Shown piece by piece: positions 1-64,000 of a stretch of DNA of 64,000 bases. Under the pieces are notes generated by a model, which saw only the letters and a list, made by a program, of their open reading frames with translations, was not told the DNA's origin and made no database searches. Origin of the DNA: Gemmatimonadota bacterium (GTDB taxonomy: Bacteria > Latescibacterota > UBA2968 > UBA8231); the NCBI GenBank assembly GCA_002712305.1, contig PATE01000063.1, positions 56,773 through 120,772 of the forward strand, read 5' to 3'. Each line of letters begins with the position of its first letter. Positions within the stretch are counted from its first letter, which is position 1. The translations under genes and the position numbers were made by a program.

Positions 1-448
1 ACTCGTGAGTGAGGACGTTGTTGAAATCATCCAGATCCCCATTGAAGGGGATGACCATCCGGTATCTCAGCGGCTCTGCAAAGCCGGCAACACCGGGGGG
101 AAGGAAGGCCTGGATAATGTTGTTTTGCTGGAACTCGTAGTGCGACTTGAAGATGACGATGGGAGGCTTCGTCGACAGCTCGTGACGCATGATCGTGCTG
201 ATATGGCCATAGGCATCTTCCAGATAACCCACAGCGCGATCGGCGAGATCCTCAAATTCCGGCTCGTAGTGCAGCAGCAGATGCTCACTCTCAACGAAAT
301 GCCAATCGAACTCCTTGTACCGGACTTTGTTGCGTCCGAATCCCTGCCGCAACTGCGAGGAGACGATATCCTGGGCAATCGATGGCAAGGGCAGCATGAG
401 ACAGGCCGCAAGCAGCACAAGAATGGGACGCAGTCGGGGAAGCATCAT
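1..448 (-). CDS. Secreted peptidase MA-like protein, N-terminal part (runs off the window)
   Basis: Reading leftward from the ATG at 446-448 gives 149 codons with no stop. The N-terminus is a clear signal peptide: a short basic start (MMLPRLR), a hydrophobic core, and a likely cleavage site after SIA before QD. The mature part has HLLLHYEPEFEDLA near residue 60 and later a stretch ending in LTHE exactly at the window edge. LTHE looks like the first half of an HExxH zinc site. This layout fits the peptidase MA-like proteins that often carry C-terminal TolB/WD40-like propellers; the propeller would lie outside the window. It sits 20 bp downstream of the TPR lipoprotein gene on the same strand, so they are probably cotranscribed. 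The metallopeptidase call is inference, because the rest of the zinc site is not visible. Confidence 0.7.
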   Translation of the reverse strand, partial: MMLPRLRPILVLLAACLMLPLPSIAQDIVSSQLRQGFGRNKVRYKEFDWHFVESEHLLLHYEPEFEDLADRAVGYLEDAYGHISTIMRHELSTKPPIVIFKSHYEFQQNNIIQAFLPPGVAGFAEPLRYRMVIPFNGDLDDFNNVLTHE

Positions 449-468
449 GCGGTCCTCTCTGTCAGTTC

Positions 469-1272
469 TCAATCGTGCACCATGATTCTGAGCAGGTCGT
501 CCGGCTCTTCGTCTTCGCCGTACTCACTACGTCTACGGACGCGATCCTCTTCCTGAACCCGACTGACCTGTGCCCCGTCGAGTCGACGCAGGTTGCTCTG
601 ATAGGCCGTTTTGCCCGGCTGTAGGGCCAGGGCTCGCTCGTAGGACAGGCGCGCCTGATCGGACTCGCCAAGGCGTTCGTACAGAATCCCAAGATTATTG
701 TGCAGACTCGCGGCGAGGTTGTCCCGAGCGATGGCCTGTTCCAGGTGTGTGCGTGCCTCGGCCCACATGTCTCGTTCCAGACACCAGAGGGCATAGGCGT
801 TGACCTGCTCAACCCGCTCGCGATCCTCTCCGCTGCGTTCGGCGTAAGCATCGCGAAGTAGCTGTCTTTCGTCGTCGCTCAACTCTACGACGGTCGGACG
901 TTCCGGCTCTGCAGAACGTTTGATCGGGCCGATGCCGTAGATCCGGGGGCCTGCCATGGGAAGCCGCGTTGAGTCTGTGATCGATGCAGAGGCTGCGGTA
1001 CTCGCCAGTGAATCCGATCTGCTCGAGTCGGCTGAGACCTCGGCCGTCACGTCCTGTGCCATCTCGGATGTTGCACTGGCCGGCGTCTCGGCCGGTGTCT
1101 CAGCCGGTGTCTCAGTCTGGGCATCGACGTCGACGGCGGGCGACACGGCCCACCACGGTGGGCTTTGACTCGGACGACGGATGGCTTGCGTACAGCTGGT
1201 CCAACCCATGCTCGCCACAACGAAGGCGGCAACACCAAGGCTCAGAACTCTTTTATGATCGACGAAGGGCAT
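469..1272 (-). CDS. TPR-containing lipoprotein
   Basis: Predicted 267-residue exported protein. I chose the ATG at 1272 because it gives a proper N-terminus: basic MPFVDHKR, a hydrophobic stretch, then a lipobox-like Cys near residue 20. A longer in-frame start at 1464 would only add sequence overlapping the upstream gene. Residues about 38-105 are low-complexity and rich in Ala, Thr, Ser and Glu, including a three-fold TPAE repeat. The C-terminal third holds TPR-like helices (EARTHLEQAIARDNLAASLHNN, then a second helix pair with ARLSYERALALQPG). TPRs are protein-interaction scaffolds. The gene lies between the GT87 gene and the peptidase-like gene on the same strand. No specific function can be assigned. 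Confidence 0.75.
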   Translation of the reverse strand: MPFVDHKRVLSLGVAAFVVASMGWTSCTQAIRRPSQSPPWWAVSPAVDVDAQTETPAETPAETPASATSEMAQDVTAEVSADSSRSDSLASTAASASITDSTRLPMAGPRIYGIGPIKRSAEPERPTVVELSDDERQLLRDAYAERSGEDRERVEQVNAYALWCLERDMWAEARTHLEQAIARDNLAASLHNNLGILYERLGESDQARLSYERALALQPGKTAYQSNLRRLDGAQVSRVQEEDRVRRRSEYGEDEEPDDLLRIMVHD

Positions 1273-1369
1273 GGGAGACTTTTCGAAGAATGACCGAATG
1301 TGAGGACCGATGGGCCTGTCTGGAAATACGGAATATATGCACCAGTAACAAGACAGATGTCCTCCCCAC

Positions 1370-2779
1370 TCAGACGTCGGATGCAGAAGACCGTTCCGGG
1401 GGTACAGATGCTCGTCTCCAGCCACGGAGCAGTTCGAGGGCCAGCAACAGGAAGAACGGGCCATACTGAGCCCACAGGGCCCACGAGGCTGGCTCCCAAG
1501 CGCCAGTGAGTCGGTATCCCGTCAGAACCTCGTAGGACAGGAGAATCGTCCAACTCCACACGACCCAGGCCGGTCGCGGAAACAGCGGGAGAAAGGGCAA
1601 TACCCAGATCAGATACCATGGATGGACCGTCGGAGAAATTACGATGTATGCACCAAGCAGACAGAAGCTGATTCGCACCGGGTCTCGCCACCGAAGCGCC
1701 CAGATCAGGATCCCAAACCAGAGAAAGGCACAGACCTGCCGTGCAACCAGAAGAGCTCCGTCATCCCATTTGAGGCTGCGATCACGAAGCACCTCATAAA
1801 CGAGAGCGAAGACGCCATCGTTGAAGCGCCACTTGAGGGCATATGTCTGCAGACCGCGAAACAGATCGGTACCATCTGTCATGAACAGGGCATAACCCGC
1901 CGCCACCACACCGATGGTCAGCATCAGAGGGGCTCGAGGTCGCGGATCAAACCAGCTCCACGGACCCGACCCCTGCCAATGACGCCAGTATGCAGCCGCG
2001 CACATGGCTGGAATCAGTTTTGACAGGATTGCAGCACCCAGGGCGACAGCGGCCCAGCCACGCCGGGATCGAACGACCCACAAAAGGCTGGCCATCAGCG
2101 CCGCCACACTCAGGGCATCCACATGGCCTGACCCGGCGATCTCGAGCACGGGCAGCGGATGCCATGCATACAACAGAATCCAGCCTGGATCCCGTCGCCG
2201 GAAGCCGAGCAATCCCAGCACTGCATAGACCACCACGGCTTCGCACAGCAGCAGTGCGACTTTCAGCCCGAGGACACCGCCACCGATTCCGACGACGATG
2301 GCGAACATCCACTGGGCCAGGGGAGGATACACGGTGGGCACCTGGCGATGGTTGATCTGTTCCCAGGTCTCATGTCTCAGGTGCGACACTGATGGGTCGT
2401 CAGGTGCATATGCGTAGGGATTGATCCCAGCATTTTGCACACGGCCATCCCACAGATACCGATAGATGTCGTCAGACAGTGTGGGTTCCGTCGTCAGCAG
2501 GGCCAAACGCATAATGACGGCCACCGACAGGATGACGGATATCGGAAGGCGTGTCGTGTGCCTCACACACCAAGCACCAAGTGCATAACCCGTCAGGCCC
2601 ACGAGACACCAGATCCACATCTGACCAACGTGATCGGCGAGATTTCCCACGGTGCACAGACCGATCGATGCGAGCACACACAACAGCGCGGCCAGCCACA
2701 TCAGTCGAGACGGAGAGGGAGAAGCGTGCGCTGGATCCGCACCAAGTTCAGTCGAGAAGGATGCGGCGGGCGCCGGCAT
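1370..2779 (-). CDS. Polytopic membrane glycosyltransferase, GT87/DUF2029-like
   Basis: About 470 residues with roughly ten to twelve hydrophobic segments. The motif SDDIYRYLWDGRVQNAGINP after the second segment, with YPPLAQ further on, is typical of GT-C enzymes that use polyprenyl-phosphate sugars, such as the mannosyltransferases of the DUF2029/GT87 group. The acidic pair in the first large loop is the expected catalytic site. The likely job is adding a hexose to an envelope glycan on the outer face of the inner membrane; donor and acceptor are unknown. The start is uncertain. The ATG at 2779 overlaps the upstream NlpC/P60 gene by 32 bp. A TTG at 2815 has a GAGGGG Shine-Dalgarno-like sequence but overlaps by 68 bp, and an ATG at 2701 would avoid overlap. 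Confidence 0.75.
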   Translation of the reverse strand: MPAPAASFSTELGADPAHASPSPSRLMWLAALLCVLASIGLCTVGNLADHVGQMWIWCLVGLTGYALGAWCVRHTTRLPISVILSVAVIMRLALLTTEPTLSDDIYRYLWDGRVQNAGINPYAYAPDDPSVSHLRHETWEQINHRQVPTVYPPLAQWMFAIVVGIGGGVLGLKVALLLCEAVVVYAVLGLLGFRRRDPGWILLYAWHPLPVLEIAGSGHVDALSVAALMASLLWVVRSRRGWAAVALGAAILSKLIPAMCAAAYWRHWQGSGPWSWFDPRPRAPLMLTIGVVAAGYALFMTDGTDLFRGLQTYALKWRFNDGVFALVYEVLRDRSLKWDDGALLVARQVCAFLWFGILIWALRWRDPVRISFCLLGAYIVISPTVHPWYLIWVLPFLPLFPRPAWVVWSWTILLSYEVLTGYRLTGAWEPASWALWAQYGPFFLLLALELLRGWRRASVPPERSSASDV

Positions 2780-3317
2780 AGCGCTTGTCGAAGTAGGAAG
2801 ATCCGAGCGGATCAATCACCGCCCCTCGACTTGAACTGGCATGGGCAAAGCGCCCGTCGCCCACATAGATGCCCACATGGGAAATGCCAGGTCCGGAGTC
2901 GTCGATACGGAAAAAGACGAGGTCGCCTGCTCGCAGAGCCTGCCGGTCCATGGGTTTACCGAGCTGGTACATCTGGCGAGAGGTCCGAGGAAGTTCCACG
3001 CCATAGGCTTCACGCAAGACAGCTCGTGTCAGAGCCGAGCAGTCCATTCCCTGGCGGGTCGTGCCTCCCCACAGATAAGGAACGCCTATATAGCTGTCGA
3101 TGACCTTCATCAAGCGGCGGTCGCCGCCCTGCAGCCGAGCGTGCTGGCGCGTGGCCAGTTCAGGACCGACCGCTTCCTCCTGACCAGACCCCGTCGAGGC
3201 AACCCCCGTATACCGAGGCGCCGGGGAGATTCCGGCGCATGCCCCAAGCAACAGACACGCGGCAACAGACAACCGTCGACGGATTCTCTTCGTCGTTGTA
3301 TTCGTTCGGAGATTCAT
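2748..3317 (-). CDS. NlpC/P60-family cell-wall hydrolase, lipoprotein
   Basis: 189-residue lipoprotein of the NlpC/P60 cysteine peptidase family, which cuts peptide stems in peptidoglycan (typically gamma-D-Glu to diamino acid bonds). I chose the ATG at 3317 because it places a basic leader and the lipobox LLLGAC near residue 23; in-frame ATGs at 3335 and 3377 only lengthen the leader. The C-terminal domain has all three family signatures: DCSALTR with the nucleophile Cys, ISHVGIYVGDGRFAHA with the catalytic His, and a later polar third position. WGG TTRQG before the Cys is also typical. It should be anchored in a membrane facing the periplasm. It is the first gene of a short minus-strand run continuing into the GT87 gene, suggesting a shared envelope role. 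Confidence 0.88.
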   Translation of the reverse strand: MNLRTNTTTKRIRRRLSVAACLLLGACAGISPAPRYTGVASTGSGQEEAVGPELATRQHARLQGGDRRLMKVIDSYIGVPYLWGGTTRQGMDCSALTRAVLREAYGVELPRTSRQMYQLGKPMDRQALRAGDLVFFRIDDSGPGISHVGIYVGDGRFAHASSSRGAVIDPLGSSYFDKRYAGARRILLD

Positions 3318-3441
3318 GAGGAAGTAGATCAACATTCTAAGGTAACCGGCATCTTGTCGAACGGGCAATCGAATCAATGGGTCTGAGCTTGACGAAGGCG
3401 GCGGTCCAACTCAGGTTGCGCACTGATAAACAGACGTTTGA

Positions 3442-3457
3442 AGCCTGATATCAGGCT
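3442..3457. promoter_or_regulatory. Perfect 16-bp palindrome upstream of the Gfo/Idh/MocA gene
   Basis: AGCCTGATATCAGGCT is its own reverse complement. It ends 20 bp before the ATG at 3478 and lies just before the purine-rich ribosome-binding region (GAAAGGA). Position and symmetry suit an operator for a dimeric repressor of this single-gene sugar-oxidoreductase unit. No regulator gene is adjacent, so the protein is unknown. A leader-RNA hairpin is less likely because there is no loop. Confidence 0.4.
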
Positions 3458-3477
3458 CCCGGCTTGAAAGGACCCCC

Positions 3478-4497
3478 ATGCCACATCGGATCGCCTTCAT
3501 TGGTTTTCGCCACGGTCATATCCTCTCGCTGTATGATGCAGCTCAGCAGCGCGACGATCTCGAGATTGTAGCCGCCTGCGAGGAGCACTCGTCCACGCGA
3601 GCAGACCTGACCGATTCGGGCCGAGTCGAATTCACCCACGATTCTGCCACGGATCTGCTGCGCGATAGCGACTGCGACATCGTCGCCGTGGGAGATACCT
3701 ATGCTCGGCGAGGCAGCCTGCTCCTTGCCGCCCTGGAGGCTGGTCGGCATGTCATTGCCGACAAGCCGGCGTGCACTCGTCTCTCTGAAGTGCATCAAAT
3801 CGAAGAGGCGGCGGCAGAAAGTGGCCTGCAGGTGGGATGCATGCTCACCATGCGCGACAGTCGATTTATGCGCACGACGCGACGATTGGTGATGGAAGGT
3901 GCCATCGGCGAGGTCCATGCGCTTCAATTCGGTGGACAACACCCACTGCTTCTGGGCTCACGTCCTGACTGGTATTTCGAACCGGGCGAACACGGCGGAA
4001 CGATCAATGACATCGGCATACACGCCATCGACGCCATTCCCTGGGTAAGTGGCCATCAGATCGCAAGGATCGAGGCAGCTCGATGTTGGAATGCCTTTGC
4101 TCCACAGTACCCCCACTTCGGCGATGGGGCCCAGATGATGCTGACCCTCGACAACGGAGCCGGTGTGATGGGGGACGTGTCCTACTTCGCGCCCGACGCC
4201 CCCGGCTACAGCATGTTCTACTACTGGCGCATGACCTGGTGGGGTCGGGAGGGTGTCCTGGAGGCGGGCGTAAACCTGCCGACCGTGCACCTGTTGCGAG
4301 CTGACGACAAGGAGGGAGAACATCTGCCTCTCGATGAAGGCGGCGACAACTACCTCGACGCCTTTCTGCGAAGCGTCGATGGAGAACCCGCAACGGACGG
4401 CGCGCTCACGACGGCCCAGGTGATCGCTTCCTCGCGACAGGCCATTCGGATTCAGGCCGCCGCCGATGCCGGCGAGACGTCCGTCGATCTCGCTTAG
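3478..4497 (+). CDS. Gfo/Idh/MocA-family NAD(P)-dependent oxidoreductase
   Basis: 339 residues. The N-terminal Rossmann fold begins HRIAFIGFRHGH, where the usual GxGxxG is reduced to GFRHGH. The family's EKP signature appears as DKPACT near residue 99, with the Lys that usually contacts substrate. The second domain has HGGTINDIGIHAIDAIPW, matching the GG-x-x-x-D-x-G-x-H-x-x-D catalytic element. These enzymes oxidise or reduce sugars, inositols or sugar derivatives; the substrate cannot be read from sequence. It is a lone plus-strand gene whose last 4 bp overlap the end of the convergent rluD. A perfect palindrome upstream suggests it is regulated. Confidence 0.85.
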   Translation: MPHRIAFIGFRHGHILSLYDAAQQRDDLEIVAACEEHSSTRADLTDSGRVEFTHDSATDLLRDSDCDIVAVGDTYARRGSLLLAALEAGRHVIADKPACTRLSEVHQIEEAAAESGLQVGCMLTMRDSRFMRTTRRLVMEGAIGEVHALQFGGQHPLLLGSRPDWYFEPGEHGGTINDIGIHAIDAIPWVSGHQIARIEAARCWNAFAPQYPHFGDGAQMMLTLDNGAGVMGDVSYFAPDAPGYSMFYYWRMTWWGREGVLEAGVNLPTVHLLRADDKEGEHLPLDEGGDNYLDAFLRSVDGEPATDGALTTAQVIASSRQAIRIQAAADAGETSVDLA

Positions 4498-5462
4498 ATC
4501 ATCTCACCCCGGGCGGTGTCCAACAGGTTGTTGAAATCGTCGGGAGGCGGGCATGTAAACTCCACGTGACGGCCATCGGGGTGCTCAAACCCCAGAAGCC
4601 GGGCGTGGAGTGCTTGCCGATCGATGCGAGCTAACAAATGCCGCGCCATAGGTCGCAGAGCTGGATCTATCCCATTAACTTGGGTGCGCCCCCCGTAGAC
4701 CGGGTCACCGAACACCGGATGACCCACGTGCTGTAAGTGCACGCGGATCTGGTGGGTTCGACCGGTTTCCAGTCGGACATCGATCTGCGTCGCCATCGAG
4801 AATCGATCACCTGGCGACACATGTGTCACCGCGTGTCGACCGTCCGGTACGACGGCCATGCGGAGCCGGTCCTTTGGGTGACGGGCAAGGCGGGCCTCGA
4901 TGCGAAGGGCGTCGTCAACTCGCCCCCACACGACAGCAATGTATCGACGGACCATCTGCCGTTCCTCCAACTGTGCCGCCAGGACCCGATGGGCCTCATC
5001 GTTCTTGGCGACCACCAGAAGACCTGTCGTGTCCCGGTCGAGACGATGGACGATTCCGGGCCGCAAGACGCCGTTGATTCCTGATAGATCCTTGCAGTGG
5101 TGGAGCAGGGCATTGACCAGCGTCCCCGAGGGTGTGCCGGGCGCAGGATGGACGGCCATGCCCGACGGTTTATCAACCACCAGAAGCGCCTCGTCCTCGT
5201 AGACGACATCGAGAGGCAGGTCCTGAGCCTCAGCGCCCAATTCGACCGGCTTTGGGACACGAAGTTCCACCGTGTCTCCCGATCGAACGCGATAGCTGGA
5301 CCGAACGTGGGCACCATTGACCGACACGTCACCATCTGCGATCAATCCCTGCAATCGGCTGCGTGACAGGTCCTCATGACGCGATTGCAGAAACACATCC
5401 AATCGCAAAGATGCTTCGGCATCGTCAACGGTATGCAGCTTGGTGATGGGAACCGATGACAC
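4494..5462 (-). CDS. rluD: Large-subunit rRNA pseudouridine synthase, RluD type
   Basis: 322 residues. Residues about 18-70 form an S4 RNA-binding domain (RLDVFLQSRHEDLSRSRLQGL). The catalytic domain contains GIVHRLDRDTTGLLVVAK, whose Asp142 is the conserved nucleophilic Asp of RluA-family enzymes. LETGRTHQIRVHLQHVGHPV near residue 230 is the second family signature. S4 plus catalytic domain fits RluD, which modifies helix 69 of 23S rRNA, though RluC-like specificity cannot be excluded. It follows lspA by 24 bp, and the lspA-rluD arrangement is common in bacteria. It is the last gene of the yggS-ileS-lspA block and ends tail to tail with the oxidoreductase gene. Confidence 0.92.
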   Translation of the reverse strand: MSSVPITKLHTVDDAEASLRLDVFLQSRHEDLSRSRLQGLIADGDVSVNGAHVRSSYRVRSGDTVELRVPKPVELGAEAQDLPLDVVYEDEALLVVDKPSGMAVHPAPGTPSGTLVNALLHHCKDLSGINGVLRPGIVHRLDRDTTGLLVVAKNDEAHRVLAAQLEERQMVRRYIAVVWGRVDDALRIEARLARHPKDRLRMAVVPDGRHAVTHVSPGDRFSMATQIDVRLETGRTHQIRVHLQHVGHPVFGDPVYGGRTQVNGIDPALRPMARHLLARIDRQALHARLLGFEHPDGRHVEFTCPPPDDFNNLLDTARGEMI

Positions 5463-5486
5463 AGGCAGCTCCCGCGTCGGAGTGGA

Positions 5487-6017
5487 TCAGTCGTTGCCGT
5501 CGCCCACGGAGTCTACCGGTGGCTCGACAGCCGGTGGCTCTGCGGCGGGCGTTTCTTCGGTGGGCTCGGCGACGCGAGAATAGGTGAGAGCAAGCACCAG
5601 AACACCGACGGTCACGAACGAATCGGCCACATTGAAGACGGGCCACCGCAAGTCACCGAAGCCAACATCGACGAAGTCGATCACTTCGTGGAGTCGAATC
5701 CGATCGACGATGTTGCCAATAGCACCTCCCAAAACCATGGCCAGAGCCGAGCGCTGTAATCGCGCATTTGCAGGGAGCGTGTACAACATCCAACCGAGAA
5801 GACCGAGGGCGGCGATGGCGATCACCGTGTGGACGACAGGGCTGCCAAGGTTGAGGCCGAAAGCAGCACCCCGATTGTGGATGTAGGTCAGGCGGACCAG
5901 ATCACCGAGGACCGGCTGAGGGTCATAGGGCGGCAGGGTGGACACGACCACCAACTTCGTGACCTGATCCAGGACCAGCGCCAAAGGGACCCACAGTAGA
6001 TCCGTCCAAGGACGCAC
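5487..6017 (-). CDS. lspA: Lipoprotein signal peptidase (signal peptidase II)
   Basis: 176 residues with four predicted membrane helices. It has the family motifs: HNRGAAFGL near residues 47-55, and the two catalytic aspartates in GNIVDRI (Asp105) and FNVADS (Asp132). LspA cleaves prolipoprotein signal peptides just before the lipidated Cys. That agrees with the several lipobox proteins in this window (NlpC/P60, TPR, TlpA-like, outer-membrane efflux protein). The C-terminal tail from about residue 150 is a Pro/Glu/Ala-rich extension (repeated PPAVEPP) not needed for catalysis. It lies 3 bp after the DksA/TraR gene and 24 bp before rluD. Confidence 0.95.
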   Translation of the reverse strand: MRPWTDLLWVPLALVLDQVTKLVVVSTLPPYDPQPVLGDLVRLTYIHNRGAAFGLNLGSPVVHTVIAIAALGLLGWMLYTLPANARLQRSALAMVLGGAIGNIVDRIRLHEVIDFVDVGFGDLRWPVFNVADSFVTVGVLVLALTYSRVAEPTEETPAAEPPAVEPPVDSVGDGND

Positions 6018-6020
6018 GAT

Positions 6021-6398
6021 TCAGTCCTTGGCCTTGTCGTCCTTGCTCTTGCACTCGATGCACTGTGGCGCTGTGGGCACGGCCTCAAGACGTGCGCGGC
6101 CAATCTCGCCACCACACGTGCGACATGTGCCGAAGCGGCCGTCTTCTACCCGCTGCAGCGCTTCATCCAGGTAGTCGATATAGCTGCCTTCGCGTTGAGC
6201 GAAGAGGAGGTTCTTCTCTCGCTCCATCGCATCGGTGCCCCGATCAGCCATGTGCAGGGAATACGCCGAGCGGTCTTCTGCGGACTCCTGGGCGTCGGCG
6301 CTGCGCGAGACACGCTCGAATTCCTGCAGATCACCTGCAGCCTGTTCTCGTCGTTCCAACAACAGCTTCTTGAAGAAATCCAGGTCTTCCTGGTTCAT
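6021..6398 (-). CDS. DksA/TraR-family C4 zinc-finger protein
   Basis: 125 residues. The N-terminal two thirds are a helical coiled coil with DRGTDA near residues 52-57, where DksA carries its acidic coiled-coil tip. The C-terminus has a C4 zinc finger: Cys92, Cys95, Cys113 and Cys116 (TCRTC...PQCIEC). DksA-type proteins enter the RNA polymerase secondary channel and modulate transcription with ppGpp. Placement between ileS and lspA is common for short DksA/TraR proteins in several phyla. The start codon lies in a perfect 10-bp inverted repeat that reaches back to the ileS stop region. I leave the symbol blank because paralogs are hard to separate by eye. Confidence 0.88.
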   Translation of the reverse strand: MNQEDLDFFKKLLLERREQAAGDLQEFERVSRSADAQESAEDRSAYSLHMADRGTDAMEREKNLLFAQREGSYIDYLDEALQRVEDGRFGTCRTCGGEIGRARLEAVPTAPQCIECKSKDDKAKD

Positions 6399-6452
6399 CG
6401 ATTCACTTTCTCAGGTTCCAATGTGCGATTCGACTCGATTACGTGAATCGAT
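6397..6452 (-). promoter_or_regulatory. 10-bp perfect inverted repeat spanning the ileS-dksA-like junction
   Basis: ATCGATTCAC at 6397-6406 is the exact reverse complement of GTGAATCGAT at 6443-6452. In the minus-strand transcript this makes a 10-bp stem with a 36-nt loop. It begins at the ileS stop codon and ends inside the ATG of the next gene, with the purine-rich ribosome-binding sequence (GAGAAAG) just inside the loop. There is no T-run, so it is not a typical terminator. A translational control or mRNA-processing element is the best guess. Confidence 0.45.
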
Positions 6453-9400
6453 CAAACGACTCTGGTGATCGAAATCTGGCATTCAGTGCCATTTACATCC
6501 CACGTGCGAGACGCAGTCACATCTTCCGGTGCAGCACCTACATGTGTTTCGGCAGCCAAGGTCTCACCGGCCACATACGTCTCGTGAGCACTCATCGACT
6601 GAGCGACCGGGTCGGGTCCCTCGATCCACAACTCGATCCGATCGGCCACATCGAGGCCGGCATCCTTGCGCATGTTTTGCACACGATTCACCAACTCTCG
6701 AGCAAATCCCTCGAGACGCAGATCGTCAGTGACCTGAACATCGAGACCGACGCACAGATTCTCGTCTACAGCGACCACGACGTCTTCTCGTTCACGGCGT
6801 TGAATATCCACATCTTCGATGCCGATGTCGCCATCAGCCACATCGAGCCGGCCACCACGAGCCAGACCTTGCACCTGTTCGGCACTCAGAGAGGAGACGA
6901 ATGCGCCTACCTCTTTCATTCGTTTGCCAAAGCGAGGACCGAGGGAACGGAAGTTCGGCTTGTACGACACCTCACTGATCTCGGCTTCGTCTTTTACGAG
7001 TACGACTTCCTTGATATTCAACTCGTCGGCGATCAGACCGGAAACCTGCGTCAGTTCCTCACGACTGTGTTCGTCTGGTGGTAGCAGAAACACACGCTGC
7101 AAGGGCTGGCGCGTCTTGAGGTTGTGCTTGCTGCGCAGGGCACGACCCAAGGTGACGGCTCGTGTGGCCAGCTCCATCTGTTCTTCGAGCTCGCCGTCTC
7201 GCAGAGTCTCGTCGGCCAGTGGCATATCACACAGATGCACACTCTCTGGTGGGCCATCGGTGCCATTCTGCGTCGCCTCCACCCCGGCGGCACCTGCCTG
7301 GGGAGCGACCAGATTTTGATAGATCGCCTCGGTGACGAAGGGTAGAACCGGTGCCAGGGCGCGGATAAACGTGGTCAGTACCTGATACAACGTCGCATAC
7401 GCAGAGGCCTTGTCCGCATCGTCATCCGACTTCCAGAATCGACGACGGCTACGTCGGATATACCAGTTCGTCAGTTTCTCGACGAAGCCGACCATGGCCG
7501 GCACCGTGCGATAGAGGCGGTAGGCCTCCATCTCCTGGTTGATGTTGTGCAGCAAGGTCTGCAACTCGGACAGGATCCAACGATCCAGACGATGGGCGAC
7601 CGGGGCAGAGGTTCCCTGAGCTGGATCCCAACCGTCGATCCGAGCATAGGTGACGAAGAAACTGTAGGCATTCCACAGTGGCAGAATGACATCACGCAGA
7701 CTCTGCTTGATGCCGTCCTCACTGAGCCTCAACTCTTCTCCCTTCATGGAGGGCGAGTTGAGAAGATACAGTCGCAGGGCGTCCGCCCCATAGGTCTCCA
7801 ACATCTCCGACGGATCGGGGTAGTTCTTCAGGCGCTTGCTGAGCTTGCGGCCGTCTTCAGCCAGCAGCATACCTCCGACGATGCAGTTCTTGAATGCAGG
7901 TCCATCAAACAGCGCCGCCGCGAGGATTGTCAACGTGTAGAACCAACCGCGTGTCTGATCCAGGTTTTCGGAAATGAAATCGGCGGGAAAACTCGCTTCG
8001 AAGTCTTCTCGTGGGCCAAAGGGATAATGGCTCTGCGCATAGGGCATGGAGCCCGACTCGAACCAGCAATCCAGGACCTCCGGCACGCGACGCAGCACAC
8101 CATCACCGGATGGGGCGGGAATCTCCAGATCATCGATACAGTGTTTGTGAAGATCGTCGACGTCTTTACCCGTCAGTTCACTCAATTGCTGACGGCTGCC
8201 GACACAGACGGCCTCGCCCGTCTCCTCGTTGCGCCAGATGGGCAGGGGTGTCCCCCAGTAGCGATTTCGACTGATTGCCCAGTCACGGGCTCCTTCCAGC
8301 CACTTACCGAACCGACCGTCACGGATGTGTTCTGGGATCCACCAGATCTGCTGATTGGCGGCCAGCATCTTGTCTTTCACCTCTCCCTCTACCTTGACAA
8401 ACCACGTCGAGATCGTGCGATAGATGAGGGGGGAGTCGCAGCGCCAGCAGAACGGATACGAGTGCATGAGCGAGGTCTCGGCAAACAACTGCCCAGATGC
8501 GCGCAGGCGTCGGATGATCGGTGTATCCACGTCCTTTACGAACTCGCCTTCGAAATCACTTACTTCGTCGGTGAATCGACAATCGGCATCGATGGGGCAG
8601 ACAACGGGAAGATTCTCCCGAAGACCGAGTTGGTAATCGTCCTCACCAAAGCCTGGTGCGATATGGACGATGCCCGTGCCGTCCTCGGTGGATACGAAGT
8701 CGGCCTGCACAACTTTGAACGCACCCTCTTCGGCGAGGGAGCTGAAGTTGTCGAACAGCGGCTCATATCGCAGACCGATCAGTTCATCGACACTGATGGG
8801 ATCGACGTGATCGATCTCATTCTCTCGCTTGCGGAACACCGCTTCCAAACGAGCCTTGGCCAGGATCAGTTCCTCGCCTTCGACAGTGGTTACGCAGACG
8901 TATTCGACATCTGGCCCGACGGCCAAACCCATGTTGGATGGCAAGGTCCAGGGCGTCGTCGTCCAGGCGAGCAATGAGCGTCTTTCAGTGTCACGCACGC
9001 GAAAACGGACGGTGATGGAAGGGTCCTGCGTGTCCTGGTAGCCCTGATTGACTTCGAAGTTGGACAGGGGCGTGGCACATCTGGGACAGTAGGCGAGCGA
9101 CTTATAACCCTCGTAGATCAGTCCCTTGTCCCACAGAGACTGGAAAACCCACCACACGGACTCCATGAAGTCCACGTCCATCGTCCGATACTGACGATCC
9201 CAATCGACCCAACGCCCGAGGCGCTGGATCAATTCCTCCCATTCGCTGGTATAGCGCAGGACGACGGAACGGCAGAATTCGTTGAAACGAGGGATGCCGT
9301 ATTCGAGGATGTCGCGCCGGGTCTTCAGGCCAAGCTGCTGTTCGGCCTCGTTCTCTACCGGCAGACCATGGCAGTCCCAGCCCCACCGGCGCTCGACACG

Positions 9401-9646
9401 GTAGCCCCGCATCGTCCAGTATCGAGGCACCACGTCCTTGGTGATCGATGCCAACAGATGGCCGTAGTGAGGCAGTCCGGTGGCGAAGGGAGGACCATCA
9501 TAGAAACGGAAGGGCTTCGTGCGCTGCTCAACGGATTTGCGGTAGAGATCAGCCGACTTCCACCCAGAGAGGATCTCTCGCTCCTGGGCGGCAAAGTCGA
9601 CGTTCGCGGCGACGTCGGCGAACACGGGTTTACGCTTGGCAGCCAT
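6452..9646 (-). CDS. ileS: Isoleucyl-tRNA synthetase, eukaryotic-like (type 2)
   Basis: 1064 residues, longer than the roughly 930-940 of the common bacterial type. The class I HIGH motif appears as HYGH at residues 60-63 within GPPFATGLPHYGHLLA, and the KMSKS loop as KLSKR following EDGRK. The CP1 editing domain (around residues 200-400) has TTPWTLPSN. The C-terminus is a long domain without an obvious final zinc finger, typical of the eukaryotic-like IleRS2 group, members of which are often insensitive to mupirocin. The yggT stop is 2 bp upstream and the DksA-like gene follows after 53 bp, matching the classic yggS-yggT-ileS-lspA-rluD order. Confidence 0.96.
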   Translation of the reverse strand: MAAKRKPVFADVAANVDFAAQEREILSGWKSADLYRKSVEQRTKPFRFYDGPPFATGLPHYGHLLASITKDVVPRYWTMRGYRVERRWGWDCHGLPVENEAEQQLGLKTRRDILEYGIPRFNEFCRSVVLRYTSEWEELIQRLGRWVDWDRQYRTMDVDFMESVWWVFQSLWDKGLIYEGYKSLAYCPRCATPLSNFEVNQGYQDTQDPSITVRFRVRDTERRSLLAWTTTPWTLPSNMGLAVGPDVEYVCVTTVEGEELILAKARLEAVFRKRENEIDHVDPISVDELIGLRYEPLFDNFSSLAEEGAFKVVQADFVSTEDGTGIVHIAPGFGEDDYQLGLRENLPVVCPIDADCRFTDEVSDFEGEFVKDVDTPIIRRLRASGQLFAETSLMHSYPFCWRCDSPLIYRTISTWFVKVEGEVKDKMLAANQQIWWIPEHIRDGRFGKWLEGARDWAISRNRYWGTPLPIWRNEETGEAVCVGSRQQLSELTGKDVDDLHKHCIDDLEIPAPSGDGVLRRVPEVLDCWFESGSMPYAQSHYPFGPREDFEASFPADFISENLDQTRGWFYTLTILAAALFDGPAFKNCIVGGMLLAEDGRKLSKRLKNYPDPSEMLETYGADALRLYLLNSPSMKGEELRLSEDGIKQSLRDVILPLWNAYSFFVTYARIDGWDPAQGTSAPVAHRLDRWILSELQTLLHNINQEMEAYRLYRTVPAMVGFVEKLTNWYIRRSRRRFWKSDDDADKASAYATLYQVLTTFIRALAPVLPFVTEAIYQNLVAPQAGAAGVEATQNGTDGPPESVHLCDMPLADETLRDGELEEQMELATRAVTLGRALRSKHNLKTRQPLQRVFLLPPDEHSREELTQVSGLIADELNIKEVVLVKDEAEISEVSYKPNFRSLGPRFGKRMKEVGAFVSSLSAEQVQGLARGGRLDVADGDIGIEDVDIQRREREDVVVAVDENLCVGLDVQVTDDLRLEGFARELVNRVQNMRKDAGLDVADRIELWIEGPDPVAQSMSAHETYVAGETLAAETHVGAAPEDVTASRTWDVNGTECQISITRVV

Positions 9647-9648
9647 GG

Positions 9649-9933
9649 CTACGGACTAAGGTTGCGAAGGAAGGAAGACAGGACCTGGATCAGCAACATC
9701 AGGATCAGGGGACTGAAATCCAGACCCGTTGACCACAGAGCTTGAGGCATGAAGCGGCGCAATCCGTTCAATGCCGGATCGGTCAAGCCACACAACACCT
9801 GAACAATCCGGTTGTACGGATCGGGATTGACCCAGGAGATGATGACTCGTGCCGTCAGAATCCAGAAATACAGCCACAGCAGTCCGTCAAGAATGCGGAT
9901 GATGTCTTTGACGAAGCCAGTGTGGTCGAACAT
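9649..9933 (-). CDS. YggT-family small membrane protein
   Basis: 94 residues from the ATG at 9933. An upstream in-frame start at 10023 would overlap yggS. It has two hydrophobic segments (about residues 13-35 and 70-90) and the family pattern ARVIISWVNPDPYNRIVQVL, then a conserved short stretch with the Asp-Pro pair TDPALNGLRRFMP. YggT proteins are found next to yggS in many bacteria, with proposed roles in osmotic stress or division-site membrane organisation; no enzymatic role is known. It sits between yggS (10-bp gap) and ileS (2-bp gap). Confidence 0.85.
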   Translation of the reverse strand: MFDHTGFVKDIIRILDGLLWLYFWILTARVIISWVNPDPYNRIVQVLCGLTDPALNGLRRFMPQALWSTGLDFSPLILMLLIQVLSSFLRNLSP

Positions 9934-9943
9934 GATGATCCGA

Positions 9944-10627
9944 TCAGGAGCGGGTGCCGAAAATTGCAGTGCCAATGCGAACCATCGTCGAGCCCTGTTC
10001 GATGGCCAATTCGAAATCTCCACTCATCCCCATCGACAACGTCGACAGGTCGAGGTCGCGACGCTGAGCTACCAAGGCGTCGCGGCAAGACCGCAAAGAT
10101 TGGAAACAGCGCTTCACCTCTGTTTCATCTGCCTGGCTGGCAATCGTCATCAGCCCACCCAGTCGCAACCACGGACTCAGCAAGATCTGATCAGCCAATT
10201 CAGGCAGTTCGTCGGGCGCGGCACCTGCCTGGTGCTCGACGCCAGAGGTATTGACCTGGATCAGTACGTCCATGGTCCGATCTGAACCTTCGGCCCGCTG
10301 AGCCAGGGCCTTGGCAAGTCGCGGACTGTCGACGGACTGCACGCAGTCAAACAACTCGACGGCTTTGCCCGCCTTGTTGCGTTGGAGTTGGCCGATCAGA
10401 TGCCAACGTCCGCCCTGAATTGCAGGCCGCTTCTGTGTCGCTTCCTGGACACGATTCTCACCCAGGTCGGTGACGCCAGCTGCCAATGCAGCCTCGATAT
10501 CCTCGGCGGGTCGGGTCTTGCACACGGCGACGATGGTGATTTCGTCAGGTTGACGGCCAGCACGTTGCGCAGCCTCCTCCACCCGATCGCAGACTCGAGT
10601 CCAGTTGTCTTGGATATCGCTCATCAA
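9944..10627 (-). CDS. YggS/PLPBP-family pyridoxal-phosphate homeostasis protein
   Basis: 227 residues. The family signature TIVAVCKTRPAEDIEAAL places the PLP-binding lysine at residue 37, and the later GENRVQEA and WHLIGQLQRNKAGKAVELFD stretches are diagnostic. SMGMSGDFELAIEQGSTMVRIG at the C-terminus matches the phosphate-binding end of the barrel. These proteins bind PLP without a strong catalytic activity and buffer intracellular PLP and amino-acid pools. ATG codons at 10627 and 10624 are both possible starts. It begins the yggS-yggT-ileS block; about 190 bp separate it from the antiporter gene upstream. Confidence 0.93.
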   Translation of the reverse strand: MMSDIQDNWTRVCDRVEEAAQRAGRQPDEITIVAVCKTRPAEDIEAALAAGVTDLGENRVQEATQKRPAIQGGRWHLIGQLQRNKAGKAVELFDCVQSVDSPRLAKALAQRAEGSDRTMDVLIQVNTSGVEHQAGAAPDELPELADQILLSPWLRLGGLMTIASQADETEVKRCFQSLRSCRDALVAQRRDLDLSTLSMGMSGDFELAIEQGSTMVRIGTAIFGTRS

Positions 10628-10814
10628 GTGCGATCCCGCGCCATGTCTCTCCTAAATGAGCGCCTGATCTCGAGACTCAAGCACGCCAGCCAGCATCCCT
10701 ATGTAGAGAGTTCAGATAAGATTTCGGGCAATCCATAGGAAACAGACAAATATAGCCCTGGGCTGAACCCTACACAACGAAGAGACTCGCCACCGGCCAG
10801 TGGTGCCGGATCTC

Positions 10815-12041
10815 TCAGGCAGGCGATCCTTCTTCGGCAGGGCGCATCATCCAGGCGGACAAGGTCGTGGCCACCAATCCGTAGATCAGCAGATCCACGA
10901 CCACGATCTGCTGCAGCAACAAGGCGTTGGACGGTTGCAACAGATCGGTCAGTCCACCACCGACCAGCACCAGTTCGATCGCCACGATTCCCTTGGGCAG
11001 CAAGAGCCAGCTATTGAGGCTGGTGGCACGGGAGATTCGCGGTTGCCAGAGGATCGGCCCGAGTCCCCGGATCGAAAAAAGCACGATCACCTGAAGAAGG
11101 ACGATCTCGAACAGTCCGGCGGAGGGGGCGGACAACAGCACCTTCACATCCACGCGACTCATGGCGAGGGCGACGAAAAGGAACGATGCCAGCGGACGGG
11201 AGGCGCCGAAAAGCCGATCGAGAGCACGCCCAGATTGGGGACGGAAGGACAAGGCCAGGCCGGCGCCCAGGCCCACGCCGATCCCCAGCAGATCGTAGTG
11301 GTCGATGGCAACGGCACCGAGACTCGACATGAGCAGCAGGGCCACGAGCGCAACAGATCGCCGTTTCAGCACGCTCAACAGCTGCAGAAGCCAGCCAATT
11401 GCGATACCTACGGCTGGCGAGATCCAGACACGTGTGGCGAAGGCGAGCCCATCACCGGCCAGTAGTTTTGACTCATGGAGCCAACCGATCACCCATGTGA
11501 GCAGCACGGTGGCCACGAGTGTACCCACGAGTGCTGCCCCCGCCGACTCATCATCGCGCCAGACACTGGATACGAGCACCGGCCCCCACAACGCCGACAG
11601 AGCGCCCACCAGCAGAGCTGTCGTCCAGACCTGGTCGGCGATCAGGAAACAGCCCAAGGTGACGACCAGAGCGCCCACCACCGTGGATGCGGTGACGATG
11701 CCGAGGAAGTGACCATGCGTTGAAGAGGAGGGCCAGCCAAACCCGATGCCCACCAGCAAACCAGCCCACAGGCCGACGAAACGCAGCACGAGTTCCTGCA
11801 TGTCGGGGGATGGATTTCCCACACTCAGGCCGGTGGCACCGACAATCAATCCGGCGCCAACCCACCCCCACAACGTGGGCAGGCTGAGCCGCTCGCACAC
11901 GCGCTGCATCGTCAGAGCCAGGAGCAGAACGGTCCCTGTCACCCACAGGACATCGATCCGCGAATCATTGCTGATTTGCGGATCAGAGGCCGAGAAACTG
12001 GCCAGAGCCAGCAGGATGACACAGACGGCCAGAGTTCGCAC
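10815..12041 (-). CDS. Cation:proton antiporter-like (CPA2/Kef-type) membrane protein
   Basis: 408 residues with about twelve hydrophobic segments. The N-terminal pattern LLLALTMQRVCERLSLPTLWGWVGAGLIVG, with a Leu-Pro before a Gly-rich helix, is typical of the Na+/H+ exchanger domain of CPA2 proteins. The central part is poorly conserved. I cannot see the usual Asp-Asp or Gln-Asp ion-binding pair of classical members, so transported ions are uncertain. A short hydrophobic stretch precedes the core (residues 3-18) and may be an extra helix or signal. It lies 57 bp after secDF on the same strand, with a strong palindromic stem-loop in the gap. Confidence 0.65.
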   Translation of the reverse strand: MRTLAVCVILLALASFSASDPQISNDSRIDVLWVTGTVLLLALTMQRVCERLSLPTLWGWVGAGLIVGATGLSVGNPSPDMQELVLRFVGLWAGLLVGIGFGWPSSSTHGHFLGIVTASTVVGALVVTLGCFLIADQVWTTALLVGALSALWGPVLVSSVWRDDESAGAALVGTLVATVLLTWVIGWLHESKLLAGDGLAFATRVWISPAVGIAIGWLLQLLSVLKRRSVALVALLLMSSLGAVAIDHYDLLGIGVGLGAGLALSFRPQSGRALDRLFGASRPLASFLFVALAMSRVDVKVLLSAPSAGLFEIVLLQVIVLFSIRGLGPILWQPRISRATSLNSWLLLPKGIVAIELVLVGGGLTDLLQPSNALLLQQIVVVDLLIYGLVATTLSAWMMRPAEEGSPA

Positions 12042-12063
12042 GCGGCACCGGCTCCGGTGGTGG

Positions 12064-12087
12064 CCGGAGGCCGGGAATGGCCTCCGG
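12064..12087. repeat. Perfect 9-bp stem-loop in the secDF-antiporter gap
   Basis: CCGGAGGCC at 12064-12072 and GGCCTCCGG at 12079-12087 are exact reverse complements around a 6-nt loop. A smaller palindrome (CACCGG-CT-CCGGTG, 12045-12058) lies next to it. No T-run follows on the minus strand, so it looks more like an intercistronic mRNA-stabilising or REP-like hairpin than an intrinsic terminator. Confidence 0.55.
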
Positions 12088-12098
12088 TATCTCGATGG

Positions 12099-14750
12099 CT
12101 ACTTCTTTTCGTTCGCCTCAGCGCGCATGTGACCGTAGTACAGTGTCGGGCTGGCGATAAAGACCGACGAATACGTACCGACGAAGACGCCGATGACGAG
12201 AGTGATGGTGAAGTCGCGGATGACCTCTCCACCCCAGATCATCAGCACGACGACGGCCAACAACGTCGTCAGCGATGTCACCACGGTACGACTGAGACAC
12301 TCGTTGATACTGACATTCAGTAAGTCGCCAAAGGCCAGTTTCTTAGAGGACAGCAGATTCTCACGGATTCGATCGAACACGACAATCGTGTCATTGAGCG
12401 AATAACCGACGATGGCAAGAATACCGGCAACAACGGCCAGGGTCACCTCCACATTGAGCAGAGACAACACGCCCATTGTTAGCAATACGTCGTGGAATAG
12501 CGCGACAACGGCGGCGATCCCGTAGAGGAACTGTTTGAAGCGCCACGCCATGTAAACGAGGATCAGCGCAAGGGATACAAGCACAGCGCGCACAGCAGCT
12601 CCCGTCAGTTCCTCACCGATTCGGGGTCCAACCTTCTCCTGGCGTCGCACCCATTCAAACTCGCTAATGCTCTGCCCGAGGCCGGCGCGCAAGGAGGCCT
12701 TGATCCCGTCTGCCACGTCGGTACCGGACTCACTTTCGGTCACGCGAATCAACACATCCTGATCCGATCCAAACTGCTTGATCTCGCTGGCACTCAAGTC
12801 AGCCGTCCGATCGCCGATCTGAACGGAACGCAACTCCTGGCGAATGTCCTCGATCTCCACTGGAGGATCGAAATGCAGCTCGAGAAGGGTGCCTCCGGCA
12901 AAGTCGATGCCGGGCTTGAGACCATTGATGGTACCGATGGAAACCAGACCGACCGTCAACACCGCAGCTGAGGCCAACAGGGCCACTTTGCGCAGATTGA
13001 TAAACGGAATGGCCACCTTCGACAACACATCGACGGGACCGATGCTGAGACTCGTCGTGCTGCTGCGAGACGTGATCAGATTCAAGATCGCTCTGGTCAC
13101 GACGAAAGCGGTGAACAAACTGGACACGATACCGACGCAGAGGGTCAATGCGAATCCGCGAATGGGGCCGGTGCCGAATTCGTAGAGGACGATACCGACC
13201 ATGAAGGTCGTGATATTCGCGTCGACGATGGCCGACAATGCGTTGCTGTAACCGGAATCGATGGCGGCGCGCACGGTCTTGCCCGTACGCAATTCTTCTC
13301 GAATCCGCTCGAAGATCAGCACGTTGGCGTCGACGGCCATACCGATGGTCAGGATAATGCCGGCAATGCCCGGCAGGGTCAGGGTCGCATGGAATCCGGC
13401 GAGGATTGCCAATACGAAGATCATATTCAGCGTCAGCGCCACATTGGCGACGATGCCCACAACACGGTAGTAGAGGATCATGAAGGTGACCACAGTGATC
13501 AGACTGATCAGGCCTGCGACCTTGCCTTGCTCGATCGAATCATGACCCAGAGAGGGGCCGACCGTTCGATCTTCGATGATCTCGACCTTCGCTGGCAGTG
13601 CGCCCGCTCGCAGGACGATGGCCAGATCTTTGGCCTCTTCCTGCGTGCCCGATCCGGTAATGATCGAACGACCGTCCATGATCTTGGTCTGAATGACGGG
13701 TGCGGAGTAGACGGCCCCGTCGAGGACGATGGCCAGACGGTCCTGGATATGGGCTCCCGTGATTCGCCGGAAGAGACGCACACCCTCATCGGTGGTTCGC
13801 AGATCGACGATCGGCTGGCCCATGTATTCGACACTCTGGCCGATGGAAACCTGAGCGTCAGCGATCATGTTCCCCGTCATCTCGGCTTTCGTGCGCGCCA
13901 GATACAGGATGTAGTACCGATTGCCCTCGGGCCCCTCGGCTTTGCTCGTGAAGAGGAATTCCACGTCATCGGGAATCACGCCCTGCGCGCGCTCATCGGC
14001 GAGCATCGCCTTTACGGCCGTCACGTCCCGCTGCATCACGGCAACTTCGCTACCCAGGCGCACCAGACGCGCCAACAGGCGTCGGGAATCGTCCTCCGGT
14101 GTGGTGACCTCGTCTGTAACGTCGAACAAACCCGACTCGCCCTCAGCACTCTCTTCACCGAACAAACTGGGTGCGACGGCGGCCGTATCGGCGGCAGCGT
14201 CTTGTGTGGACGCCTCCTGGGCGTCATCGACGGCATCGACCTCAGCAGGTGCCGTGTCACCATCAAGCCTCGCGGCCAGCACCGCATCGATTCTCTGTAG
14301 AAGTCGATCGCGATCCTCGTCGGGTTCCACGAGCTGGAACTCGAGCAGGGCCGTCTGCCCAATGAGATTCTTGGCGCGCTCGACATCCTGAAGACCGGGC
14401 AATTCAACGATGATCCGCGTTTCACCCTGTCGCTGAATGGTCGGTTCGGCTACGCCGAACTGATCGACTCGATTGCGGATGACTTCCTGCGCACGATCGA
14501 CCGCATCGCGAGCCTCTTCAGGGCTCAGACCCTCCGTGACCACCTCCATGACCAAGTGGATGCCGCCTTGCAGGTCCAGGCCCAGATTGATGGACTTGCG
14601 CTGCAGATCGTAGTAGGTGGCCGGCGTGTCGTGCTCAAGTGCTTCGCGCTGGTCGGGGGCCATTCCGTAGAATTCGACCGTCGGATACAGGTACATCACG
14701 GCCGTCACCAGGAGGGCGAGGATGAGCAGGGGTTTCCAATTCTGTTTCAT
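12099..14750 (-). CDS. secDF: SecD-SecF fusion, Sec translocon accessory subunit
   Basis: 883 residues, with SecD followed by SecF in one chain. SecD begins with one membrane helix and DLQRKSINLGLDLQGGIHLVMEV, the canonical SecD motif. The large periplasmic P1 region ends in ITGSGTQEEAKDLAIVLRAGALP. The SecD membrane block has GMAVDANVLIFERIREE, with the conserved Asp of RND-type proton relay. SecF begins after about residue 590 with its own GIDFAGG motif and ends with the second block GYSLNDTIVVFDRIREN. Residues about 165-225 of SecD are an acidic, Ala/Asp/Glu-rich insertion, probably a flexible loop. SecDF uses proton motive force to pull exported proteins. It lies between apbE and the antiporter gene, all minus. 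Confidence 0.96.
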   Translation of the reverse strand: MKQNWKPLLILALLVTAVMYLYPTVEFYGMAPDQREALEHDTPATYYDLQRKSINLGLDLQGGIHLVMEVVTEGLSPEEARDAVDRAQEVIRNRVDQFGVAEPTIQRQGETRIIVELPGLQDVERAKNLIGQTALLEFQLVEPDEDRDRLLQRIDAVLAARLDGDTAPAEVDAVDDAQEASTQDAAADTAAVAPSLFGEESAEGESGLFDVTDEVTTPEDDSRRLLARLVRLGSEVAVMQRDVTAVKAMLADERAQGVIPDDVEFLFTSKAEGPEGNRYYILYLARTKAEMTGNMIADAQVSIGQSVEYMGQPIVDLRTTDEGVRLFRRITGAHIQDRLAIVLDGAVYSAPVIQTKIMDGRSIITGSGTQEEAKDLAIVLRAGALPAKVEIIEDRTVGPSLGHDSIEQGKVAGLISLITVVTFMILYYRVVGIVANVALTLNMIFVLAILAGFHATLTLPGIAGIILTIGMAVDANVLIFERIREELRTGKTVRAAIDSGYSNALSAIVDANITTFMVGIVLYEFGTGPIRGFALTLCVGIVSSLFTAFVVTRAILNLITSRSSTTSLSIGPVDVLSKVAIPFINLRKVALLASAAVLTVGLVSIGTINGLKPGIDFAGGTLLELHFDPPVEIEDIRQELRSVQIGDRTADLSASEIKQFGSDQDVLIRVTESESGTDVADGIKASLRAGLGQSISEFEWVRRQEKVGPRIGEELTGAAVRAVLVSLALILVYMAWRFKQFLYGIAAVVALFHDVLLTMGVLSLLNVEVTLAVVAGILAIVGYSLNDTIVVFDRIRENLLSSKKLAFGDLLNVSINECLSRTVVTSLTTLLAVVVLMIWGGEVIRDFTITLVIGVFVGTYSSVFIASPTLYYGHMRAEANEKK

Positions 14751-14792
14751 CTCGTATCGCTTCTGTGTTTCGCGACCCAGCTCGGGCCGAAC

Positions 14793-15830
14793 CTATTCCT
14801 GTGAGGCGACGCGGTTTGGTTCCTCGTCGCCCTGTAGTTGGGCACGAACGCCATCGGAGGCGACGCGCTGTAATTGTCCATCTTCCTCGTAGTACACCAA
14901 CACCTCAAGGCTGTCATCTTCGGCGGCCCATTCCAATGCGACTCTCGGGCCCGCAACGAACGCTGCCGTGGCCAACATGTCCGCCGCTGCGGCTGAGGTG
15001 GCCCAGGCGGTGGCAGAGACCGCCCGACGGGAAGGGTACCCCGTCTGTGGATCGAGGAGATGGTGGAATCTTGTCCCCTCAAACTCAAAAGTCTGTTCGT
15101 AGTCACCCGACGTGGCCAATGCCGGCAAACCGAGATCGTCGATGACGATGATTCGGTCCGGCTCCCGCGGGTGTTGTACGCCAAATCGCCAAGGCCGCCC
15201 ATCCGGCTTCACACCCCAGAAGCGAATGTCGCCCCCCGCTTCGATCATCCCTGCCGAAACGCCGGCTCCGCGCAGTTGAATCACCGCCTGATCGACGGCA
15301 TATCCCTTTGCCGCGGCGCCCAGATCGAGCCGGACATTCGCATCGAGAAAACGTACATCCACTCCGTTCCACGCCACCAGGTGCCAGCCACTGTGTTGGC
15401 GACCTGAGGCGACCTGCTCACCAGCTGGCGGTCTCACCGCCTCAGGAAAACCCCATACCGCCGTCAGCGCACCGAGGGCGGGATCGAATCGATTCTCCGT
15501 CTGCTCCGTCCGCCGCTCAATGCGCTGCAGCAGGTCGGCCATGGACCGAGACACGATCACCGGCTGCTGTGCTGCCAGCCGATTGATTTTCGACAACTCG
15601 CTACTGCTGTCATAGTTACTGGCGATGGCTTCGACATCGGCGATCGCCTTTCGACCGAGTTCCACGACCCGGGTCGTCATCTCCGGATCGTCGACATACA
15701 ATGTCATGCGCACCATGGTGCCCATGGCAATGTGGTAGTCGTCTACTGGTTCGACCGATGGCGAGCGCAGAAACCACAACAGGACCAGCAGCCCAGCAAC
15801 GGGTGCCAGCCATCGACGCACCGCCCTCAC
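14793..15830 (-). CDS. apbE: FAD:protein FMN transferase (ApbE family)
   Basis: 345 residues. An N-terminal hydrophobic segment (LAPVAGLLVLLWFL) implies export or membrane anchoring. The ApbE domain starts with HIAMGTMVRMTLYV, which matches the family's MGT motif. RLDLGAAAKGYAVDQAV near residues 165-180 is the diagnostic GA-AKGYA motif, and AGGDIRFWGVKPDG follows. Near the C-terminus, HHLLDPQTGYPSRRAVSATAWA matches the H-x-x-DP-x-TG-x-P signature. ApbE attaches FMN to periplasmic flavoproteins such as Na+-NQR or Rnf subunits, none of which lie in this window. It is 4 bp after the polyprenyl synthase gene and 42 bp before secDF. Confidence 0.93.
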   Translation of the reverse strand: MRAVRRWLAPVAGLLVLLWFLRSPSVEPVDDYHIAMGTMVRMTLYVDDPEMTTRVVELGRKAIADVEAIASNYDSSSELSKINRLAAQQPVIVSRSMADLLQRIERRTEQTENRFDPALGALTAVWGFPEAVRPPAGEQVASGRQHSGWHLVAWNGVDVRFLDANVRLDLGAAAKGYAVDQAVIQLRGAGVSAGMIEAGGDIRFWGVKPDGRPWRFGVQHPREPDRIIVIDDLGLPALATSGDYEQTFEFEGTRFHHLLDPQTGYPSRRAVSATAWATSAAAADMLATAAFVAGPRVALEWAAEDDSLEVLVYYEEDGQLQRVASDGVRAQLQGDEEPNRVASQE

Positions 15831-15834
15831 TCCC

Positions 15835-16824
15835 TCAACTGTCGCGTTCGACCACGAGACGCACTGCTGTCTCCAGTATGCTGCGGGCGACGGAGGGCTC
15901 TACCACCTCCAGGCACTTGAGAGCCTCCGCCGCGTAGTCATGGGCCGTGGCACTGGCGGCGGCAACACCGTCGTGCCGATGCACAAACTCCAAAATCTGC
16001 TGCCGATCGCTCTCGCCCGCATCTTGAGTGCCCAGCAGGGTGACGATCGATTCCCGTTCACCTGTCTCTGCCGCAGCCAAGGCGCGGATCAGGGGCAAGG
16101 TGATTTTTCCCTCCCGCAAGTCGTGTCCGACGGGCTTGCCAAGAGTGGCCGCATCACCGGTGAAGTCGAGGATGTCATCGGCGATCTGAAATGCCAATCC
16201 CAGATACTCACCGTAGCGGGTCAGACCCTCTACGACCTGTTTGTCTGCCCCCGTCATCAGGGGGCCGATCCGACAAGCAGCAGAGATCAGCGACGCCGTC
16301 TTGTCACCGACCATGGAGAAATAGGACTCCTCCGCCGTATCCGTCTGCTGTCCGATCTGAACTTCATGGATCTCGCCCTGACTCAACCGTTCTGTCGCGT
16401 GCGACACGGCGCCAAGGGCTTCCAGATTGCCCAAGCTGACCAGCAGACACAAAGCGCGGGCCAACAGGAAGTCACCCATCAGGACGGCGATGTGGTCATC
16501 CCAGCGAGCATTGACCGAAGCCTTGCCCCGCCTGGTGGTGGCGGCATCGACGACGTCGTCATGAACGACCGTCGCCGCGTGAATCATCTCCACGCCAACA
16601 CCCGCGTCGATCACCCGATCGTCCCAAAGACCCGTGGCACGAGCACACAGAATCGTAAGGGCGGGACGCAGGCGTTTGCCCTTGAGACCCGCCATATACC
16701 GGGCCACGTCATGAACCATAGCCACGTCTGACTGGAGGATCTCATCCAGTCGATGCTCAAATTGGTCGATTTCGCTCTGGATCGGCCCCAGCAGGGGATC
16801 CATCGAGCCCGGAGAGGCGGTCAT
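15835..16824 (-). CDS. Long-chain polyprenyl diphosphate synthase
   Basis: 329 residues from the ATG at 16824; an ATG at 16803 is also possible, and an in-frame start as far as 16923 would overlap the promoter. GLKGKRLRPALTIL is the conserved substrate-binding stretch. The first aspartate-rich motif is HAATVVHDDVVDAATTRRG, and the second is FQIADDILDFTGD. These E-type prenyltransferases extend FPP or GGPP with isopentenyl diphosphate to make quinone side chains or lipid-carrier precursors. Chain length (hepta-, octa- or decaprenyl) cannot be fixed by eye. It is the first gene of the run continuing to apbE and secDF. The leader contains a terminator-like hairpin and a near-consensus promoter. 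Confidence 0.9.
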   Translation of the reverse strand: MTASPGSMDPLLGPIQSEIDQFEHRLDEILQSDVAMVHDVARYMAGLKGKRLRPALTILCARATGLWDDRVIDAGVGVEMIHAATVVHDDVVDAATTRRGKASVNARWDDHIAVLMGDFLLARALCLLVSLGNLEALGAVSHATERLSQGEIHEVQIGQQTDTAEESYFSMVGDKTASLISAACRIGPLMTGADKQVVEGLTRYGEYLGLAFQIADDILDFTGDAATLGKPVGHDLREGKITLPLIRALAAAETGERESIVTLLGTQDAGESDRQQILEFVHRHDGVAAASATAHDYAAEALKCLEVVEPSVARSILETAVRLVVERDS

Positions 16825-16855
16825 CGGTGGGGCAAAAAGGGCCGCGGGCGACGAG

Positions 16856-16875
16856 AAAAACGGGCAAAACGCCCG
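16856..16875 (-). terminator. Intrinsic terminator-like hairpin in the polyprenyl synthase leader
   Basis: Read on the minus strand: CGGGC, a GTTTT loop, GCCCG, then TTTTT. This is the form of a small rho-independent terminator. It lies after the predicted promoter at 16895-16923 but before the chosen ATG at 16824, so it could act as an attenuator of the operon. With only 5 bp it is modest, and a chance match is possible. Confidence 0.4.
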
Positions 16876-16894
16876 TAAGTACACGAAAACGCAG

Positions 16895-16923
16895 AAATTA
16901 GCGCTCGAAAGAGAAAGTGTCAA
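16895..16923 (-). promoter_or_regulatory. Predicted sigma70-type promoter for the polyprenyl synthase-apbE-secDF operon
   Basis: On the minus strand TTGACA (16918-16923) is followed by a 17-bp spacer and TAATTT (16895-16900). The -35 hexamer is consensus and the spacing ideal. Predicted transcription start is near 16888, about 64 nt before the chosen start codon. Confidence 0.6.
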
Positions 16924-17068
16924 CGCGTTGCTAGAGTGTGTTTTGGCGATCTGATCCCCGGATCGGTGGAGTCCATCGCTGCCTTTGCCTACCCTGTATC
17001 ACCGACAAAGAAGCGACTTGTGGTCGCGCATGTTGTGACTGGTCAAACCTCCATCGCGAGAAACACCT

Positions 17069-18253
17069 GTGAAGATCGACCGAATCGAAACGTTCCTCAT
17101 GCATGCCGCTCCACCGGGCCAAGGCGGCTGGGCGGCGCGAAACTGGCTGTTTGTTCGTGTGCACACGGACGACGGCCTCTATGGGATCGGCGAAGCCAGT
17201 GGCTGGCCACGTGTAGTGGAGACAGCCATCCAGGATCTGACACCACTGCTGATCGGTGAGGACCCGCAGAATATCGAGCGGCTATGGAGCAAGATGCTTG
17301 CGGCCATGATGGGGCATGGTATGACGGGCGTGGTGGGGGCCGGCGCCATGACGGGCATCGAGATGGCGTTGTGGGATCTGAAGGGGAAAGCTCTCGGCGT
17401 CCCCGTCTGGAATCTGCTCGGCGGAAGGGTTCGAGATCGCATCCGGATTTACGCGCATGCCCACACGACGCAGGCAGCGCGGGGTCTGGTGGACGCAGGA
17501 TATGACGCCATCAAGACCGGCGGTATTCAGAACTGTGTCGACACCGTAGCCGTCATCCGAGACGAGGTGGGTCCCAAGGTGGATCTGATGGTGGATGTCC
17601 ATGGGCCGCCGTGGTTGACGACGCGCGACGCCATTGCTCTCGGCAAACGTCTGGAACCCTTTGATTTGCTCTTCTACGAAGATCCAGTGGCGCCAGAAAA
17701 CATCGACGCCATCGCCCGTGTCGCCGACGCAGTCGATCTACCCATCGCTGCCGGTGAACGGCACGCCATGATCTGGGGCGTGCGTGAACTCATCGAGCGC
17801 GAGATCATCGATGTCGTCCAGCCCGATACGGGACGTGCCGGCGGCCTGTCGCAGATGAAGAAGATCGCCGCCATGGCGGAGGCGCACTATATCACGATGG
17901 CCCCACACGATGGGTCCCTCGGCCCCGTAGCAGAGATGGCTGCCGTCCATCTGCTGGCCACCATTCCCAACTTCCTCATCCTCGAACACCTGGCTGACGA
18001 TGTACCTCAGAGGTATGAGGTGATGATGGGTCAGCCCGTCATCGAGGCGGGGCACATCCTGGTTCCGGATACACCCGGCCTCGGAATCGACATCGTGGAG
18101 GAGGCGATCGCAGCCTATCCGTCCGAGACGAATGTCTCGTTCCCCGAGGACACCTACGACTACGCCTACGTTCAGGCCCGTCAGGGCAGGGCGCACTGGC
18201 TTTCCAGCGAGGTCAAGCCACCGCCATCGTATCGCGCCGGACATATCTTTTAG
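17069..18253 (+). CDS. Mandelate racemase/muconate lactonizing enzyme family dehydratase
   Basis: 394 residues from a GTG; the N-terminus MKIDRIETFL is the normal start of the enolase-superfamily capping domain. The barrel carries the three metal ligands on successive strands: MVDVHG (Asp), FYEDPVAPEN (Glu) and AAGERHAM (Glu). A catalytic His is visible in MAPHDGSLGP. This pattern, with GER at the third ligand, fits acid-sugar dehydratases such as D-galactonate or D-mannonate/gluconate dehydratases; the exact substrate is not determinable. It stands alone on the plus strand, divergent from the polyprenyl synthase operon and convergent with glcE. A role in sugar-acid catabolism is inferred. 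Confidence 0.87.
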   Translation: MKIDRIETFLMHAAPPGQGGWAARNWLFVRVHTDDGLYGIGEASGWPRVVETAIQDLTPLLIGEDPQNIERLWSKMLAAMMGHGMTGVVGAGAMTGIEMALWDLKGKALGVPVWNLLGGRVRDRIRIYAHAHTTQAARGLVDAGYDAIKTGGIQNCVDTVAVIRDEVGPKVDLMVDVHGPPWLTTRDAIALGKRLEPFDLLFYEDPVAPENIDAIARVADAVDLPIAAGERHAMIWGVRELIEREIIDVVQPDTGRAGGLSQMKKIAAMAEAHYITMAPHDGSLGPVAEMAAVHLLATIPNFLILEHLADDVPQRYEVMMGQPVIEAGHILVPDTPGLGIDIVEEAIAAYPSETNVSFPEDTYDYAYVQARQGRAHWLSSEVKPPPSYRAGHIF

Positions 18254-18285
18254 GTCGCAGTACAGGTCGGGTCTTAGAGTCGGAT

Positions 18286-19464
18286 CTACAACCCGGATCG
18301 GCCTGGATTCAGGATCCCTCCAGGGTCACAAGCAGTCCTCAGTCGCTGATTGAGGCGCTTCAATCCCGGTTCAAGGGACGGCATGCCAAGCTCATTGGGA
18401 TCATCGGGCGAAGTGGCGACACGCCAAGCGATCGCGCCATGGCGTTCGGCGATGCGGTGTCCATCGAGGGTTTGTTCAGGTGGCGCAAGGGCCCAGACCA
18501 GACCGCCTCCCCAATCCACGAAATAGTCGTCCACCTGTGCCGCCTGCAGGTCGTGTACCAACGCAACCCAATGACCTGCGGGCAACACGAACCGCCACAC
18601 CCTGCCGGAGGACTGGCGCAGGGCTTCGACTTCGCGCAGTTGCGACCAGAAGTTGGCAGACTCGATCTGGGGCAATTCCTCTTCCACATCCACATCGCGT
18701 GCGATCGCATCGATCTGCGGCTGCAGGCCGCGATCACTCCCCTCAAGTCGTAGGGACACCCCGCGGTGAGGGGCGAATGCGATACCCGTGAGGTCCTCAG
18801 GTCTCTGAGCCAGCTCGAGCATGACCCGCCGCGCCGTCTCCAGGTCCTGCCTGGCCAGCAGCAGCGTGCGTTGTGTCTGTGGACGTGGCCATAACTTGAA
18901 ACAGATCTCCGTGATCAGGCCCAGTGATCCGAAACTCCCCGTCAGCCCGCGCCACAGGTCGAATCCCGTAACGTTTTTTACGACCCGACCGCCGGTGCGG
19001 ACCAAACGACCCTGACCGTCGACGAACTGGAGTCCCAACACGAAGTCTCGAACGCCGCCGGCGCGGAATCGCCGTGGCCCCGCCAACCCCACAGCGACGG
19101 TACCGCCGGCAGTGGCGGTGTCGCGCCAATGAACCGGCTCGAAGGCAAGGTGCTGACCCTCATCAGACAGCAACTGCTCGATCTGCCGCAGAGGAGTACC
19201 TGCACCCACGACCAGAACCAATTCACCTGGCTCATAGCTGACGATGCCTGACAGGGCATCCAGCGAGATGACCTGCTCTGTAGGTTGCTTGGACCCTCGA
19301 CAACCCAGATCCCATTTGCTGTTACCGGCTCTCGTGGTGAGGACGGTCTGCTTTTGCGCCGCCTCTTTGACGAAACCCGCAAGTTGTGATGCGTCCTGTG
19401 GGCGCAGGATCTGGTTGGCCACCTCAGAAGCGGTCCAGTTCGGGGAACGGGCGCTGGCCTCCAT
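18286..19464 (-). CDS. glcE: Glycolate oxidase FAD-binding subunit GlcE-like
   Basis: About 392 residues from the ATG at 19464; an ATG at 19488 is also in frame. The FAD-binding domain has the p-cresol methylhydroxylase-type signature: VGAGTPLRQIEQLLSDEGQ, then TATAGGTVAVGLAGPRRFRAGGVRDFVLG. GGRVVKNVTGFDLWRGLTGSFGSLGLITE matches GlcE closely. The C-terminal GGILNPGR is typical of GlcD/GlcE proteins. With GlcD and the iron-sulfur subunit GlcF it oxidises glycolate (or D-lactate) and passes electrons to the quinone pool. It overlaps the end of glcD by 41 bp, so the two are coupled. No glcF is visible in this window, which is odd, because downstream lies only the convergent dehydratase. Confidence 0.9.
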   Translation of the reverse strand: MEASARSPNWTASEVANQILRPQDASQLAGFVKEAAQKQTVLTTRAGNSKWDLGCRGSKQPTEQVISLDALSGIVSYEPGELVLVVGAGTPLRQIEQLLSDEGQHLAFEPVHWRDTATAGGTVAVGLAGPRRFRAGGVRDFVLGLQFVDGQGRLVRTGGRVVKNVTGFDLWRGLTGSFGSLGLITEICFKLWPRPQTQRTLLLARQDLETARRVMLELAQRPEDLTGIAFAPHRGVSLRLEGSDRGLQPQIDAIARDVDVEEELPQIESANFWSQLREVEALRQSSGRVWRFVLPAGHWVALVHDLQAAQVDDYFVDWGGGLVWALAPPEQTLDGHRIAERHGAIAWRVATSPDDPNELGMPSLEPGLKRLNQRLRTACDPGGILNPGRSGL

Positions 19465-20929
19465 GCACGTGAGTTCTCCCCTCGGCACACAGCCGCAGCT
19501 GGGGGTAGACCTTGCCCGGATTCAGCAGGTGATCCGGATCGAAGGTATCACGAATCTCCTCCTGCAGATCCAGATCGTCGTCGGTGAACATGCACGGCAT
19601 GAGGTCTCTTTTCTCGACGCCGATTCCATGTTCGCCCGATAGCACACCTCCTACTGCGACGCAGAGCTTCAGGATTTCTGCACCCAGCTCCTCGGCCTTT
19701 TCAAGATCTCCCGACTTGTTCCCGTCATACAACACCAGCGGATGAAGATTGCCATCCCCGGCATGGAAGACATTGGCCACCTGCAGGCCAAAGATCTGAG
19801 ACAACTCTTCGATCCTGCCCAACACCGCAGACAGTTGTCCCCGCGGAATCGTGCCGTCCATGCAGTAGTAGTCAGGTGATACGCGCCCCATCGCAGGAAA
19901 AGCAGCCTTGCGACCTGCCCAGAGTTTCTGACGCGCTTCGGTGGTTGTCGCATGCGTCAACTGTGTTGCCCCGGCATCTCGCAGACACTGTTCGACGGCT
20001 TCGATCTGGGCAGCCACCTCCGATGAAGGGCCGTCGATTTCGACCAACAGAAGGGCCGCCACACCACGCGGATAGCCGCATCCTATAAAATCCTCCACCG
20101 CTTCAATCGACAGCCGATCCATGATTTCCATCCCTGCCGGAACGATTCCGGAACCGATCACACTGGCTACGGCGCCACCGGCCGCTTCGACGCTGTCGAA
20201 GGCAGCCATCATCGCCTGCGAAGACTCAGGTGTTCGCAGGATGCGCAGTGTGGCCTGCGTGATGATGCCGAGCAGTCCCTCTGAACCGGTAAACAACGCC
20301 AACAGGTCGAACCCTGATCGTTCAAGCGCAGGTCCCCCGAGTTCGACGATTTCGCCATCGCTGAGCACGAGTTGCAGACCCAGAAGATTGTTGGTCGTGG
20401 TTCCGTACTTCAGACAATGGACGCCACCAGAATTCTCGGCGACGTTGCCACCGACGGTGCACGCAATCTGGCTCGACGGATCAGGGGCGTAGTAATAACC
20501 CTCGCCCGCTACGGCGTGGGTGACGGCGAGATTGGTGACGCCCGGTTCGACGGTGACGCAACGATGATCGTAGTCGATGTGCAGAATTCGGTTCATGCGG
20601 GCGAGGCTCAACACCAGACCATCGGCAACGGCCAACGCACCCCCTGACAGTCCGGTGCCAGCACCCCAGGGAACGATGGGGACCGCCAACTGCCCGCAAG
20701 CGATCACGACTGATTGGACCTGCTGTGTCGTGGCCGGTAGGGCGACGGCGATCGGCGCCTGTCGATAGGCGGCCAAGCCGTCACACTCGTACACGGCAAG
20801 CTCTTCATCGCTCAACAGCAACTGCCCGGAGCGGGCAAGGTCGGGCAACGCCTTTCGTAACGCTTTCCGCGTCGACTCGCGCTGGTGCCTGCCCATGCTG
20901 TGCGGGCCGGCTCGTTCAGTCGAGTCCAT
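19424..20929 (-). CDS. glcD: Glycolate oxidase/FAD-linked D-2-hydroxy acid dehydrogenase subunit GlcD
   Basis: About 501 residues from the ATG at 20929. Starts at 20971 (longer overlap with the upstream gene) and 20896 are possible. PIVPWGAGTGLSGGALAVADGLVLSL is the FAD pyrophosphate-binding motif. CTVGGNVAENSGGVHCLKYG and FTGSEGLLGIITQATLRI follow in normal order. The substrate-side motif VFHAGDGNLHPLVLYD contains the conserved His, and SGEHGIGVEKR is the C-terminal signature. Length matches GlcD (about 500). It catalyses flavin-dependent oxidation of glycolate or a similar 2-hydroxy acid. It lies between the PLP-enzyme gene (14-bp overlap) and glcE (41-bp overlap). Confidence 0.92.
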   Translation of the reverse strand: MDSTERAGPHSMGRHQRESTRKALRKALPDLARSGQLLLSDEELAVYECDGLAAYRQAPIAVALPATTQQVQSVVIACGQLAVPIVPWGAGTGLSGGALAVADGLVLSLARMNRILHIDYDHRCVTVEPGVTNLAVTHAVAGEGYYYAPDPSSQIACTVGGNVAENSGGVHCLKYGTTTNNLLGLQLVLSDGEIVELGGPALERSGFDLLALFTGSEGLLGIITQATLRILRTPESSQAMMAAFDSVEAAGGAVASVIGSGIVPAGMEIMDRLSIEAVEDFIGCGYPRGVAALLLVEIDGPSSEVAAQIEAVEQCLRDAGATQLTHATTTEARQKLWAGRKAAFPAMGRVSPDYYCMDGTIPRGQLSAVLGRIEELSQIFGLQVANVFHAGDGNLHPLVLYDGNKSGDLEKAEELGAEILKLCVAVGGVLSGEHGIGVEKRDLMPCMFTDDDLDLQEEIRDTFDPDHLLNPGKVYPQLRLCAEGRTHVHGGQRPFPELDRF

Positions 20930-21950
20930 CGAGGGCGGGTGTTTCCAACCCGAGTTCATCGGCGTAGGCAAACAGCGCCGGTGTTCCTCCCGTGTGGAGG
21001 AAGACGATGGTATGGTCCTTCGTCCACCATCCCCGATCGATGTGGGCCATCAGGCCTGCCATGGTCTTGCCCGAATAGCAGGGATCCAGCAGCAACCCTT
21101 CGGTCTGTGCTGTGACCTGCAAGGCCTGTTGGGAACCTTCGGTGACAATCCCGTATCCCTCACCGACAAACTCTGCATAACTCTCCAGATCTTTTGTTGT
21201 CACCTCGACATCAAGGTCGAGAATCCGGGCATGTCTTTCGGCCAGTTCCACATGTTGTTTCGCCGCCTTCTCGTCGTCGCGCTCGCTTGGGCTGACCCCC
21301 ACAACTCGCCACGGCAGGCCCAAGGCACGCGCCGCCACGACAAGCCCAGTATGCGTGTGGGCACCTGAGCAGACGTAGATCGCATCGGGTGTTACGTCCA
21401 TCGACTGCAGTTGATCGTAGAGTTCGCAGAAGCCGTCTACATAGGCGATTCCCCGATAGTCGGCACCGTCAGACGAGGTGTTGAAGGGGCGGCACCCTTC
21501 GTCGCGAAGACGCTGCATCGTCGCCTTCACCGTGTCGCCTTGCTCGTTCATGGGCGGCAGGTTGATCTCGGCCCCAAACAGGTGACTCAGCAACAGATTA
21601 CCCTGCAGTTGAGCATGAGAATCCTGCCGACCGACGATGACAGATCGCAAGCCGAGACGGGCGGCGACGGCGGCGGTCTGACGGGACTGATTCGATTGGG
21701 CCGCTGCGCTGTGAAGCAAGACATCGCACTTGGCTTCCACGGCCTGGGCGATGGAGTATTCGAACTCTCGGATCTTGTTTCCACCCATGGCCATCCCCGT
21801 CAGATCCTCTCGCTTGATGAGGATTCGGGGACCGCCGAGGGACTCACTCAAGCGCGGGGCCTCCTGCAGGGGGGTCGGCAGCGTCGCCAGCGACAGCCGT
21901 GGCAAGCTCGCCAGTCGCTGCCGCAGTTCAGAGACATCATACGTGGTCAA
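20916..21950 (-). CDS. PLP-dependent D-cysteine desulfhydrase/ACC deaminase-family enzyme
   Basis: 344 residues of fold-type II PLP enzyme. The PLP lysine is in the motif MAMGGNKIREFEY near residue 57. SAAAQSNQSRQTAAVAARLGL follows, with the Ser/Asn contacts typical of ACC deaminase and D-cysteine desulfhydrase. HTGGTPALFAY at the C-terminus binds the PLP phosphate. D-cysteine desulfhydrase releases pyruvate, H2S and ammonia; ACC deaminase opens the cyclopropane ring. Choosing between them needs alignment, but the size and sequence style favour D-cysteine desulfhydrase-like or a related L-cysteate sulfo-lyase. It is the first gene before glcD-glcE and overlaps glcD, so coregulation is likely. 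Confidence 0.85.
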   Translation of the reverse strand: MTTYDVSELRQRLASLPRLSLATLPTPLQEAPRLSESLGGPRILIKREDLTGMAMGGNKIREFEYSIAQAVEAKCDVLLHSAAAQSNQSRQTAAVAARLGLRSVIVGRQDSHAQLQGNLLLSHLFGAEINLPPMNEQGDTVKATMQRLRDEGCRPFNTSSDGADYRGIAYVDGFCELYDQLQSMDVTPDAIYVCSGAHTHTGLVVAARALGLPWRVVGVSPSERDDEKAAKQHVELAERHARILDLDVEVTTKDLESYAEFVGEGYGIVTEGSQQALQVTAQTEGLLLDPCYSGKTMAGLMAHIDRGWWTKDHTIVFLHTGGTPALFAYADELGLETPALDGLD

Positions 21951-22102
21951 GGGCGTTTTCTCCTCGAGAGGCAGGGCATTGCCACGCGTAACTTCACGCC
22001 CTACATTCAGTTACGCAAATCGACTACCCCACCCGCTTGGGTCAATAGTGTCTAATCCGTTGTCCCGCAGGGGGTTGAGATCGTCCTCCCATCCTCAGGA
22101 CG

Positions 22103-24466
22103 ATGCCAACACCGACCCCCCGAACCACAGGAGTCCGGCCCCCAGTTTTGGATCTCGTCGAGCCCATCCCCGAGCATCTCGACACCCCTCTGAGGCAAGA
22201 ACTCCACCCGGGCGAACTACCCCTCGTCCTTCTGATCGCCGACATCGCTACTGACGGCAACTTTGCCGAATCGGTCCTCACCGTCACCGATGAGCGACTG
22301 CTGATCCTGCACGCCAACGGATCCGACGTGCCCGTCGTGGAGAGTATCTCCATCGATCGTGTTTTGCGCGTGCAGACACGGAATCACGTGGGCAGTGGGT
22401 CTCTGGTGGCCGACCTCGACGAAGGAACGCGCGAATTGGTGCGTTTCTCGCAGGGCGCCTACTTCAAGTTCTCTTCTGTGCCGCAGGCGGTCGAGGCACT
22501 TCTGACCCGTCCGTCTGAAGAGATTGCCGAAGAGCCTGATGCGGAACGCGCCATACCGCCGCGCCGCATCGAACACTGTGAAACGTGCGGCCGTGCCCTC
22601 AAACAAGGCACGAAGGTCTGCCCGAACTGCATCAAGAAACGGGAGACATTCTGGCGCCTGTTCTCTTACGTTCGACCCTACAAGAAGATCGCCCTCTTCG
22701 GCTTCGGGCTGACCCTGACGATGACCTTCGTCGGTCTACTGCCGCCACAGTTGAACCTGATCCTCATCGACGATGTGATCACGCCCGTCATCGTCGAATA
22801 CATGGAGACAGGCGCCGACGGCATTCCGAAGCAGAAGCTCACTCCCGATGATCCAAAAACGCCACCCGCCGAGCAGGCAAAGCTGCTGATCTGGGTCGTG
22901 GCAGGGCTTTTCAGCATTCACTTCGGCCGCTTGCTCATCAACGCCACCCGCTCCTATACCCTGGGCTGGCTGGGCCAGCGCATCACCTACGATCTGCAGA
23001 CGGAGATCTTCAACTACCTGCAGTTCCTGTCCCTGTCGTTCTATTCCCAGCACAGTACGGGCCGCATTATGACGCGGGTGACCAGCGACACCGAGCGGAT
23101 GCGGGGCTTCATCACCACCGGCTTTCAGGACATGGTCATCGCCATCCTGACCCTGATCGGCATCGGTGCGATGCTGTTCTGGATGAACTGGGAGCTGGCC
23201 CTGCTGGCCTTGATCCCCACGCCGATCATGCTCATCGTCACCCAGATCTATCGCAAGCGCATCCACTGGACCTTCCATACGATCTGGCGCCGCATCGCTT
23301 CGTTGAACTCACAGCTGGCCGACACGATTCCCGGCGTGAAGGTGGTCAAGGCCTTCGCGCAGGAAGATCGCGAAAGGAAGCGCTTCGATCGGCGCAACAC
23401 CGAGCTGCGTGACTCACGCATGGAGTCGGTGAAGATGAAGGCGTATTTCGTTCCCGGCATCGCCTTCATCACCGCCATGGGATCGGTGATCCTGTGGTGG
23501 TTCGGTGGCAACCGTGTTTTGGAGAACACCCTTTCTCTCGGTCAGCTGCAGGCATTCATCGCATACATGGTCATGTTCTACGGTCCAGTGCGCGAACTGA
23601 GCGTCCTGTCCGATCAACTCGAATCGGCGGCGACGACGGCAGAGCGGGTCTTCGAGATCCTCGACACCGAACCCGACGTGACCGACCCCGTCGACGCCAC
23701 CGACCCGGGCGTTCTGCAGGGACACGTCGAGTTTCGAAATGTGTCGTTTACCTACGACGGTTTCGCCCGAATTCTCGACCGCGTCACCTTCGATGTCGAA
23801 CCGGGTGAAATGATCGGCCTTGTCGGTCCTTCCGGTGCAGGCAAGTCAACTCTCGTGAATCTGATCTCCCGCTTCTTCGACGCCTCCGACGGCGACGTCT
23901 ACATCGATGGTGAACCGATCACCTCATTACAGCAGGGCAAGCTTCGCTCGCAGATCGGTGTGGTCTTGCAGGAGCCGCTTCTGTTCCAGGGATCGATCGC
24001 ACAGAACATCGCCTATGGTCGACCCGACGCGCCGCACGCCCGCATTATCGCCGCCGCGCGTGCTGCCAATGCCCATGACTTCATCATGAGATTCCCGGAC
24101 GGCTACGATACCGAAGTCGGTGAACGTGGCGGACGACTATCCGGCGGTGAGCGCCAACGGATCTCTATCGCCCGGGCTCTGATCTGCGAACCTATGATTC
24201 TGATTCTCGACGAAGCGACCAGTTCAGTGGATACGGAAACCGAACACGAGATCCAGGAAGCCCTCGAGCGACTCACCGAGAATCGCACGACCTTCGCCAT
24301 CGCCCATCGCTTGTCCACACTCAAGAATGCCGATCGGCTCTTCGTCATGGACAAGGGACGTATTGCCGAGGTGGGCACACACGCCGAATTGCTCGAGAAA
24401 GAAGATGGCGTCTATCGACGACTCGTCGATATGCAGACCGAGTTGGCGAAGGTGAGAGCCGTGTGA
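22103..24466 (+). CDS. ABC exporter with extra N-terminal domain and zinc ribbon
   Basis: 787 residues, well over the 580-620 normal for a half-size exporter. Residues 1-145 are a soluble region of beta-strand character (LLIADIATDGNFAESVLTVT, PVVESISIDRVLRVQT). A zinc ribbon follows near 155-180 (CETCGRALKQGTKVCPNC). The six-helix transmembrane domain covers about 190-510, and the nucleotide-binding domain has Walker A GPSGAGKST, signature LSGGERQR, Walker B MILILDEATSS and the switch His in IAHRLST. The gene overlaps a DUF1854 gene by 4 bp. That pairing is known for ABC exporters annotated as cyanophycin-metabolism associated, but no cyanophycin synthetase is present here. Substrate unknown; a homodimer is expected. 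Confidence 0.92.
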   Translation: MPTPTPRTTGVRPPVLDLVEPIPEHLDTPLRQELHPGELPLVLLIADIATDGNFAESVLTVTDERLLILHANGSDVPVVESISIDRVLRVQTRNHVGSGSLVADLDEGTRELVRFSQGAYFKFSSVPQAVEALLTRPSEEIAEEPDAERAIPPRRIEHCETCGRALKQGTKVCPNCIKKRETFWRLFSYVRPYKKIALFGFGLTLTMTFVGLLPPQLNLILIDDVITPVIVEYMETGADGIPKQKLTPDDPKTPPAEQAKLLIWVVAGLFSIHFGRLLINATRSYTLGWLGQRITYDLQTEIFNYLQFLSLSFYSQHSTGRIMTRVTSDTERMRGFITTGFQDMVIAILTLIGIGAMLFWMNWELALLALIPTPIMLIVTQIYRKRIHWTFHTIWRRIASLNSQLADTIPGVKVVKAFAQEDRERKRFDRRNTELRDSRMESVKMKAYFVPGIAFITAMGSVILWWFGGNRVLENTLSLGQLQAFIAYMVMFYGPVRELSVLSDQLESAATTAERVFEILDTEPDVTDPVDATDPGVLQGHVEFRNVSFTYDGFARILDRVTFDVEPGEMIGLVGPSGAGKSTLVNLISRFFDASDGDVYIDGEPITSLQQGKLRSQIGVVLQEPLLFQGSIAQNIAYGRPDAPHARIIAAARAANAHDFIMRFPDGYDTEVGERGGRLSGGERQRISIARALICEPMILILDEATSSVDTETEHEIQEALERLTENRTTFAIAHRLSTLKNADRLFVMDKGRIAEVGTHAELLEKEDGVYRRLVDMQTELAKVRAV

Positions 24467-24960
24467 CCGAGTCGACTCAATCCACGGACGGATTTCTCGA
24501 TGCCAAGTCGATCCGCATCGAACGCAGCGAAGCCCGTACCCTGACCGTCCATATCGCTGAGGAGCGATACGAAGACGTCAGCGTCCGCCGTGCCTTCCCA
24601 CTGGAGATGGCTGACGCCTTTATCGGTTTGATCGGTGCTGATGGGAAGGAAATCGGGATTATCGAGGACATGGCCTCGATGGAAAGCGGCAGTCGAGAAA
24701 CCCTTGAAGCGGAGTTGCAGCGAACCTACTTCCTCCCCGTGATCACCGACTTTGGTCACTTGGATGAGGAGTTCGGTGTCATCCACGCAGAGGTGGAGAC
24801 AACCAGCGGCCCACGCCACATCGAGATCCGCGGCATTCGCAGCAACATCCGACTTCTGTCCCGGCAACGAGCATTGATCGAGGACACGGATGGCAATCGC
24901 TACGAACTGCGCGACTATCACCGACTCCCAAAGCTTACGCGCGAGATCCTCGGACTTTAG
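24463..24960 (+). CDS. DUF1854-family protein coupled to the ABC exporter
   Basis: 165 residues starting at a GTG that overlaps the ABC stop (GTGA), so translation is probably coupled. No signal peptide or membrane helix is visible; it should be cytosolic. The chain has the DUF1854 features: an early VSVRRAFPLE-type segment, MADAFIGLIGADGKEIGIIEDMA, ETLEAELQRTYFLPVITDF, and a C-terminal half ending RALIEDTDGNRYELRDYHRL. DUF1854 proteins have no established biochemistry but are repeatedly found next to ABC exporters of this class, suggesting an accessory or regulatory subunit. It ends about 30 bp before the end of a convergent damaged gene. Confidence 0.85.
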   Translation: MTESTQSTDGFLDAKSIRIERSEARTLTVHIAEERYEDVSVRRAFPLEMADAFIGLIGADGKEIGIIEDMASMESGSRETLEAELQRTYFLPVITDFGHLDEEFGVIHAEVETTSGPRHIEIRGIRSNIRLLSRQRALIEDTDGNRYELRDYHRLPKLTREILGL

Positions 24961-24991
24961 CCGTCCCCGCTGTTGACGCTAGTTCACAAGT

Positions 24992-25598
24992 TCATCCGCA
25001 TCGAAGTCCGACCGGTAGCTGCGTATAGGCCTGGCTCTGACGCATGAACTCGGCGCGGGTCTCGGTCGTCGGCTCAGCGCGCCACGCATTGTAAGCGTCG
25101 AGCATGCGATCCAGGGCATGCTCCTGGATCGCGGGCAGTGCCGCCTCGTGCGCACCGTGCTCCAGATGAAAGGCTTGTCCCCGAGATAACCGCGGAAGCA
25201 GATCGAGGTGGTGGCGAGCCATGTGATCGAGGACGCCATGGTAGGTCTCGAAATCGTTGGCGAGAGGATCGTTCGCCCCAACCATCGAACAATCCAAACG
25301 CGATCATCCGATGGTCGGCGTTGGCGCGATAGACATCTGCCTTGGACCGATCGGATCCGCCATCCTCCGCCTTACGCTGCACGTCCGTCGGAGACATGGC
25401 CAGATGATCGGTGGTCTCTGTATAGAATTTCCCATCCACCACGCCGTGCAGCAGTCCCGCCATATAGACATTGACCTCCTCATCACCATCAGACTCGCAG
25501 TCGGTTTCGATTCGAGACGTCAGATAGGCGTTGAGGAGGAAGAAAAACATGTTTTTCTGTTCACCGTTGTTGAGATCGACATACGTGGGACTGTCCAT
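24992..25598 (-). pseudogene. Unrecognised conserved-looking protein interrupted by an apparent frameshift
   Basis: Two reading frames together make a plausible protein of about 200 residues. The first starts at the ATG at 25598 ([20 protein letters not shown]), after a GGAG sequence 8 bp upstream. It runs through VNVYMAGLLHGVVDG and VYRANADHRMIAFGLFDGWG. The second continues from about 25275 as GANDPLANDFETYHGVLDHMARHHLD to QSQAYTQLPVGLRCG, with stop at 24992. Adding one G to the GGGG run (CCCC at 25275-25278 on the plus strand) joins them. The protein is acidic to neutral, mainly helical, with no membrane segment. I do not recognise the family. Either the base run is miscounted in the assembly, or the gene is broken. 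Confidence 0.5.
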
Positions 25599-26097
25599 CG
25601 GACCATCTCCGTATCGACGGCGATAGGTGCTGCATCTTCGATAGGATAGCCATAGATCCCGCAACTGATGGCGGGGAATGCGATCTGGGCGATCCGGGCC
25701 TCGGCGGCTATGGCTAGGCTCTGGCGATAATAACTGGCCAGTAGCCGTGCGTCGTCATCAGTGCCTGAATAGATGGGGCCGACGGTATGGATGACATGAC
25801 GGGCGGGAAGGAGGTGGCCACTGGTCAGGCGAGCCGCTCCAGTGGGGCAGCCCCACCCAGGGCTCGACATTCGGCAAGCAACCCTGGCCCGGCGGCACGG
25901 TGAATGGCACCGTCCACACCACCACCGCCGAGAAGACGCGAATTGGCCGCATTCACGATCGCATCAATGTCCAGGCGGGTGATATCACCCCGCAGGATCT
26001 CTACGCGATCGGCGACGTCTCCCGGGTAGTCCCGGCGTGTCTCGATGGCACTCTGCATGCGCACTCCATCAGCGAGCGGGGCGACGGAAGGTATCAC
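25592..26097 (-). pseudogene. Macrodomain (ADP-ribose-binding) gene with frameshift and short C-terminus
   Basis: The first frame (26097 to about 25855) reads [23 protein letters not shown] then [18 protein letters not shown], the exact N-terminal signature of MacroD/YmdB-type macrodomains that remove ADP-ribose from proteins or O-acetyl-ADP-ribose. The frame then shifts. [29 protein letters not shown] and the GIYGYP loop continue in the next frame down to about 25605. The break is at a G-run (CCCC at 25851-25854 on the plus strand). After IAVDT the expected last helix and strand are missing and the sequence runs into the start of the next gene. It is therefore either a decayed gene or one with a base-run error plus an unusual end. 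Confidence 0.65.
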
Positions 26098-26200
26098 CCA
26101 GATTCAGAAGCGGATGTCCGGTACAGAGCGTGAGCCATTGGTACCCACAATCGGCTCGAATGCGCAAGCATGACATCGGTCATGGCAACCGTGACGCCGA

Positions 26201-27292
26201 TCACGCAACGCAGAGGAAATCGTCACCTTCGTGCCAACCCCACTGGTCCAACTGCTGCCGGATCAGTTCTCGTGCGCCGCGAGAGCCGACGGCCGCCAAC
26301 AGAATCGGATGGGAGAGCTGAGACCACCGAGCTGGCAGATCCTGGACGCCGATGATCTCCACGTTGCGCATTGTCCGGCCGATCTTGTCCTGTGCGATGT
26401 CGACGAACAGGTCGGGACGGTGACCGCCTCGAATCAGATGTTTCGACAGACGTCGCCCCGTCTTTCCCGCACCCCATACCACGACCGAACCACGTTCCAC
26501 CAGTGGGCCCGAACACAAATAGTGGGCCTTGGCGCGCAGGAAGTTCTCCACTGAGTAGCGGCTGTCGGTGCGTGTGGCGCGTGATTCATGTTCGCGCCAG
26601 TCGAGCAGGACTTCGGGGACCTTGGCGAAGTGGCGGCCGGCTGCGTGATAACGAAGCCACAGATCGTAATCTTCGGGCCAGCCGCGTTCCTGATACCCCC
26701 CCATCTCAACCAGTTCCTGACGCCGCATCATAGCCGACGGATGAGCGATGGGGCTTTCGATGAAGATCTCGCGGACGATCTGCTCGTGTTTGATCAACTG
26801 GTTCTGCCACTGCTCGTAGATTCTGAATCCTTCGGCCACGTCCTGTGCTGGGAAAGAGCGTACGAGGGTCCCCACGACGCCGATGCGATCGTTTTCAGCG
26901 GCCAGGGCAACCTGCTTCTCAAGCCGCGTCGGATGGCATCGGTCATCGGCATCCATCCTTGCGACGTAGCACCCCCGACAGGCCTTCAGGCCTTCGTTGA
27001 GTGCCGGCAGCAAACCCGCATGTGGTCGTCGCACGACACGCAGTCGAGCGTCGTTTCGGCCAGCGAGGAGCGATGCGGTATCGTCTGTCGATCCATCATC
27101 TACCACGACGATCTCAAAATCCTCCAGAGACTGACTTGCCAGACTGTCCAGCGCTTCCTCGATGGTCGTCGCACCATTGTAGACGGGCAACAGAACGGAG
27201 ACGAGAGGGGTGGTCACAGGCACATCCAGGGCAAGATCTTGACAGGCCTTCCTGCGGCAGTGATACTGCGAGCCTCCGAAAAATGTCGCCAC
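26201..27292 (-). CDS. Family 2 glycosyltransferase with a C-terminal Rossmann-like domain
   Basis: 363 residues from a GTG at 27292; GTG codons near 27223 or 27217 would remove a poorly conserved leader and leave room for the divergent map promoter, so the true start may be there. The GT-A domain has VSVLLPVYNGATTIEEALDS, the nucleotide-binding VVDDGSTDDT, the DXD-type ARMDADDRCHP, and the GGYQERGWPEDYDLWLR acceptor region. From about residue 265 a second region begins VVVWGAGKTGRRLSKHL, resembling a small nucleotide-binding Rossmann fold. This GT2-plus-Rossmann layout occurs in surface-polysaccharide enzymes. Sugar specificity unknown. The damaged macrodomain gene follows 103 bp downstream. 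Confidence 0.85.
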   Translation of the reverse strand: MATFFGGSQYHCRRKACQDLALDVPVTTPLVSVLLPVYNGATTIEEALDSLASQSLEDFEIVVVDDGSTDDTASLLAGRNDARLRVVRRPHAGLLPALNEGLKACRGCYVARMDADDRCHPTRLEKQVALAAENDRIGVVGTLVRSFPAQDVAEGFRIYEQWQNQLIKHEQIVREIFIESPIAHPSAMMRRQELVEMGGYQERGWPEDYDLWLRYHAAGRHFAKVPEVLLDWREHESRATRTDSRYSVENFLRAKAHYLCSGPLVERGSVVVWGAGKTGRRLSKHLIRGGHRPDLFVDIAQDKIGRTMRNVEIIGVQDLPARWSQLSHPILLAAVGSRGARELIRQQLDQWGWHEGDDFLCVA

Positions 27293-27309
27293 CGAACCGG
27301 ATCCAACCG

Positions 27310-28068
27310 ATGCATCTGAAGTCCTCCGACGAAATCGAAAAGATTCGCGCCAGTTGTCGTATCGCCGCTGATGCCATGGCCCGTGTTGCTGACCTTGTCA
27401 CCCCGGGTGTGACCACGGCTCACCTGGACGAAGTGGCAGACGAGTATATCCGACAGCAGGGGGCCGTGGCCAGTGCACTCAATTATCGGGGATACCCGCG
27501 CAGCATCTGTGCCTCGATCAACGAGGAGGTCGTCCATGGTATCCCAGGGTCAAGGCAACTGGTGGAAGGGGATATCATCTCCGTCGACATCGCCGTGAAG
27601 AAGGACGGCTACCACGGAGACATGAATGTCTCTTTTGCCGTGGGGGAGATCGACATGGAGACGAGACGGCTGCTCGAGACCACCAAACAGGCACTGGAGA
27701 TTGGTCTGGCGGCCAGCGAACCGGGGACGCGGCTTGGTGACGTGGGACATCGGATACAGACACATGTCGAGACAGCTGGATTCTCTGTCGTGCGCGACTA
27801 CTGCGGCCATGGCATCGGACGAAACTTTCACGAAGAGCCTCAGTTGCTGCACTTCGGCACTGCGGGAACGGGACGCCGCCTGCAACCAGGAGTCGTGTTC
27901 ACGGTAGAACCGATGGTAAATGCCGGGGTGGCCGATGTCCGCGTCCTCGACGATGAATGGACCGCTGTCACGGTGGATGGTGCCCTCTCGGCGCAATTCG
28001 AGCACACCGTCGCCGTCACCGACGCGGGTCCCGACGTTCTGTCCCGCTTCGCAGATCTGCCCTTTTAG
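27310..28068 (+). CDS. map: Methionine aminopeptidase, type I
   Basis: 252 residues from the ATG at 27310 (MHLKSSDEIEKIRASCRIAA); an in-frame ATG at 27283 is also possible. Metal ligands of the M24A family are all visible: Asp in ISVDIAVKKDGYHGDMNVSF (two aspartates), His in DYCGHGIGRNFHEEPQ, Glu in VFTVEPMVNAG, and Glu near the end in SAQFEHTVAVT. INEEVVHGIPG is the usual substrate-side motif. It removes the initiator Met from nascent proteins. It is short of an SH3-like N-terminal extension, as in E. coli Map (264 residues). It is divergent from the glycosyltransferase gene and about 110 bp upstream of a small unknown gene. Confidence 0.95.
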   Translation: MHLKSSDEIEKIRASCRIAADAMARVADLVTPGVTTAHLDEVADEYIRQQGAVASALNYRGYPRSICASINEEVVHGIPGSRQLVEGDIISVDIAVKKDGYHGDMNVSFAVGEIDMETRRLLETTKQALEIGLAASEPGTRLGDVGHRIQTHVETAGFSVVRDYCGHGIGRNFHEEPQLLHFGTAGTGRRLQPGVVFTVEPMVNAGVADVRVLDDEWTAVTVDGALSAQFEHTVAVTDAGPDVLSRFADLPF

Positions 28069-28101
28069 GTGAATGGTCATAGGTGTGAGCAGCGTCGTGC
28101 G

Positions 28102-28129
28102 TTGCGATTGTCGCTTGGTGACCTATATT
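28102..28129 (+). promoter_or_regulatory. Predicted promoter of the small unknown gene at 28179
   Basis: TTGCGA (28102-28107), a 16-bp spacer, then TATATT (28124-28129). The -10 is strong and the -35 partial. The predicted start lies about 43 bp before the ATG, which is preceded by an AGAGAG purine stretch. The transcript would be monocistronic, ending at the terminator at 28518. Confidence 0.5.
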
Positions 28130-28178
28130 CCTGAGCCTGAATCATTTACCAACTTGGAACCGCAAGAGAGACCATACT

Positions 28179-28457
28179 ATGGCCAAGTCTAAGGACGAAG
28201 ACGGCGAAGAATCGACTGATTTCGGGTTTCATCCCGAATCTCAGCAAGAGCTTGAACTGGAAGACACGTGCTGTGTCACCGGTGAAGCCATTACGTCGAG
28301 CTTCTGCCGGTTTCCCGACTATCGCAGTGGAACGATGATGGTGATGGCGAAGACCGTTGCCCTCGAGCAACTGCGCAAAGGGATCTCATTGGCGACGTTC
28401 AAAGAGATCCTCGTCAAGCGTCACGGCAAACGGATTCTGGCAGAATACGCGAGCTGA
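28179..28457 (+). CDS. Small unknown protein with Cys residues (92 aa)
   Basis: 92 residues, no signal peptide or membrane segment, so cytosolic. The N-terminal third is very acidic (KDEDGEESTDFGF...QQELELED). The middle has TCCVTGEAITSSFCRFPDYRSG, a CC-x(n)-C arrangement that could bind a metal or form disulfides. The C-terminal part is a basic helix (LATFKEILVKRHGKRILAEY). It has its own predicted promoter and a strong terminator, so it appears to be a real monocistronic gene rather than a spurious frame. I do not recognise the family. Confidence 0.65.
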   Translation: MAKSKDEDGEESTDFGFHPESQQELELEDTCCVTGEAITSSFCRFPDYRSGTMMVMAKTVALEQLRKGISLATFKEILVKRHGKRILAEYAS

Positions 28458-28517
28458 TTCGCCTGCCGGTCCTTAGCCGGCCACAGACACAGCGGCCGAC
28501 ACACGGCGAGCACAAGA

Positions 28518-28550
28518 AAGGGGCACTCCCATCAGAGGGGTGCCCCTTGT
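28518..28550 (+). terminator. Intrinsic terminator after the small unknown gene
   Basis: AAGGGGCAC at 28518-28526 pairs with GTGCCCCTT at 28540-28548, and the inner stretch adds further pairs, giving a stem of about 12 bp with a short loop. A T-rich tail (TTGTTTCG) follows. It can serve the plus-strand gene ending at 28457, and read in reverse it precedes no coding sequence in conflict. Confidence 0.75.
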
Positions 28551-28592
28551 TTCGTTGGTGCCTACCGATAGATCGCCGGGCCGCTGACTGAC

Positions 28593-29177
28593 CTAGCCGT
28601 CGAGCAATCGCTGGATGTCCTCGCTGAGAATACCATGCGGGTCCGGCCGACCATCGCGAAAAGGCACGCCCAGTTGTCGTTTGTGGACCCGGCCCTGTTG
28701 ATCAAGGATCAGGGTCGCGGGGATTCCGATATTGATGAAGGGTGCCATCTCGTTGTAGTGGAGGGTGACTTCGGTCGTCTCGTCGTAGTAGATGGGGTAG
28801 TTGATGTCGCTCTGCCCGATGTAGGTGGCCAGTCGCTGGCGAACCTGATCCGGTGCGCCATACTCTGCCGTGGAGATACCGACGATAGTGACATCTTCTG
28901 TGGAGAAATCCCTCCGCAACTGAGCAAGGGCCGGAATCTCCCGTCGACAAGGTACACACCACGTCGCCCAGAAGTTGACGAGCACGACCTTCCCTGCATG
29001 ATCGCCGAGAGCAAACTGCTTTGCATCGGGAACCGGAATCTGCGGCGCCTGTGAAGCCAGATCGGTGTTGCTCGCCCCCTCGCTGTCACCACACCCGACA
29101 GTGACGAAACTCACCAGGAGCAGGGCCTTGACCAACATGGCCTGCAGACGTTCGATACGCAGAAGGGGAATCATCAT
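28593..29177 (-). CDS. TlpA-like thiol:disulfide oxidoreductase, lipoprotein
   Basis: About 194 residues from the ATG at 29177 (29174 and 29138 are alternatives). The N-terminus is hydrophobic and ends in a lipobox-like FVTVGC, followed by a polar linker. The thioredoxin fold contains VVLVNFWATWCVPCRREIPALAQL with the CVPC redox pair. The cis-proline region is IGIPATLILDQQGRV. These are TlpA/ResA-type periplasmic reductases involved in cytochrome c maturation or general thiol reduction. No cytochrome biogenesis genes lie nearby. It follows dnaE on the same strand across about 117 bp. Confidence 0.88.
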   Translation of the reverse strand: MMIPLLRIERLQAMLVKALLLVSFVTVGCGDSEGASNTDLASQAPQIPVPDAKQFALGDHAGKVVLVNFWATWCVPCRREIPALAQLRRDFSTEDVTIVGISTAEYGAPDQVRQRLATYIGQSDINYPIYYDETTEVTLHYNEMAPFINIGIPATLILDQQGRVHKRQLGVPFRDGRPDPHGILSEDIQRLLDG

Positions 29178-29294
29178 GCGAGGAATATACGGTTCGGTCG
29201 CCACTTGTCAGCCGCTCCATCTACCGTCGTACGGGCGCACCAAGGACCTACTGTGGCTCAACGGCGTTGTGGGTCTGACCGGTGTACGTTTGTC

Positions 29295-32200
29295 CTATGC
29301 CTGCGCCAGCCTCGCGTGAGGGGGCACGGCCGTCAGCCATGTCTCCGGGGAGCCTTCAAGAGCATCCACACTCGAGAGCAGTTCGTCACATGGATTGACG
29401 CGGATACTACGCGAGCGAATGAGTGTTTCCCGCTCCAATTCATCGGCGCCCTTCAGGTGGATGACCAAATCGCAGCGACCCGTGAATTGTTGGCAGACCG
29501 TCCGAAGATCGGCCAGCAACTCCTCACACAGATGGTTGGCCGGTAGCGCCACATTGACGGCCCGCGTAAGACGTTCACGCGCCTCTTCCAGGCCGATGGC
29601 CGCATCGGCGAGGATGCTCATCATTCCTTTGCGTTCGTTCAGCCGCCCTTCAATCAGAATCACTCGATCGTTGACGAGGAGTTCACGGCTGGCGGCGAAG
29701 GCATCGGCGAAGAACACGATGTCGGCAGAGCCACGCAGGTCTTCGAGTGTAACAAAAGCGATCGGATTGCCTCGGCGGTCATTGGAGGTGCTGATCCGAG
29801 TGACGAGCCCTCCTACTCGAATCGCTTCACCATCGTTTCCCGTCAGTGCTTCTGACAGCGGCGTCGCGAACATGCGCAGGTCGCGTTCGAAGCGACTCAA
29901 CGGATGTGAGGTCACGTAGAATCCGAGCAGGTCTTTCTCGTGTGCCAACTGCTCGGTCTCTGTCCAGGGCTCGATGTCAGGCAGATTCAACTGCTGATCA
30001 AGTTCCGGCGCTGACGAATCACCACCGAAGAGGCTGAATTGTCCTCGGCCTCTCTCCTCCTGCACGGTCTGAGCATTGCGCAGGGCCATGTCGAGGGTTT
30101 CCAACATCTGCGCGCGATGACCACCGATCTGATCGAGACCGCCTGCGGCGGTCAACGACTCGACGACACGTCGGTTCACAGCACGCAGGTCTAGTCGCTC
30201 GCAGAAGCTGAACAGATTCTCGTAGGGACCATCCTGAACGCGGCCATCCACGATCGATTGCGCCGCACCCTGTCCAACATTCTTGATCGCGGCCAGGCCA
30301 AAGCGGATTCCATCCGGTGTGGGTGTGAAGTTGGGCGCACTCTCATTGACGTCCGGGGGCAGGACGGGAATCTCCATGCGCCGACACTCATCGAGAAGCA
30401 CCGTGACCTTGTCCGTATCACCGATGGAGGTGGTCATACTTGCCGCCATGTATTCGCCGGGCCAATTCGCCTTGAGATAAGCGTTCTTGTAGGCCAATTC
30501 AGCATAGGGTGCCGCATGGCACTTGTTGAAGCCGTAGCCCGAGAACACATCGATTTCCGCAAAGAGTTGCTCGGCGATGCTCTTGTCCACATCCCGCTCG
30601 AGACAACCGTCGATGAAGGCCTTCTTCTGTTTGGCCATCTCCTCCGGCTTCTTCTTGCCCATGGCTCGTCGCAGAATGTCGGCAGATCCGAGGGTGAATC
30701 CGGCCATCTTCTGCGCGATCTGCAGGACCTGCTCCTGGTAGACGATCACGCCATACGTCTCGTCGAGAATCTCCTCCAGATCCGGATGTAGATACACGAC
30801 CTCCTGTCGGCCCTGTTTCCGGGCGACATAGTCAGGGATCTTGTCCATCGGACCAGGTCGATATAGCGCATTCATGGCGATGATGTCGCCAATCTTGTCG
30901 GGCTCCAACTGCGACAGATACTCCCGCATCCCAGCGGATTCAAACTGGAACACACCGACTGTTTCGCCACGACTGAACAGCTCGAATGTGGTCGCGTCGT
31001 CCCAGGGGATGGCTTCGATGTCGAAGTCCGGCTGCTGCAGACGGATCAGCCGGACTGCTTCGTCCATCAGATTGAGTTCATTGAGACCGAGGAAGTCCAT
31101 CTTGAGGAAGCCAAAGTCCTCACACGTAGGGCCATCCCACTGCGTCGTGATCTTGCCATCCTTGGGGGCCCTGTAGAGAGGCATGTAGTCGGACACATCG
31201 CTGGGAGCGATGATGACTCCGGCCGCGTGGATGGAGGCGTGTCGGGCCAGTCCCTCTAGTTTTCGCGCATGTGTCAGCAGCTGGTGTTGCTGGGTGTCAC
31301 CCTTTCCCTCGGCCATCTGTTTGAGTTCGGGGGTCTTCTCGATGGCTTTGTCGAGGGTGATCTTCAACTCGTTGGGAACCAGTTTGGCGATGGCATCCAC
31401 GTCACCGAAACCCATACCCAGTACTCGACCCACATCACGAATCACCGCCTTGGCACCCATCGTGCCGAACGTAATGATCTGACAGACATTGCTTTCGCCA
31501 TACTTGTCGACCACATACTGCACGAGCTTCTCGCGGTCGGCGAAGTCGATGTCAAAGTCGGGGGGACTCACACGTTCGGGATTCAGAAAGCGCTCAAACA
31601 GCAGCGAGTGTTTGATCGGATCCGTATTGGTGATACCCAGACTGTAGGCGACCAGAGATCCGGCGCCTGACCCGCGACCGGGCCCGACGGTCATGCCGAT
31701 GCTGTGAGCGTAGTGGACGTAGTCCCAGACGATGAGGAAGTAGTCGACAAATCCCATCTGCTGGATCACACCCAACTCGTAGTCCACGCGGTTGATCAGC
31801 GCATCGTCCGTGCGATCATACCGTCGCTTGAGGCCCACATGTGCCAGATGGGTCAGGTAGGCGAAGGCGTGTTCGAATTGCTCGGGGATACTGAATTCGG
31901 GAAGGATCAGGTTGCCGAATTCAAGTTCCACATCACACTTGTCAGCGATGGCGACGGTGCTTTCGATCGCCTGGGGCAGGTCGGCGAACAGTTTTTGCAT
32001 TTCGGCGGGGCTCTTCATGTAGAGTCCCGTCGGGTAGCACATGCGCTGGGTCTCTGCGAGCATCTTCCCCGTCTGAATGCACACGAGCGCATCGTGAGCT
32101 GCATGATCGTCTGCATGCAGGAAGTGGAAGTCGTTGGTTGCCACCAGCGGCACACCGAGCCGATCGTGCAACTTGAGCAATCCGTCGTTGACCTTGGCCT

Positions 32201-32756
32201 CAATGTCGATACCGTGCCGCTGAATCTCGAGGTAGTAGTCGTCACCGAAGATGTCCATGAACTCGCGCGCCGCCGCTTCGGCGCTATCGAGGCCCTCTTC
32301 CTGAATCAGGTGCGCCACCTCCCCGCTCACGCAGGCGGACAGGCATACGAGACCCTCCGAATACTTCCGCAACAGCTCTTTGTCGATGCGCGGGTTGTAG
32401 TAGAACCCTTCGGTGTAGCCCTTCGACACGAGCTTGATCAGATTTTTCCAACCCGTGTGGTTCTTGGCCAGTAAGACCAGGTGGTTGGAGCCATGGGTCA
32501 GCCCTCGGGCCCCCTTACGCTCATGTCGGCTGCCGATGGAGACATAGGTCTCACAACCCAGAATCGGTTTCACACCGGCATCGCGGCACGACCGATAGTG
32601 AGAGATGGCACCAAAGAGATTGCCGTGATCGGTCACTGCCAGTGCGGACATACCTTGCTCAGCTGCAGCCGGGGCCATGGCCTTGACATGACAGCCACCG
32701 TCCAGCAACGAGTATTCACTGTGACCGTGCAGATGTACGAATTCAGGTGATGCCAT
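29295..32756 (-). CDS. dnaE: DNA polymerase III alpha subunit
   Basis: 1153 residues, normal for DnaE. It begins with the PHP domain (EFVHLHGHSEYSLLDGG, then ALAVTDHGNLFGAI). The polymerase palm contains GPGRGSGAGSLVAYSLGIT and the catalytic PPDFDIDFADREK, with two essential aspartates. Later come the fingers motif DIIAMNALYRPGPM and the tandem helix-hairpin-helix and OB-fold regions (GGLVTRIST). This is the main replicative polymerase. No exonuclease (PolC-type) insertion is seen, so it is the DnaE1 form. About 430 bp of apparently non-coding sequence lie upstream. Confidence 0.97.
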   Translation of the reverse strand: MASPEFVHLHGHSEYSLLDGGCHVKAMAPAAAEQGMSALAVTDHGNLFGAISHYRSCRDAGVKPILGCETYVSIGSRHERKGARGLTHGSNHLVLLAKNHTGWKNLIKLVSKGYTEGFYYNPRIDKELLRKYSEGLVCLSACVSGEVAHLIQEEGLDSAEAAAREFMDIFGDDYYLEIQRHGIDIEAKVNDGLLKLHDRLGVPLVATNDFHFLHADDHAAHDALVCIQTGKMLAETQRMCYPTGLYMKSPAEMQKLFADLPQAIESTVAIADKCDVELEFGNLILPEFSIPEQFEHAFAYLTHLAHVGLKRRYDRTDDALINRVDYELGVIQQMGFVDYFLIVWDYVHYAHSIGMTVGPGRGSGAGSLVAYSLGITNTDPIKHSLLFERFLNPERVSPPDFDIDFADREKLVQYVVDKYGESNVCQIITFGTMGAKAVIRDVGRVLGMGFGDVDAIAKLVPNELKITLDKAIEKTPELKQMAEGKGDTQQHQLLTHARKLEGLARHASIHAAGVIIAPSDVSDYMPLYRAPKDGKITTQWDGPTCEDFGFLKMDFLGLNELNLMDEAVRLIRLQQPDFDIEAIPWDDATTFELFSRGETVGVFQFESAGMREYLSQLEPDKIGDIIAMNALYRPGPMDKIPDYVARKQGRQEVVYLHPDLEEILDETYGVIVYQEQVLQIAQKMAGFTLGSADILRRAMGKKKPEEMAKQKKAFIDGCLERDVDKSIAEQLFAEIDVFSGYGFNKCHAAPYAELAYKNAYLKANWPGEYMAASMTTSIGDTDKVTVLLDECRRMEIPVLPPDVNESAPNFTPTPDGIRFGLAAIKNVGQGAAQSIVDGRVQDGPYENLFSFCERLDLRAVNRRVVESLTAAGGLDQIGGHRAQMLETLDMALRNAQTVQEERGRGQFSLFGGDSSAPELDQQLNLPDIEPWTETEQLAHEKDLLGFYVTSHPLSRFERDLRMFATPLSEALTGNDGEAIRVGGLVTRISTSNDRRGNPIAFVTLEDLRGSADIVFFADAFAASRELLVNDRVILIEGRLNERKGMMSILADAAIGLEEARERLTRAVNVALPANHLCEELLADLRTVCQQFTGRCDLVIHLKGADELERETLIRSRSIRVNPCDELLSSVDALEGSPETWLTAVPPHARLAQA

Positions 32757-33190
32757 TAGACAGCCTCAAGATCACCGACGACGCGGTGGGGTAGATGAAG
32801 AAATCTGACATGCGCGGCCACGCGAGGAAGACCGGAATCTCACGAGCCACACGCGGGAGACCAAGGCCCGGGTGTGGCCATGAAACCCGTCGAGACTCGA
32901 ATGCCCAGAACTCGAGCGCCCAGTTCTGAAATGTTAGTCCTACGGGTCTGGAACCGCAGGCCCGGATCTATGGGGAGAAGTGGTGGGAAATGGGGATCAT
33001 CCGGTCACCTGTGGCTAACGTATGACCGCCCGTCAAGAGCGTCAACGGGCATCGGCGGCGTCACATTGTAACTGTATTGCTGCCCCCAGTTGCCCTTGCG
33101 CTCACTGGCCCTGTATCTTCAACAGCTCGCCGTCCTTACCCTCGTCCTCCTGTCGAAATCTGCGCAGTTCGTGATCGAAAACTCACCATC
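32757..33190. other. Non-coding gap between dnaE and wecB
   Basis: No convincing gene in 434 bp. Two small perfect hairpins are visible: CAGAACT/AGTTCTG (32906-32912 with 32922-32928) and GCCCGT/ACGGGC (33028-33033 with 33045-33050). On the minus strand TTGACG, a 17-bp spacer and TACGTT (about 33018-33046) could be a dnaE promoter. On the plus strand short frames have no coding character. The dnaE leader would be about 250 nt long if that promoter is used. Confidence 0.4.
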
Positions 33191-34300
33191 GTGAAGGTTC
33201 TTCTGGTCGCCGGGGCACGCCCAAACTTCCCCAAAATTGCCCCGATTGCCGCCGCCCTGCGTCAGGCGGGAGACCCCTTCACACCGCCCGTGGTAGTTCA
33301 TACCGGGCAACACTACGACTACCAACTCGCGGAGATCTTTTTCGACGAGCTTGAGCTCGGACCGCCGCAATATCACCTGCAAGCGCGCAGCGATGCCGGT
33401 CCCGTGCGACAGATGGCGGACATTATGGACAAGTTCGACCCCGTTCTGGCCGAAGAAGCACCCGACCTCGTGCTGGTCGTGGGAGATGTGTCCAGCACCG
33501 TCGCTTGCAGCCTGGCCGCGGCGACACGACAGATTCCAATTGCCCATGTGGAAGCAGGACTGCGAAGTGGCGATCGCACCATGCCCGAAGAGATCAATCG
33601 CGTCGCTGTAGACTCCGTGGCCGATATGCTCTTTACGCATTGCGCCGAAGCCGACGATCATCTGCGATCGGAGCACGTTCCTGAACGCTGCATCTTCCGC
33701 GTCGGCAATGTCATGATCGACACCTTGCACCGTTTCCTCCCGAAGGCCAGAGCCAGCAACACCTTGGATCGCTTCGGCGTTCAAGCGGGGCAATACGGCC
33801 TGGTCACCCTTCATCGACCCTCGAATGTGGATGATGCTCCGACCCTCGAGGGCATTCTCGACGCCTTGCTGGAACTCTCCAAACGAATGGAGATCGTCTT
33901 CCCCGTTCACCCGCGCACACGCCAGCGTCTGGACACATTCGGCTTCACCTCCCGATTGGAATCTGCACCGGGCGTACATCTATGCGACCCTGTTGGCTAT
34001 CTCGACATGCTGGCCCTGCAGGCCTCGGCGCGACTGGTCCTGATCGATTCCGGTGGTATTCAGGAGGAGACGACGGCTCTCGGGGTGGCCTGCATGACAT
34101 TGAGACCCAACACCGAGCGGCGGGTCACCATCGATGAGGGCACAAACACCCTTGTTGGCCCATCGCCTGACCAGATCGTGGCCGTTGCGACGCAGATTCT
34201 CGACGAGGGTGGAAAGGCGGGGCGGATTCCAGATCTGTGGGATGGTCACGCCAGCGATCGACTCGTCGACATTCTGCGCGAGGGGATCATTCGTCGGTGA
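33191..34300 (+). CDS. wecB: UDP-N-acetylglucosamine 2-epimerase (non-hydrolysing)
   Basis: 369 residues from the GTG at 33191 (VKVLLVAGARPNFPKIAPI). A longer in-frame start at 33077 adds 38 residues with no family match. The family landmarks are clear: GTRP-type AGARPN near the start, HTGQHYDYQLAEIFF, VVGDVSSTVACSLAA, HVEAGLRSGDRTMPEEINR, and the C-terminal DSGGIQEETTALGVACMTLRPNTERRVTIDEGTN. It interconverts UDP-GlcNAc and UDP-ManNAc for surface glycan synthesis. It is followed after 50 bp by the UDP-xylose synthase-like gene, suggesting one nucleotide-sugar operon. Confidence 0.92.
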   Translation: MKVLLVAGARPNFPKIAPIAAALRQAGDPFTPPVVVHTGQHYDYQLAEIFFDELELGPPQYHLQARSDAGPVRQMADIMDKFDPVLAEEAPDLVLVVGDVSSTVACSLAAATRQIPIAHVEAGLRSGDRTMPEEINRVAVDSVADMLFTHCAEADDHLRSEHVPERCIFRVGNVMIDTLHRFLPKARASNTLDRFGVQAGQYGLVTLHRPSNVDDAPTLEGILDALLELSKRMEIVFPVHPRTRQRLDTFGFTSRLESAPGVHLCDPVGYLDMLALQASARLVLIDSGGIQEETTALGVACMTLRPNTERRVTIDEGTNTLVGPSPDQIVAVATQILDEGGKAGRIPDLWDGHASDRLVDILREGIIRR

Positions 34301-34350
34301 TGGTCAGCCAAGTGTTTCACACATCCACTCTTCAACGATAGGGGACTGCC

Positions 34351-35310
34351 GTGCGCATTCTTGTCACTGGCGGTGCCGGCTTCATTGGGTCCCATCTGAC
34401 GGACCGTTTTCTGGATGAAGGTCACGATGTGATCTGTATGGACAATTTGTTGACCGGACGGGCAGACAACATCGCCGCCCACATCGGCCACCCGCGATTC
34501 AGATTCATCAACTACGACGTCACCGAATACATCCACATCGAAGGCTCTCTCGATTACATCCTGCACTTCGCCAGTCCGGCAAGTCCCGCCGACTTCGAGC
34601 GTCTCGGAATCCGAATTCTGAAGGTCGGCGCCCTTGGCACCCACAAGACACTGGGTTTGGCTCGCGCGAAGGGGGCCAAGTTTCTGCTCGCCTCGACGTC
34701 AGAGACCTATGGCGATCCGAAAGTACACCCGCAGAACGAGGATTATTGGGGGAATGTGAATCCGATCGGTATCCGTGGTGTTTATGACGAAGCGAAGCGC
34801 TTCGCCGAATCGATGACGATGGCCTACAACCGACTTCACGACATCGATACGCGAATCGTCAGGATTTTCAACACCTACGGGCCACGCATGCGCCGTGACG
34901 ACGGACGAGCCATTCCGAATTTCATCACCCAGGCCATGGCTGGAGAAGATGTCACCGTTTATGGAGACGGCAGCCAGACGCGCAGCATCGGCTTTGTCAG
35001 CGATCTGGTCGAGGGGATTCGTCGTCTGATGGATTCTTCCGTCAATACCCCCGTCAACATCGGGAACCCAACAGAGCTGACGATGAAGCAACTCGCCGAA
35101 ACGATCATCAGCTACACAGAGTCCTCGAGTCGAATCGTGCACAAGGAACTACCCGAAGATGATCCCAAGGTGCGTCTTCCAGACATTACCAAGGCGAGAC
35201 GTGAACTCGGCTGGGAGCCCGTTGTGGCGCCCGAGGACGGATTGCGCCGCACGATCGACTGGTTTCGTGAAGAGGTCGCGCGTGAAGGCCAGCAGGGCAC
35301 GTCAGGATGA
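34351..35310 (+). CDS. UDP-glucuronate decarboxylase (UDP-xylose synthase)-like SDR
   Basis: 319 residues from a GTG. Extended SDR enzyme: [21 protein letters not shown] with GxxGxxG, then the aspartate-rich [16 protein letters not shown]. The motif [10 protein letters not shown] with catalytic Ser/Thr, and YDEAKRFAE with the Tyr-x-x-x-Lys pair, are those of UDP-xylose synthase. [22 protein letters not shown] is also typical of that branch. It makes UDP-xylose from UDP-glucuronate, the product of the ugd gene elsewhere in this window. The next gene overlaps it by 4 bp (ATGA). Confidence 0.86.
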
Positions 35311-36191
35311 CTCTCATCGTGAGAGAGAGTCCGCTTGGCGTGGACGTGATGGACGCCGATCGCCCACTGGCGCTGTACAGAGTGCGAGACCAGGTGTCGC
35401 GATGGGAGTCTCCGAAACCATCCTTCGCCCCGATTTTCTTCGGCGATGGGCGACAACTCACCGAGCACCGGCCCTGGGATCACCTGTGGCACACGGGGTT
35501 GTTCTTCGGATGGGTTCACGCGAACGACTCAAATCTCTGGGGTGGAGCTTGGTACACACCCGAGACGGGCAAATACGAACGAGTCGAAACGCACGGTATT
35601 CAGCGTCACGATCAGTTCAATGAACTGGGATCGACCGATGCGGGGGGTGTGCGAATCGATCATCATCTCAGTTGGCTGGATGCAGAAGATCACACATTTG
35701 CCACGGAGCAGAGAGTGTGGGACATCGAGCCTTTCGATGGTGGGACACGCTGGTGCGTGGATACGACCATCCAACCTGTCGGTAGACCATTAACCCTTGG
35801 AGCGACCCGGGCAGAAGCTCGCTACAGCGGACTGGTGTTGCGCATGGGCCCCACCTTTGGTCATCCAGAAAGTCCCGCGAGCGAATCACACGCATGGTGC
35901 AGCGAGGGTCGAGAGGGTCACGCGCAGATTATGGGGCAACCTGCCCGCTGGGTTGCGGCCGCGGGCGCATCGGGAGGTATGGTGGCCATGTTCGACCACC
36001 CCGCCAATCCTCGATACCCGTCGACCTGGTTTTGTCGGGCGAACCTGCTCGGTCCTGCCTTGTTGGCCCCCGGTGACCTGGTCACCGATCTGGGCGAGTC
36101 ACTCCAGCTTCGATACGCGATGCTCCTCAGTGACGAGTCGCTGGGCACCACGGCCATCGAGGCCGAGTACAGCAAGTTCGCAGCCTCCTGA
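35307..36191 (+). CDS. PmoA-like (DUF6807-type) protein
   Basis: 294 residues, no signal peptide. The sequence [20 protein letters not shown], then [13 protein letters not shown] and QRHDQFNE, fits the family named PmoA-like after weak similarity to methane oxygenase, now described as DUF6807. Members are common in sugar-degrading bacteria and may be galactose-mutarotase-like or carbohydrate-binding in fold, but no reaction is established. The multiple His, Trp and Asp residues in the first third are conserved-looking. It overlaps the UDP-xylose synthase-like gene by 4 bp, so it is translated with nucleotide-sugar genes. Confidence 0.75.
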
Positions 36192-36259
36192 ACCTGACCC
36201 ATCCTGAGATGATACAATGCAAAAAGGGGGGGGTTGACTCTCAGCAAACGGTGGTTCAT

Positions 36260-36279
36260 TCAAACGGTCATTTGTTTGA
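36260..36279. promoter_or_regulatory. Operator-like inverted repeat before the TetR gene
   Basis: TCAAAC-ggtcattt-GTTTGA is a perfect 6-bp inverted repeat with an 8-bp spacer. It lies about 100 bp before the regulator gene, close to a TTGACT (36234-36239) -35-like sequence that follows a run of eight G residues. The size fits a TetR-family operator, so self-repression of the regulator and pump operon is a reasonable guess. Confidence 0.45.
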
Positions 36280-36377
36280 GAGATCGGCTCGATTATTGGG
36301 CGAGGACATCCGCTGGCTGAAGAACCGCATTTCTGAAGCCTCCCTCCCTCACCGGCAAAGACACCGCATGCGAATTC

Positions 36378-37058
36378 ATGGCACATGATGGCACGGCAAT
36401 GACGGGAACGAAGGTCGGCACCGACACACGCGCCCGCATTCTGGACACGGCGGAGAGGTTGTTCGCCGAGACGGGCCTGGCCGCAACCAGTCTGCGCCAG
36501 ATTACGACGGCTGCAGGTGTGAATCTGGCGGCCGTTCACTACCACTTCGGTTCCAAGGACGGACTCGTCCAGGCGGTTTATGAGCGACACATTGCACCGG
36601 TGAATCGTGAACGACTGCGGCTTCTGGATCTCTACGAAGCGACGCCATCGCCGGGAGCTGCTCAACTCGAACAACTGGTCGAAGCGCTCGTGGGTCCTGT
36701 GTTGCGTCTGAAAAAGGATGATCCAGTTGCGGCTCGATCGGTTCGCTGCCTTATCGGCCGGATCTACTGCGAGCCCGGCGACCAGATGAAATCTGTCCTG
36801 TGCCAGTTCGATGAGATTCGTGAGAGGTTTCCAGCCGCTTTCTCTCGCGCTCTCCCCCACCTGAGTCGAACGGAGCTTCTGTGGCGCGTCCACTTCATGA
36901 TCGGGGCGACTCTCCATACAACTGGAGCCAGGCAACTGTTGGAGCAGGTTTCGGAAGGTCCATGCGACCCCAACAACACGGAAGAGACCGTCAGACAGTT
37001 GGTCCACTTTCTGTGTGCGGGATTGCGTTCCGCATCGACTGCGGCGGAAGAGGTCTGA
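36378..37058 (+). CDS. TetR-family regulator of the adjacent RND efflux operon
   Basis: 226 residues; a shorter start at 36399 (MTGTKVG) is possible. The DNA-binding domain is unmistakable: RILDTAERLFAETGLAATSLRQITTAAGVNLAAVHYHFGSKDGLV. The helix-turn-helix contains the YHF pattern. The C-terminal ligand domain resembles the CerR/DUF1956-like group, with LEQLVEALVGPVLRL and a helical FPAAFSRALPHLSRTELLWRVHF stretch. It is followed by the outer-membrane efflux lipoprotein gene with a 4-bp gap. Such regulators usually repress the pump until a toxic compound binds. Confidence 0.9.
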   Translation: MAHDGTAMTGTKVGTDTRARILDTAERLFAETGLAATSLRQITTAAGVNLAAVHYHFGSKDGLVQAVYERHIAPVNRERLRLLDLYEATPSPGAAQLEQLVEALVGPVLRLKKDDPVAARSVRCLIGRIYCEPGDQMKSVLCQFDEIRERFPAAFSRALPHLSRTELLWRVHFMIGATLHTTGARQLLEQVSEGPCDPNNTEETVRQLVHFLCAGLRSASTAAEEV

Positions 37059-37062
37059 CGCC

Positions 37063-38553
37063 ATGAGAGTGGCTTTCGTTTTGATCGGTTTGACCCTGAC
37101 CTGCTGTGCGAAGATTCCCGCTGTGCAATACCCAATCCTGGAAATCGAAACACCTGACCGATGGACAGCGACCGCCAACCAGTCGCCAGATCAGCAGGCG
37201 GAAACACACCAGGCCGATTCGATCGGGGTGAGCAGAGAGGCTCCCTCCACCGCGTGGTGGGCAGACCTGGGCGATTCGGTGCTGACGGCGCTGATCGTCG
37301 AAGGCCTGCGCAGCAACCACGACTTGAAAGCCGCGGCGCATCGACTTGAGATCGCCGTTGCACAAGCGCGCATCGCGGGAGCTCCCATCACACCGCAGGC
37401 GACGGCCGGTGTCGATGCCAGCCGATCGCGTCGCAACTTCATCGGGTTCCCCCTCGGTGGCGGTGCCGGTGACGGTGTCGTCGCTTCGGAGACGACCGGT
37501 CTCAACGCCAACATCCTGATCTCCTGGGAGGTCGACCTGTGGGGGAGAATGCGTGCCGGTCACGCAGCTGCCCTGGCCGATGTCGGCGCGGCCCAGGCGG
37601 ACCTAGCCGGCGCACGGGTGTCCCTGGCGGCACAGATTGGGCGACTGCTTTTCTCCGTCATCGAGGCCCAAAATCAACTCGATCTGGCGATCGCCACCGC
37701 CGCCAATCAAGATCGTACGGCTCGTCAGATCGAGGACCGCTATGACCGCGGTCTGCGTTCGTCTCTCGATCTGCGTCTGGCGCGATCTGGCGCGGCCAGC
37801 TCTCGGGCTGCTGTCGCGGCTCGACGGAGCCAGCTTGACGCCACAAAGAGAAGTCTCGAGACCCTGCTGGGACGTTATCCGTCGGCGACACTGTCTTCAA
37901 TGCCCGACCTGCCGGTGGTCGATGGTCCCGTTCCGGCAGGCATGCCAGCACAGCTCATTCAGCGCCGACCCGACCTGGCCGCCGGTGAGCGCCGGATTCG
38001 TGCCGCTCAATTGCGAGGCAAACAGGCCCGACGATCCCTGCTGCCGAGAATCAGCTTGACCGCGTCCGGAGGCCGATCCAGTGAGTCGCTGGGGGATCTG
38101 CTCGACGGTGACTACAGCGTCTGGAATCTTGTGGCCAATCTCTCCCAGCCCCTGCTGCAAGTAGGCCGACTGCGCGCTCAGGTTGATCTGACGGCGGCCG
38201 CCGAGGAAGCGGCCCTGGCAGAGTATGCGGCGATCGCGCTGCGCGCCTACGCACAGGTTGAGGGGGCCTTGGAGGCCGAACTGTCCCTGGCAGAGCAAGA
38301 GCAGGCCATGCGAGTGGCTGCATCGGAGGCTCGAGCCGCAGAGAGAGTCGCCCAGGACCGATACGCACGTGGGCTCATCAACTACATCGCTCTGATGGAA
38401 TCCCAACAGCGGGCTTTCTCTGCCCAAAGCCAACTGCTCAGCGTTCGTAGGTCACGTCTCGAAGCGCGGGTTGATTTGTACGTCGCTCTGGGGGGAGGGT
38501 TTTCCCTTTCCCCCTCATCCTCAGCACCTGACACCCAAGAGACCGGTACATGA
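37063..38553 (+). CDS. Outer-membrane efflux lipoprotein, TolC/OprM (NodT) family
   Basis: 496 residues from the ATG at 37063; the longer frame from 37015 overlaps the regulator. The N-terminus has a short signal with Cys residues near 15-16 (TLTCCAKIP), consistent with lipidation. Two outer-membrane-efflux repeats follow. AWWADLGDSVLTALIVEGLRSNHDL is the family N-terminal signature; LISWEVDLWGRMRAG and PAQLIQRRPDLAAGERRIRAAQ are conserved in NodT-type proteins; the C-terminal half has matching coiled-coil heptads. It forms the trimeric outer-membrane channel of the pump. It overlaps the adaptor gene by 4 bp. Confidence 0.92.
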   Translation: MRVAFVLIGLTLTCCAKIPAVQYPILEIETPDRWTATANQSPDQQAETHQADSIGVSREAPSTAWWADLGDSVLTALIVEGLRSNHDLKAAAHRLEIAVAQARIAGAPITPQATAGVDASRSRRNFIGFPLGGGAGDGVVASETTGLNANILISWEVDLWGRMRAGHAAALADVGAAQADLAGARVSLAAQIGRLLFSVIEAQNQLDLAIATAANQDRTARQIEDRYDRGLRSSLDLRLARSGAASSRAAVAARRSQLDATKRSLETLLGRYPSATLSSMPDLPVVDGPVPAGMPAQLIQRRPDLAAGERRIRAAQLRGKQARRSLLPRISLTASGGRSSESLGDLLDGDYSVWNLVANLSQPLLQVGRLRAQVDLTAAAEEAALAEYAAIALRAYAQVEGALEAELSLAEQEQAMRVAASEARAAERVAQDRYARGLINYIALMESQQRAFSAQSQLLSVRRSRLEARVDLYVALGGGFSLSPSSSAPDTQETGT

Positions 38554-39803
38554 GCAAGATGGCACGAGTCGTGTCTCCCATCGTCATCGTCATCGGCGGC
38601 GTGGCGCTCTTCTTTCTTCTCAGTTCGATGCGAGCCGCACCCGAACGGGTCGAGCGGGTGGACCTGGGTCCTCTCGTGCAATCGATCCATGCCGAGGCCA
38701 GCCCACTACAGGTGAGTGTGCGTGCTCAGGGTACGGTGAGACCGGATCGAGAGATCGACCTGGTGCCGCAGGTCTCGGGTGTCATCGAATGGATCTCACC
38801 GGAGTTGGAAGCCGGTGGTTTCTTCGCCACCGCAGATGCGCTCATGCGCATCGAGGCTGAGGACTATGAACTCGCCCTCGAACAGGCCCGCGCGGAGGTC
38901 GAACGCAGTCAGTTCCACCTGCAGATCGAACAGGGCGAGGCCGAGGTGGCGCGTCTGGAGTGGGAGCGCCTTCGTCCCGACCAGGTGGCCGATCCCCTGG
39001 CACTTCGACTGCCACAGGTGCAGGCATCGGAAGCGGGGCTGCGAGCGGCACAGGCCAGGTTGCGAGAGGCCGAGCTTCGCCTGGAGCGAACCACCTTGCG
39101 AGCTCCCTTTCATGGGCGGGTGCGGGCCGTGAATGTCGATGCGGGTCAATTCGTTGGCGCGGGTCAGCCCATCGGCCGGATCTACAGCATCGAAAAGGCA
39201 CAGATCGTTGTACCCGTCCCCGATGAAGAGTTGGCGTGGATCGACGTGCCCAAGATGGACAGGCAGGTCTCGTCCGATCCGGTCTCGACCGACCCGTCAC
39301 CGGGCGTAGCGTCCGTCGATTCGGAAGTGCCCACACCCGAACCACCGGTCACCATCCGTGCTCGGTACGCAGGGCGTGATCATCGGTGGGAAGGGCGCAT
39401 CCTTCGCAGCGAAGGCGAGCTGGATCCGCGCAGTCGAATGGTGCGGCTCGTGATCGAAGTCAGCGATCCGTACCGACGGGTGACTCCCTCTGTACCCCAG
39501 CAGGGAACGGCGGAGTTCTCACCCTTGATGGTGGGCTTGTTCTGCGACGTGGAAATTCGCGGACGAACACTGCAGAATGTCGTGTCCCTTCCACGATCGG
39601 CCATCCATGATGGCAACCAGGTATGGGTGGCCACCCGACCTGGAACGCTTCGTGTTCAGTCTGTAGACGTGGTGCGCACGGATCGCGAGCGAGGACTGGT
39701 CAGAATGGTCCTGAACGAGGGTGATCGCATCATCACCTCTCAACTGCGCGGCATCACCGACGGTATGCGGATCCGTGTTACCGATGACGGAGGCCGTCCA
39801 TGA
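38550..39803 (+). CDS. RND efflux periplasmic adaptor (membrane fusion protein)
   Basis: 417 residues. One N-terminal membrane segment (IVIVIGGVALFFLLSS) anchors it. The lipoyl-type domain halves are visible around PDREIDLVPQVSGVIEW and RTTLRAPFHGRVRAVNVDAGQFV, separated by a long helical hairpin rich in Ala, Glu and Arg (residues about 110-180). The beta-barrel and membrane-proximal domains follow, ending RGITDGMRIRVT. A Pro/Ser-rich linker (about 240-270) is an insertion relative to short family members. It couples the inner-membrane permease to the outer-membrane channel. ATGA-type overlaps join it to both neighbouring genes. Confidence 0.92.
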   Translation: MSKMARVVSPIVIVIGGVALFFLLSSMRAAPERVERVDLGPLVQSIHAEASPLQVSVRAQGTVRPDREIDLVPQVSGVIEWISPELEAGGFFATADALMRIEAEDYELALEQARAEVERSQFHLQIEQGEAEVARLEWERLRPDQVADPLALRLPQVQASEAGLRAAQARLREAELRLERTTLRAPFHGRVRAVNVDAGQFVGAGQPIGRIYSIEKAQIVVPVPDEELAWIDVPKMDRQVSSDPVSTDPSPGVASVDSEVPTPEPPVTIRARYAGRDHRWEGRILRSEGELDPRSRMVRLVIEVSDPYRRVTPSVPQQGTAEFSPLMVGLFCDVEIRGRTLQNVVSLPRSAIHDGNQVWVATRPGTLRVQSVDVVRTDRERGLVRMVLNEGDRIITSQLRGITDGMRIRVTDDGGRP

Positions 39804-42800
39804 TCAAGTCCGTCACCTGGATGGCCCGCAATCACGTAGCAGCCAACCTGTTGATGATCTTCGTCATGGTCGCCGGGATCCTCGGCATCGTCCGGATGAA
39901 AAAAGAGACCTTCCCCGAGTTCGATCTCGACATCATCCAGATCCAGGTGCCCTATCTGGGTGCCAGTCCCGAGGACGTGGAAGATGGCGTTGTGCGTCGA
40001 ATCGAAGAGCGACTCAACGGATTGGAAGGGATCCGTCGAGTGTCCGCTACAGCAGCAGAGGGAATGGCCATGGTCAGCGTCGAACTGGATCTTGGCGCCG
40101 ACGGTGAGCAAGTCCTCGAGGACATCAAGAACGAAATCGATCGAATCGACACGTTTCCCGCCGAGACGGAGACGCCCATCATCAAGGAGATGACGCGCCG
40201 TAATCGCGTTATCGACATCGTTGTCTTCGGCGATGTCACTGAACGGGCCCTCAAGGTGGCCGCCGAGCGCGTCCGTGAAGATCTGCGCGCCTCGCCGCTC
40301 GTGTCGCAAGTCGAATTGGTCGGAGTCCGTATCGACGAGATCTCCGTCGAGGTCTCAGAGGCATCTCTGCGGCGTCACTCACTCACGCTGGACGACATCG
40401 CCCTCGCTATCCGCCGAACCAGCCTCGACCTGCCTGCGGGCAGCGTCAAAGGAGAGGGCGGCGAGATCTTGCTGCGCACGAAGGGTCTGCTCTATGACGG
40501 GCGCGACTACGAATCGATCGTCGTACAAACCGCACCCGACGGGACACAGCTGAGGCTGGGACAACTGGCCACGATCGTCGACGGATTCGAGGACAGCGAC
40601 CTCATCTCGCGTTTTGAAGGGCGGCCTGCTGCGGTGATCGGGGCCTATCGTACGGGCAACGAGAGCGCCCTCGAGATCTCGGACTTCGTGAAATCCTATG
40701 TGGCCGATCAACGATCGATGATGCCGGTTGGCGTCGAGATCGACTTCGTACGCGATGACGCACGACTATTGCGAAGCCGCCTGGACCTACTGATTCGCAA
40801 TGCCCAACTCGGGCTGATCCTCGTCTTCATTGTGCTGAGTCTGTTCCTCGATCTGCGGCTTGCCTTCTGGGTGATGATGGGGATCCCCATCTCCTTCCTG
40901 GGAAGTTTCCTGCTCATCGAACCCTTCGATGTCTCGATCAACATGCTCTCCCTGTTCGCCTTTATCGTCGCTCTCGGCATCGTTGTGGACGATGCGATTG
41001 TTGTTGGCGAGAACATCTTCGCCCACCGCGAGCGGGGGAAACCCTTCCTGCAGGCGGCCATCGATGGAACGTTGGAGGTCGGCAAACCGGTCATCTTTAC
41101 GATCCTTACCTCCATCGTTGCTTTCATGCCATTGGCCTTCGTCGACGGTGTGATGGGCAAGTTCATGTTCGTCATTCCCATCATCGTTGTCTCCGTTCTC
41201 GTGCTGTCCCTCGTCGAAGCCCTCTACATCCTGCCCGCGCACCTTTCGAGCCAGGCAGGAAGGGTGAGCAGACTTCTCGGCTTCCTCTTCTCGCGACCCC
41301 TTCAGTGGCACGGCCGCACATCGGCTGCAGTCAATCGGGGTATGCGGCACGTGATCGACCATTGGTATACACCGCTGGTGCGCTCGGCCGTACGCAATTC
41401 GCCGACGACCATGGCCATCGGAATCGCCGTCATGCTGGCGACCTTCGGCTGGGTCGCAGGAGGCCACATCAAGTTTGTTTTCATGCCGACCATCGATTCC
41501 GACTGGGTCACTATCGCCATCGAAATGCCCCAGGGCACGACCGTCGATCAGACGCGACGGGTGGTGAGTCACATCGAGCGGGCAGCCATGGATGTAAGGG
41601 ACCGACTCGATGCTGAACGAGGCGTTGCAGATGCCGACGCATCGATTTACCGAAATGTCTTCAGCCTCATCGGTGATCAGCCGATGGGGGCCCGCTCGCG
41701 CTTCACCCCCACCGGCAGTGCCGGTGGCCAGGCGCACCTGGCCGAAATTGTGATCGAGCTGCTGCCTTCGGAGGAACGCACCGTGTCGAGTTCCTCAATT
41801 GTCGCCCACGTCAGGGCCGCTGCCGGCGACCTGTCCGGACCTGAATCGGTGACCTATACGGCCAGCCTGTTCACCATCGGCAATGCGATCGAAATCCAGC
41901 TTGCGTCAGCGGATTTTGAGCAATTGCTGGTCGCCGTCGAGCGACTCAAGGACGAGATCGCCAGTTATCCAGGAACCAGCGAAATCCAGGACAGTTTCAA
42001 AGAGGGCAAGTTGGAGATGCGGCTGGACCTCAAGCCCCAGGCTCGCGTGCTCGGTCTGACTATGGCTGATCTGGCTCGCCAGGTGCGTTCCGGTTTCTAC
42101 GGTGCCGAGGCACTGCGTATTCAACGGGGGAGCGATGACGCGCGCGTGATGGTGCGTTATCCGGCAGACGAGCGACGGGCCCTGGGTGACATCGAGGGGA
42201 TGCGGATCCGCACGCCTGCGGGTGATGAGGTGCCCTTCTCCTACGTCGCCGACGTGAGCCTTGGCCACGGATACGCATCCATTCAACGCAGCGATGGCCA
42301 GCGCATCGTCAACGTCACCGCAGATGTGGACGACCGCGTCGGAAACGCGGAACAGATCAATAGCGATCTGCAGTCGCGCTTCCTGCCGCGACTGATTCAG
42401 GACTATCCAGGCCTCCGGTTCAGTTACGAGGGCGAGCAGCGGGAGCAGGCGGATTCCTTTGCAAGTCTCGCTCAGGGGTTTCTGGTGGCCATGCTGGCCA
42501 TCTATGCGTTGCTGGCCATCCCTTTCAAGTCCTACACGCAACCCCTCGTCGTGATGAGCGCGATCCCCTTTGGTATGATCGGCGCGGTCTGGGGTCACGT
42601 CGTGATGGGACTCGATCTGGCCATGTTGAGCATGTTCGGTGTTGTCGCCCTGTCTGGTGTGGTGGTCAACGACTCGCTGATTCTGCTAAGCTTCTACAAT
42701 AGCCTTCGCGACCAGGGGCTGACCCGTGACGAGGCCATCGTCGAGGCGGGGCGCGCTCGATTCCGCCCCATTGTGCTGACCTCAGCGACGACCTTCTTCG

Positions 42801-43012
42801 CCCTGTTGCCGATGATCCTGGAGAAGAGTGTTCAGGCCCAATTCCTGATTCCCATGGCCGTGAGTCTCGGATTCGGCATTCTCTTTGCGACCTTCATCAT
42901 TCTGATCGGTGTCCCTGCAGGCATGAAGAGCCTGGACATGGTGCTCAGTCAGGTAGAGCGGCGCCGATCCCCCGATCCGGAGGCCCCGTTGGGCGCCGAT
43001 CCCGCGATCTAA
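39800..43012 (+). CDS. RND-family efflux permease
   Basis: 1070 residues, the standard size of an RND transporter with twelve membrane helices and two large periplasmic loops. The N-terminus NHVAANLLMIFVMVAGILGIVRMKKETFPEF and porter-domain stretch VPYLGASPEDVEDGVVRRIEE are typical. The membrane block FIVALGIVVDDAIVVGEN includes the proton-relay aspartate pair. The second half has FGVVALSGVVVNDSLILLSF and RARFRPIVLTSATTFFALLPM. It exports drugs, lipids or metabolites using the proton gradient; substrate unknown. It is the last gene of the regulator-channel-adaptor-permease operon. Confidence 0.95.
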   Translation: MIKSVTWMARNHVAANLLMIFVMVAGILGIVRMKKETFPEFDLDIIQIQVPYLGASPEDVEDGVVRRIEERLNGLEGIRRVSATAAEGMAMVSVELDLGADGEQVLEDIKNEIDRIDTFPAETETPIIKEMTRRNRVIDIVVFGDVTERALKVAAERVREDLRASPLVSQVELVGVRIDEISVEVSEASLRRHSLTLDDIALAIRRTSLDLPAGSVKGEGGEILLRTKGLLYDGRDYESIVVQTAPDGTQLRLGQLATIVDGFEDSDLISRFEGRPAAVIGAYRTGNESALEISDFVKSYVADQRSMMPVGVEIDFVRDDARLLRSRLDLLIRNAQLGLILVFIVLSLFLDLRLAFWVMMGIPISFLGSFLLIEPFDVSINMLSLFAFIVALGIVVDDAIVVGENIFAHRERGKPFLQAAIDGTLEVGKPVIFTILTSIVAFMPLAFVDGVMGKFMFVIPIIVVSVLVLSLVEALYILPAHLSSQAGRVSRLLGFLFSRPLQWHGRTSAAVNRGMRHVIDHWYTPLVRSAVRNSPTTMAIGIAVMLATFGWVAGGHIKFVFMPTIDSDWVTIAIEMPQGTTVDQTRRVVSHIERAAMDVRDRLDAERGVADADASIYRNVFSLIGDQPMGARSRFTPTGSAGGQAHLAEIVIELLPSEERTVSSSSIVAHVRAAAGDLSGPESVTYTASLFTIGNAIEIQLASADFEQLLVAVERLKDEIASYPGTSEIQDSFKEGKLEMRLDLKPQARVLGLTMADLARQVRSGFYGAEALRIQRGSDDARVMVRYPADERRALGDIEGMRIRTPAGDEVPFSYVADVSLGHGYASIQRSDGQRIVNVTADVDDRVGNAEQINSDLQSRFLPRLIQDYPGLRFSYEGEQREQADSFASLAQGFLVAMLAIYALLAIPFKSYTQPLVVMSAIPFGMIGAVWGHVVMGLDLAMLSMFGVVALSGVVVNDSLILLSFYNSLRDQGLTRDEAIVEAGRARFRPIVLTSATTFFALLPMILEKSVQAQFLIPMAVSLGFGILFATFIILIGVPAGMKSLDMVLSQVERRRSPDPEAPLGADPAI

Positions 43013-43062
43013 AGGGTCCGACGTTTCCAGGTCGGTTCCCGGATTTGTAGGTCGGCAATTGC

Positions 43063-43090
43063 TTGACAGCAGCCCCGCCTCGGGTAACTT
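43063..43090 (+). promoter_or_regulatory. Predicted promoter of the molybdenum hydroxylase operon
   Basis: TTGACA (43063-43068), a 16-bp spacer, TAACTT (43085-43090). The expected start site is about 100 bp before the first gene. The first gene uses a TTG codon preceded by a good AGGAG sequence. Confidence 0.55.
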
Positions 43091-43198
43091 TCCCGGCCCG
43101 TCGGTCCGTTTCTACGATCGGCAACCGGTTTCGTAAACTGCGTCCGCCTTTGAGCGGGCGTTTCTCCAACGACCCTGCAACAATTCAGGAGCTACCCG

Positions 43199-44131
43199 TT
43201 GAGAGATTTTGAGTACACCGCACCCAGCACGCTCAGGGAAGCGGTCAAACTCCTGTCCGAGAAGGGGGAGGCCGCCCGTGTTCTTGCGGGAGGTACCGAC
43301 TTGATCGTGCAGTTAAGGGCGCGTCGCTTCCAGCCAGAACGCGTCGTCGATGTCAAGAACATCCCCGAAGTCAATGAACTGTCCGTCAGCCCTCGAAAGG
43401 GTCTGCGAATCGGTGCAGCGGTTCCCTGTCACCGCATCTACGCCGATGAGGGGGTCAAAGAGCAGTTCGCCGGACTCACCGACGCGTCGATGATCATCGG
43501 TGGTATCCAGATCCAGGGACGGGCCAGCCTCGGCGGCAACCTTTGCAACGCCTCGCCGAGTGCCGACAGCATTCCTGCCCTCATCGCCTACGGTGCCGAG
43601 GCGGAAGTCATCGGCCCCGACGGAAAACGCAAGATCGCCGTCGAAGATTTCTGCACAGGCCCTGGATCCAACGCCCTGAAGCCCGGGGAAATGTTGGTGG
43701 CCATCCGGATGCCCTTGCCCAAGAACAACAGCGGTGGACATTACCTGCGATTCATCCCACGCAACGAAATGGACATCGCCGTCGTAGGCGCTGGTGCGTT
43801 CGTCGAGTTGGGTGGACGCAGCAAGACACGCGTGTTCAAGTCAGCTCGTATTGCCCTGGCGGCTGTCGCCCCCACACCATTGCTGGTCGCTGAGGCGGGA
43901 GCTTCCCTCGAGGGGCAACCCGTCACAGAAGAAACCATCGCCGCCGCTGCGGCGATCGCCCAGGAGGCGGCGCGTCCGATCAGCGACATGCGCGGGCCGG
44001 CCGAGTATCGCCGACATCTCGTCGGTGTGCTGACCAAGCGTGCTCTGATCGGTGCTGTGAAGCGCGCCAATGGCGAATTTGTGCCCAATGCCGTGCAGTC
44101 CAACGGCCATCCTGTCTATCAACTGTCCTGA
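43199..44131 (+). CDS. Molybdenum hydroxylase FAD-binding subunit (CoxM/XdhB-like)
   Basis: 310 residues from a TTG, chosen because AGGAG lies 8 bp upstream and RDFEYTAPSTLREAVKLL is the normal start of the family. The FAD motifs are ARVLAGGTDLIVQLRARR and MIIGGIQIQGRASLGGNLCNASPSAD. The C-terminal CO dehydrogenase-flavoprotein domain runs from about residue 175. It shuttles electrons from the iron-sulfur subunit to an acceptor. It is the first of three subunit genes in medium-small-large order, as in the cox operons, but the large subunit lacks CO dehydrogenase features. Confidence 0.92.
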   Translation: MRDFEYTAPSTLREAVKLLSEKGEAARVLAGGTDLIVQLRARRFQPERVVDVKNIPEVNELSVSPRKGLRIGAAVPCHRIYADEGVKEQFAGLTDASMIIGGIQIQGRASLGGNLCNASPSADSIPALIAYGAEAEVIGPDGKRKIAVEDFCTGPGSNALKPGEMLVAIRMPLPKNNSGGHYLRFIPRNEMDIAVVGAGAFVELGGRSKTRVFKSARIALAAVAPTPLLVAEAGASLEGQPVTEETIAAAAAIAQEAARPISDMRGPAEYRRHLVGVLTKRALIGAVKRANGEFVPNAVQSNGHPVYQLS

Positions 44132-44165
44132 CGCACGACGCTCTCACCGACAAAGGCTACTTAGC

Positions 44166-44636
44166 ATGAGCAAGATCCACGTCCAATGCACCATCAACGG
44201 TGAGCCCACGGAGTTTCTCTGCGAGGCACGTCAGAGTCTTCTGGAGGTCCTGCGTGAGGAACTTGGTTTCACCGGCACGAAAGAAGGCTGCAACGACGGC
44301 AATTGCGGGGCTTGCAGCGTCACCGTCGACGGTGTCCTCGTCGACTCCTGCCTCATTCTTGCAGCCGAGGTTCAGGACAAGACCGTCGGCACCGTCGAAG
44401 GACTAGCCAGCGCCGAGGGGCTACATCCACTCCAGCAGAAGTTTCTGGAGCATGCGAGCCTTCAGTGTGGTATTTGCACGCCCGGTTTCCTGGTGGCAAG
44501 CAAAGCCCTGCTTGACGCCAATCCCAATCCCAGCCAGCACGAGATTCGGCACTGGTTGGCCGGCAATCTGTGTCGTTGCACCGGTTACGACAAGATCGTG
44601 CGCGCCGTCCTCGACGCCGCTGGAACCGCCGAGTAA
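44166..44636 (+). CDS. Molybdenum hydroxylase 2Fe-2S subunit (CoxS-like)
   Basis: 156 residues from the ATG at 44166; the longer frame from 44070 overlaps the previous gene. The plant-type ferredoxin cluster ligands are in EGCNDGNCGACSV, with a further Cys in DSCLIL. The second cluster is held by CGICTPGF and LCRCTGYDK. Both clusters are therefore complete. It connects the molybdenum cofactor of the large subunit to FAD. A 132-bp gap separates it from the large-subunit gene. Confidence 0.94.
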   Translation: MSKIHVQCTINGEPTEFLCEARQSLLEVLREELGFTGTKEGCNDGNCGACSVTVDGVLVDSCLILAAEVQDKTVGTVEGLASAEGLHPLQQKFLEHASLQCGICTPGFLVASKALLDANPNPSQHEIRHWLAGNLCRCTGYDKIVRAVLDAAGTAE

Positions 44637-44768
44637 CGGCGCCAGCACAGGGCACGCGAACGCGGTATCGATCTCGACGGCGCTGGTCTCCCACGGAGGC
44701 TGGCGCCGTCTTTTTCGCATGGATCGATTCACAAAGGGTCCGACACCCGAACTCGGAGATGACAACCC

Positions 44769-47087
44769 ATGACAGACCATGGTGAGACGACCCGCAAGGG
44801 TGGTGAAATCCGCAATTTCGGCACACAGACCTACAAGGTCGTGGGCACGCGGCCCATTCGGCACGATGGAACAGACAAGGTGACGGGGCGCGCCGTCTAC
44901 GGCGGAGACATACGGCTGCCGGGCATGCTCTACGGCCAGATCCTGCGATCGCCCCACGCCCACGCCAGGATCCAGCGGATCGATACCTCGCGAGCTGAAG
45001 CCCTGCCTGGGGTTCACGCCGTCGTGACCGCCGCCGACCTGCCGGACACCACCGGTGGCCGCATCGATCTTGGTGAGGGGCATGCAGATACGAAATACAT
45101 GCGAGACAATATCCTGGCTGGTGACAAGGTCCTCTATCGAGGTCACGCTGTGGCCGGGGTTGCTGCCGTTTCCCTTCACGTTGCCGAAGAGGCATTGGCG
45201 CTGATCGATGTGGACTACGAACTCCTCGAGCCCGTGATCGACGTCGAGACGGCTATGAAGGACTCGGCCCCCCTGTTGCACGAGGGGCTTACGACGACCG
45301 AACTCAACGAAGACACCGGCCGCAAAAGCAACATTGCCATGCACATCCGGCATGAGATGGGCGATGTGCAACAGGCCTTTGCCGGGGCAGCCCATGTGGC
45401 CGAAGCGGAGATCCGAACGGCGACGGTGCACCAAGGTTACATCGAGCCGCAGAACGGTACCGCCTCATGGAGTGAGGATGGCCAGCTGACGATCTGGACC
45501 AGCACGCAGGGGTCCTTCACGGCGCAGAAGCAGTTGGCGACGATCCTCGACATTCCCGTGTCGAAAGTGCGTGTCATTCCTCAAGAGATCGGTGGCGGTT
45601 TTGGCGGTAAGATCCCCGTCTACGTCGAGCCTGTGGCTGCCCTGCTGTCCCGCAAGACCGCTCATCCGGTCAAGATTATCATGACACGGGCCGACGTCTT
45701 TGAGAGCACCGGACCCACACCCGGTTCCTATGTGCGTGTGAAGATGGCCACCGACGCATCTGGGAAACTCGTTGCCTCTGAGGCCCATATCGCTCTGGAA
45801 GCGGGTGCTTTTCCTGGCGCTGAGATCGGTGCTGCTGCGATGTGTGTGTTCTCCTGCTACGACATTCCGCACGCGGTCGTCGATGGCTATGACGTCGTTG
45901 TGAACAAACCGAAATCGGCGCCATACCGAGCACCGGGGGCGACACAGGTCACGTGGCCCGTGGAAAAGGTGATGGATGATCTGGCCCGTCAACTGGGTAA
46001 GGACCCGGTCGCGTTCCGCCTCGACAACGCAGCCGCAGAGGGCACACGGCGCGTCGACGGGATCGTCTATCCACGCATCGGTGGTCGTGAATGTCTGGAG
46101 GTTGCCCGCGATTCCGACCACTATCAGTCCGAGTTGTCTGGCCCCTATCGGGGGCGTGGGATGGCGATTGGATACTGGTTCAACATCGGCCTGAAATCAG
46201 CGGTTACGGCCAGCGTCAACGCCGACGGCACCGTCCATCTCGTGGAAGGGTCGACGGATATTGGTGGCACACGCACCTCCGTGGCGATGCAGTTTGCCGA
46301 AACTCTCGGGTTGGATGCGGCCGACATCTATCCGAGCGTCGGCGACACGAGCGCCATCGGCTATACCGACGTCACCGGTGGCAGTCGGGTGACCTATGCC
46401 ACGGGTTGGGCGGCCTATGAAGCGGCAGAAGACGTGAAACGTCAGATGATCGAGCGCGCCGCGATTCTGTGGGAATCGAGTGCAGATCAAGTCGAATACA
46501 GCGACGGAGTGTTCAAGACCAGAGACGGTTCGAAATCGGCCGACTTCAAACAGTTGGCCCAGAAGCTCGAGGATACGGGAGGCCCCGTCGTGGGCAGAGC
46601 GACCGTTCATCCCGACACGGGCGTCGGTGGGTCGTTCGCGGTGAATATCGTGGACGTGGAGGTCGACCCCGACACGGGGAAAGTGGACATCCTGAGATTC
46701 ACCGTCATTCAGGACGCTGGCAAAGCGATCCACCCCAGTTATGTAGAAGGTCAGATGCAAGGGGGCAGCGTACAGGGCATCGGTTGGGCGCTGAACGAGG
46801 AGTATGCTTACACCGAGGAAGGCCGTATGGCGAATTCGACATTCCTCGACTATCGCATGCCCACCAGCCTCGACCTTCCCATGATCGAAACGATCATCGT
46901 CGAAGTACCCAATCCTGGACATCCGTATGGCGTGCGGGGCGTGGGTGAGGCGTCGATTGCGCCGCCGCCGGCCGCCGTTGCCGCCGCCGTTGAGAACGCG
47001 ACTGGTACTCAGCTAAATGTCCTGCCTCTGCGTCCAGATCGCATCATCAATGCCATGGAAGATTCGATTCCAGCCGCTGCTGGCTGA
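44769..47087 (+). CDS. Molybdenum hydroxylase large (molybdopterin-binding) subunit
   Basis: 772 residues, normal for this family. The N-terminal aldehyde oxidase hammerhead domain starts RPIRHDGTDKVTGRAVYGGDI. Cofactor-binding motifs include GGGFGGKIPVYVEP, PYRAPGATQVTWPVE and the C-terminal GVRGVGEASIAPPPAAVAAAVEN, where the catalytic Glu of the family is in the GxGE element. The Ala-Pro-Gly-containing loop differs from the Cys-containing CO dehydrogenase loop, so this is an aldehyde, xanthine or hydroxyaromatic-type oxidoreductase rather than CoxL. The substrate is unknown. A MoaD-like gene follows by 7 bp. Confidence 0.93.
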   Translation: MTDHGETTRKGGEIRNFGTQTYKVVGTRPIRHDGTDKVTGRAVYGGDIRLPGMLYGQILRSPHAHARIQRIDTSRAEALPGVHAVVTAADLPDTTGGRIDLGEGHADTKYMRDNILAGDKVLYRGHAVAGVAAVSLHVAEEALALIDVDYELLEPVIDVETAMKDSAPLLHEGLTTTELNEDTGRKSNIAMHIRHEMGDVQQAFAGAAHVAEAEIRTATVHQGYIEPQNGTASWSEDGQLTIWTSTQGSFTAQKQLATILDIPVSKVRVIPQEIGGGFGGKIPVYVEPVAALLSRKTAHPVKIIMTRADVFESTGPTPGSYVRVKMATDASGKLVASEAHIALEAGAFPGAEIGAAAMCVFSCYDIPHAVVDGYDVVVNKPKSAPYRAPGATQVTWPVEKVMDDLARQLGKDPVAFRLDNAAAEGTRRVDGIVYPRIGGRECLEVARDSDHYQSELSGPYRGRGMAIGYWFNIGLKSAVTASVNADGTVHLVEGSTDIGGTRTSVAMQFAETLGLDAADIYPSVGDTSAIGYTDVTGGSRVTYATGWAAYEAAEDVKRQMIERAAILWESSADQVEYSDGVFKTRDGSKSADFKQLAQKLEDTGGPVVGRATVHPDTGVGGSFAVNIVDVEVDPDTGKVDILRFTVIQDAGKAIHPSYVEGQMQGGSVQGIGWALNEEYAYTEEGRMANSTFLDYRMPTSLDLPMIETIIVEVPNPGHPYGVRGVGEASIAPPPAAVAAAVENATGTQLNVLPLRPDRIINAMEDSIPAAAG

Positions 47088-47094
47088 GTCCGCC

Positions 47095-47367
47095 ATGGCG
47101 ATGGTCTGGATTCCCGCGCCCTGGCGAGAGAAACTGACGCAGGGTCAACAGCAGGTCGATGTCGAGGGAGCCACAGTGCGGCAGGTGATCGAGGCCCTCG
47201 ATGCACGTTTTCCGGGGATGCGGCAGAGAATCATCGATCCGGAACACGATCGAATTCGGCACGATATCGCCGTCTCCGTCGATGGCGAGATCTCTGTCGA
47301 AGGTCTACGACGCAAGGTCGGTGAAACCAGTGAGGTCCACTTCCTGCCTGCCATGGCGGGCGGCTGA
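47095..47367 (+). CDS. MoaD/ThiS-family sulfur-carrier protein
   Basis: 90 residues from the ATG at 47095; an upstream in-frame start at 47017 overlaps the hydroxylase large subunit. The beta-grasp pattern is visible as VEGATVRQVIEALDARFPGM and ISVDGEI-like turns. The chain ends in the diagnostic Gly-Gly (MAGG), which is adenylated and thiocarboxylated in MoaD proteins for molybdopterin synthesis. Its place right after a molybdenum enzyme fits that role. No moaE or moeB is visible nearby, so the cofactor pathway continues elsewhere. A terminator follows. Confidence 0.8.
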   Translation: MAMVWIPAPWREKLTQGQQQVDVEGATVRQVIEALDARFPGMRQRIIDPEHDRIRHDIAVSVDGEISVEGLRRKVGETSEVHFLPAMAGG

Positions 47368-47393
47368 GGCACGCCAGGAACCCTAAAGAAAAC

Positions 47394-47422
47394 GGGCCCC
47401 GCGAAATCGAATCGTGGGGCCC
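47394..47422. terminator. Bidirectional hairpin terminator between moaD-like and dut genes
   Basis: GGGCCCCGCGA at 47394-47404 and TCGTGGGGCCC at 47412-47422 form an 11-bp stem with one G-T wobble and a short loop. Flanking sequences are A-rich upstream (AAAGAAAAC) and T-containing downstream (CCTTTG), so it could end transcription from both converging operons. Confidence 0.7.
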
Positions 47423-47454
47423 TCACCTTTGCCCTTCGGCAGAGTCCATTGAGG

Positions 47455-47901
47455 TCAAGTGCGTCCGGTGGAGCCGAAACCTCTCTCGCCTCGTCGCGTG
47501 TCTCCCAACTCATCGACCAGCTCCCATTCTGCTCGGGTCACCGGCGCGAACACGAGTTGGGCGATGCGCTCACCCGGTTCGATCACCTGCTCTTGTCCAG
47601 ATAGATTCACCAGGATGACCCCCACGTCGCCCCGGTAGTCGGCATCGATCGTGCCCGGCGCATTGAGCACCGTGAGTCCACGTTTGAGGGCCAAACCGCT
47701 GCGGGGCCGTACCTGACCTTCGTATCCGGTGGGAATCTCAATCTTCAAGCCCGAAGCAATCAACGCACGCTCGCCCGCAGCCAGGGTCAGCGCCTCGGCG
47801 AGATGCGCACGCAGATCCATGCCCGCACTGTCGATCGTTTCGTAGGCGGGCAGGGCTCCTTCGGTCTCTTGTACAACACGCACACGAATTACTGTGCTCA
47901 T
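47455..47901 (-). CDS. dut: Deoxyuridine triphosphatase (dUTPase)
   Basis: 148 residues from the ATG at 47901, which overlaps the wzz-like stop by 4 bp. The five dUTPase motifs are all visible: DSAGMDLRAHL, PRSGLALKRGLTVLN, GTIDADYRGDVGVILVN, ERIAQLVFAPV and the C-terminal RGERGFGSTG. It hydrolyses dUTP to dUMP, preventing uracil incorporation. Finding it as the last gene of an exopolysaccharide operon, tightly overlapping, is unusual in layout but the protein is ordinary. Confidence 0.95.
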   Translation of the reverse strand: MSTVIRVRVVQETEGALPAYETIDSAGMDLRAHLAEALTLAAGERALIASGLKIEIPTGYEGQVRPRSGLALKRGLTVLNAPGTIDADYRGDVGVILVNLSGQEQVIEPGERIAQLVFAPVTRAEWELVDELGDTRRGERGFGSTGRT

Positions 47902-49112
47902 CGCGAAGCCACGTGCTGACTGTATTCGACTCGCCAACGAGCGCGCAGTGCCGACACATAGGTGGCGGCGAGCACATAGAAGATGGAGGCGAATAGACTC
48001 AAGGTAGCGGCGATGAGGACCATCAGCAGACGGCGCGGCCCTGCGGGCTTCTCCGGTACCATGGCGTGATCGAGTACCTGAATCGTAGACGTCGTGTTGC
48101 TCGCCTCGATAAGGGATTCGGCCTTCTGCTCCAACAACATCTTCATCAATGCGCCCTGGACAAGCACGTCCTTCTCGATGTTCGCATACTCCTGCGATAC
48201 GGAGGGGATGTCGCGCAACGGCAGGAACAGATTCTCTGAACCGAAGACCTGAGAGATAGGCGAGTCGCCGACGGGGTCCATCACCGATGCATCGCCATCG
48301 CGCAGATAGCGTAAAGCCAACTGTCGATTCTGCGCTTCCTTTTGTAATCGGCGGACGTCTGGGTGTGACTCGCCAAAACCGGACTGCATCAGACTGAGTC
48401 GTTTGATGATCAGTTCCATGAACGCCATCTGCATTTCGGCGGCTGTGCGGATCGTCGCCCGCGCCTGGTCCGCCAAGGAGATCGCGTTGTGCTCTTCCTG
48501 GAAGACCTGCAACTGCTGCATCGCGTCCTGCAGCTTCACGTCCTCGCGCTCCTCTAACAGCGAGATGAACTCAAAGCGTTCCTGGGCCGATTCGTTCGAC
48601 AACAGCTGATTGGTCGTGTCCAGATAGATGACATACTGATTGGCCATGTCCGTGGCTTGCTGAGGATCACGATCGGTGACGGAGATCATGATCGTGCCCT
48701 CTTCGCTTTTGCCGATCTCCGTTCGTCGTTCGAGTGCCTCCAATGCATCTTCGATGCCTTCGGTCTTGTATACTTTGGTCAGGTCGAATCGATCCACCAT
48801 TTTTCGCCGCATGGTGGGACTCTTGAGAATGGCAACGAAGATGTCCGCAGGTGTGCCCTTCTCTCCCAATCGCAGAGACGGAATCGGAAGGGCGGATAAC
48901 AGCTCCGCGAAGCCGAATCCCTTCTTCGCTTCCTTCGGGGGCAACAGCTGGACAACACTCTTGTATTCGTCTTCCAGCAACAGGCTCAGGGCGCCCGTGG
49001 TGACGCTGACGATGAGGGTTCCCACGACGATCATCCGCCACCCGGAGACGAGGGCGGTAATCAGATCGAGAATGCTGACGTCTTGGCGTTCGGTGCTCTG
49101 TGTCATGGTCAA
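47898..49112 (-). CDS. Polysaccharide chain-length determinant, Wzz family
   Basis: 404 residues. A membrane helix near residues 28-48 and another near 375-395 flank a long periplasmic region, the classic Wzz topology. The N-terminus has VSILDLITALVSGWRMIVVGTLIV. The C-terminal loop AMVPEKPAGPRRLLMVLIAATLSLF matches the Wzz/BY-kinase adaptor proline motif before the second helix. The middle is coiled coil (LLEEREDVKLQDAMQQL). No C-terminal tyrosine kinase domain is present. It controls polymer length with Wzy/Wzx or guides export through Wza. It is joined by 4-bp overlaps to the wza-like and dut genes. Confidence 0.88.
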   Translation of the reverse strand: MTMTQSTERQDVSILDLITALVSGWRMIVVGTLIVSVTTGALSLLLEDEYKSVVQLLPPKEAKKGFGFAELLSALPIPSLRLGEKGTPADIFVAILKSPTMRRKMVDRFDLTKVYKTEGIEDALEALERRTEIGKSEEGTIMISVTDRDPQQATDMANQYVIYLDTTNQLLSNESAQERFEFISLLEEREDVKLQDAMQQLQVFQEEHNAISLADQARATIRTAAEMQMAFMELIIKRLSLMQSGFGESHPDVRRLQKEAQNRQLALRYLRDGDASVMDPVGDSPISQVFGSENLFLPLRDIPSVSQEYANIEKDVLVQGALMKMLLEQKAESLIEASNTTSTIQVLDHAMVPEKPAGPRRLLMVLIAATLSLFASIFYVLAATYVSALRARWRVEYSQHVASR

Positions 49113-50818
49113 ATCGCGCGCACGAGGAGGATGAGGGTCAGCGCTTCAGCGGTGGTACGCATCGTGCCCTGCACGAGGGCCCACCAGTCACGGTATTCTT
49201 TTTCGGGGACCCAGATCTCGTCACCCGGTAAAACGATCAGATTCGCATTGTAGGCTTCTCGCTGACCCGTACGGGCGCGGATCAAACGCGCACCGCCCTT
49301 GTCGGCGTCAAAGGAGTAACCACCGGCTCTTTCGAGATAGTACGCGGCGCGGCGCCCCTCTTCGAAATTGAGGAGGCCCGGCTTGAGGAACTGGCCACTC
49401 ATGCTCACCGTGGCTCGTTGCTGCGGCACGTGAATCACGTCCCCGCCTTTGAGCAGGATGTTCTGTGTTTCGTCGCCCTCAAACAACAGCTGAAAGTCGA
49501 TGGTGAGGCGACCCTTCTCTTCACGCTGTTTTGTCTTCAGGTATGCACGCTCTTCCGGAATCAGGTCCGCCAGACCTGTGGCGGCGACGATGTCCTGAAG
49601 TCGAGCAAGTTCGGGATCCTGGATCGCTCGATACTTGGTCCGAATCACGCGTGCCTCCAGGAGGTTGGCTCGGTTCGTTAAACCTCCGGCCTGCTCGATG
49701 AAATCCCGAATGCGGGTCTTGCCCTCGACAATTCGGTAGCGGCCGGTATAAAGAATCTCGCCGTGGGCATGCACGGTCGGCGTCTGCTGCCAGTCAGAGC
49801 GGGAGCGAATGAACAGCATGTCCTTCGGCTGCAGAGGCACGTGGGCAATGTCGGCACTTGTGTGTAACCGGTCACTATCCTCCGTCACCAGCGGAACCAC
49901 GGTTATCGAATCCGTGCCGGCGACGAAGCGCCAGATCTCCGCGTGGGCGAGGGGCGCACTGCCCGCAACGCCTTGGGCAAGACGCAACAGGTCGCCTACC
50001 GTGTCTCCGGCGCGGAATTCCTGGGAGCCCTCTGCGTTCACGGTACCGTAAACGAAGATCTGATGTTTGCGAAAGCCAACGTGAACGACATCCCCCATCC
50101 GCACGTAGGGATTCTGTCTGATATCACCGGTAGACAGGAACATGGCCAGATCCACCTCCTCCGCCGACCCATCCTGATGCAGGATCTTCACCGACCGGCG
50201 TGCCGTGGGCTGTTTCGCCACCTTACCGTCGTCCAGAAAACCACCGGCCTTCTCGATGAGGTCAGAGACGCGCGTGACGGGGGAGATAACGTGCGCTCTC
50301 TCACTTTCGAGGACGGCGCCTGTCACATAGGCGGTAAAGAAACGCATGCTCTGCAGCGTCAGTGAGATTTCCACACTCGGATACTTCTCATGGGCCACGT
50401 CGCCGATCATCTGCTTTGCCGTGGCGAGCGTCTTCCCAGCGACCTTAAATGTGCCGATTGTCGGTACCAGGGCCTGTCCCTCGGGATTCACCTCGAACCG
50501 AATGTCCTGGTCGAATTCGCCCCAGATATACAGTTGCAACACATCGCCTGGACCGACGATGTACGTATCTGGGTCGATTTCGCGATCCTGAGCGATCCGC
50601 AATCGCTGAACACCCTCGTCCTCCGGCAGGCGCAGCCGGCTGTCCATGCCTTCTGGCATGAAGCCCGGTGTCTTGGTGCCGGGAATGCGTCGGATCTCGG
50701 CTTCTTCACGCTCGCTTTCATCGACGAGCTCTTCCAATTCTTGCGCACCAACGGGGCTGGCGAGGGTGAACAGCACCCCGCAGCCGGCGGCTATGGCGCC
50801 GATCCATCGTCGTCTCAC
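49109..50818 (-). CDS. Polysaccharide export outer-membrane protein with SLBB domains (Wza-like)
   Basis: 569 residues, longer than Wza (about 380). A signal peptide (residues 5-24, ending PVGAQE) is present. The polysaccharide-export domain starts YIVGPGDVLQLYIWGEFD near residue 88. At least three SLBB-type beta domains follow (VYGTVNAEGSQEFRAG, VHAHGEILYTGRYRIVEGKT, VSMSGQFLKPGLLNFEEG). The C-terminus ends in a hydrophobic stretch consistent with a membrane anchor. It likely forms the periplasmic-outer membrane conduit for an exopolysaccharide. It overlaps both neighbouring genes (rfbB, wzz-like) by 4 bp, implying translational coupling. Confidence 0.92.
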   Translation of the reverse strand: MRRRWIGAIAAGCGVLFTLASPVGAQELEELVDESEREEAEIRRIPGTKTPGFMPEGMDSRLRLPEDEGVQRLRIAQDREIDPDTYIVGPGDVLQLYIWGEFDQDIRFEVNPEGQALVPTIGTFKVAGKTLATAKQMIGDVAHEKYPSVEISLTLQSMRFFTAYVTGAVLESERAHVISPVTRVSDLIEKAGGFLDDGKVAKQPTARRSVKILHQDGSAEEVDLAMFLSTGDIRQNPYVRMGDVVHVGFRKHQIFVYGTVNAEGSQEFRAGDTVGDLLRLAQGVAGSAPLAHAEIWRFVAGTDSITVVPLVTEDSDRLHTSADIAHVPLQPKDMLFIRSRSDWQQTPTVHAHGEILYTGRYRIVEGKTRIRDFIEQAGGLTNRANLLEARVIRTKYRAIQDPELARLQDIVAATGLADLIPEERAYLKTKQREEKGRLTIDFQLLFEGDETQNILLKGGDVIHVPQQRATVSMSGQFLKPGLLNFEEGRRAAYYLERAGGYSFDADKGGARLIRARTGQREAYNANLIVLPGDEIWVPEKEYRDWWALVQGTMRTTAEALTLILLVRAI

Positions 50819-51828
50819 TTCAGTCGCTCTCCATACTGACGTTTGTAGTAGGCCTGATAGTCATCGCTCGCTTTGATGTCGCGCCACCAGCCTTCATTGT
50901 CCACATACCACTGAATCGTCCGACGCATCGATTCGGTTACATCTACCTCCGGTTGCCAACCCAATTCGCGAACCTTGGATGAATCGAGGGCGTATCGTTG
51001 GTCGTGTCCGGCGCGATCCTCAACGAACTGCAGCAAGGACTCGGGTTTGCCCAGTTGCTCCAGAATCGCGCGTGCCACTCCGATGCCATTGGCGTCGTTT
51101 TCACCCCCCACATTGTAGGCCTCACCGGCGACGCCGTCATGGTACACCAGGTCGATGGCGCTGCAGTGATCGTCCACATACAGATGATCTCGCACCTGAA
51201 GCCCGTTGCCATAGACCGGCAGTGGTTGATCGTCGATGGCATTGGTGATATATAGGGGGACTCGCTTTTCGGGATACTGGTAGGGCCCAATGTTGTTCGA
51301 GGCCCGAGTTACCACCGTCTCCAGCCCGTGGGTGATGTGATACGCACGCACGAGCATCTCTGCGCTCGCTTTGCTGGCCGAGTAGGGATTACGCGGCTCA
51401 AGAGGGAAATCCTCGTCCCACGCACCCTCTGCCAACGAACCGTAGACCTCATCGGTGCTGATCTGATGGAACCGGCCAATGTCGTGTTTACGTGCCGCTT
51501 CCAACAGAACGTAGGTCCCATACACATCGGTCTGGACGAACTCTGCACCGCCAAAGATCGAACGATCGACGTGACTCTCAGCGGCGAAATTGACGATGCC
51601 GTCACACTCCGCGACGAGGGCGTCCACGACCTCCACATCGCAGATATCACCATGGACGAAGCGGTATCGTTCGTTCTGATCGAAGTCTTTCAGATTAGCC
51701 GGATTTCCGGCGTAGGTCAGCTTGTCAAGATTGACGATGCGATCGGTGGGATACCGGTTGAGGAAGTAGCGGACGAAATTGCTGCCGATAAAGCCGCTAC
51801 CACCGGTGACCAAAACAGTCCTGCTCAA
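50815..51828 (-). CDS. rfbB: dTDP-glucose 4,6-dehydratase
   Basis: 337 residues. Extended SDR: LVTGGSGFIGSNFVRYFLNRYP with GxxGxxG; the catalytic stretch STDEVYGSLAEG and the YSASKASAEMLVRAYH Tyr-x-x-x-Lys pair. YGNGLQVRDHLYVDDHCSAID is the RmlB/RfbB signature. It converts dTDP-glucose to dTDP-4-keto-6-deoxyglucose, precursor of rhamnose and related sugars. No rmlA, rmlC or rmlD is in this window, so the final sugar is unknown. The gene overlaps the wza-like gene by 4 bp and follows ugd by 31 bp. Confidence 0.94.
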   Translation of the reverse strand: MSRTVLVTGGSGFIGSNFVRYFLNRYPTDRIVNLDKLTYAGNPANLKDFDQNERYRFVHGDICDVEVVDALVAECDGIVNFAAESHVDRSIFGGAEFVQTDVYGTYVLLEAARKHDIGRFHQISTDEVYGSLAEGAWDEDFPLEPRNPYSASKASAEMLVRAYHITHGLETVVTRASNNIGPYQYPEKRVPLYITNAIDDQPLPVYGNGLQVRDHLYVDDHCSAIDLVYHDGVAGEAYNVGGENDANGIGVARAILEQLGKPESLLQFVEDRAGHDQRYALDSSKVRELGWQPEVDVTESMRRTIQWYVDNEGWWRDIKASDDYQAYYKRQYGERLK

Positions 51829-51859
51829 GACGATCTCCTCACTCAGGTTCGTGCGTCGC

Positions 51860-53233
51860 TTACGTGCGGATGGGGGAGAATCGCCCCGGGATCATCCAGG
51901 ACGAAGTGTCATCGGATTCACCAGGGCTGCGGGAGACACGTCCGACACTGACATACTCAAAACCGAGACGGACCATTTCATGGGGGTCGTAGATGTTGCG
52001 GCAATCGAGAAACCGATTTGTTGCGGCACAATCGAGGAGCCGGGGCAGATCCATATTGCGGAACTCATTCCACTCGGTCATCAGCACGACGGCATCTGCA
52101 TCCTGGGCGGCCGTATAGGGATCCTCACAACAGATGAGGTCCGGATGCTCCTGTTTGCTGTGCTCCATCGCCGCCGGGTCATAGGCTTTCACCGTCGCTC
52201 CCGCCTCGATCAACGAAGCGACCATCTCCAATGCGGGTGCCTCGCGGATATCGTCTGTATCCGGTTTGAAGGACAGCCCCAGCAAACAGATCGTCTTGTT
52301 GGAGAAGTCACCAACGAGATGGTGCAGTTTGTCGACCATTCGCCGTCGTTGTCGAACATTGCTCGTGTCGATGGCTTCGATCAATGGAGCGTCGACCTCG
52401 CCTCGACGGGCTGTAGCGGCCAGACCTTGAACATCCTTTGGAAAACAGCTGCCTCCATATCCAGCCCCTGCGAACAGGTTGCGTGGACCGATTCGTTCGT
52501 CGAGTCCCATACCACGCGCTACGGCGGTCACGTCGGCACCGTATGCTTCGCAGACACTGGCGATCTCATTGATGAAGGAGATCTTCGCCGCCAACAGAGC
52601 ATTCGAGGCGTATTTGATCATTTCAGCCGACTGGATGCCCGTCAACACCATGGGCGTGTCGTTCTGATACAGTGGCCGATACACGTCGACGACGGCTTCC
52701 ATGGCGCGCTGACTTCCCGCCCCGATCACGACACGATCGGGGTGCATGAAATCATCGATGGCCGATCCCTCACGAAGGAATTCTGGGTTGGACACAACAT
52801 CGAAATCGGCGTCAGGGCGCACCTTGCGGATGATCTGCTCGACTTCGTCCCCCGTTCCGACGGGCACCGTGCTTTTGTTGACGACGATCTTGAAGTCCTC
52901 CATGTACTGGCCGATGGTCCGGGCCGCATTGTGCACGAAGGACATGTCCACCTCGCCTGATGGCAGGGAAGGTGTGCCGACGCAGATGAAGACGATTTCC
53001 GATGACTGGATGGCAAAGGCGACATCGGAGGAGAAACTGAGCCGTCCGCTTTCACGATTGCGGTCGACCAATTCCTCCAGTCCAGGTTCATAGATGGGCA
53101 CCTCGCCCGACCGCAGCAACTCGACGCGTGTCTCGTCGATGTCGACGGCGACCACAGCGTTGCCGAAGTCAGCCAAGCAGGCACCTGAGACGAGCCCGAC
53201 ATAGCCGGTCCCCATCACACAGATCCGCCTCAC
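51860..53233 (-). CDS. ugd: UDP-glucose 6-dehydrogenase
   Basis: 457 residues. The N-terminal Rossmann fold begins RRICVMGTGYVGLVSGACLADFG. VPVGTGDEVEQII and NPEFLREGSAIDDFMHPDRVV follow. The catalytic cysteine is Cys263 in AGAGYGGSCFPKDVQGL. The C-terminal domain binds UDP. Length is normal. It makes UDP-glucuronate, which can enter the polymer directly or be converted to UDP-xylose by the enzyme encoded at 34351. It is the first gene of the polysaccharide operon, behind a strong predicted promoter. Confidence 0.96.
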   Translation of the reverse strand: MRRICVMGTGYVGLVSGACLADFGNAVVAVDIDETRVELLRSGEVPIYEPGLEELVDRNRESGRLSFSSDVAFAIQSSEIVFICVGTPSLPSGEVDMSFVHNAARTIGQYMEDFKIVVNKSTVPVGTGDEVEQIIRKVRPDADFDVVSNPEFLREGSAIDDFMHPDRVVIGAGSQRAMEAVVDVYRPLYQNDTPMVLTGIQSAEMIKYASNALLAAKISFINEIASVCEAYGADVTAVARGMGLDERIGPRNLFAGAGYGGSCFPKDVQGLAATARRGEVDAPLIEAIDTSNVRQRRRMVDKLHHLVGDFSNKTICLLGLSFKPDTDDIREAPALEMVASLIEAGATVKAYDPAAMEHSKQEHPDLICCEDPYTAAQDADAVVLMTEWNEFRNMDLPRLLDCAATNRFLDCRNIYDPHEMVRLGFEYVSVGRVSRSPGESDDTSSWMIPGRFSPIRT

Positions 53234-53302
53234 GGCACGATCTCCAATCCGACGAGATGAACAGCAAGAAAGTGAGGGAGAAACAACGACTTAGAAGACT
53301 TT

Positions 53303-53331
53303 AGAATAAGGACGACCCCCAGGAGTGTCAA
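53303..53331 (-). promoter_or_regulatory. Predicted promoter of the ugd-rfbB-wza-wzz-dut operon
   Basis: On the minus strand TTGACA (53326-53331), a 17-bp spacer, then TATTCT (53303-53308). Both hexamers are near consensus. The start site would be about 60-65 bp before the ugd ATG. Confidence 0.65.
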
Positions 53332-53428
53332 CGAATCGGCACGCTCCGATCCGCACAGATGGAGGCCAGCACTCATGTTTCTGAACAGCCTCGATCTTGC
53401 CGGATCACTGACGCGATCTGCTGCAGAC

Positions 53429-54220
53429 TCAGCGAGGGAAGTCGCGACCGAGGAAACGGACGAAGTTTCGTTCGATGTGCTGCGCCAATACGTCTTCTTC
53501 GACGCCCTTGAGGGCTGCGAGTTTCGTCAACACATCACGAGCGCGCCTCGGATGTCCCGCCTCGCCACCGATGGGCACGGGTGCATCTGTCTCTATCAGC
53601 AGCAACGCATTGTCGATTTCACTCGCGACGTCGGCGGCCTGTTGATCCTGCAGGATCGATGGTCCTACGGAGACGAAGATCCCCGCGTCATTTGTCTGAT
53701 GCACGAGTCTGGCGGATTGTGTGAACCAGTGCAGTTGAGCGTGCACTCCCGTATCGCGATGAAAAGCGATGGCTGCGTCCATCACCTGACGAAGGCAACG
53801 GCGGGAATGGAGATTGACAGGGCGTTGAACCCGAGCGGCCAACTCAAAATGGATCTCGAGCATCTTATGTTGAGCCTGTTGCAGCTCCTCATCGACGGCC
53901 CACTTGTAGTCCAATCCGGTCTCGCCAATCTCATCCGCCTCTGCCGCATGGTCGCGCAGAAAACTCACGGATGCGGCCAGTGCCTGGGCCGTCAGGGTGA
54001 CCACGTTCACCGGATGAATCCCAAGACCCACCAACACTTGATCCGGGAAACGCGATGCCAGTTCCAGGGCCTGCCGCATCGATCCCTCATCCTGGCCCAT
54101 GGTGACGACTCGTCCCACACCGACATCCGTCGCTTCCGACAGAACGGTCTCCGGGTCTTCGAACTGCTCGAGATGGCAGTGGCTATCTGTGATCTGGGAG
54201 GATTGCATGCGGAACGACAC
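53429..54220 (-). CDS. TatD-family metal-dependent hydrolase/DNase
   Basis: 263 residues; an ATG four codons inside (MQSSQITDSHCHL) is an alternative start. The metal-binding motif DSHCHLEQF is at the start, AGETGLDYKW-like GETGLDYKWAV gives the conserved Glu, NLHSRRCLRQVMDA the His, and LLLIETDAPVP the last catalytic Asp. This order matches the TatD amidohydrolase-like family, which includes 3'-5' DNases. It follows argC by 24 bp on the same strand, presumably in one operon. Confidence 0.9.
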   Translation of the reverse strand: MSFRMQSSQITDSHCHLEQFEDPETVLSEATDVGVGRVVTMGQDEGSMRQALELASRFPDQVLVGLGIHPVNVVTLTAQALAASVSFLRDHAAEADEIGETGLDYKWAVDEELQQAQHKMLEIHFELAARVQRPVNLHSRRCLRQVMDAAIAFHRDTGVHAQLHWFTQSARLVHQTNDAGIFVSVGPSILQDQQAADVASEIDNALLLIETDAPVPIGGEAGHPRRARDVLTKLAALKGVEEDVLAQHIERNFVRFLGRDFPR

Positions 54221-54244
54221 CAGGAGTTCTGCCGGAGCAGCAGG

Positions 54245-55249
54245 CTAACGAGACTCGACCAAGCCGTCAGCCACACCGTCAGACAGTCCAGCGGTTTCCT
54301 CTGCGCCGATCATCAGGTTCAGACACTGAACGGCGTTGCCAGAGGCGCCCTTTCCCAGGTTGTCCAGCCGTCCCACGAGCACTAACCCGACCTGCGGATC
54401 GCCGAAGACGAACAGATCCAGCCGGTTGCTGAAGTTGCAGCCACCGAGGTCAAGGTATCTGCCACCACGCAGATGGGCATCGTTGTCGGCCGGGGGCACG
54501 ACGCGGATAAAGGGTTCCTGCCCGTATCGTTGTTCCCACACCTCCCACACCGCTTGGGGGCTCGTCGGTCCAGACCACATGGCCTTCGGCACGGGCGTAC
54601 TGGTGAGCATGCCGCAGAGGGTGTGATCGACAGAAGGCACGAACAAAGGCGTCGTCGAGGTGCCGCTGAAAGCGCAGATTTCCGCCATGTGCTTGTGGCC
54701 ACCCTCGAGGCCGTACAGCGTCAGTGGCCGAGCCCCATCGCCATGGGAACCCGGTGGCAGCGACTGATAGTCCTCGATCATCGATCGACCGCCACCCGAA
54801 TAACCTGATACGGCATTGATCGTCAGAGAAACGTCGTCCGGTAACAGCCCTGCCTCGATCAGTGGGCGCACGGCAAGGAGGAACCCAACGGGATAACATC
54901 CACAATTGGCGACCCGGTCGGCGTGTTGAATGGCCTGCCGTTGCTGCGGCGACAGTTCGGGCACACCATAAACCCAGTTTTCATCGACGCGCCTGGCCGT
55001 GCTGGTGTCGATGACGCGCGTGTTTGAGGCGGGTTCCAGCAGCGTGAGGGCTTCAGCGGCCGCCTCGTCGGGAAGGCACAGAATGGCCACGTCGGCCTCG
55101 TTGAGGAACTGCCGGCGCTTCTGCTCGTCCTTGCGCTCCTCCACCGGGATCAGGGCAACATCGAGATCGCCACGATCTGCGAGCAGTTCGCGGATGCGTA
55201 ACCCTGTAGTACCTTCCTGACCGTCGATGAAGATGCGTGGTTTGCTCAT
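54245..55249 (-). CDS. argC: N-acetyl-gamma-glutamyl-phosphate reductase, short (type 2) form
   Basis: 334 residues. RIFIDGQEGTTGLRIRELL at the N-terminus replaces the GxxGxxG of the long form, as in type 2 ArgC. The nucleophile is Cys118 in VANCGCYPVG. Further conserved blocks are AVSGYSGGGRSMIEDY and GGHKHMAEI with the catalytic His. It catalyses the NADPH-dependent reduction in arginine synthesis. A GGGAG ribosome-binding sequence precedes the ATG. A near-perfect ARG box lies 30 bp upstream, so arginine repression by ArgR is expected. tatD follows. Confidence 0.94.
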   Translation of the reverse strand: MSKPRIFIDGQEGTTGLRIRELLADRGDLDVALIPVEERKDEQKRRQFLNEADVAILCLPDEAAAEALTLLEPASNTRVIDTSTARRVDENWVYGVPELSPQQRQAIQHADRVANCGCYPVGFLLAVRPLIEAGLLPDDVSLTINAVSGYSGGGRSMIEDYQSLPPGSHGDGARPLTLYGLEGGHKHMAEICAFSGTSTTPLFVPSVDHTLCGMLTSTPVPKAMWSGPTSPQAVWEVWEQRYGQEPFIRVVPPADNDAHLRGGRYLDLGGCNFSNRLDLFVFGDPQVGLVLVGRLDNLGKGASGNAVQCLNLMIGAEETAGLSDGVADGLVESR

Positions 55250-55278
55250 GTCATTCTCCCAGATCAGGCAGATCTGAA

Positions 55279-55296
55279 AATGAATAAATATTCATA
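55279..55296. promoter_or_regulatory. ARG box (ArgR operator) upstream of argC
   Basis: AATGAATAAATATTCATA matches the E. coli ARG box consensus WNTGAATWWWWATTCANW at every fixed position. The core TGAAT-AAAT-ATTCA is at 55281-55294. It lies 30 bp before the argC start in an AT-rich stretch between the divergent argC and RluA-family genes. A weaker AT-rich half (TCAATCGAATAAAA) follows and could be a second box. Confidence 0.7.
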
Positions 55297-55318
55297 TCAA
55301 TCGAATAAAAACTAACTC

Positions 55319-56323
55319 GTGTCTGCCCGAGCGTCAAACCTGCGCGTGGCGGAGCTGCGATCTGAGTGGTCGCCTCGCTGCAATCAGGGATGGATCTACG
55401 TCGACCAGATCACGACAGAGAACGGGGGTGATCCCGCGATCGATTTCTACGTCGAACGGTATCCCCATTCGGATCGAGAGACGTGGCTCGAGCGTTTCGT
55501 CGCCGGACAGATACGCAGCGATGAGACCGTCTGTTCAGCAGACATGACCCTGCAGGCGGGGATGACCCTCCGCTACCACCGCCCCGGTTGGGACGAGCCG
55601 GCTGCTCCACGAGATTTTCGTCTGCTCCACGAGGACGACGATCTGGTTGCCGTGGACAAGCCGTCAGGATTGCAGGTATTGCCCGCGGCGATGTTCCTCG
55701 AAAACACGCTGCTCCATGTCGTTCGCGAACGAATAGGTGCCGGAGTGGATCCCGTCCACCGGCTGGGTCGTGGAACTTCTGGCATCGTCGTGTTTGCCAG
55801 AACGGATCGAGCTCGGCGCCAACTTTCTCAGGACCTGAGCGAAGGGCGTATGAAGAAACGGTATGTCGCCCTCGTGCAGGGCAATCCAGCGCCCTCGTTC
55901 TCGGTGGACCAGGCCATCGGTCTGGTGGACTATCCAGGATTCGGCCGTGTCTTTGCCGCTGTGGATACGGGCAAACCATCTATTTCGCATGTGAGAGTGA
56001 TCGAGCCACGTCCGGAAACGGATGAAGCTCTGGTAGAGGTGGAGATCCCAACGGGCAGGCCCCATCAGATCCGTATTCATTTGGCTGCCGCCGGACATCC
56101 CCTCGTGGGGGAGCCGCTCTATGAAAGGGGTGGCCATCCGCCGACCGTGGAGCCCAACGATCGTCCGCCGCTACCTGGGGACCTCGGATATCACCTGCAC
56201 GCTATGCAGGTTGGTTTTACACACCCCACGTCGAAAGACGCCATGCTGATCGAGTGCGAACCACCCGACATTCTGCGACCAAGGTCAGCGGCAGAACCGC
56301 CCCCGGACCACGAGCAGGTCTAG
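55319..56323 (+). CDS. RluA-family pseudouridine synthase (second copy in the window)
   Basis: 334 residues from a GTG. The catalytic motif is DPVHRLGRGTSGIVVFARTDR. In most family members this reads HRLDxxTSG; here Gly replaces the usual Asp at that spot (HRLGRGTSG), which is notable because that Asp is normally essential. The second signature PTGRPHQIRIHLAAAGHPLVG is intact. The N-terminal region has no clear S4 domain. It may be an inactive or altered-specificity member. It is divergent from argC and its end overlaps a glycosyltransferase gene by 4 bp. Confidence 0.85.
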   Translation: MSARASNLRVAELRSEWSPRCNQGWIYVDQITTENGGDPAIDFYVERYPHSDRETWLERFVAGQIRSDETVCSADMTLQAGMTLRYHRPGWDEPAAPRDFRLLHEDDDLVAVDKPSGLQVLPAAMFLENTLLHVVRERIGAGVDPVHRLGRGTSGIVVFARTDRARRQLSQDLSEGRMKKRYVALVQGNPAPSFSVDQAIGLVDYPGFGRVFAAVDTGKPSISHVRVIEPRPETDEALVEVEIPTGRPHQIRIHLAAAGHPLVGEPLYERGGHPPTVEPNDRPPLPGDLGYHLHAMQVGFTHPTSKDAMLIECEPPDILRPRSAAEPPPDHEQV

Positions 56324-57282
56324 ACCTCCCGTTCGGAGGTGACCTTGAGTTCCAATTTCTTGATCCGGGTCAGGACATCTTCCATCAGGGCGCGGTTGGT
56401 CGCGATTAAATCGGCGACGACGCCCGTGAGGAACATCTGAAAGCCGGCCAGCAACAGAACCGCCGCCAAGATCACTGACTGAATGTGTAGATCGCCTTCA
56501 TCGGTGAGCAGGAGGTAGTAGAGAAACCGGATACCAAGGGCAACACCCGCCGCGAAGGTGATTGCGCCGCAGGCCGAAAAGATCTTCAACGCCTTGTAGC
56601 GGGCATAGGTGCGCAGGGAAATCGAACCCGATTTGAGCACGAACTCCCCCACATTCGAAAACAGACGTGATTCGCGTGCCTTCGGATTGGTTCGGATCGG
56701 TACCGCCACCACCGCCCAGTGGTCCTGGCCCGCCTGAACCACGTGTTCGGCCGTGTGGTCGAAGTCGGTGAACATGGAGATCTTCAGAGCCGTCTCTCGC
56801 GTATAGGCACGAAAGCCTGAGGCTACATCGGGGATCTGCAGCCCGCCCAGCCGACTGATCACACGACTACCATAGGTCTGTAGCGCTCGTTTCAACAACG
56901 AGAAGTGACCGATCTCGCCGGTGCGGCGATCACCGATCACAAGGTCGGCCCGCTGCTCCAGAATCGGTTGAACGAGCGTTTCTACATCGCCCCCGAAGTA
57001 CTGGTTGTCGCCATCAGTGTTGATAATGATGTCAGCACCCAGGCGCAGGGCAGTGTCGAAGCCAGCCTTGAAGGCATGGCCCAGGCCGCGATTCTGCGCG
57101 AAGCGTACGATGTGATCGGCGCCATTCTCGCGGGCGACTTCGGACGTACGGTCTGTCGATCCGTCGTCGATGATGAGGATCTCCACCGCATCGATGCCTT
57201 CGATCTGGCGAGGGATGTCCGCCATCGTGGCGCCAAGGGTCTCCTCTTCATTGAGACAGGGGATCTGCACGATCAGTTTCAT
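56320..57282 (-). CDS. Family 2 glycosyltransferase with C-terminal membrane helices (DPMS-like)
   Basis: 320 residues. The GT-A domain has KLIVQIPCLNEEETLGATMADIP, ILIIDDGSTDRTSEVAREN and the DXD element IIINTDGDNQY. RISRLGGLQIPDVASGFRAYTRE is a typical acceptor-side region of dolichyl/polyprenyl-phosphate mannose synthases. Two C-terminal hydrophobic segments (about 240-262 and 270-292) anchor it. It likely moves a sugar from a nucleotide to polyprenyl phosphate. It lies 3 bp after the flavin reductase-like gene, at the end of a four-gene run. Confidence 0.88.
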   Translation of the reverse strand: MKLIVQIPCLNEEETLGATMADIPRQIEGIDAVEILIIDDGSTDRTSEVARENGADHIVRFAQNRGLGHAFKAGFDTALRLGADIIINTDGDNQYFGGDVETLVQPILEQRADLVIGDRRTGEIGHFSLLKRALQTYGSRVISRLGGLQIPDVASGFRAYTRETALKISMFTDFDHTAEHVVQAGQDHWAVVAVPIRTNPKARESRLFSNVGEFVLKSGSISLRTYARYKALKIFSACGAITFAAGVALGIRFLYYLLLTDEGDLHIQSVILAAVLLLAGFQMFLTGVVADLIATNRALMEDVLTRIKKLELKVTSEREV

Positions 57283-57285
57283 GGA

Positions 57286-58158
57286 CTATCCCCAGCTTTC
57301 CTGTTTGATCTGCCGCTTGTCGAATCCGAGTTCGTGCAGAATCTGGATCATCGTTTCGACGAATTTCGGCGCCGGCTCCTCGCCTCGTTCGCGCGCTTCC
57401 TTCCGCTCCCACGGCAGAACACCAGGACCACAGCAGTAGACGAGCGTTCGATCCAGATCCTTCACGTAGGATTTGATCAACTCGGCGTCGAGGCGACCCT
57501 TACGGGAAGCTGGCTCAATCTGATGGGGATCTTCGCGTGTCAGGCTATGGAGAACCGTCAACTGTTCGGAATGCGCTGCGGCCAAGGCGGCAAACTGGTC
57601 GTAGTAGAAGATGTCAGAGCGTGTCTTGCTGCTATAGAGCAGAACATGGTGCAAATCATCACCCCGATGAATCGAGTCTTTGATCAGCCCGAAGTTCGGC
57701 ACGATGCCGGACCCCGCGCACAGATGAAGGACCGTGTCTGCCTTCTGGCCCGCGTCTTGTGGAATCGCATAGGGGCCCGTGAACCCGCTGATGGTCAATG
57801 TCGTTCCGGGTGGGCAGTGACGACTCAATGGGGGCGACAACACAGGAGGGTACTTGGACTCACCCGGCCAGAATCGCTCTTCCTTTACCGTGATCAGGAT
57901 GTGCGGCTCGTGTGGCGCGGACCCCATAGAGTAGGCACGCGGTTTCTCCCGAGTCCCCTTCACCTCTTCCAAGTAGGCGATCACCTGTTCGAGAAATCCG
58001 AACTGATGTGGATCGATGGTGATGAATTGACCCGCCTTGTAGTCGCGCTCTTCGTCACCGATGTCGAGCAGGAGACTGGCCGCATCGTGCGTCTCCTCGC
58101 GCACGTCGGCGACAACAGCCTGGATCTCGCGCACCTTGCGGCCCCGTTCTTCAGCCAT
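57286..58158 (-). CDS. Ferredoxin-NADP reductase-like flavin oxidoreductase
   Basis: 290 residues, no signal peptide. The FAD-binding barrel has AGQFITIDPHQ and the flavin motif RAYSMGSAPHE (RxYS). The NAD(P) domain has LHLCAGSGIVPNFGLIKD and LVYCCGPGVLPWERK, the latter the usual C-terminal CGP motif. No 2Fe-2S domain is fused. Electron acceptor and pathway are unknown. It overlaps the preceding kinase-fold gene by 8 bp and is followed by a glycosyltransferase gene 3 bp later. Confidence 0.87.
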   Translation of the reverse strand: MAEERGRKVREIQAVVADVREETHDAASLLLDIGDEERDYKAGQFITIDPHQFGFLEQVIAYLEEVKGTREKPRAYSMGSAPHEPHILITVKEERFWPGESKYPPVLSPPLSRHCPPGTTLTISGFTGPYAIPQDAGQKADTVLHLCAGSGIVPNFGLIKDSIHRGDDLHHVLLYSSKTRSDIFYYDQFAALAAAHSEQLTVLHSLTREDPHQIEPASRKGRLDAELIKSYVKDLDRTLVYCCGPGVLPWERKEARERGEEPAPKFVETMIQILHELGFDKRQIKQESWG

Positions 58159-59170
58159 CGATCAGATCACCGAAGGGTGGGTGGGTGCCCCTTCCAGATG
58201 CCTCACGCAGGTGACGGCGGATTGTCATCATCGTTGGCTCGTCGCTGAGGGGAAACTGGAGCAGCTCGAGATCGGCGCTGATCGGATCTCGGGCCGCCAG
58301 AATCAGGCGGAAGAACAGGTGATGCATATCCAGCGCACAGCGGGACTCCGACGAGGGCATGGCTGCACCAAGTTCACCAAGAATAGACTGCTTTGAGGTC
58401 AGGGAAACACGAGCGCAGTCGAGGGGCGAAGTATACTGAAGGGCTCGTCTTTCGGTCCAGTCCCAACCTAACTTACCCAGCTCCAGGAACGCGATTCGTT
58501 GACCTGCAGGACACATCACATTGCGAGGCTGATAGTCTGTGGTCCCCAGTGTCGCCGGTCGGGCCGCCAGCAGGCCATGGAGGGTCCGAAGGCTTGTCGC
58601 CAACCGATCGAAACACGACATGGCGTCCCATATCCGAAGCGTCTTGCCCAGGCCCTCGAGGGCCACCTCTTCTATCGCCCGCCAGCGGTCGGTCAGGTCC
58701 TCGTGATGGCCCCCCAGGACAACACGATTCTGCCAATTCGGCTGCGTCGCCAACGTCTCTTCGATGAGTAGCAATTCGGCGATGACCCGGCTGACACATC
58801 CCACGGGCATCTGCCCAAAGCACACGTCGAGGAACGTTCGATCGCCGAGATACTCCATGAAAATGAACTGTCCCTCAGGGTCGATACCAAAAGGAACCGG
58901 GACATGACATCCCGCTTGACGCAGAGCTCGATTGACTTCGAACTCGACCTGCAGCAGATCGAAGTTCTCGCCGCGTGTGAGCAAGCCGAAGAATTGGTGC
59001 TTGGCCACAACGCGGCTGCCGTCGGAAAGCCGCAGGAGCCAAACATCGGGAGCAATGGAGCTGAGTTCGCGGACATCGGGTCGCCCGGGTACGATGGACG
59101 ACGTCACCTCACGTAGATGGGCCTCTACGCTCTGGGACCACTGTGCATCACTGACGACGGGATGCGTCAA
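58151..59170 (-). CDS. Aminoglycoside-phosphotransferase-like kinase-fold protein, altered motifs
   Basis: 339 residues. N-lobe: DGSRVVAKHQFFGLL with a likely ATP-binding Lys, and VEFEVNRALRQAG with the partner Glu. C-lobe: instead of the usual HGDLHPGN catalytic loop it has TTDYQPRNVM, keeping the Asp and Asn but lacking the His. Instead of the metal-binding DFE or DWE it has FLELGKLGWDW, with Glu where Asp is expected. This suits a phosphotransferase/choline-kinase-like family member with possibly changed chemistry. It sits 5 bp after the PA-IL-like gene and overlaps the flavin reductase gene by 8 bp. Confidence 0.65.
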   Translation of the reverse strand: MTHPVVSDAQWSQSVEAHLREVTSSIVPGRPDVRELSSIAPDVWLLRLSDGSRVVAKHQFFGLLTRGENFDLLQVEFEVNRALRQAGCHVPVPFGIDPEGQFIFMEYLGDRTFLDVCFGQMPVGCVSRVIAELLLIEETLATQPNWQNRVVLGGHHEDLTDRWRAIEEVALEGLGKTLRIWDAMSCFDRLATSLRTLHGLLAARPATLGTTDYQPRNVMCPAGQRIAFLELGKLGWDWTERRALQYTSPLDCARVSLTSKQSILGELGAAMPSSESRCALDMHHLFFRLILAARDPISADLELLQFPLSDEPTMMTIRRHLREASGRGTHPPFGDLIDG

Positions 59171-59175
59171 CGGGC

Positions 59176-59550
59176 TCAGGCTGGATCGAAGAGGATGACC
59201 TGGGCGACGACCTTGCCAGCCTGACAGTTGAAGTCGGGGTTGTCGTTCATCGCAAGAAAGAGGGTTCCACTGTGATCGGAGATGATGTCGTGGCGGGCAC
59301 CCACTGCGAAAACCGGACCGTCACCGATGCGGGCAACGAGGCATCCCACGTTAGCGCCAGGCAGCAGATATCCATCCCCTGCAGCGTGCTTGTAGACGCC
59401 ATCCGCCCCACACCATGCGATCTGATCACGCATGTCAGGTGACCAGACCTCTTCGACGTCGAATACGACGCGCTGGCCTTCCCTCACACTGATGAGGGTG
59501 TCCTGCCACGTCGGACTTGGGCGTATGGTTCGCAGAATCGTGAGTGCCAT
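59176..59550 (-). CDS. PA-IL-like galactose-binding lectin-fold protein
   Basis: 124 residues, no signal peptide. The sequence follows the PA-IL (LecA) beta-sandwich pattern: a start with WQDTLISVREGQRVVFDV, then YKHAAGDGYLLPGANVGCLVARIGDG, VFAVGARHDIISDHSGTLFLAMND and a final VVAQVILFD. The NDNPDF segment near residue 103 lies where PA-IL holds its calcium and sugar, so Asp/Asn ligands may be kept. Such domains bind galactose-like sugars or act as structural parts of larger enzymes. It begins a minus-strand run with the kinase-fold, flavin reductase and glycosyltransferase genes. Confidence 0.7.
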   Translation of the reverse strand: MALTILRTIRPSPTWQDTLISVREGQRVVFDVEEVWSPDMRDQIAWCGADGVYKHAAGDGYLLPGANVGCLVARIGDGPVFAVGARHDIISDHSGTLFLAMNDNPDFNCQAGKVVAQVILFDPA

Positions 59551-59634
59551 ATCGCTACAATCGGCACACGAGACGATCGTGGCAACCTCGGCCTCTGCAT
59601 GCGTAGATTGGCTCTGAGGTCAAGAAAGGATCCT

Positions 59635-60702
59635 ATGTCGCAATTACAGTACTTCGATCTGTTCTGTCAGCTGCTGACGATCCCATGTCCGTCGGGTAGA
59701 GAGGAACGGATGGCAGCCTTCTTGTCTCGTCAGATCGAGGATCTCGGTGCAGAACCCGAGCACGATGCCCACGGGAATCTTTGGGTCAGCCTGCAGGGGA
59801 CCACCGGAGACTCGACGATCGCACTGGCGAGTCATATGGACGAGATCGGCATGGTGGTCGCGGCCATCGAAGACGACGGCTCCCTGCGCGTCCAACGCAC
59901 GGGGGGTCTTCATCCGTGGAAGATCGGTGAAGGCCCCGTCACCCTCGTCACCGATGGAGACAGTCTGGTCCCGGCTCATCTGAGTTTCGGTTCCGGGCAC
60001 ACGAACGATCCTGCTGACCCGATCAGCCAGTTTGCAACAGGTCAGCGTGGCATTACCTGGCGGGACACGCGCCTGTTGACGGGGCTGACACCGGATCAAC
60101 TGCGTGAACGGGGAGTCCGGATCGGTACCTGTGCCGTTCGGGCGGCCGAAACCCGTGGACCGAACATCTTCGGCCCGGAAGATGACCCGCTCGTCTCAGC
60201 GTGGCTCTTCGACAATCGCGGCGGCTCTCTGGTCCTGATTGAGTTGCTCCGGCGTCTGAAGCAGAACCAGATGCAGGTGAAGTCCAACCTGCGGCTGTGT
60301 TTCATGGTGCAGGAGGAGACCGGGTTGCTCGGGGCCAAGGGATGGGCCCATCGGAACCAGGTGGACACCTTCATCGCCGTCGATTCAACGCCCATGCCGG
60401 CCGAAACTCAGCTGACCCTCGACGGTCGCCCCGCGACGTGGTCGAGGGATCGGGGCGCCCACTTTCATCAGGGCTTGATCGGCGAGCTTGCCGCGGCCGC
60501 AACCGAGGCTGGAACGGATCTTCAATACGCGGTCTACAGTGCAGCCGCGTCGGACGCGACGGGTGTACTGCAGGTCGGCGCGGCTCCGAGATGCGCCACG
60601 ATCGGCTATCCGAGGGAGAACTCCCATGGATATGAGGTCGTCCGTTGGTCGGTCTTCCAACAATTGATCGACACGCTATTCGCTTACGTGCAACGGGCGT
60701 GA
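59635..60702 (+). CDS. M42-family metallo-aminopeptidase
   Basis: 355 residues from the ATG at 59635; a longer in-frame start exists at 59599. The co-catalytic zinc site is clear: ASHMDEIGMVV (His and Asp), LFDNRGGS (bridging Asp), VQEETGLLGAKGWA (general-base and ligand Glu), FIAVDSTP (Asp) and YPRENSHGYEV (His). The overall order matches M42 glutamyl/leucyl aminopeptidases (FrvX/YpdE/PepA-like), which form large dodecameric shells. It trims peptides in the cytosol. It lies 10 bp upstream of murD. Confidence 0.92.
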   Translation: MSQLQYFDLFCQLLTIPCPSGREERMAAFLSRQIEDLGAEPEHDAHGNLWVSLQGTTGDSTIALASHMDEIGMVVAAIEDDGSLRVQRTGGLHPWKIGEGPVTLVTDGDSLVPAHLSFGSGHTNDPADPISQFATGQRGITWRDTRLLTGLTPDQLRERGVRIGTCAVRAAETRGPNIFGPEDDPLVSAWLFDNRGGSLVLIELLRRLKQNQMQVKSNLRLCFMVQEETGLLGAKGWAHRNQVDTFIAVDSTPMPAETQLTLDGRPATWSRDRGAHFHQGLIGELAAAATEAGTDLQYAVYSAAASDATGVLQVGAAPRCATIGYPRENSHGYEVVRWSVFQQLIDTLFAYVQRA

Positions 60703-60712
60703 GTCGGCTGCT

Positions 60713-62095
60713 GTGAGTAGTTCGGTGCCCGACTCTCAGGTGGCTCTGGTGGGCCTGGGTGTTGAGAATCGTGCGCTTGCCGGATGGCTGGCCCGTCATG
60801 GGAATCGGTTTTCCGTCTGCGATGCGGACCCCCAATGCCAGGAACGGATCCGGAGCGATCCAGGGGCGGCCGCATGGGTATCGGCCGTCGATCACTGGCA
60901 GTTGGGCGAGCAATACCTGCAAGGACTGGGTGCCTTCGACGTGCTCTACCGATCGCCCGGCGTCTGGGCTCGACACCCGCGACTGATGGATGCACAACAG
61001 TCAGGTTCACTGATCAGCAGCCAGACACAGTTATTCCTCGATCTTTGTCCGGCCCTCGTCGTCGGGATCACCGGCACGAAGGGCAAAGGGACGACGGCGA
61101 CGATGTTGGCCACGATCCTGACACGTGCCGAAATGCCGCATCGGCTGGCCGGTAACATCGGCATTCCACCCATCGGTTTTCTGGACGAGCTTGATTCACA
61201 GGAGGTGATCGTGCTCGAGCTCTCCAGCTTCCAATTGCAGGATCTGACACGATCTCCTCAAGGGGCCATCGTCCTGCCCATCGATACGGATCATCTCGAT
61301 GTTCATGCCGATCGCTACGAATACGTTGAGGCCAAACGATCGATCAGTCGTTTCCAGACGGCATCGGATTGGGTGGTCGTGGCCGCCGAGAGCGAGACGG
61401 CCGTCAACGTGACAGGCTCGAGCAAGGCACGGCGACTACTGGCCGGGGGATCGGCGCCCACAAAAGACGAGGGCACGTGGGTCCATGACGATCAGATCCT
61501 GTGTCGAATCGACGGGCAGGAAAGGGTCGTCGCCCCCGTGGAGGCCCTGTCCATGCGCGGTCGGCACAATCTCGGCAATGCTTGCGCTGCCTCGGCTGCG
61601 GCGATCTTGCTGGGCGCAAAAACGGAACAGATAGAGGCTGGATTGCGCGCCTTCGAACCCCTTCCACACCGTCTGGAAGAGGTGGATACGGTAGGGGGAG
61701 TCTTGTTCGTGAACGATTCGCTCGGAACCACACCCGAATCGTCGGCGGCAGCCATCGACGCGTATGCCGATCGACCGCTGGTCGCCATCGTCGGGGGATC
61801 GAGCAAAGGTGCGCAATACGATGTGTTGGGAGATGCGCTGGCGCGCCGTGCTACAGCACTTGTCTTGCTGGGAGACGAGGGACCCAGAATCGCCGAGTCA
61901 GCGCATCGGGCAGGTTTTCAGGGAGCCGTGGTCCAGGCGATCGGAATGGACATCGCCGTCGCGGTCGCTCGCCGTCTCACCCCGGAAGGTGGCGTCGTGC
62001 TGTTGGCACCCGCCTGTGCCAGCTTTGGAATGTTTCGTGACTATGCCCAGCGGGGTGAAGCATTCCGCCAGGCTGTGAAACAACTGCCCAGATAG
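60713..62095 (+). CDS. murD: UDP-N-acetylmuramoylalanine--D-glutamate ligase
   Basis: 460 residues from a GTG. The N-terminal Rossmann-like domain has VALVGLGVENRALAGWLARHG. The central domain has VVGITGTKGKGTTATMLATIL (P-loop) and SPQGAIVLPIDTDHLDVHAD. MRGRHNLGNACAASAAAIL is the Mur-ligase His/Asn motif, and FVNDSLGTTPESSAAAI begins the C-terminal domain. It adds D-Glu to UDP-MurNAc-L-Ala in the cytosol. It stands apart from any dcw cluster, next to an M42 peptidase, which is a less common position. Confidence 0.95.
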   Translation: MSSSVPDSQVALVGLGVENRALAGWLARHGNRFSVCDADPQCQERIRSDPGAAAWVSAVDHWQLGEQYLQGLGAFDVLYRSPGVWARHPRLMDAQQSGSLISSQTQLFLDLCPALVVGITGTKGKGTTATMLATILTRAEMPHRLAGNIGIPPIGFLDELDSQEVIVLELSSFQLQDLTRSPQGAIVLPIDTDHLDVHADRYEYVEAKRSISRFQTASDWVVVAAESETAVNVTGSSKARRLLAGGSAPTKDEGTWVHDDQILCRIDGQERVVAPVEALSMRGRHNLGNACAASAAAILLGAKTEQIEAGLRAFEPLPHRLEEVDTVGGVLFVNDSLGTTPESSAAAIDAYADRPLVAIVGGSSKGAQYDVLGDALARRATALVLLGDEGPRIAESAHRAGFQGAVVQAIGMDIAVAVARRLTPEGGVVLLAPACASFGMFRDYAQRGEAFRQAVKQLPR

Positions 62096-62114
62096 ATCAT
62101 CTGATAGATCATCT
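62091..62114. repeat. 12-bp tandem repeat at the murD end
   Basis: GATAGATCATCT occurs twice in direct succession (62091-62102, 62103-62114). The first copy includes the murD stop TAG at 62093-62095. It lies between convergent murD and the cysH-like gene. It looks like a recent small duplication; no further function is seen. Confidence 0.6.
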
Positions 62115-62150
62115 GGCTCACATCGATCACGTCCGCGAGCAGAGCCTGTC

Positions 62151-62960
62151 TCAGATGTTGTACATGGGGATGTGCAGCCCACACTCTTTGGCGTCTTGCG
62201 CATCAACATCTTCTGGGCTGTTGAACCAGCGCCATCGACCGGCGCGGGGGTCTTCACCCGGCAGGGTTGGCGTCGAGCAGATGACGCACCCAATGCTCTG
62301 GTAGCCCTGGGCGTACAGCGGGTGCTGGGGGACATCGTTCTCGTCCACAAAGGCCTGCAGCCGATCCAGTGACCAATCTGCCATCGGATTCAATCGAAGG
62401 ATCTTTCGTTTGGATCCGTACTCCGTCGCCGACATGGCTTTCGGTGTCTGCTGTCGCAGCGCAGACTGGTCTCGGCGAACACCCGAGATCCAGCAATCAG
62501 CGGATTTCATCAGTTCGTTGTTGGGATCCACCTTGCGAACTTTGCAGCAGTGCTCCTGCAGATGTTTGCCATCGAAGAACAGATACTCACCGAAGCGCCG
62601 AACCATCCGCTCGATCTTTTCGGTCTCCGGTCGCTGAATCTCAATGTCGATGCCATACCGCTCCTGGATCTGCTGAATGAATGTGTGGGTCTCAGCGGGT
62701 AGACGCAGGGTATCGATCGTGGCGATGCGGATCGGCAAACGCGCGCTGGCCACCATATGGATCATGGCGACGCCGGCCATCTGAAAACTCGTATTGAGAA
62801 CGACCCGCGCAGGATCGAAGGCGTCAGCCGTCCATTTCAGGATCGCTTCGACGTCTAATCCGTCGAAGCCGACACCATCTAATAGCTTGTCTATTCGATC
62901 GTTATGCTGTTCGATCGAATCGGGACCAGATGGTTGAGTTTGAACGGATGCGGCCGACAC
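62151..62960 (-). CDS. cysH: Assimilatory adenylylsulfate (APS/PAPS) reductase, CysH type
   Basis: 269 residues. The PAPS-reductase fold has FDPARVVLNTSFQMAG and ATIDTLRLPAETHTF. The cysteines expected for a 4Fe-4S APS reductase are all present: Cys138-Cys139 in EHCCKVRK, and Cys225 plus Cys228 in GCVICSTPT. The catalytic redox Cys260 is in the C-terminal ECGLH motif. It reduces activated sulfate to sulfite with thioredoxin. Iron-sulfur-type APS reductase is therefore likelier than the cluster-free PAPS form. No other sulfate-assimilation gene lies nearby. Confidence 0.92.
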   Translation of the reverse strand: MSAASVQTQPSGPDSIEQHNDRIDKLLDGVGFDGLDVEAILKWTADAFDPARVVLNTSFQMAGVAMIHMVASARLPIRIATIDTLRLPAETHTFIQQIQERYGIDIEIQRPETEKIERMVRRFGEYLFFDGKHLQEHCCKVRKVDPNNELMKSADCWISGVRRDQSALRQQTPKAMSATEYGSKRKILRLNPMADWSLDRLQAFVDENDVPQHPLYAQGYQSIGCVICSTPTLPGEDPRAGRWRWFNSPEDVDAQDAKECGLHIPMYNI

Positions 62961-63005
62961 GGGTCTGCTTCAAAAAGAGGGAAAGAACATGTCAGAGAAG
63001 CTCGG

Positions 63006-63033
63006 AATATACGGATCATGCTCTGTATTGAAA
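63006..63033 (-). promoter_or_regulatory. Predicted promoter of cysH
   Basis: On the minus strand TTTCAA (63028-63033), a 16-bp spacer, and TATATT (63006-63011). It would start transcription about 38 bp before the cysH ATG. It is divergent from, and close to, the promoter at 63051. Confidence 0.4.
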
Positions 63034-63050
63034 GACTCGGGACTTTTCTC

Positions 63051-63080
63051 TTGACAATGTGTTGGCGCCCCGGATAGTTT
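63051..63080 (+). promoter_or_regulatory. Predicted sigma70-type promoter of the structured RNA region
   Basis: TTGACA (63051-63056), an 18-bp spacer, TAGTTT (63075-63080). The -35 is consensus. The predicted start near 63087 is two bases before the first perfect helix of the downstream region. Confidence 0.6.
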
Positions 63081-63086
63081 GGACAT

Positions 63087-63583
63087 CGTTCGAAGCAGAG
63101 GTCAGAATCGTCGCTTCGAAAGCACCAGACAGTAGAAAAACGTCTTCTGTCTATCATGACTTTCAGCACGCCGCAGACTGTGCAAACACTGCGGCCCTAT
63201 TCAACGGAATGACGGTGAACCGCAACCCGATCACCAGCACCGGCCAGCAAATGGCCGGGTTTACCTGCGCCGGCTTCAGTGCGGCCGGCATGCTTTCCGG
63301 GGCAACTTCCGGCACGCATGCCCGGCATCAGCACTTTGGCCATCTGGCCACGGGTAATGGGCGACTGATCGAACGGTTTCAGATCGAATGTGTTCGATCT
63401 CATGCTATGTGGCCGGCAGGGATGATGGCAGATGTCGCTGTCAGCGACGTCAGGAAGAAAATGGCCGTCATCAAGCATAATAGCCGGCCTGCAGCGGGAA
63501 GAGATCCTAAAGGTTGAGAGTTCGCGCGAACGCGCATAGAGACTCGAGCCGTAGGGATCCGCTCCCTACGGCTCGTTTTTTTT
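63087..63583 (+). ncRNA. Candidate structured non-coding RNA (class unknown)
   Basis: About 497 nt between a predicted promoter and an intrinsic terminator, with an exceptional density of perfect helices: TTCGAAGC/GCTTCGAA (63089, 63113), AGACAG/CTGTCT (63127, 63147), GCCGCAG/CTGCGGC (63170, 63189), CCGGCCA/TGGCCGG (63240, 63252), GGCATGC/GCATGCC (63287, 63316), AGATCGAA/TTCGATCT (63381, 63393), GTCGCT/AGCGAC (63434, 63443), and GCGC/GCGC (63524, 63532). GATCGAAC at 63367-63374 can pair with 63392-63399 instead, excluding the AGATCGAA hairpin. I see no hallmarks of tmRNA, RNase P, 6S or SRP RNA. A coding alternative exists (ATG 63209 to stop 63517, 102 residues; no family recognised), and a minus-strand frame at 63197-63478, so the non-coding call is an inference. 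Confidence 0.4.
63545..63583 (+). terminator. Strong intrinsic terminator of the structured RNA region
   Basis: CGAGCCGTAGGGA (63545-63557) pairs with TCCCTACGGCTCG (63563-63575) in a perfect 13-bp stem with a 5-nt loop, followed by eight T residues (63576-63583). Confidence 0.9.
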
Positions 63584-63586
63584 ACG

Positions 63587-63638
63587 AGCGGCTGCAGGCT
63601 CTGGAAGGATCGGGACAGAGCAAGCAGCCGCTTTTTTT
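63587..63638 (+). terminator. Second intrinsic terminator, long bulged hairpin
   Basis: AGCGGCTGC (63587-63595) pairs with GCAGCCGCT (63624-63632), and GCTCTG (63598-63603) with CAGAGC (63616-63621), with small internal bulges; seven T residues follow (63632-63638). Two terminators within 60 bp is unusual. Confidence 0.8.
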
Positions 63639-63681
63639 GTCGATGACCCCGTTCGAGACGGGAAAGGGACCCGATCACAGC

Positions 63682-63724
63682 GTGGGAACCGCCTCCGGGC
63701 CAAGGAACCGGAGGGTGGGACCGC
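63682..63724 (+). promoter_or_regulatory. Structured leader before the helix-turn-helix gene
   Basis: A 7-bp hairpin, CCTCCGG/CCGGAGG (63692-63698 with 63708-63714), is flanked on each side by nearly identical stretches, GTGGGAACCGC (63682) and GTGGGACCGC (63715). The leader ends in AAGGAG, 8 bp before the ATG at 63753. It partly recalls riboswitch-like leaders (the GGGACCGCAAAACGC stretch), but does not fit any class I know. Confidence 0.4.
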
Positions 63725-63752
63725 AAAACGCAGCAACGAAGGAGATCAGCGC

Positions 63753-64000
63753 ATGCAGAAGATTCCACGTGACTGGATCGAGCGAGCCGCTCGGGTGTAC
63801 AACAGCAACGCCGACGCGAGTAGAGCTCTCGGCATCGCTGGTGGGACATTCGGCCGCCTGTGTCGCCAGTACAAGATCGAAACACCCTTCGCCCGTCAAC
63901 GTCGTGCGCGCCGCTCCATTGTCGCACCCACAGCGGTATATCTGTTTTCTCGACGCCAAGGACGAAGAGATCTGCATGTTCCCAGATCTCAAGCAGGTCG
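63753..64000 (+). CDS. Helix-turn-helix protein, N-terminal part (runs off the window)
   Basis: 82 codons with no stop to the window edge. AAGGAG 8 bp upstream gives a strong start. Residues about 7-45 (DWIERAARVYNSNADASRALGIAG) form a Fis/HTH-8-like helix-turn-helix: ASRALGIAGGTFGRLCRQY resembles the DNA-recognition part. A basic stretch follows (FARQRRARRS). The family is not determinable from the fragment. Its position after two terminators and a structured leader suggests post-transcriptional control. Confidence 0.5.
   Translation, partial: MQKIPRDWIERAARVYNSNADASRALGIAGGTFGRLCRQYKIETPFARQRRARRSIVAPTAVYLFSRRQGRRDLHVPRSQAG

Follow-up and report, generated by a model that had tools for sequence, protein, structure and literature searches.

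A putative translation-sensing attenuator with two terminators in front of an ABC exporter operon from uncultured bacteria

In Bacillus subtilis, drugs that target the ribosome induce an ABC exporter through the 53-codon leader of the bmrB-bmrCD system (PMC4191407). Its small leader ORF overlaps a terminator, an antiterminator and a possible anti-antiterminator, a pair of ABC exporter genes lies behind it, and it is the translation of the leader that decides, the peptide not being the signal (PMC4191407). Leaders of the E. coli trp type are short, carry a run of control codons and use the position of the ribosome as the sensor that selects among three mutually exclusive hairpins (see also PMC4191407). 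Tandem terminators with a possible antiterminator are found in the rimP leader of some Gammaproteobacteria (PMC2965389).

The locus described here lies near the 3' end of a 64,000-nucleotide stretch of DNA (the window) and is most likely, judging from its sequence, the front end of an operon, made of a promoter, a leader of about 100 codons and two back-to-back terminators that a conserved alternative fold could undo. With this layout, the downstream genes are probably switched on or off by the translation of the leader. We lean, if only slightly, towards a ribosome-mediated transcription attenuator of the bmrB/bmrCD type for an HTH-ABC-ABC-DUF1854 operon. The overlapping switch elements, the pair of ABC exporter genes and a peptide that is not itself the signal would recur here, as would the decisive role of translation, which is proposed from sequence. 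Unlike bmrB, which encodes 53 amino acids and has one terminator inside the ORF, the leaders found here have 84–107 codons and two terminators after the stop codon, and the operon includes an HTH gene and DUF1854; a sequence relation between the two systems is neither seen nor expected. The proposed switch also resembles the trp type in its three mutually exclusive hairpins and in the ribosome position as sensor, but it has no control-codon run, methionine being only mildly enriched. It differs from the rimP leader in gene and sequence and in the single nested antiterminator that covers both terminators. The features of the locus are the following.

63051..63078, + strand: promoter TTGACA-16-GATAGT, sigma70-like, 10/12 matches, kept in five other genomes; start site at about 63085
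63209..63517, + strand: leader ORF of 102 codons (84–107 in relatives), ending inside the antiterminator; disrupted in G002
63404..63417, + strand: possible anti-antiterminator 5' strand, pairing with 63483-63495; no counterpart shown in the second genus
63486..63515, + strand: antiterminator 5' strand, with pairings P1 (63486-63495 with 63591-63600), P2 (63496-63500 with the T1 3' arm), P3 (63503-63508 with 63554-63559) and P4 (63512-63515 with 63547-63550)
63524..63535, + strand: small hairpin directly 3' of the stop codon; present in the other genus with a different sequence
63545..63583, + strand: terminator T1, 13-bp stem (63545-63575) and T8; one such palindrome per genome, at the element locus
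63588..63638, + strand: terminator T2, stem of 8 + 6 bp and T7; kept in six genomes, G002 being without it
63753..63998, + strand: first downstream gene, encoding a small HTH protein; fused near 63900 to part of a DUF1854 gene that is read in a different frame, beside the contig end

The promoter-like sequence and the very strong terminator from which the original prediction started are thus both borne out. The promoter stands at the same position in five of the six other genomes that carry the element, and the contig of the sixth (G009) ends inside the element. The prediction had missed T2. Together, the intrinsic terminators T1 and T2 separate the leader from the structural genes. They are virtually identical between genomes that differ at about 45–63% of synonymous sites, and the window departs from its sister genome, G001, only in how long one T-run is. 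In G015 and G002, T1 is not followed by a T-run. In four genomes, scans of stretches between T2 and the HTH gene revealed nothing resembling a promoter. The region between these two features (63641-63752) has a high GC content, can fold and shows partial conservation inside each genus (e.g., CCGGGCCRAGGAACCGG); it may be another structured leader. On the 5' side of the promoter, there is also conservation at 63000-63050 (AATATA...ATTGAAAG), where the promoter of the divergent cysH gene is probably located, back to back with that of the leader.

Relatives and gene order

Homologs were found only in six other genomes, which gives, with the window, seven loci in three related genera. All of the sequences compared are MAGs, and the relatives carry labels such as Gemmatimonadetes or Candidatus Latescibacterota. 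When related genomes were searched at the DNA level, a full-length homolog (72% identity) came up in G001, the one other genome of the window genus, and four genomes of a second genus (G005, G009, G012 and G015) gave partial matches. A profile of the 3' end added a seventh, degenerate copy in G002, where the leader frame is broken and T2 is lost. A covariance search of 47 genomes of the class returned only these seven loci; weak matches in G040, G003 and G035 did not, on inspection, resemble the element but rather generic terminators or unrelated sequence. The T1 palindrome, sought in 84,980 species, occurs in 16 stretches, five of which match the known loci and the rest of which belong to scattered taxa. 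With the 3'-end profile, no HTH paralog turned out to have a copy of the element next to it. In other genera, the HTH loci looked at do not adjoin these ABC genes. A MurD search of viral contigs yielded no relatives.

Where the contigs reach far enough, the gene order is M42 peptidase - MurD - (cysH, divergent) - element - small HTH - ABC - ABC - DUF1854. The exceptions are G015, where cysH lies elsewhere, G009, whose contig ends as noted above, and G002, which has no HTH match. In four of the seven genomes (G002, G009, G012 and the window), the neighbouring ABC genes are incomplete or absent, owing either to real deletions or to assembly errors. At 63900-64000 of the window, the HTH gene runs into a DUF1854 coding fragment in another frame at a shared 15-nt sequence, CGTCGTGCGCGCCGC, at the contig end, and the two ABC genes found between HTH and DUF1854 in G001 and G015 are absent. 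A second ABC-exporter/DUF1854 locus lies at about 22154-24951 of the window (G000:C84:78926-81723).

The small HTH protein (63753-63920, MQKxPRDWIERAARVYNSNADASKALGIAGGTFGRLCRQY...) belongs to a multicopy family with one to nine short proteins per genome in this bacterial family (L015-L044) and has no Pfam match above cut-off. Among named families, the two downstream ABC proteins and the DUF1854 protein score best with CphA_assoc_ABC (NF052233) and CphA_assoc_prot (NF052234) of NCBIfam, in each case below the curated cut-offs, and no cyanophycin gene was identified beside the downstream ABC/DUF1854 genes.

The leader frame and the alternative pairing

Followed from the common TGA towards the 5' end, the 63209-63517 frame is free of stops over 565 codons from six genomes, whereas the two remaining forward frames have 21 and 14; G002, with its disrupted leader, is the exception. 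Were stops as frequent here as in those two frames, the chance of such an open frame would be about 2e-8 if all six genomes are counted and about 1e-4 if only three lineages are, both figures taking no account of common descent or of codon usage. The leader ORFs of the window and G001 differ by 0.30/0.27/0.31 at the three codon positions, compared with 0.23/0.13/0.54 in cysH, 0.31/0.21/0.63 in MurD and 0.07/0.05/0.45 in the HTH gene. The third positions of the leader ORF are thus more conserved than those of its neighbours, and the third-position (synonymous) excess expected of purifying selection is absent. The original prediction, which was of an RNA, held that protein-type substitutions in this frame would speak against it; the pattern is indeed not protein-like, but the frame has plainly been kept. 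Both the open frame and the even divergence would be explained by a leader ORF with an unimportant peptide: translation of the ORF seems to matter and its product does not, except for the last ten codons or so. These last codons are nearly invariant between genomes, and their CCT and GCA codons (at P1) are identical in all, although these codons make up 12% and 14% of the Pro and Ala codons in neighbouring genes. The composition of the leader peptide is unlike that of neighbouring genes (rich in Gly, Met and His, poor in Leu, Glu and Tyr). Methionine is enriched 2.4-fold in the leader (p ~1e-4, uncorrected for the 20 residues tested), an ATG lies 16–18 codons before the leader stop in five of six genomes, and the leader contains no run of control codons. 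No clear, good Shine-Dalgarno sequence precedes its start.

The end of the ORF forms a block, GGCCTGCAGC-GGGA-GATCCY-GGTT, that overlaps the stop codon and has nested complementarity to T2 and to both arms of T1. When the nascent RNA is folded up to the T2 5' arm, GGCCTGCAGC (63486-63495) pairs with GCTGCAGGCU of T2, GGGA with the T1 3' arm, GATCCY with the T1 5' arm and GGTT with AGCC at the base of T1, the whole closing around the small hairpin that follows the stop codon. This alternative pairing of the block with T1/T2 would account for the near-invariance of the ORF end and of both terminators. In each of six genomes, the folded energy of the block with T1/T2 beats 197–200 of 200 shuffles of the 5' strand. 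For transcripts starting at the block, P1 has a probability of 1.0 in every one of the six genomes and P3 one of 0.48–1.0 in five of them, P3 being weak in G012 (0.03). Masking the stop-codon region in silico, as a terminating ribosome would, brings T1 back to 0.95–1.0. In the window, a hairpin (63404-63417/63483-63495) hides the block as long as the RNA is free of ribosomes (P1 0.04); a ribosome placed on this hairpin raises P1 to 1.0, much as in a classical three-hairpin attenuator. The matching hairpin hardly forms in the nascent RNA of G001 (0.01), so that the anti-antiterminator is only weakly indicated. The full RNA at equilibrium favours T1/T2, apart from T1 in G015, which implies that the switch would be kinetic.

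In the alignment of the antiterminator, 89% of cells are paired versus 26–45% in slid controls, and column shuffles do equally well. Covariation is not demonstrable in the antiterminator because its pairs hardly vary, and chance pairing is made easier by the self-complementary CTGCAG and GGATCC cores. The prediction had also pointed to two mutually exclusive helices at 63367-63400. The alternatives exist (GATCGAAC or AGATCGAA with GTTCGATCT), but the conserved switch is located at 63486-63638, and the exclusive pairing of the ORF-end block with T1/T2, which had gone unnoticed, is the more important one. As far as its defining features were tested, the locus appears to have the anatomy of an attenuator, with a terminator, a maintained frame that overlaps the switch and a computed exclusive antiterminator.

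Folding of the leader body and competing readings

Within the window genus, the two-sequence consensus fold of the ORF body has a z of -5.3, beyond that of coding controls (mean -0.5, min -3.0), which makes some RNA-level constraint likely in this genus; two-sided changes include 63241/63257, 63429/63464 and 63437/63445. This fold, together with the conserved third positions and the lack of protein-type constraint, would suit a sensor other than the ribosome, in which the upstream ~400 nt bind a ligand or a protein (possibly of the HTH type) and set the same T1/T2 switch, the frame being incidental. This reading, although it survives best among the competitors, is unlikely: the body can hardly be aligned between genera and its folding excess is not general, unlike what a ligand-binding domain would show, no Rfam family matches and the frame is maintained.

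Also unlikely, and next in order, is an ordinary gene for a small protein of about 100 amino acids, with its own promoter and a double terminator, in which the complementarity of the ORF end to T1/T2 has no function. The frame is open in six genomes behind its own promoter, and the C-terminal tail is similar across genomes (K-P-x-T-G-P-A-A-G-x-D-P-G-G). However, the three codon positions diverge evenly, no Pfam domain matches the peptide above cut-off, its length and middle sequence drift freely, and plain terminators are not expected to keep primary-sequence identity, yet both do.

The original prediction itself was a free-standing structured non-coding RNA of about 500 nt that ends at T1. 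Its count of at least eight perfect stem-loops is accurate: exactly eight perfect, non-overlapping hairpins (at least 6 bp, loop of 3–20) lie between 63087 and 63583, T1 included, versus 1.8±1.1 (max 6) in dinucleotide shuffles and 2.4±1.5 (max 7) in 100 other stretches of the window. The fold z is -7.0 for 63080-63583, -5.6 for T1 alone and -3.6 for the ORF part of the body, the mean of 84 background stretches being -0.3 and the lowest -3.4. Seven of the eight stem-loops sit in the fast-evolving body. Over the same stretch, G001 has three hairpins of at least 6 bp, one of which is T1, and the first helix (63089-63120) is not retained in this sister genome; the fold z of the body is -0.2 in G001, -1.3 in G005, -1.75 in G012 and -0.8 in G015. 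The hairpins are thus mostly private to the window genome, and the excess folding is not common to the homologs. Although the structure is conserved in part inside the genus and some of the changes are two-sided, a free-standing RNA is quite improbable, given this absence from homologs, the maintained frame and the two terminators with an antiterminator that precede a conserved operon. What stands of the prediction is a switch-like structured region with a promoter, terminators and nucleotide-level conservation; what falls is the self-standing RNA with a fixed body fold.

The prediction recognised no known class; a covariance search of the window against Rfam gave no match at gathering score, and the element is absent from Rfam. 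A relaxed search gave only Atu_C4 (24 bits for a cut-off of 80), rejected as a terminator-like match over T1. tmRNA and bacterial RNase P RNA were likewise rejected, clear copies being present elsewhere in the element-bearing G001, G009, G012 and G015. The window contains no tRNA.

A DNA-level element (a protein-binding or recombination site whose GGCCTGCAGC/GCTGCAGGC inverted repeats and T1 palindrome are bound as double-stranded DNA) is very improbable: the palindrome is perfect, with one site per genome at the element locus, and the neighbouring ABC genes are truncated or fused in four of seven genomes, but T-runs follow both stems in most genomes, the layout is strand-specific with a promoter upstream, and the deletion junctions looked at do not coincide with the repeats.

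A model for the switch and its meaning

For the attenuator, the following model can be drawn, in which translation of the leader, control by the ribosome, the signal and the regulated target are all putative. Transcription would start near 63085 and the leader ORF (63209-63517) would be translated behind the RNA polymerase. A ribosome that arrives at the stop codon soon enough would cover 63486-63515, so that T1 and T2 would form and transcription would end. If translation is slow or stalled upstream, 63486-63515 would remain free and would pair with the T2 5' arm (P1) and with both T1 arms (P2 and P3); once this antiterminator is formed, the polymerase would read into the HTH-ABC-ABC-DUF1854 operon. 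When nothing is translated, the 63404-63417/63483-63495 hairpin of the window may act as an anti-antiterminator, a step not borne out by the nascent fold of G001. The candidate signals are a general inhibition of translation or, as a weaker lead, methionine shortage; a ribosome stalled at the ATG located 16–18 codons before the stop would leave P1 free. That the peptide drifts points to a sensor of translation speed in general, as in bmrB-bmrCD.

In favour of the attenuator count the open but evenly diverging frame, the near-identity of T1 and T2, the computed pairing of the ORF-end block, the rare codons kept at P1, the shared promoter, the lack of a detected promoter between T2 and the HTH gene in four genomes, the conserved gene order with the ABC exporter and the bmrB-bmrCD precedent. 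Against it count the missing covariation, the equilibrium preference for T1/T2, the self-complementary cores, the broken frame and missing T2 of G002, the weak P3 of G012, the T1 stems without a T-run in G015 and G002, the lack of a clear Shine-Dalgarno sequence and the truncated ABC genes. On the whole, the element is most likely a switch of a known kind from bacteria of an uncultured lineage and not a free-standing new RNA class. Its unusual traits are the long drifting leader and the single antiterminator that serves two terminators. A stronger claim can be made only tentatively and is on balance doubtful, namely that these elements form a new attenuator class, in which a nested antiterminator in the last ten codons of a drifting leader disarms two consecutive terminators and senses translation speed (or methionine supply) for an HTH-containing twin ABC exporter operon.

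For the scanning of genomes, the lesson is that the dense perfect stem-loops were mostly private to one genome and that the conserved switch adjoined them. To our knowledge, no translation-sensing attenuator has been described from this uncultured lineage, and the model, if true, would add one. It would also exemplify a pattern of constraint in which stops are kept out of the frame, the peptide is free to drift and the 3' strands with two alternative partners are frozen, and it would link a little-studied twin ABC exporter/DUF1854 operon to translational stress.
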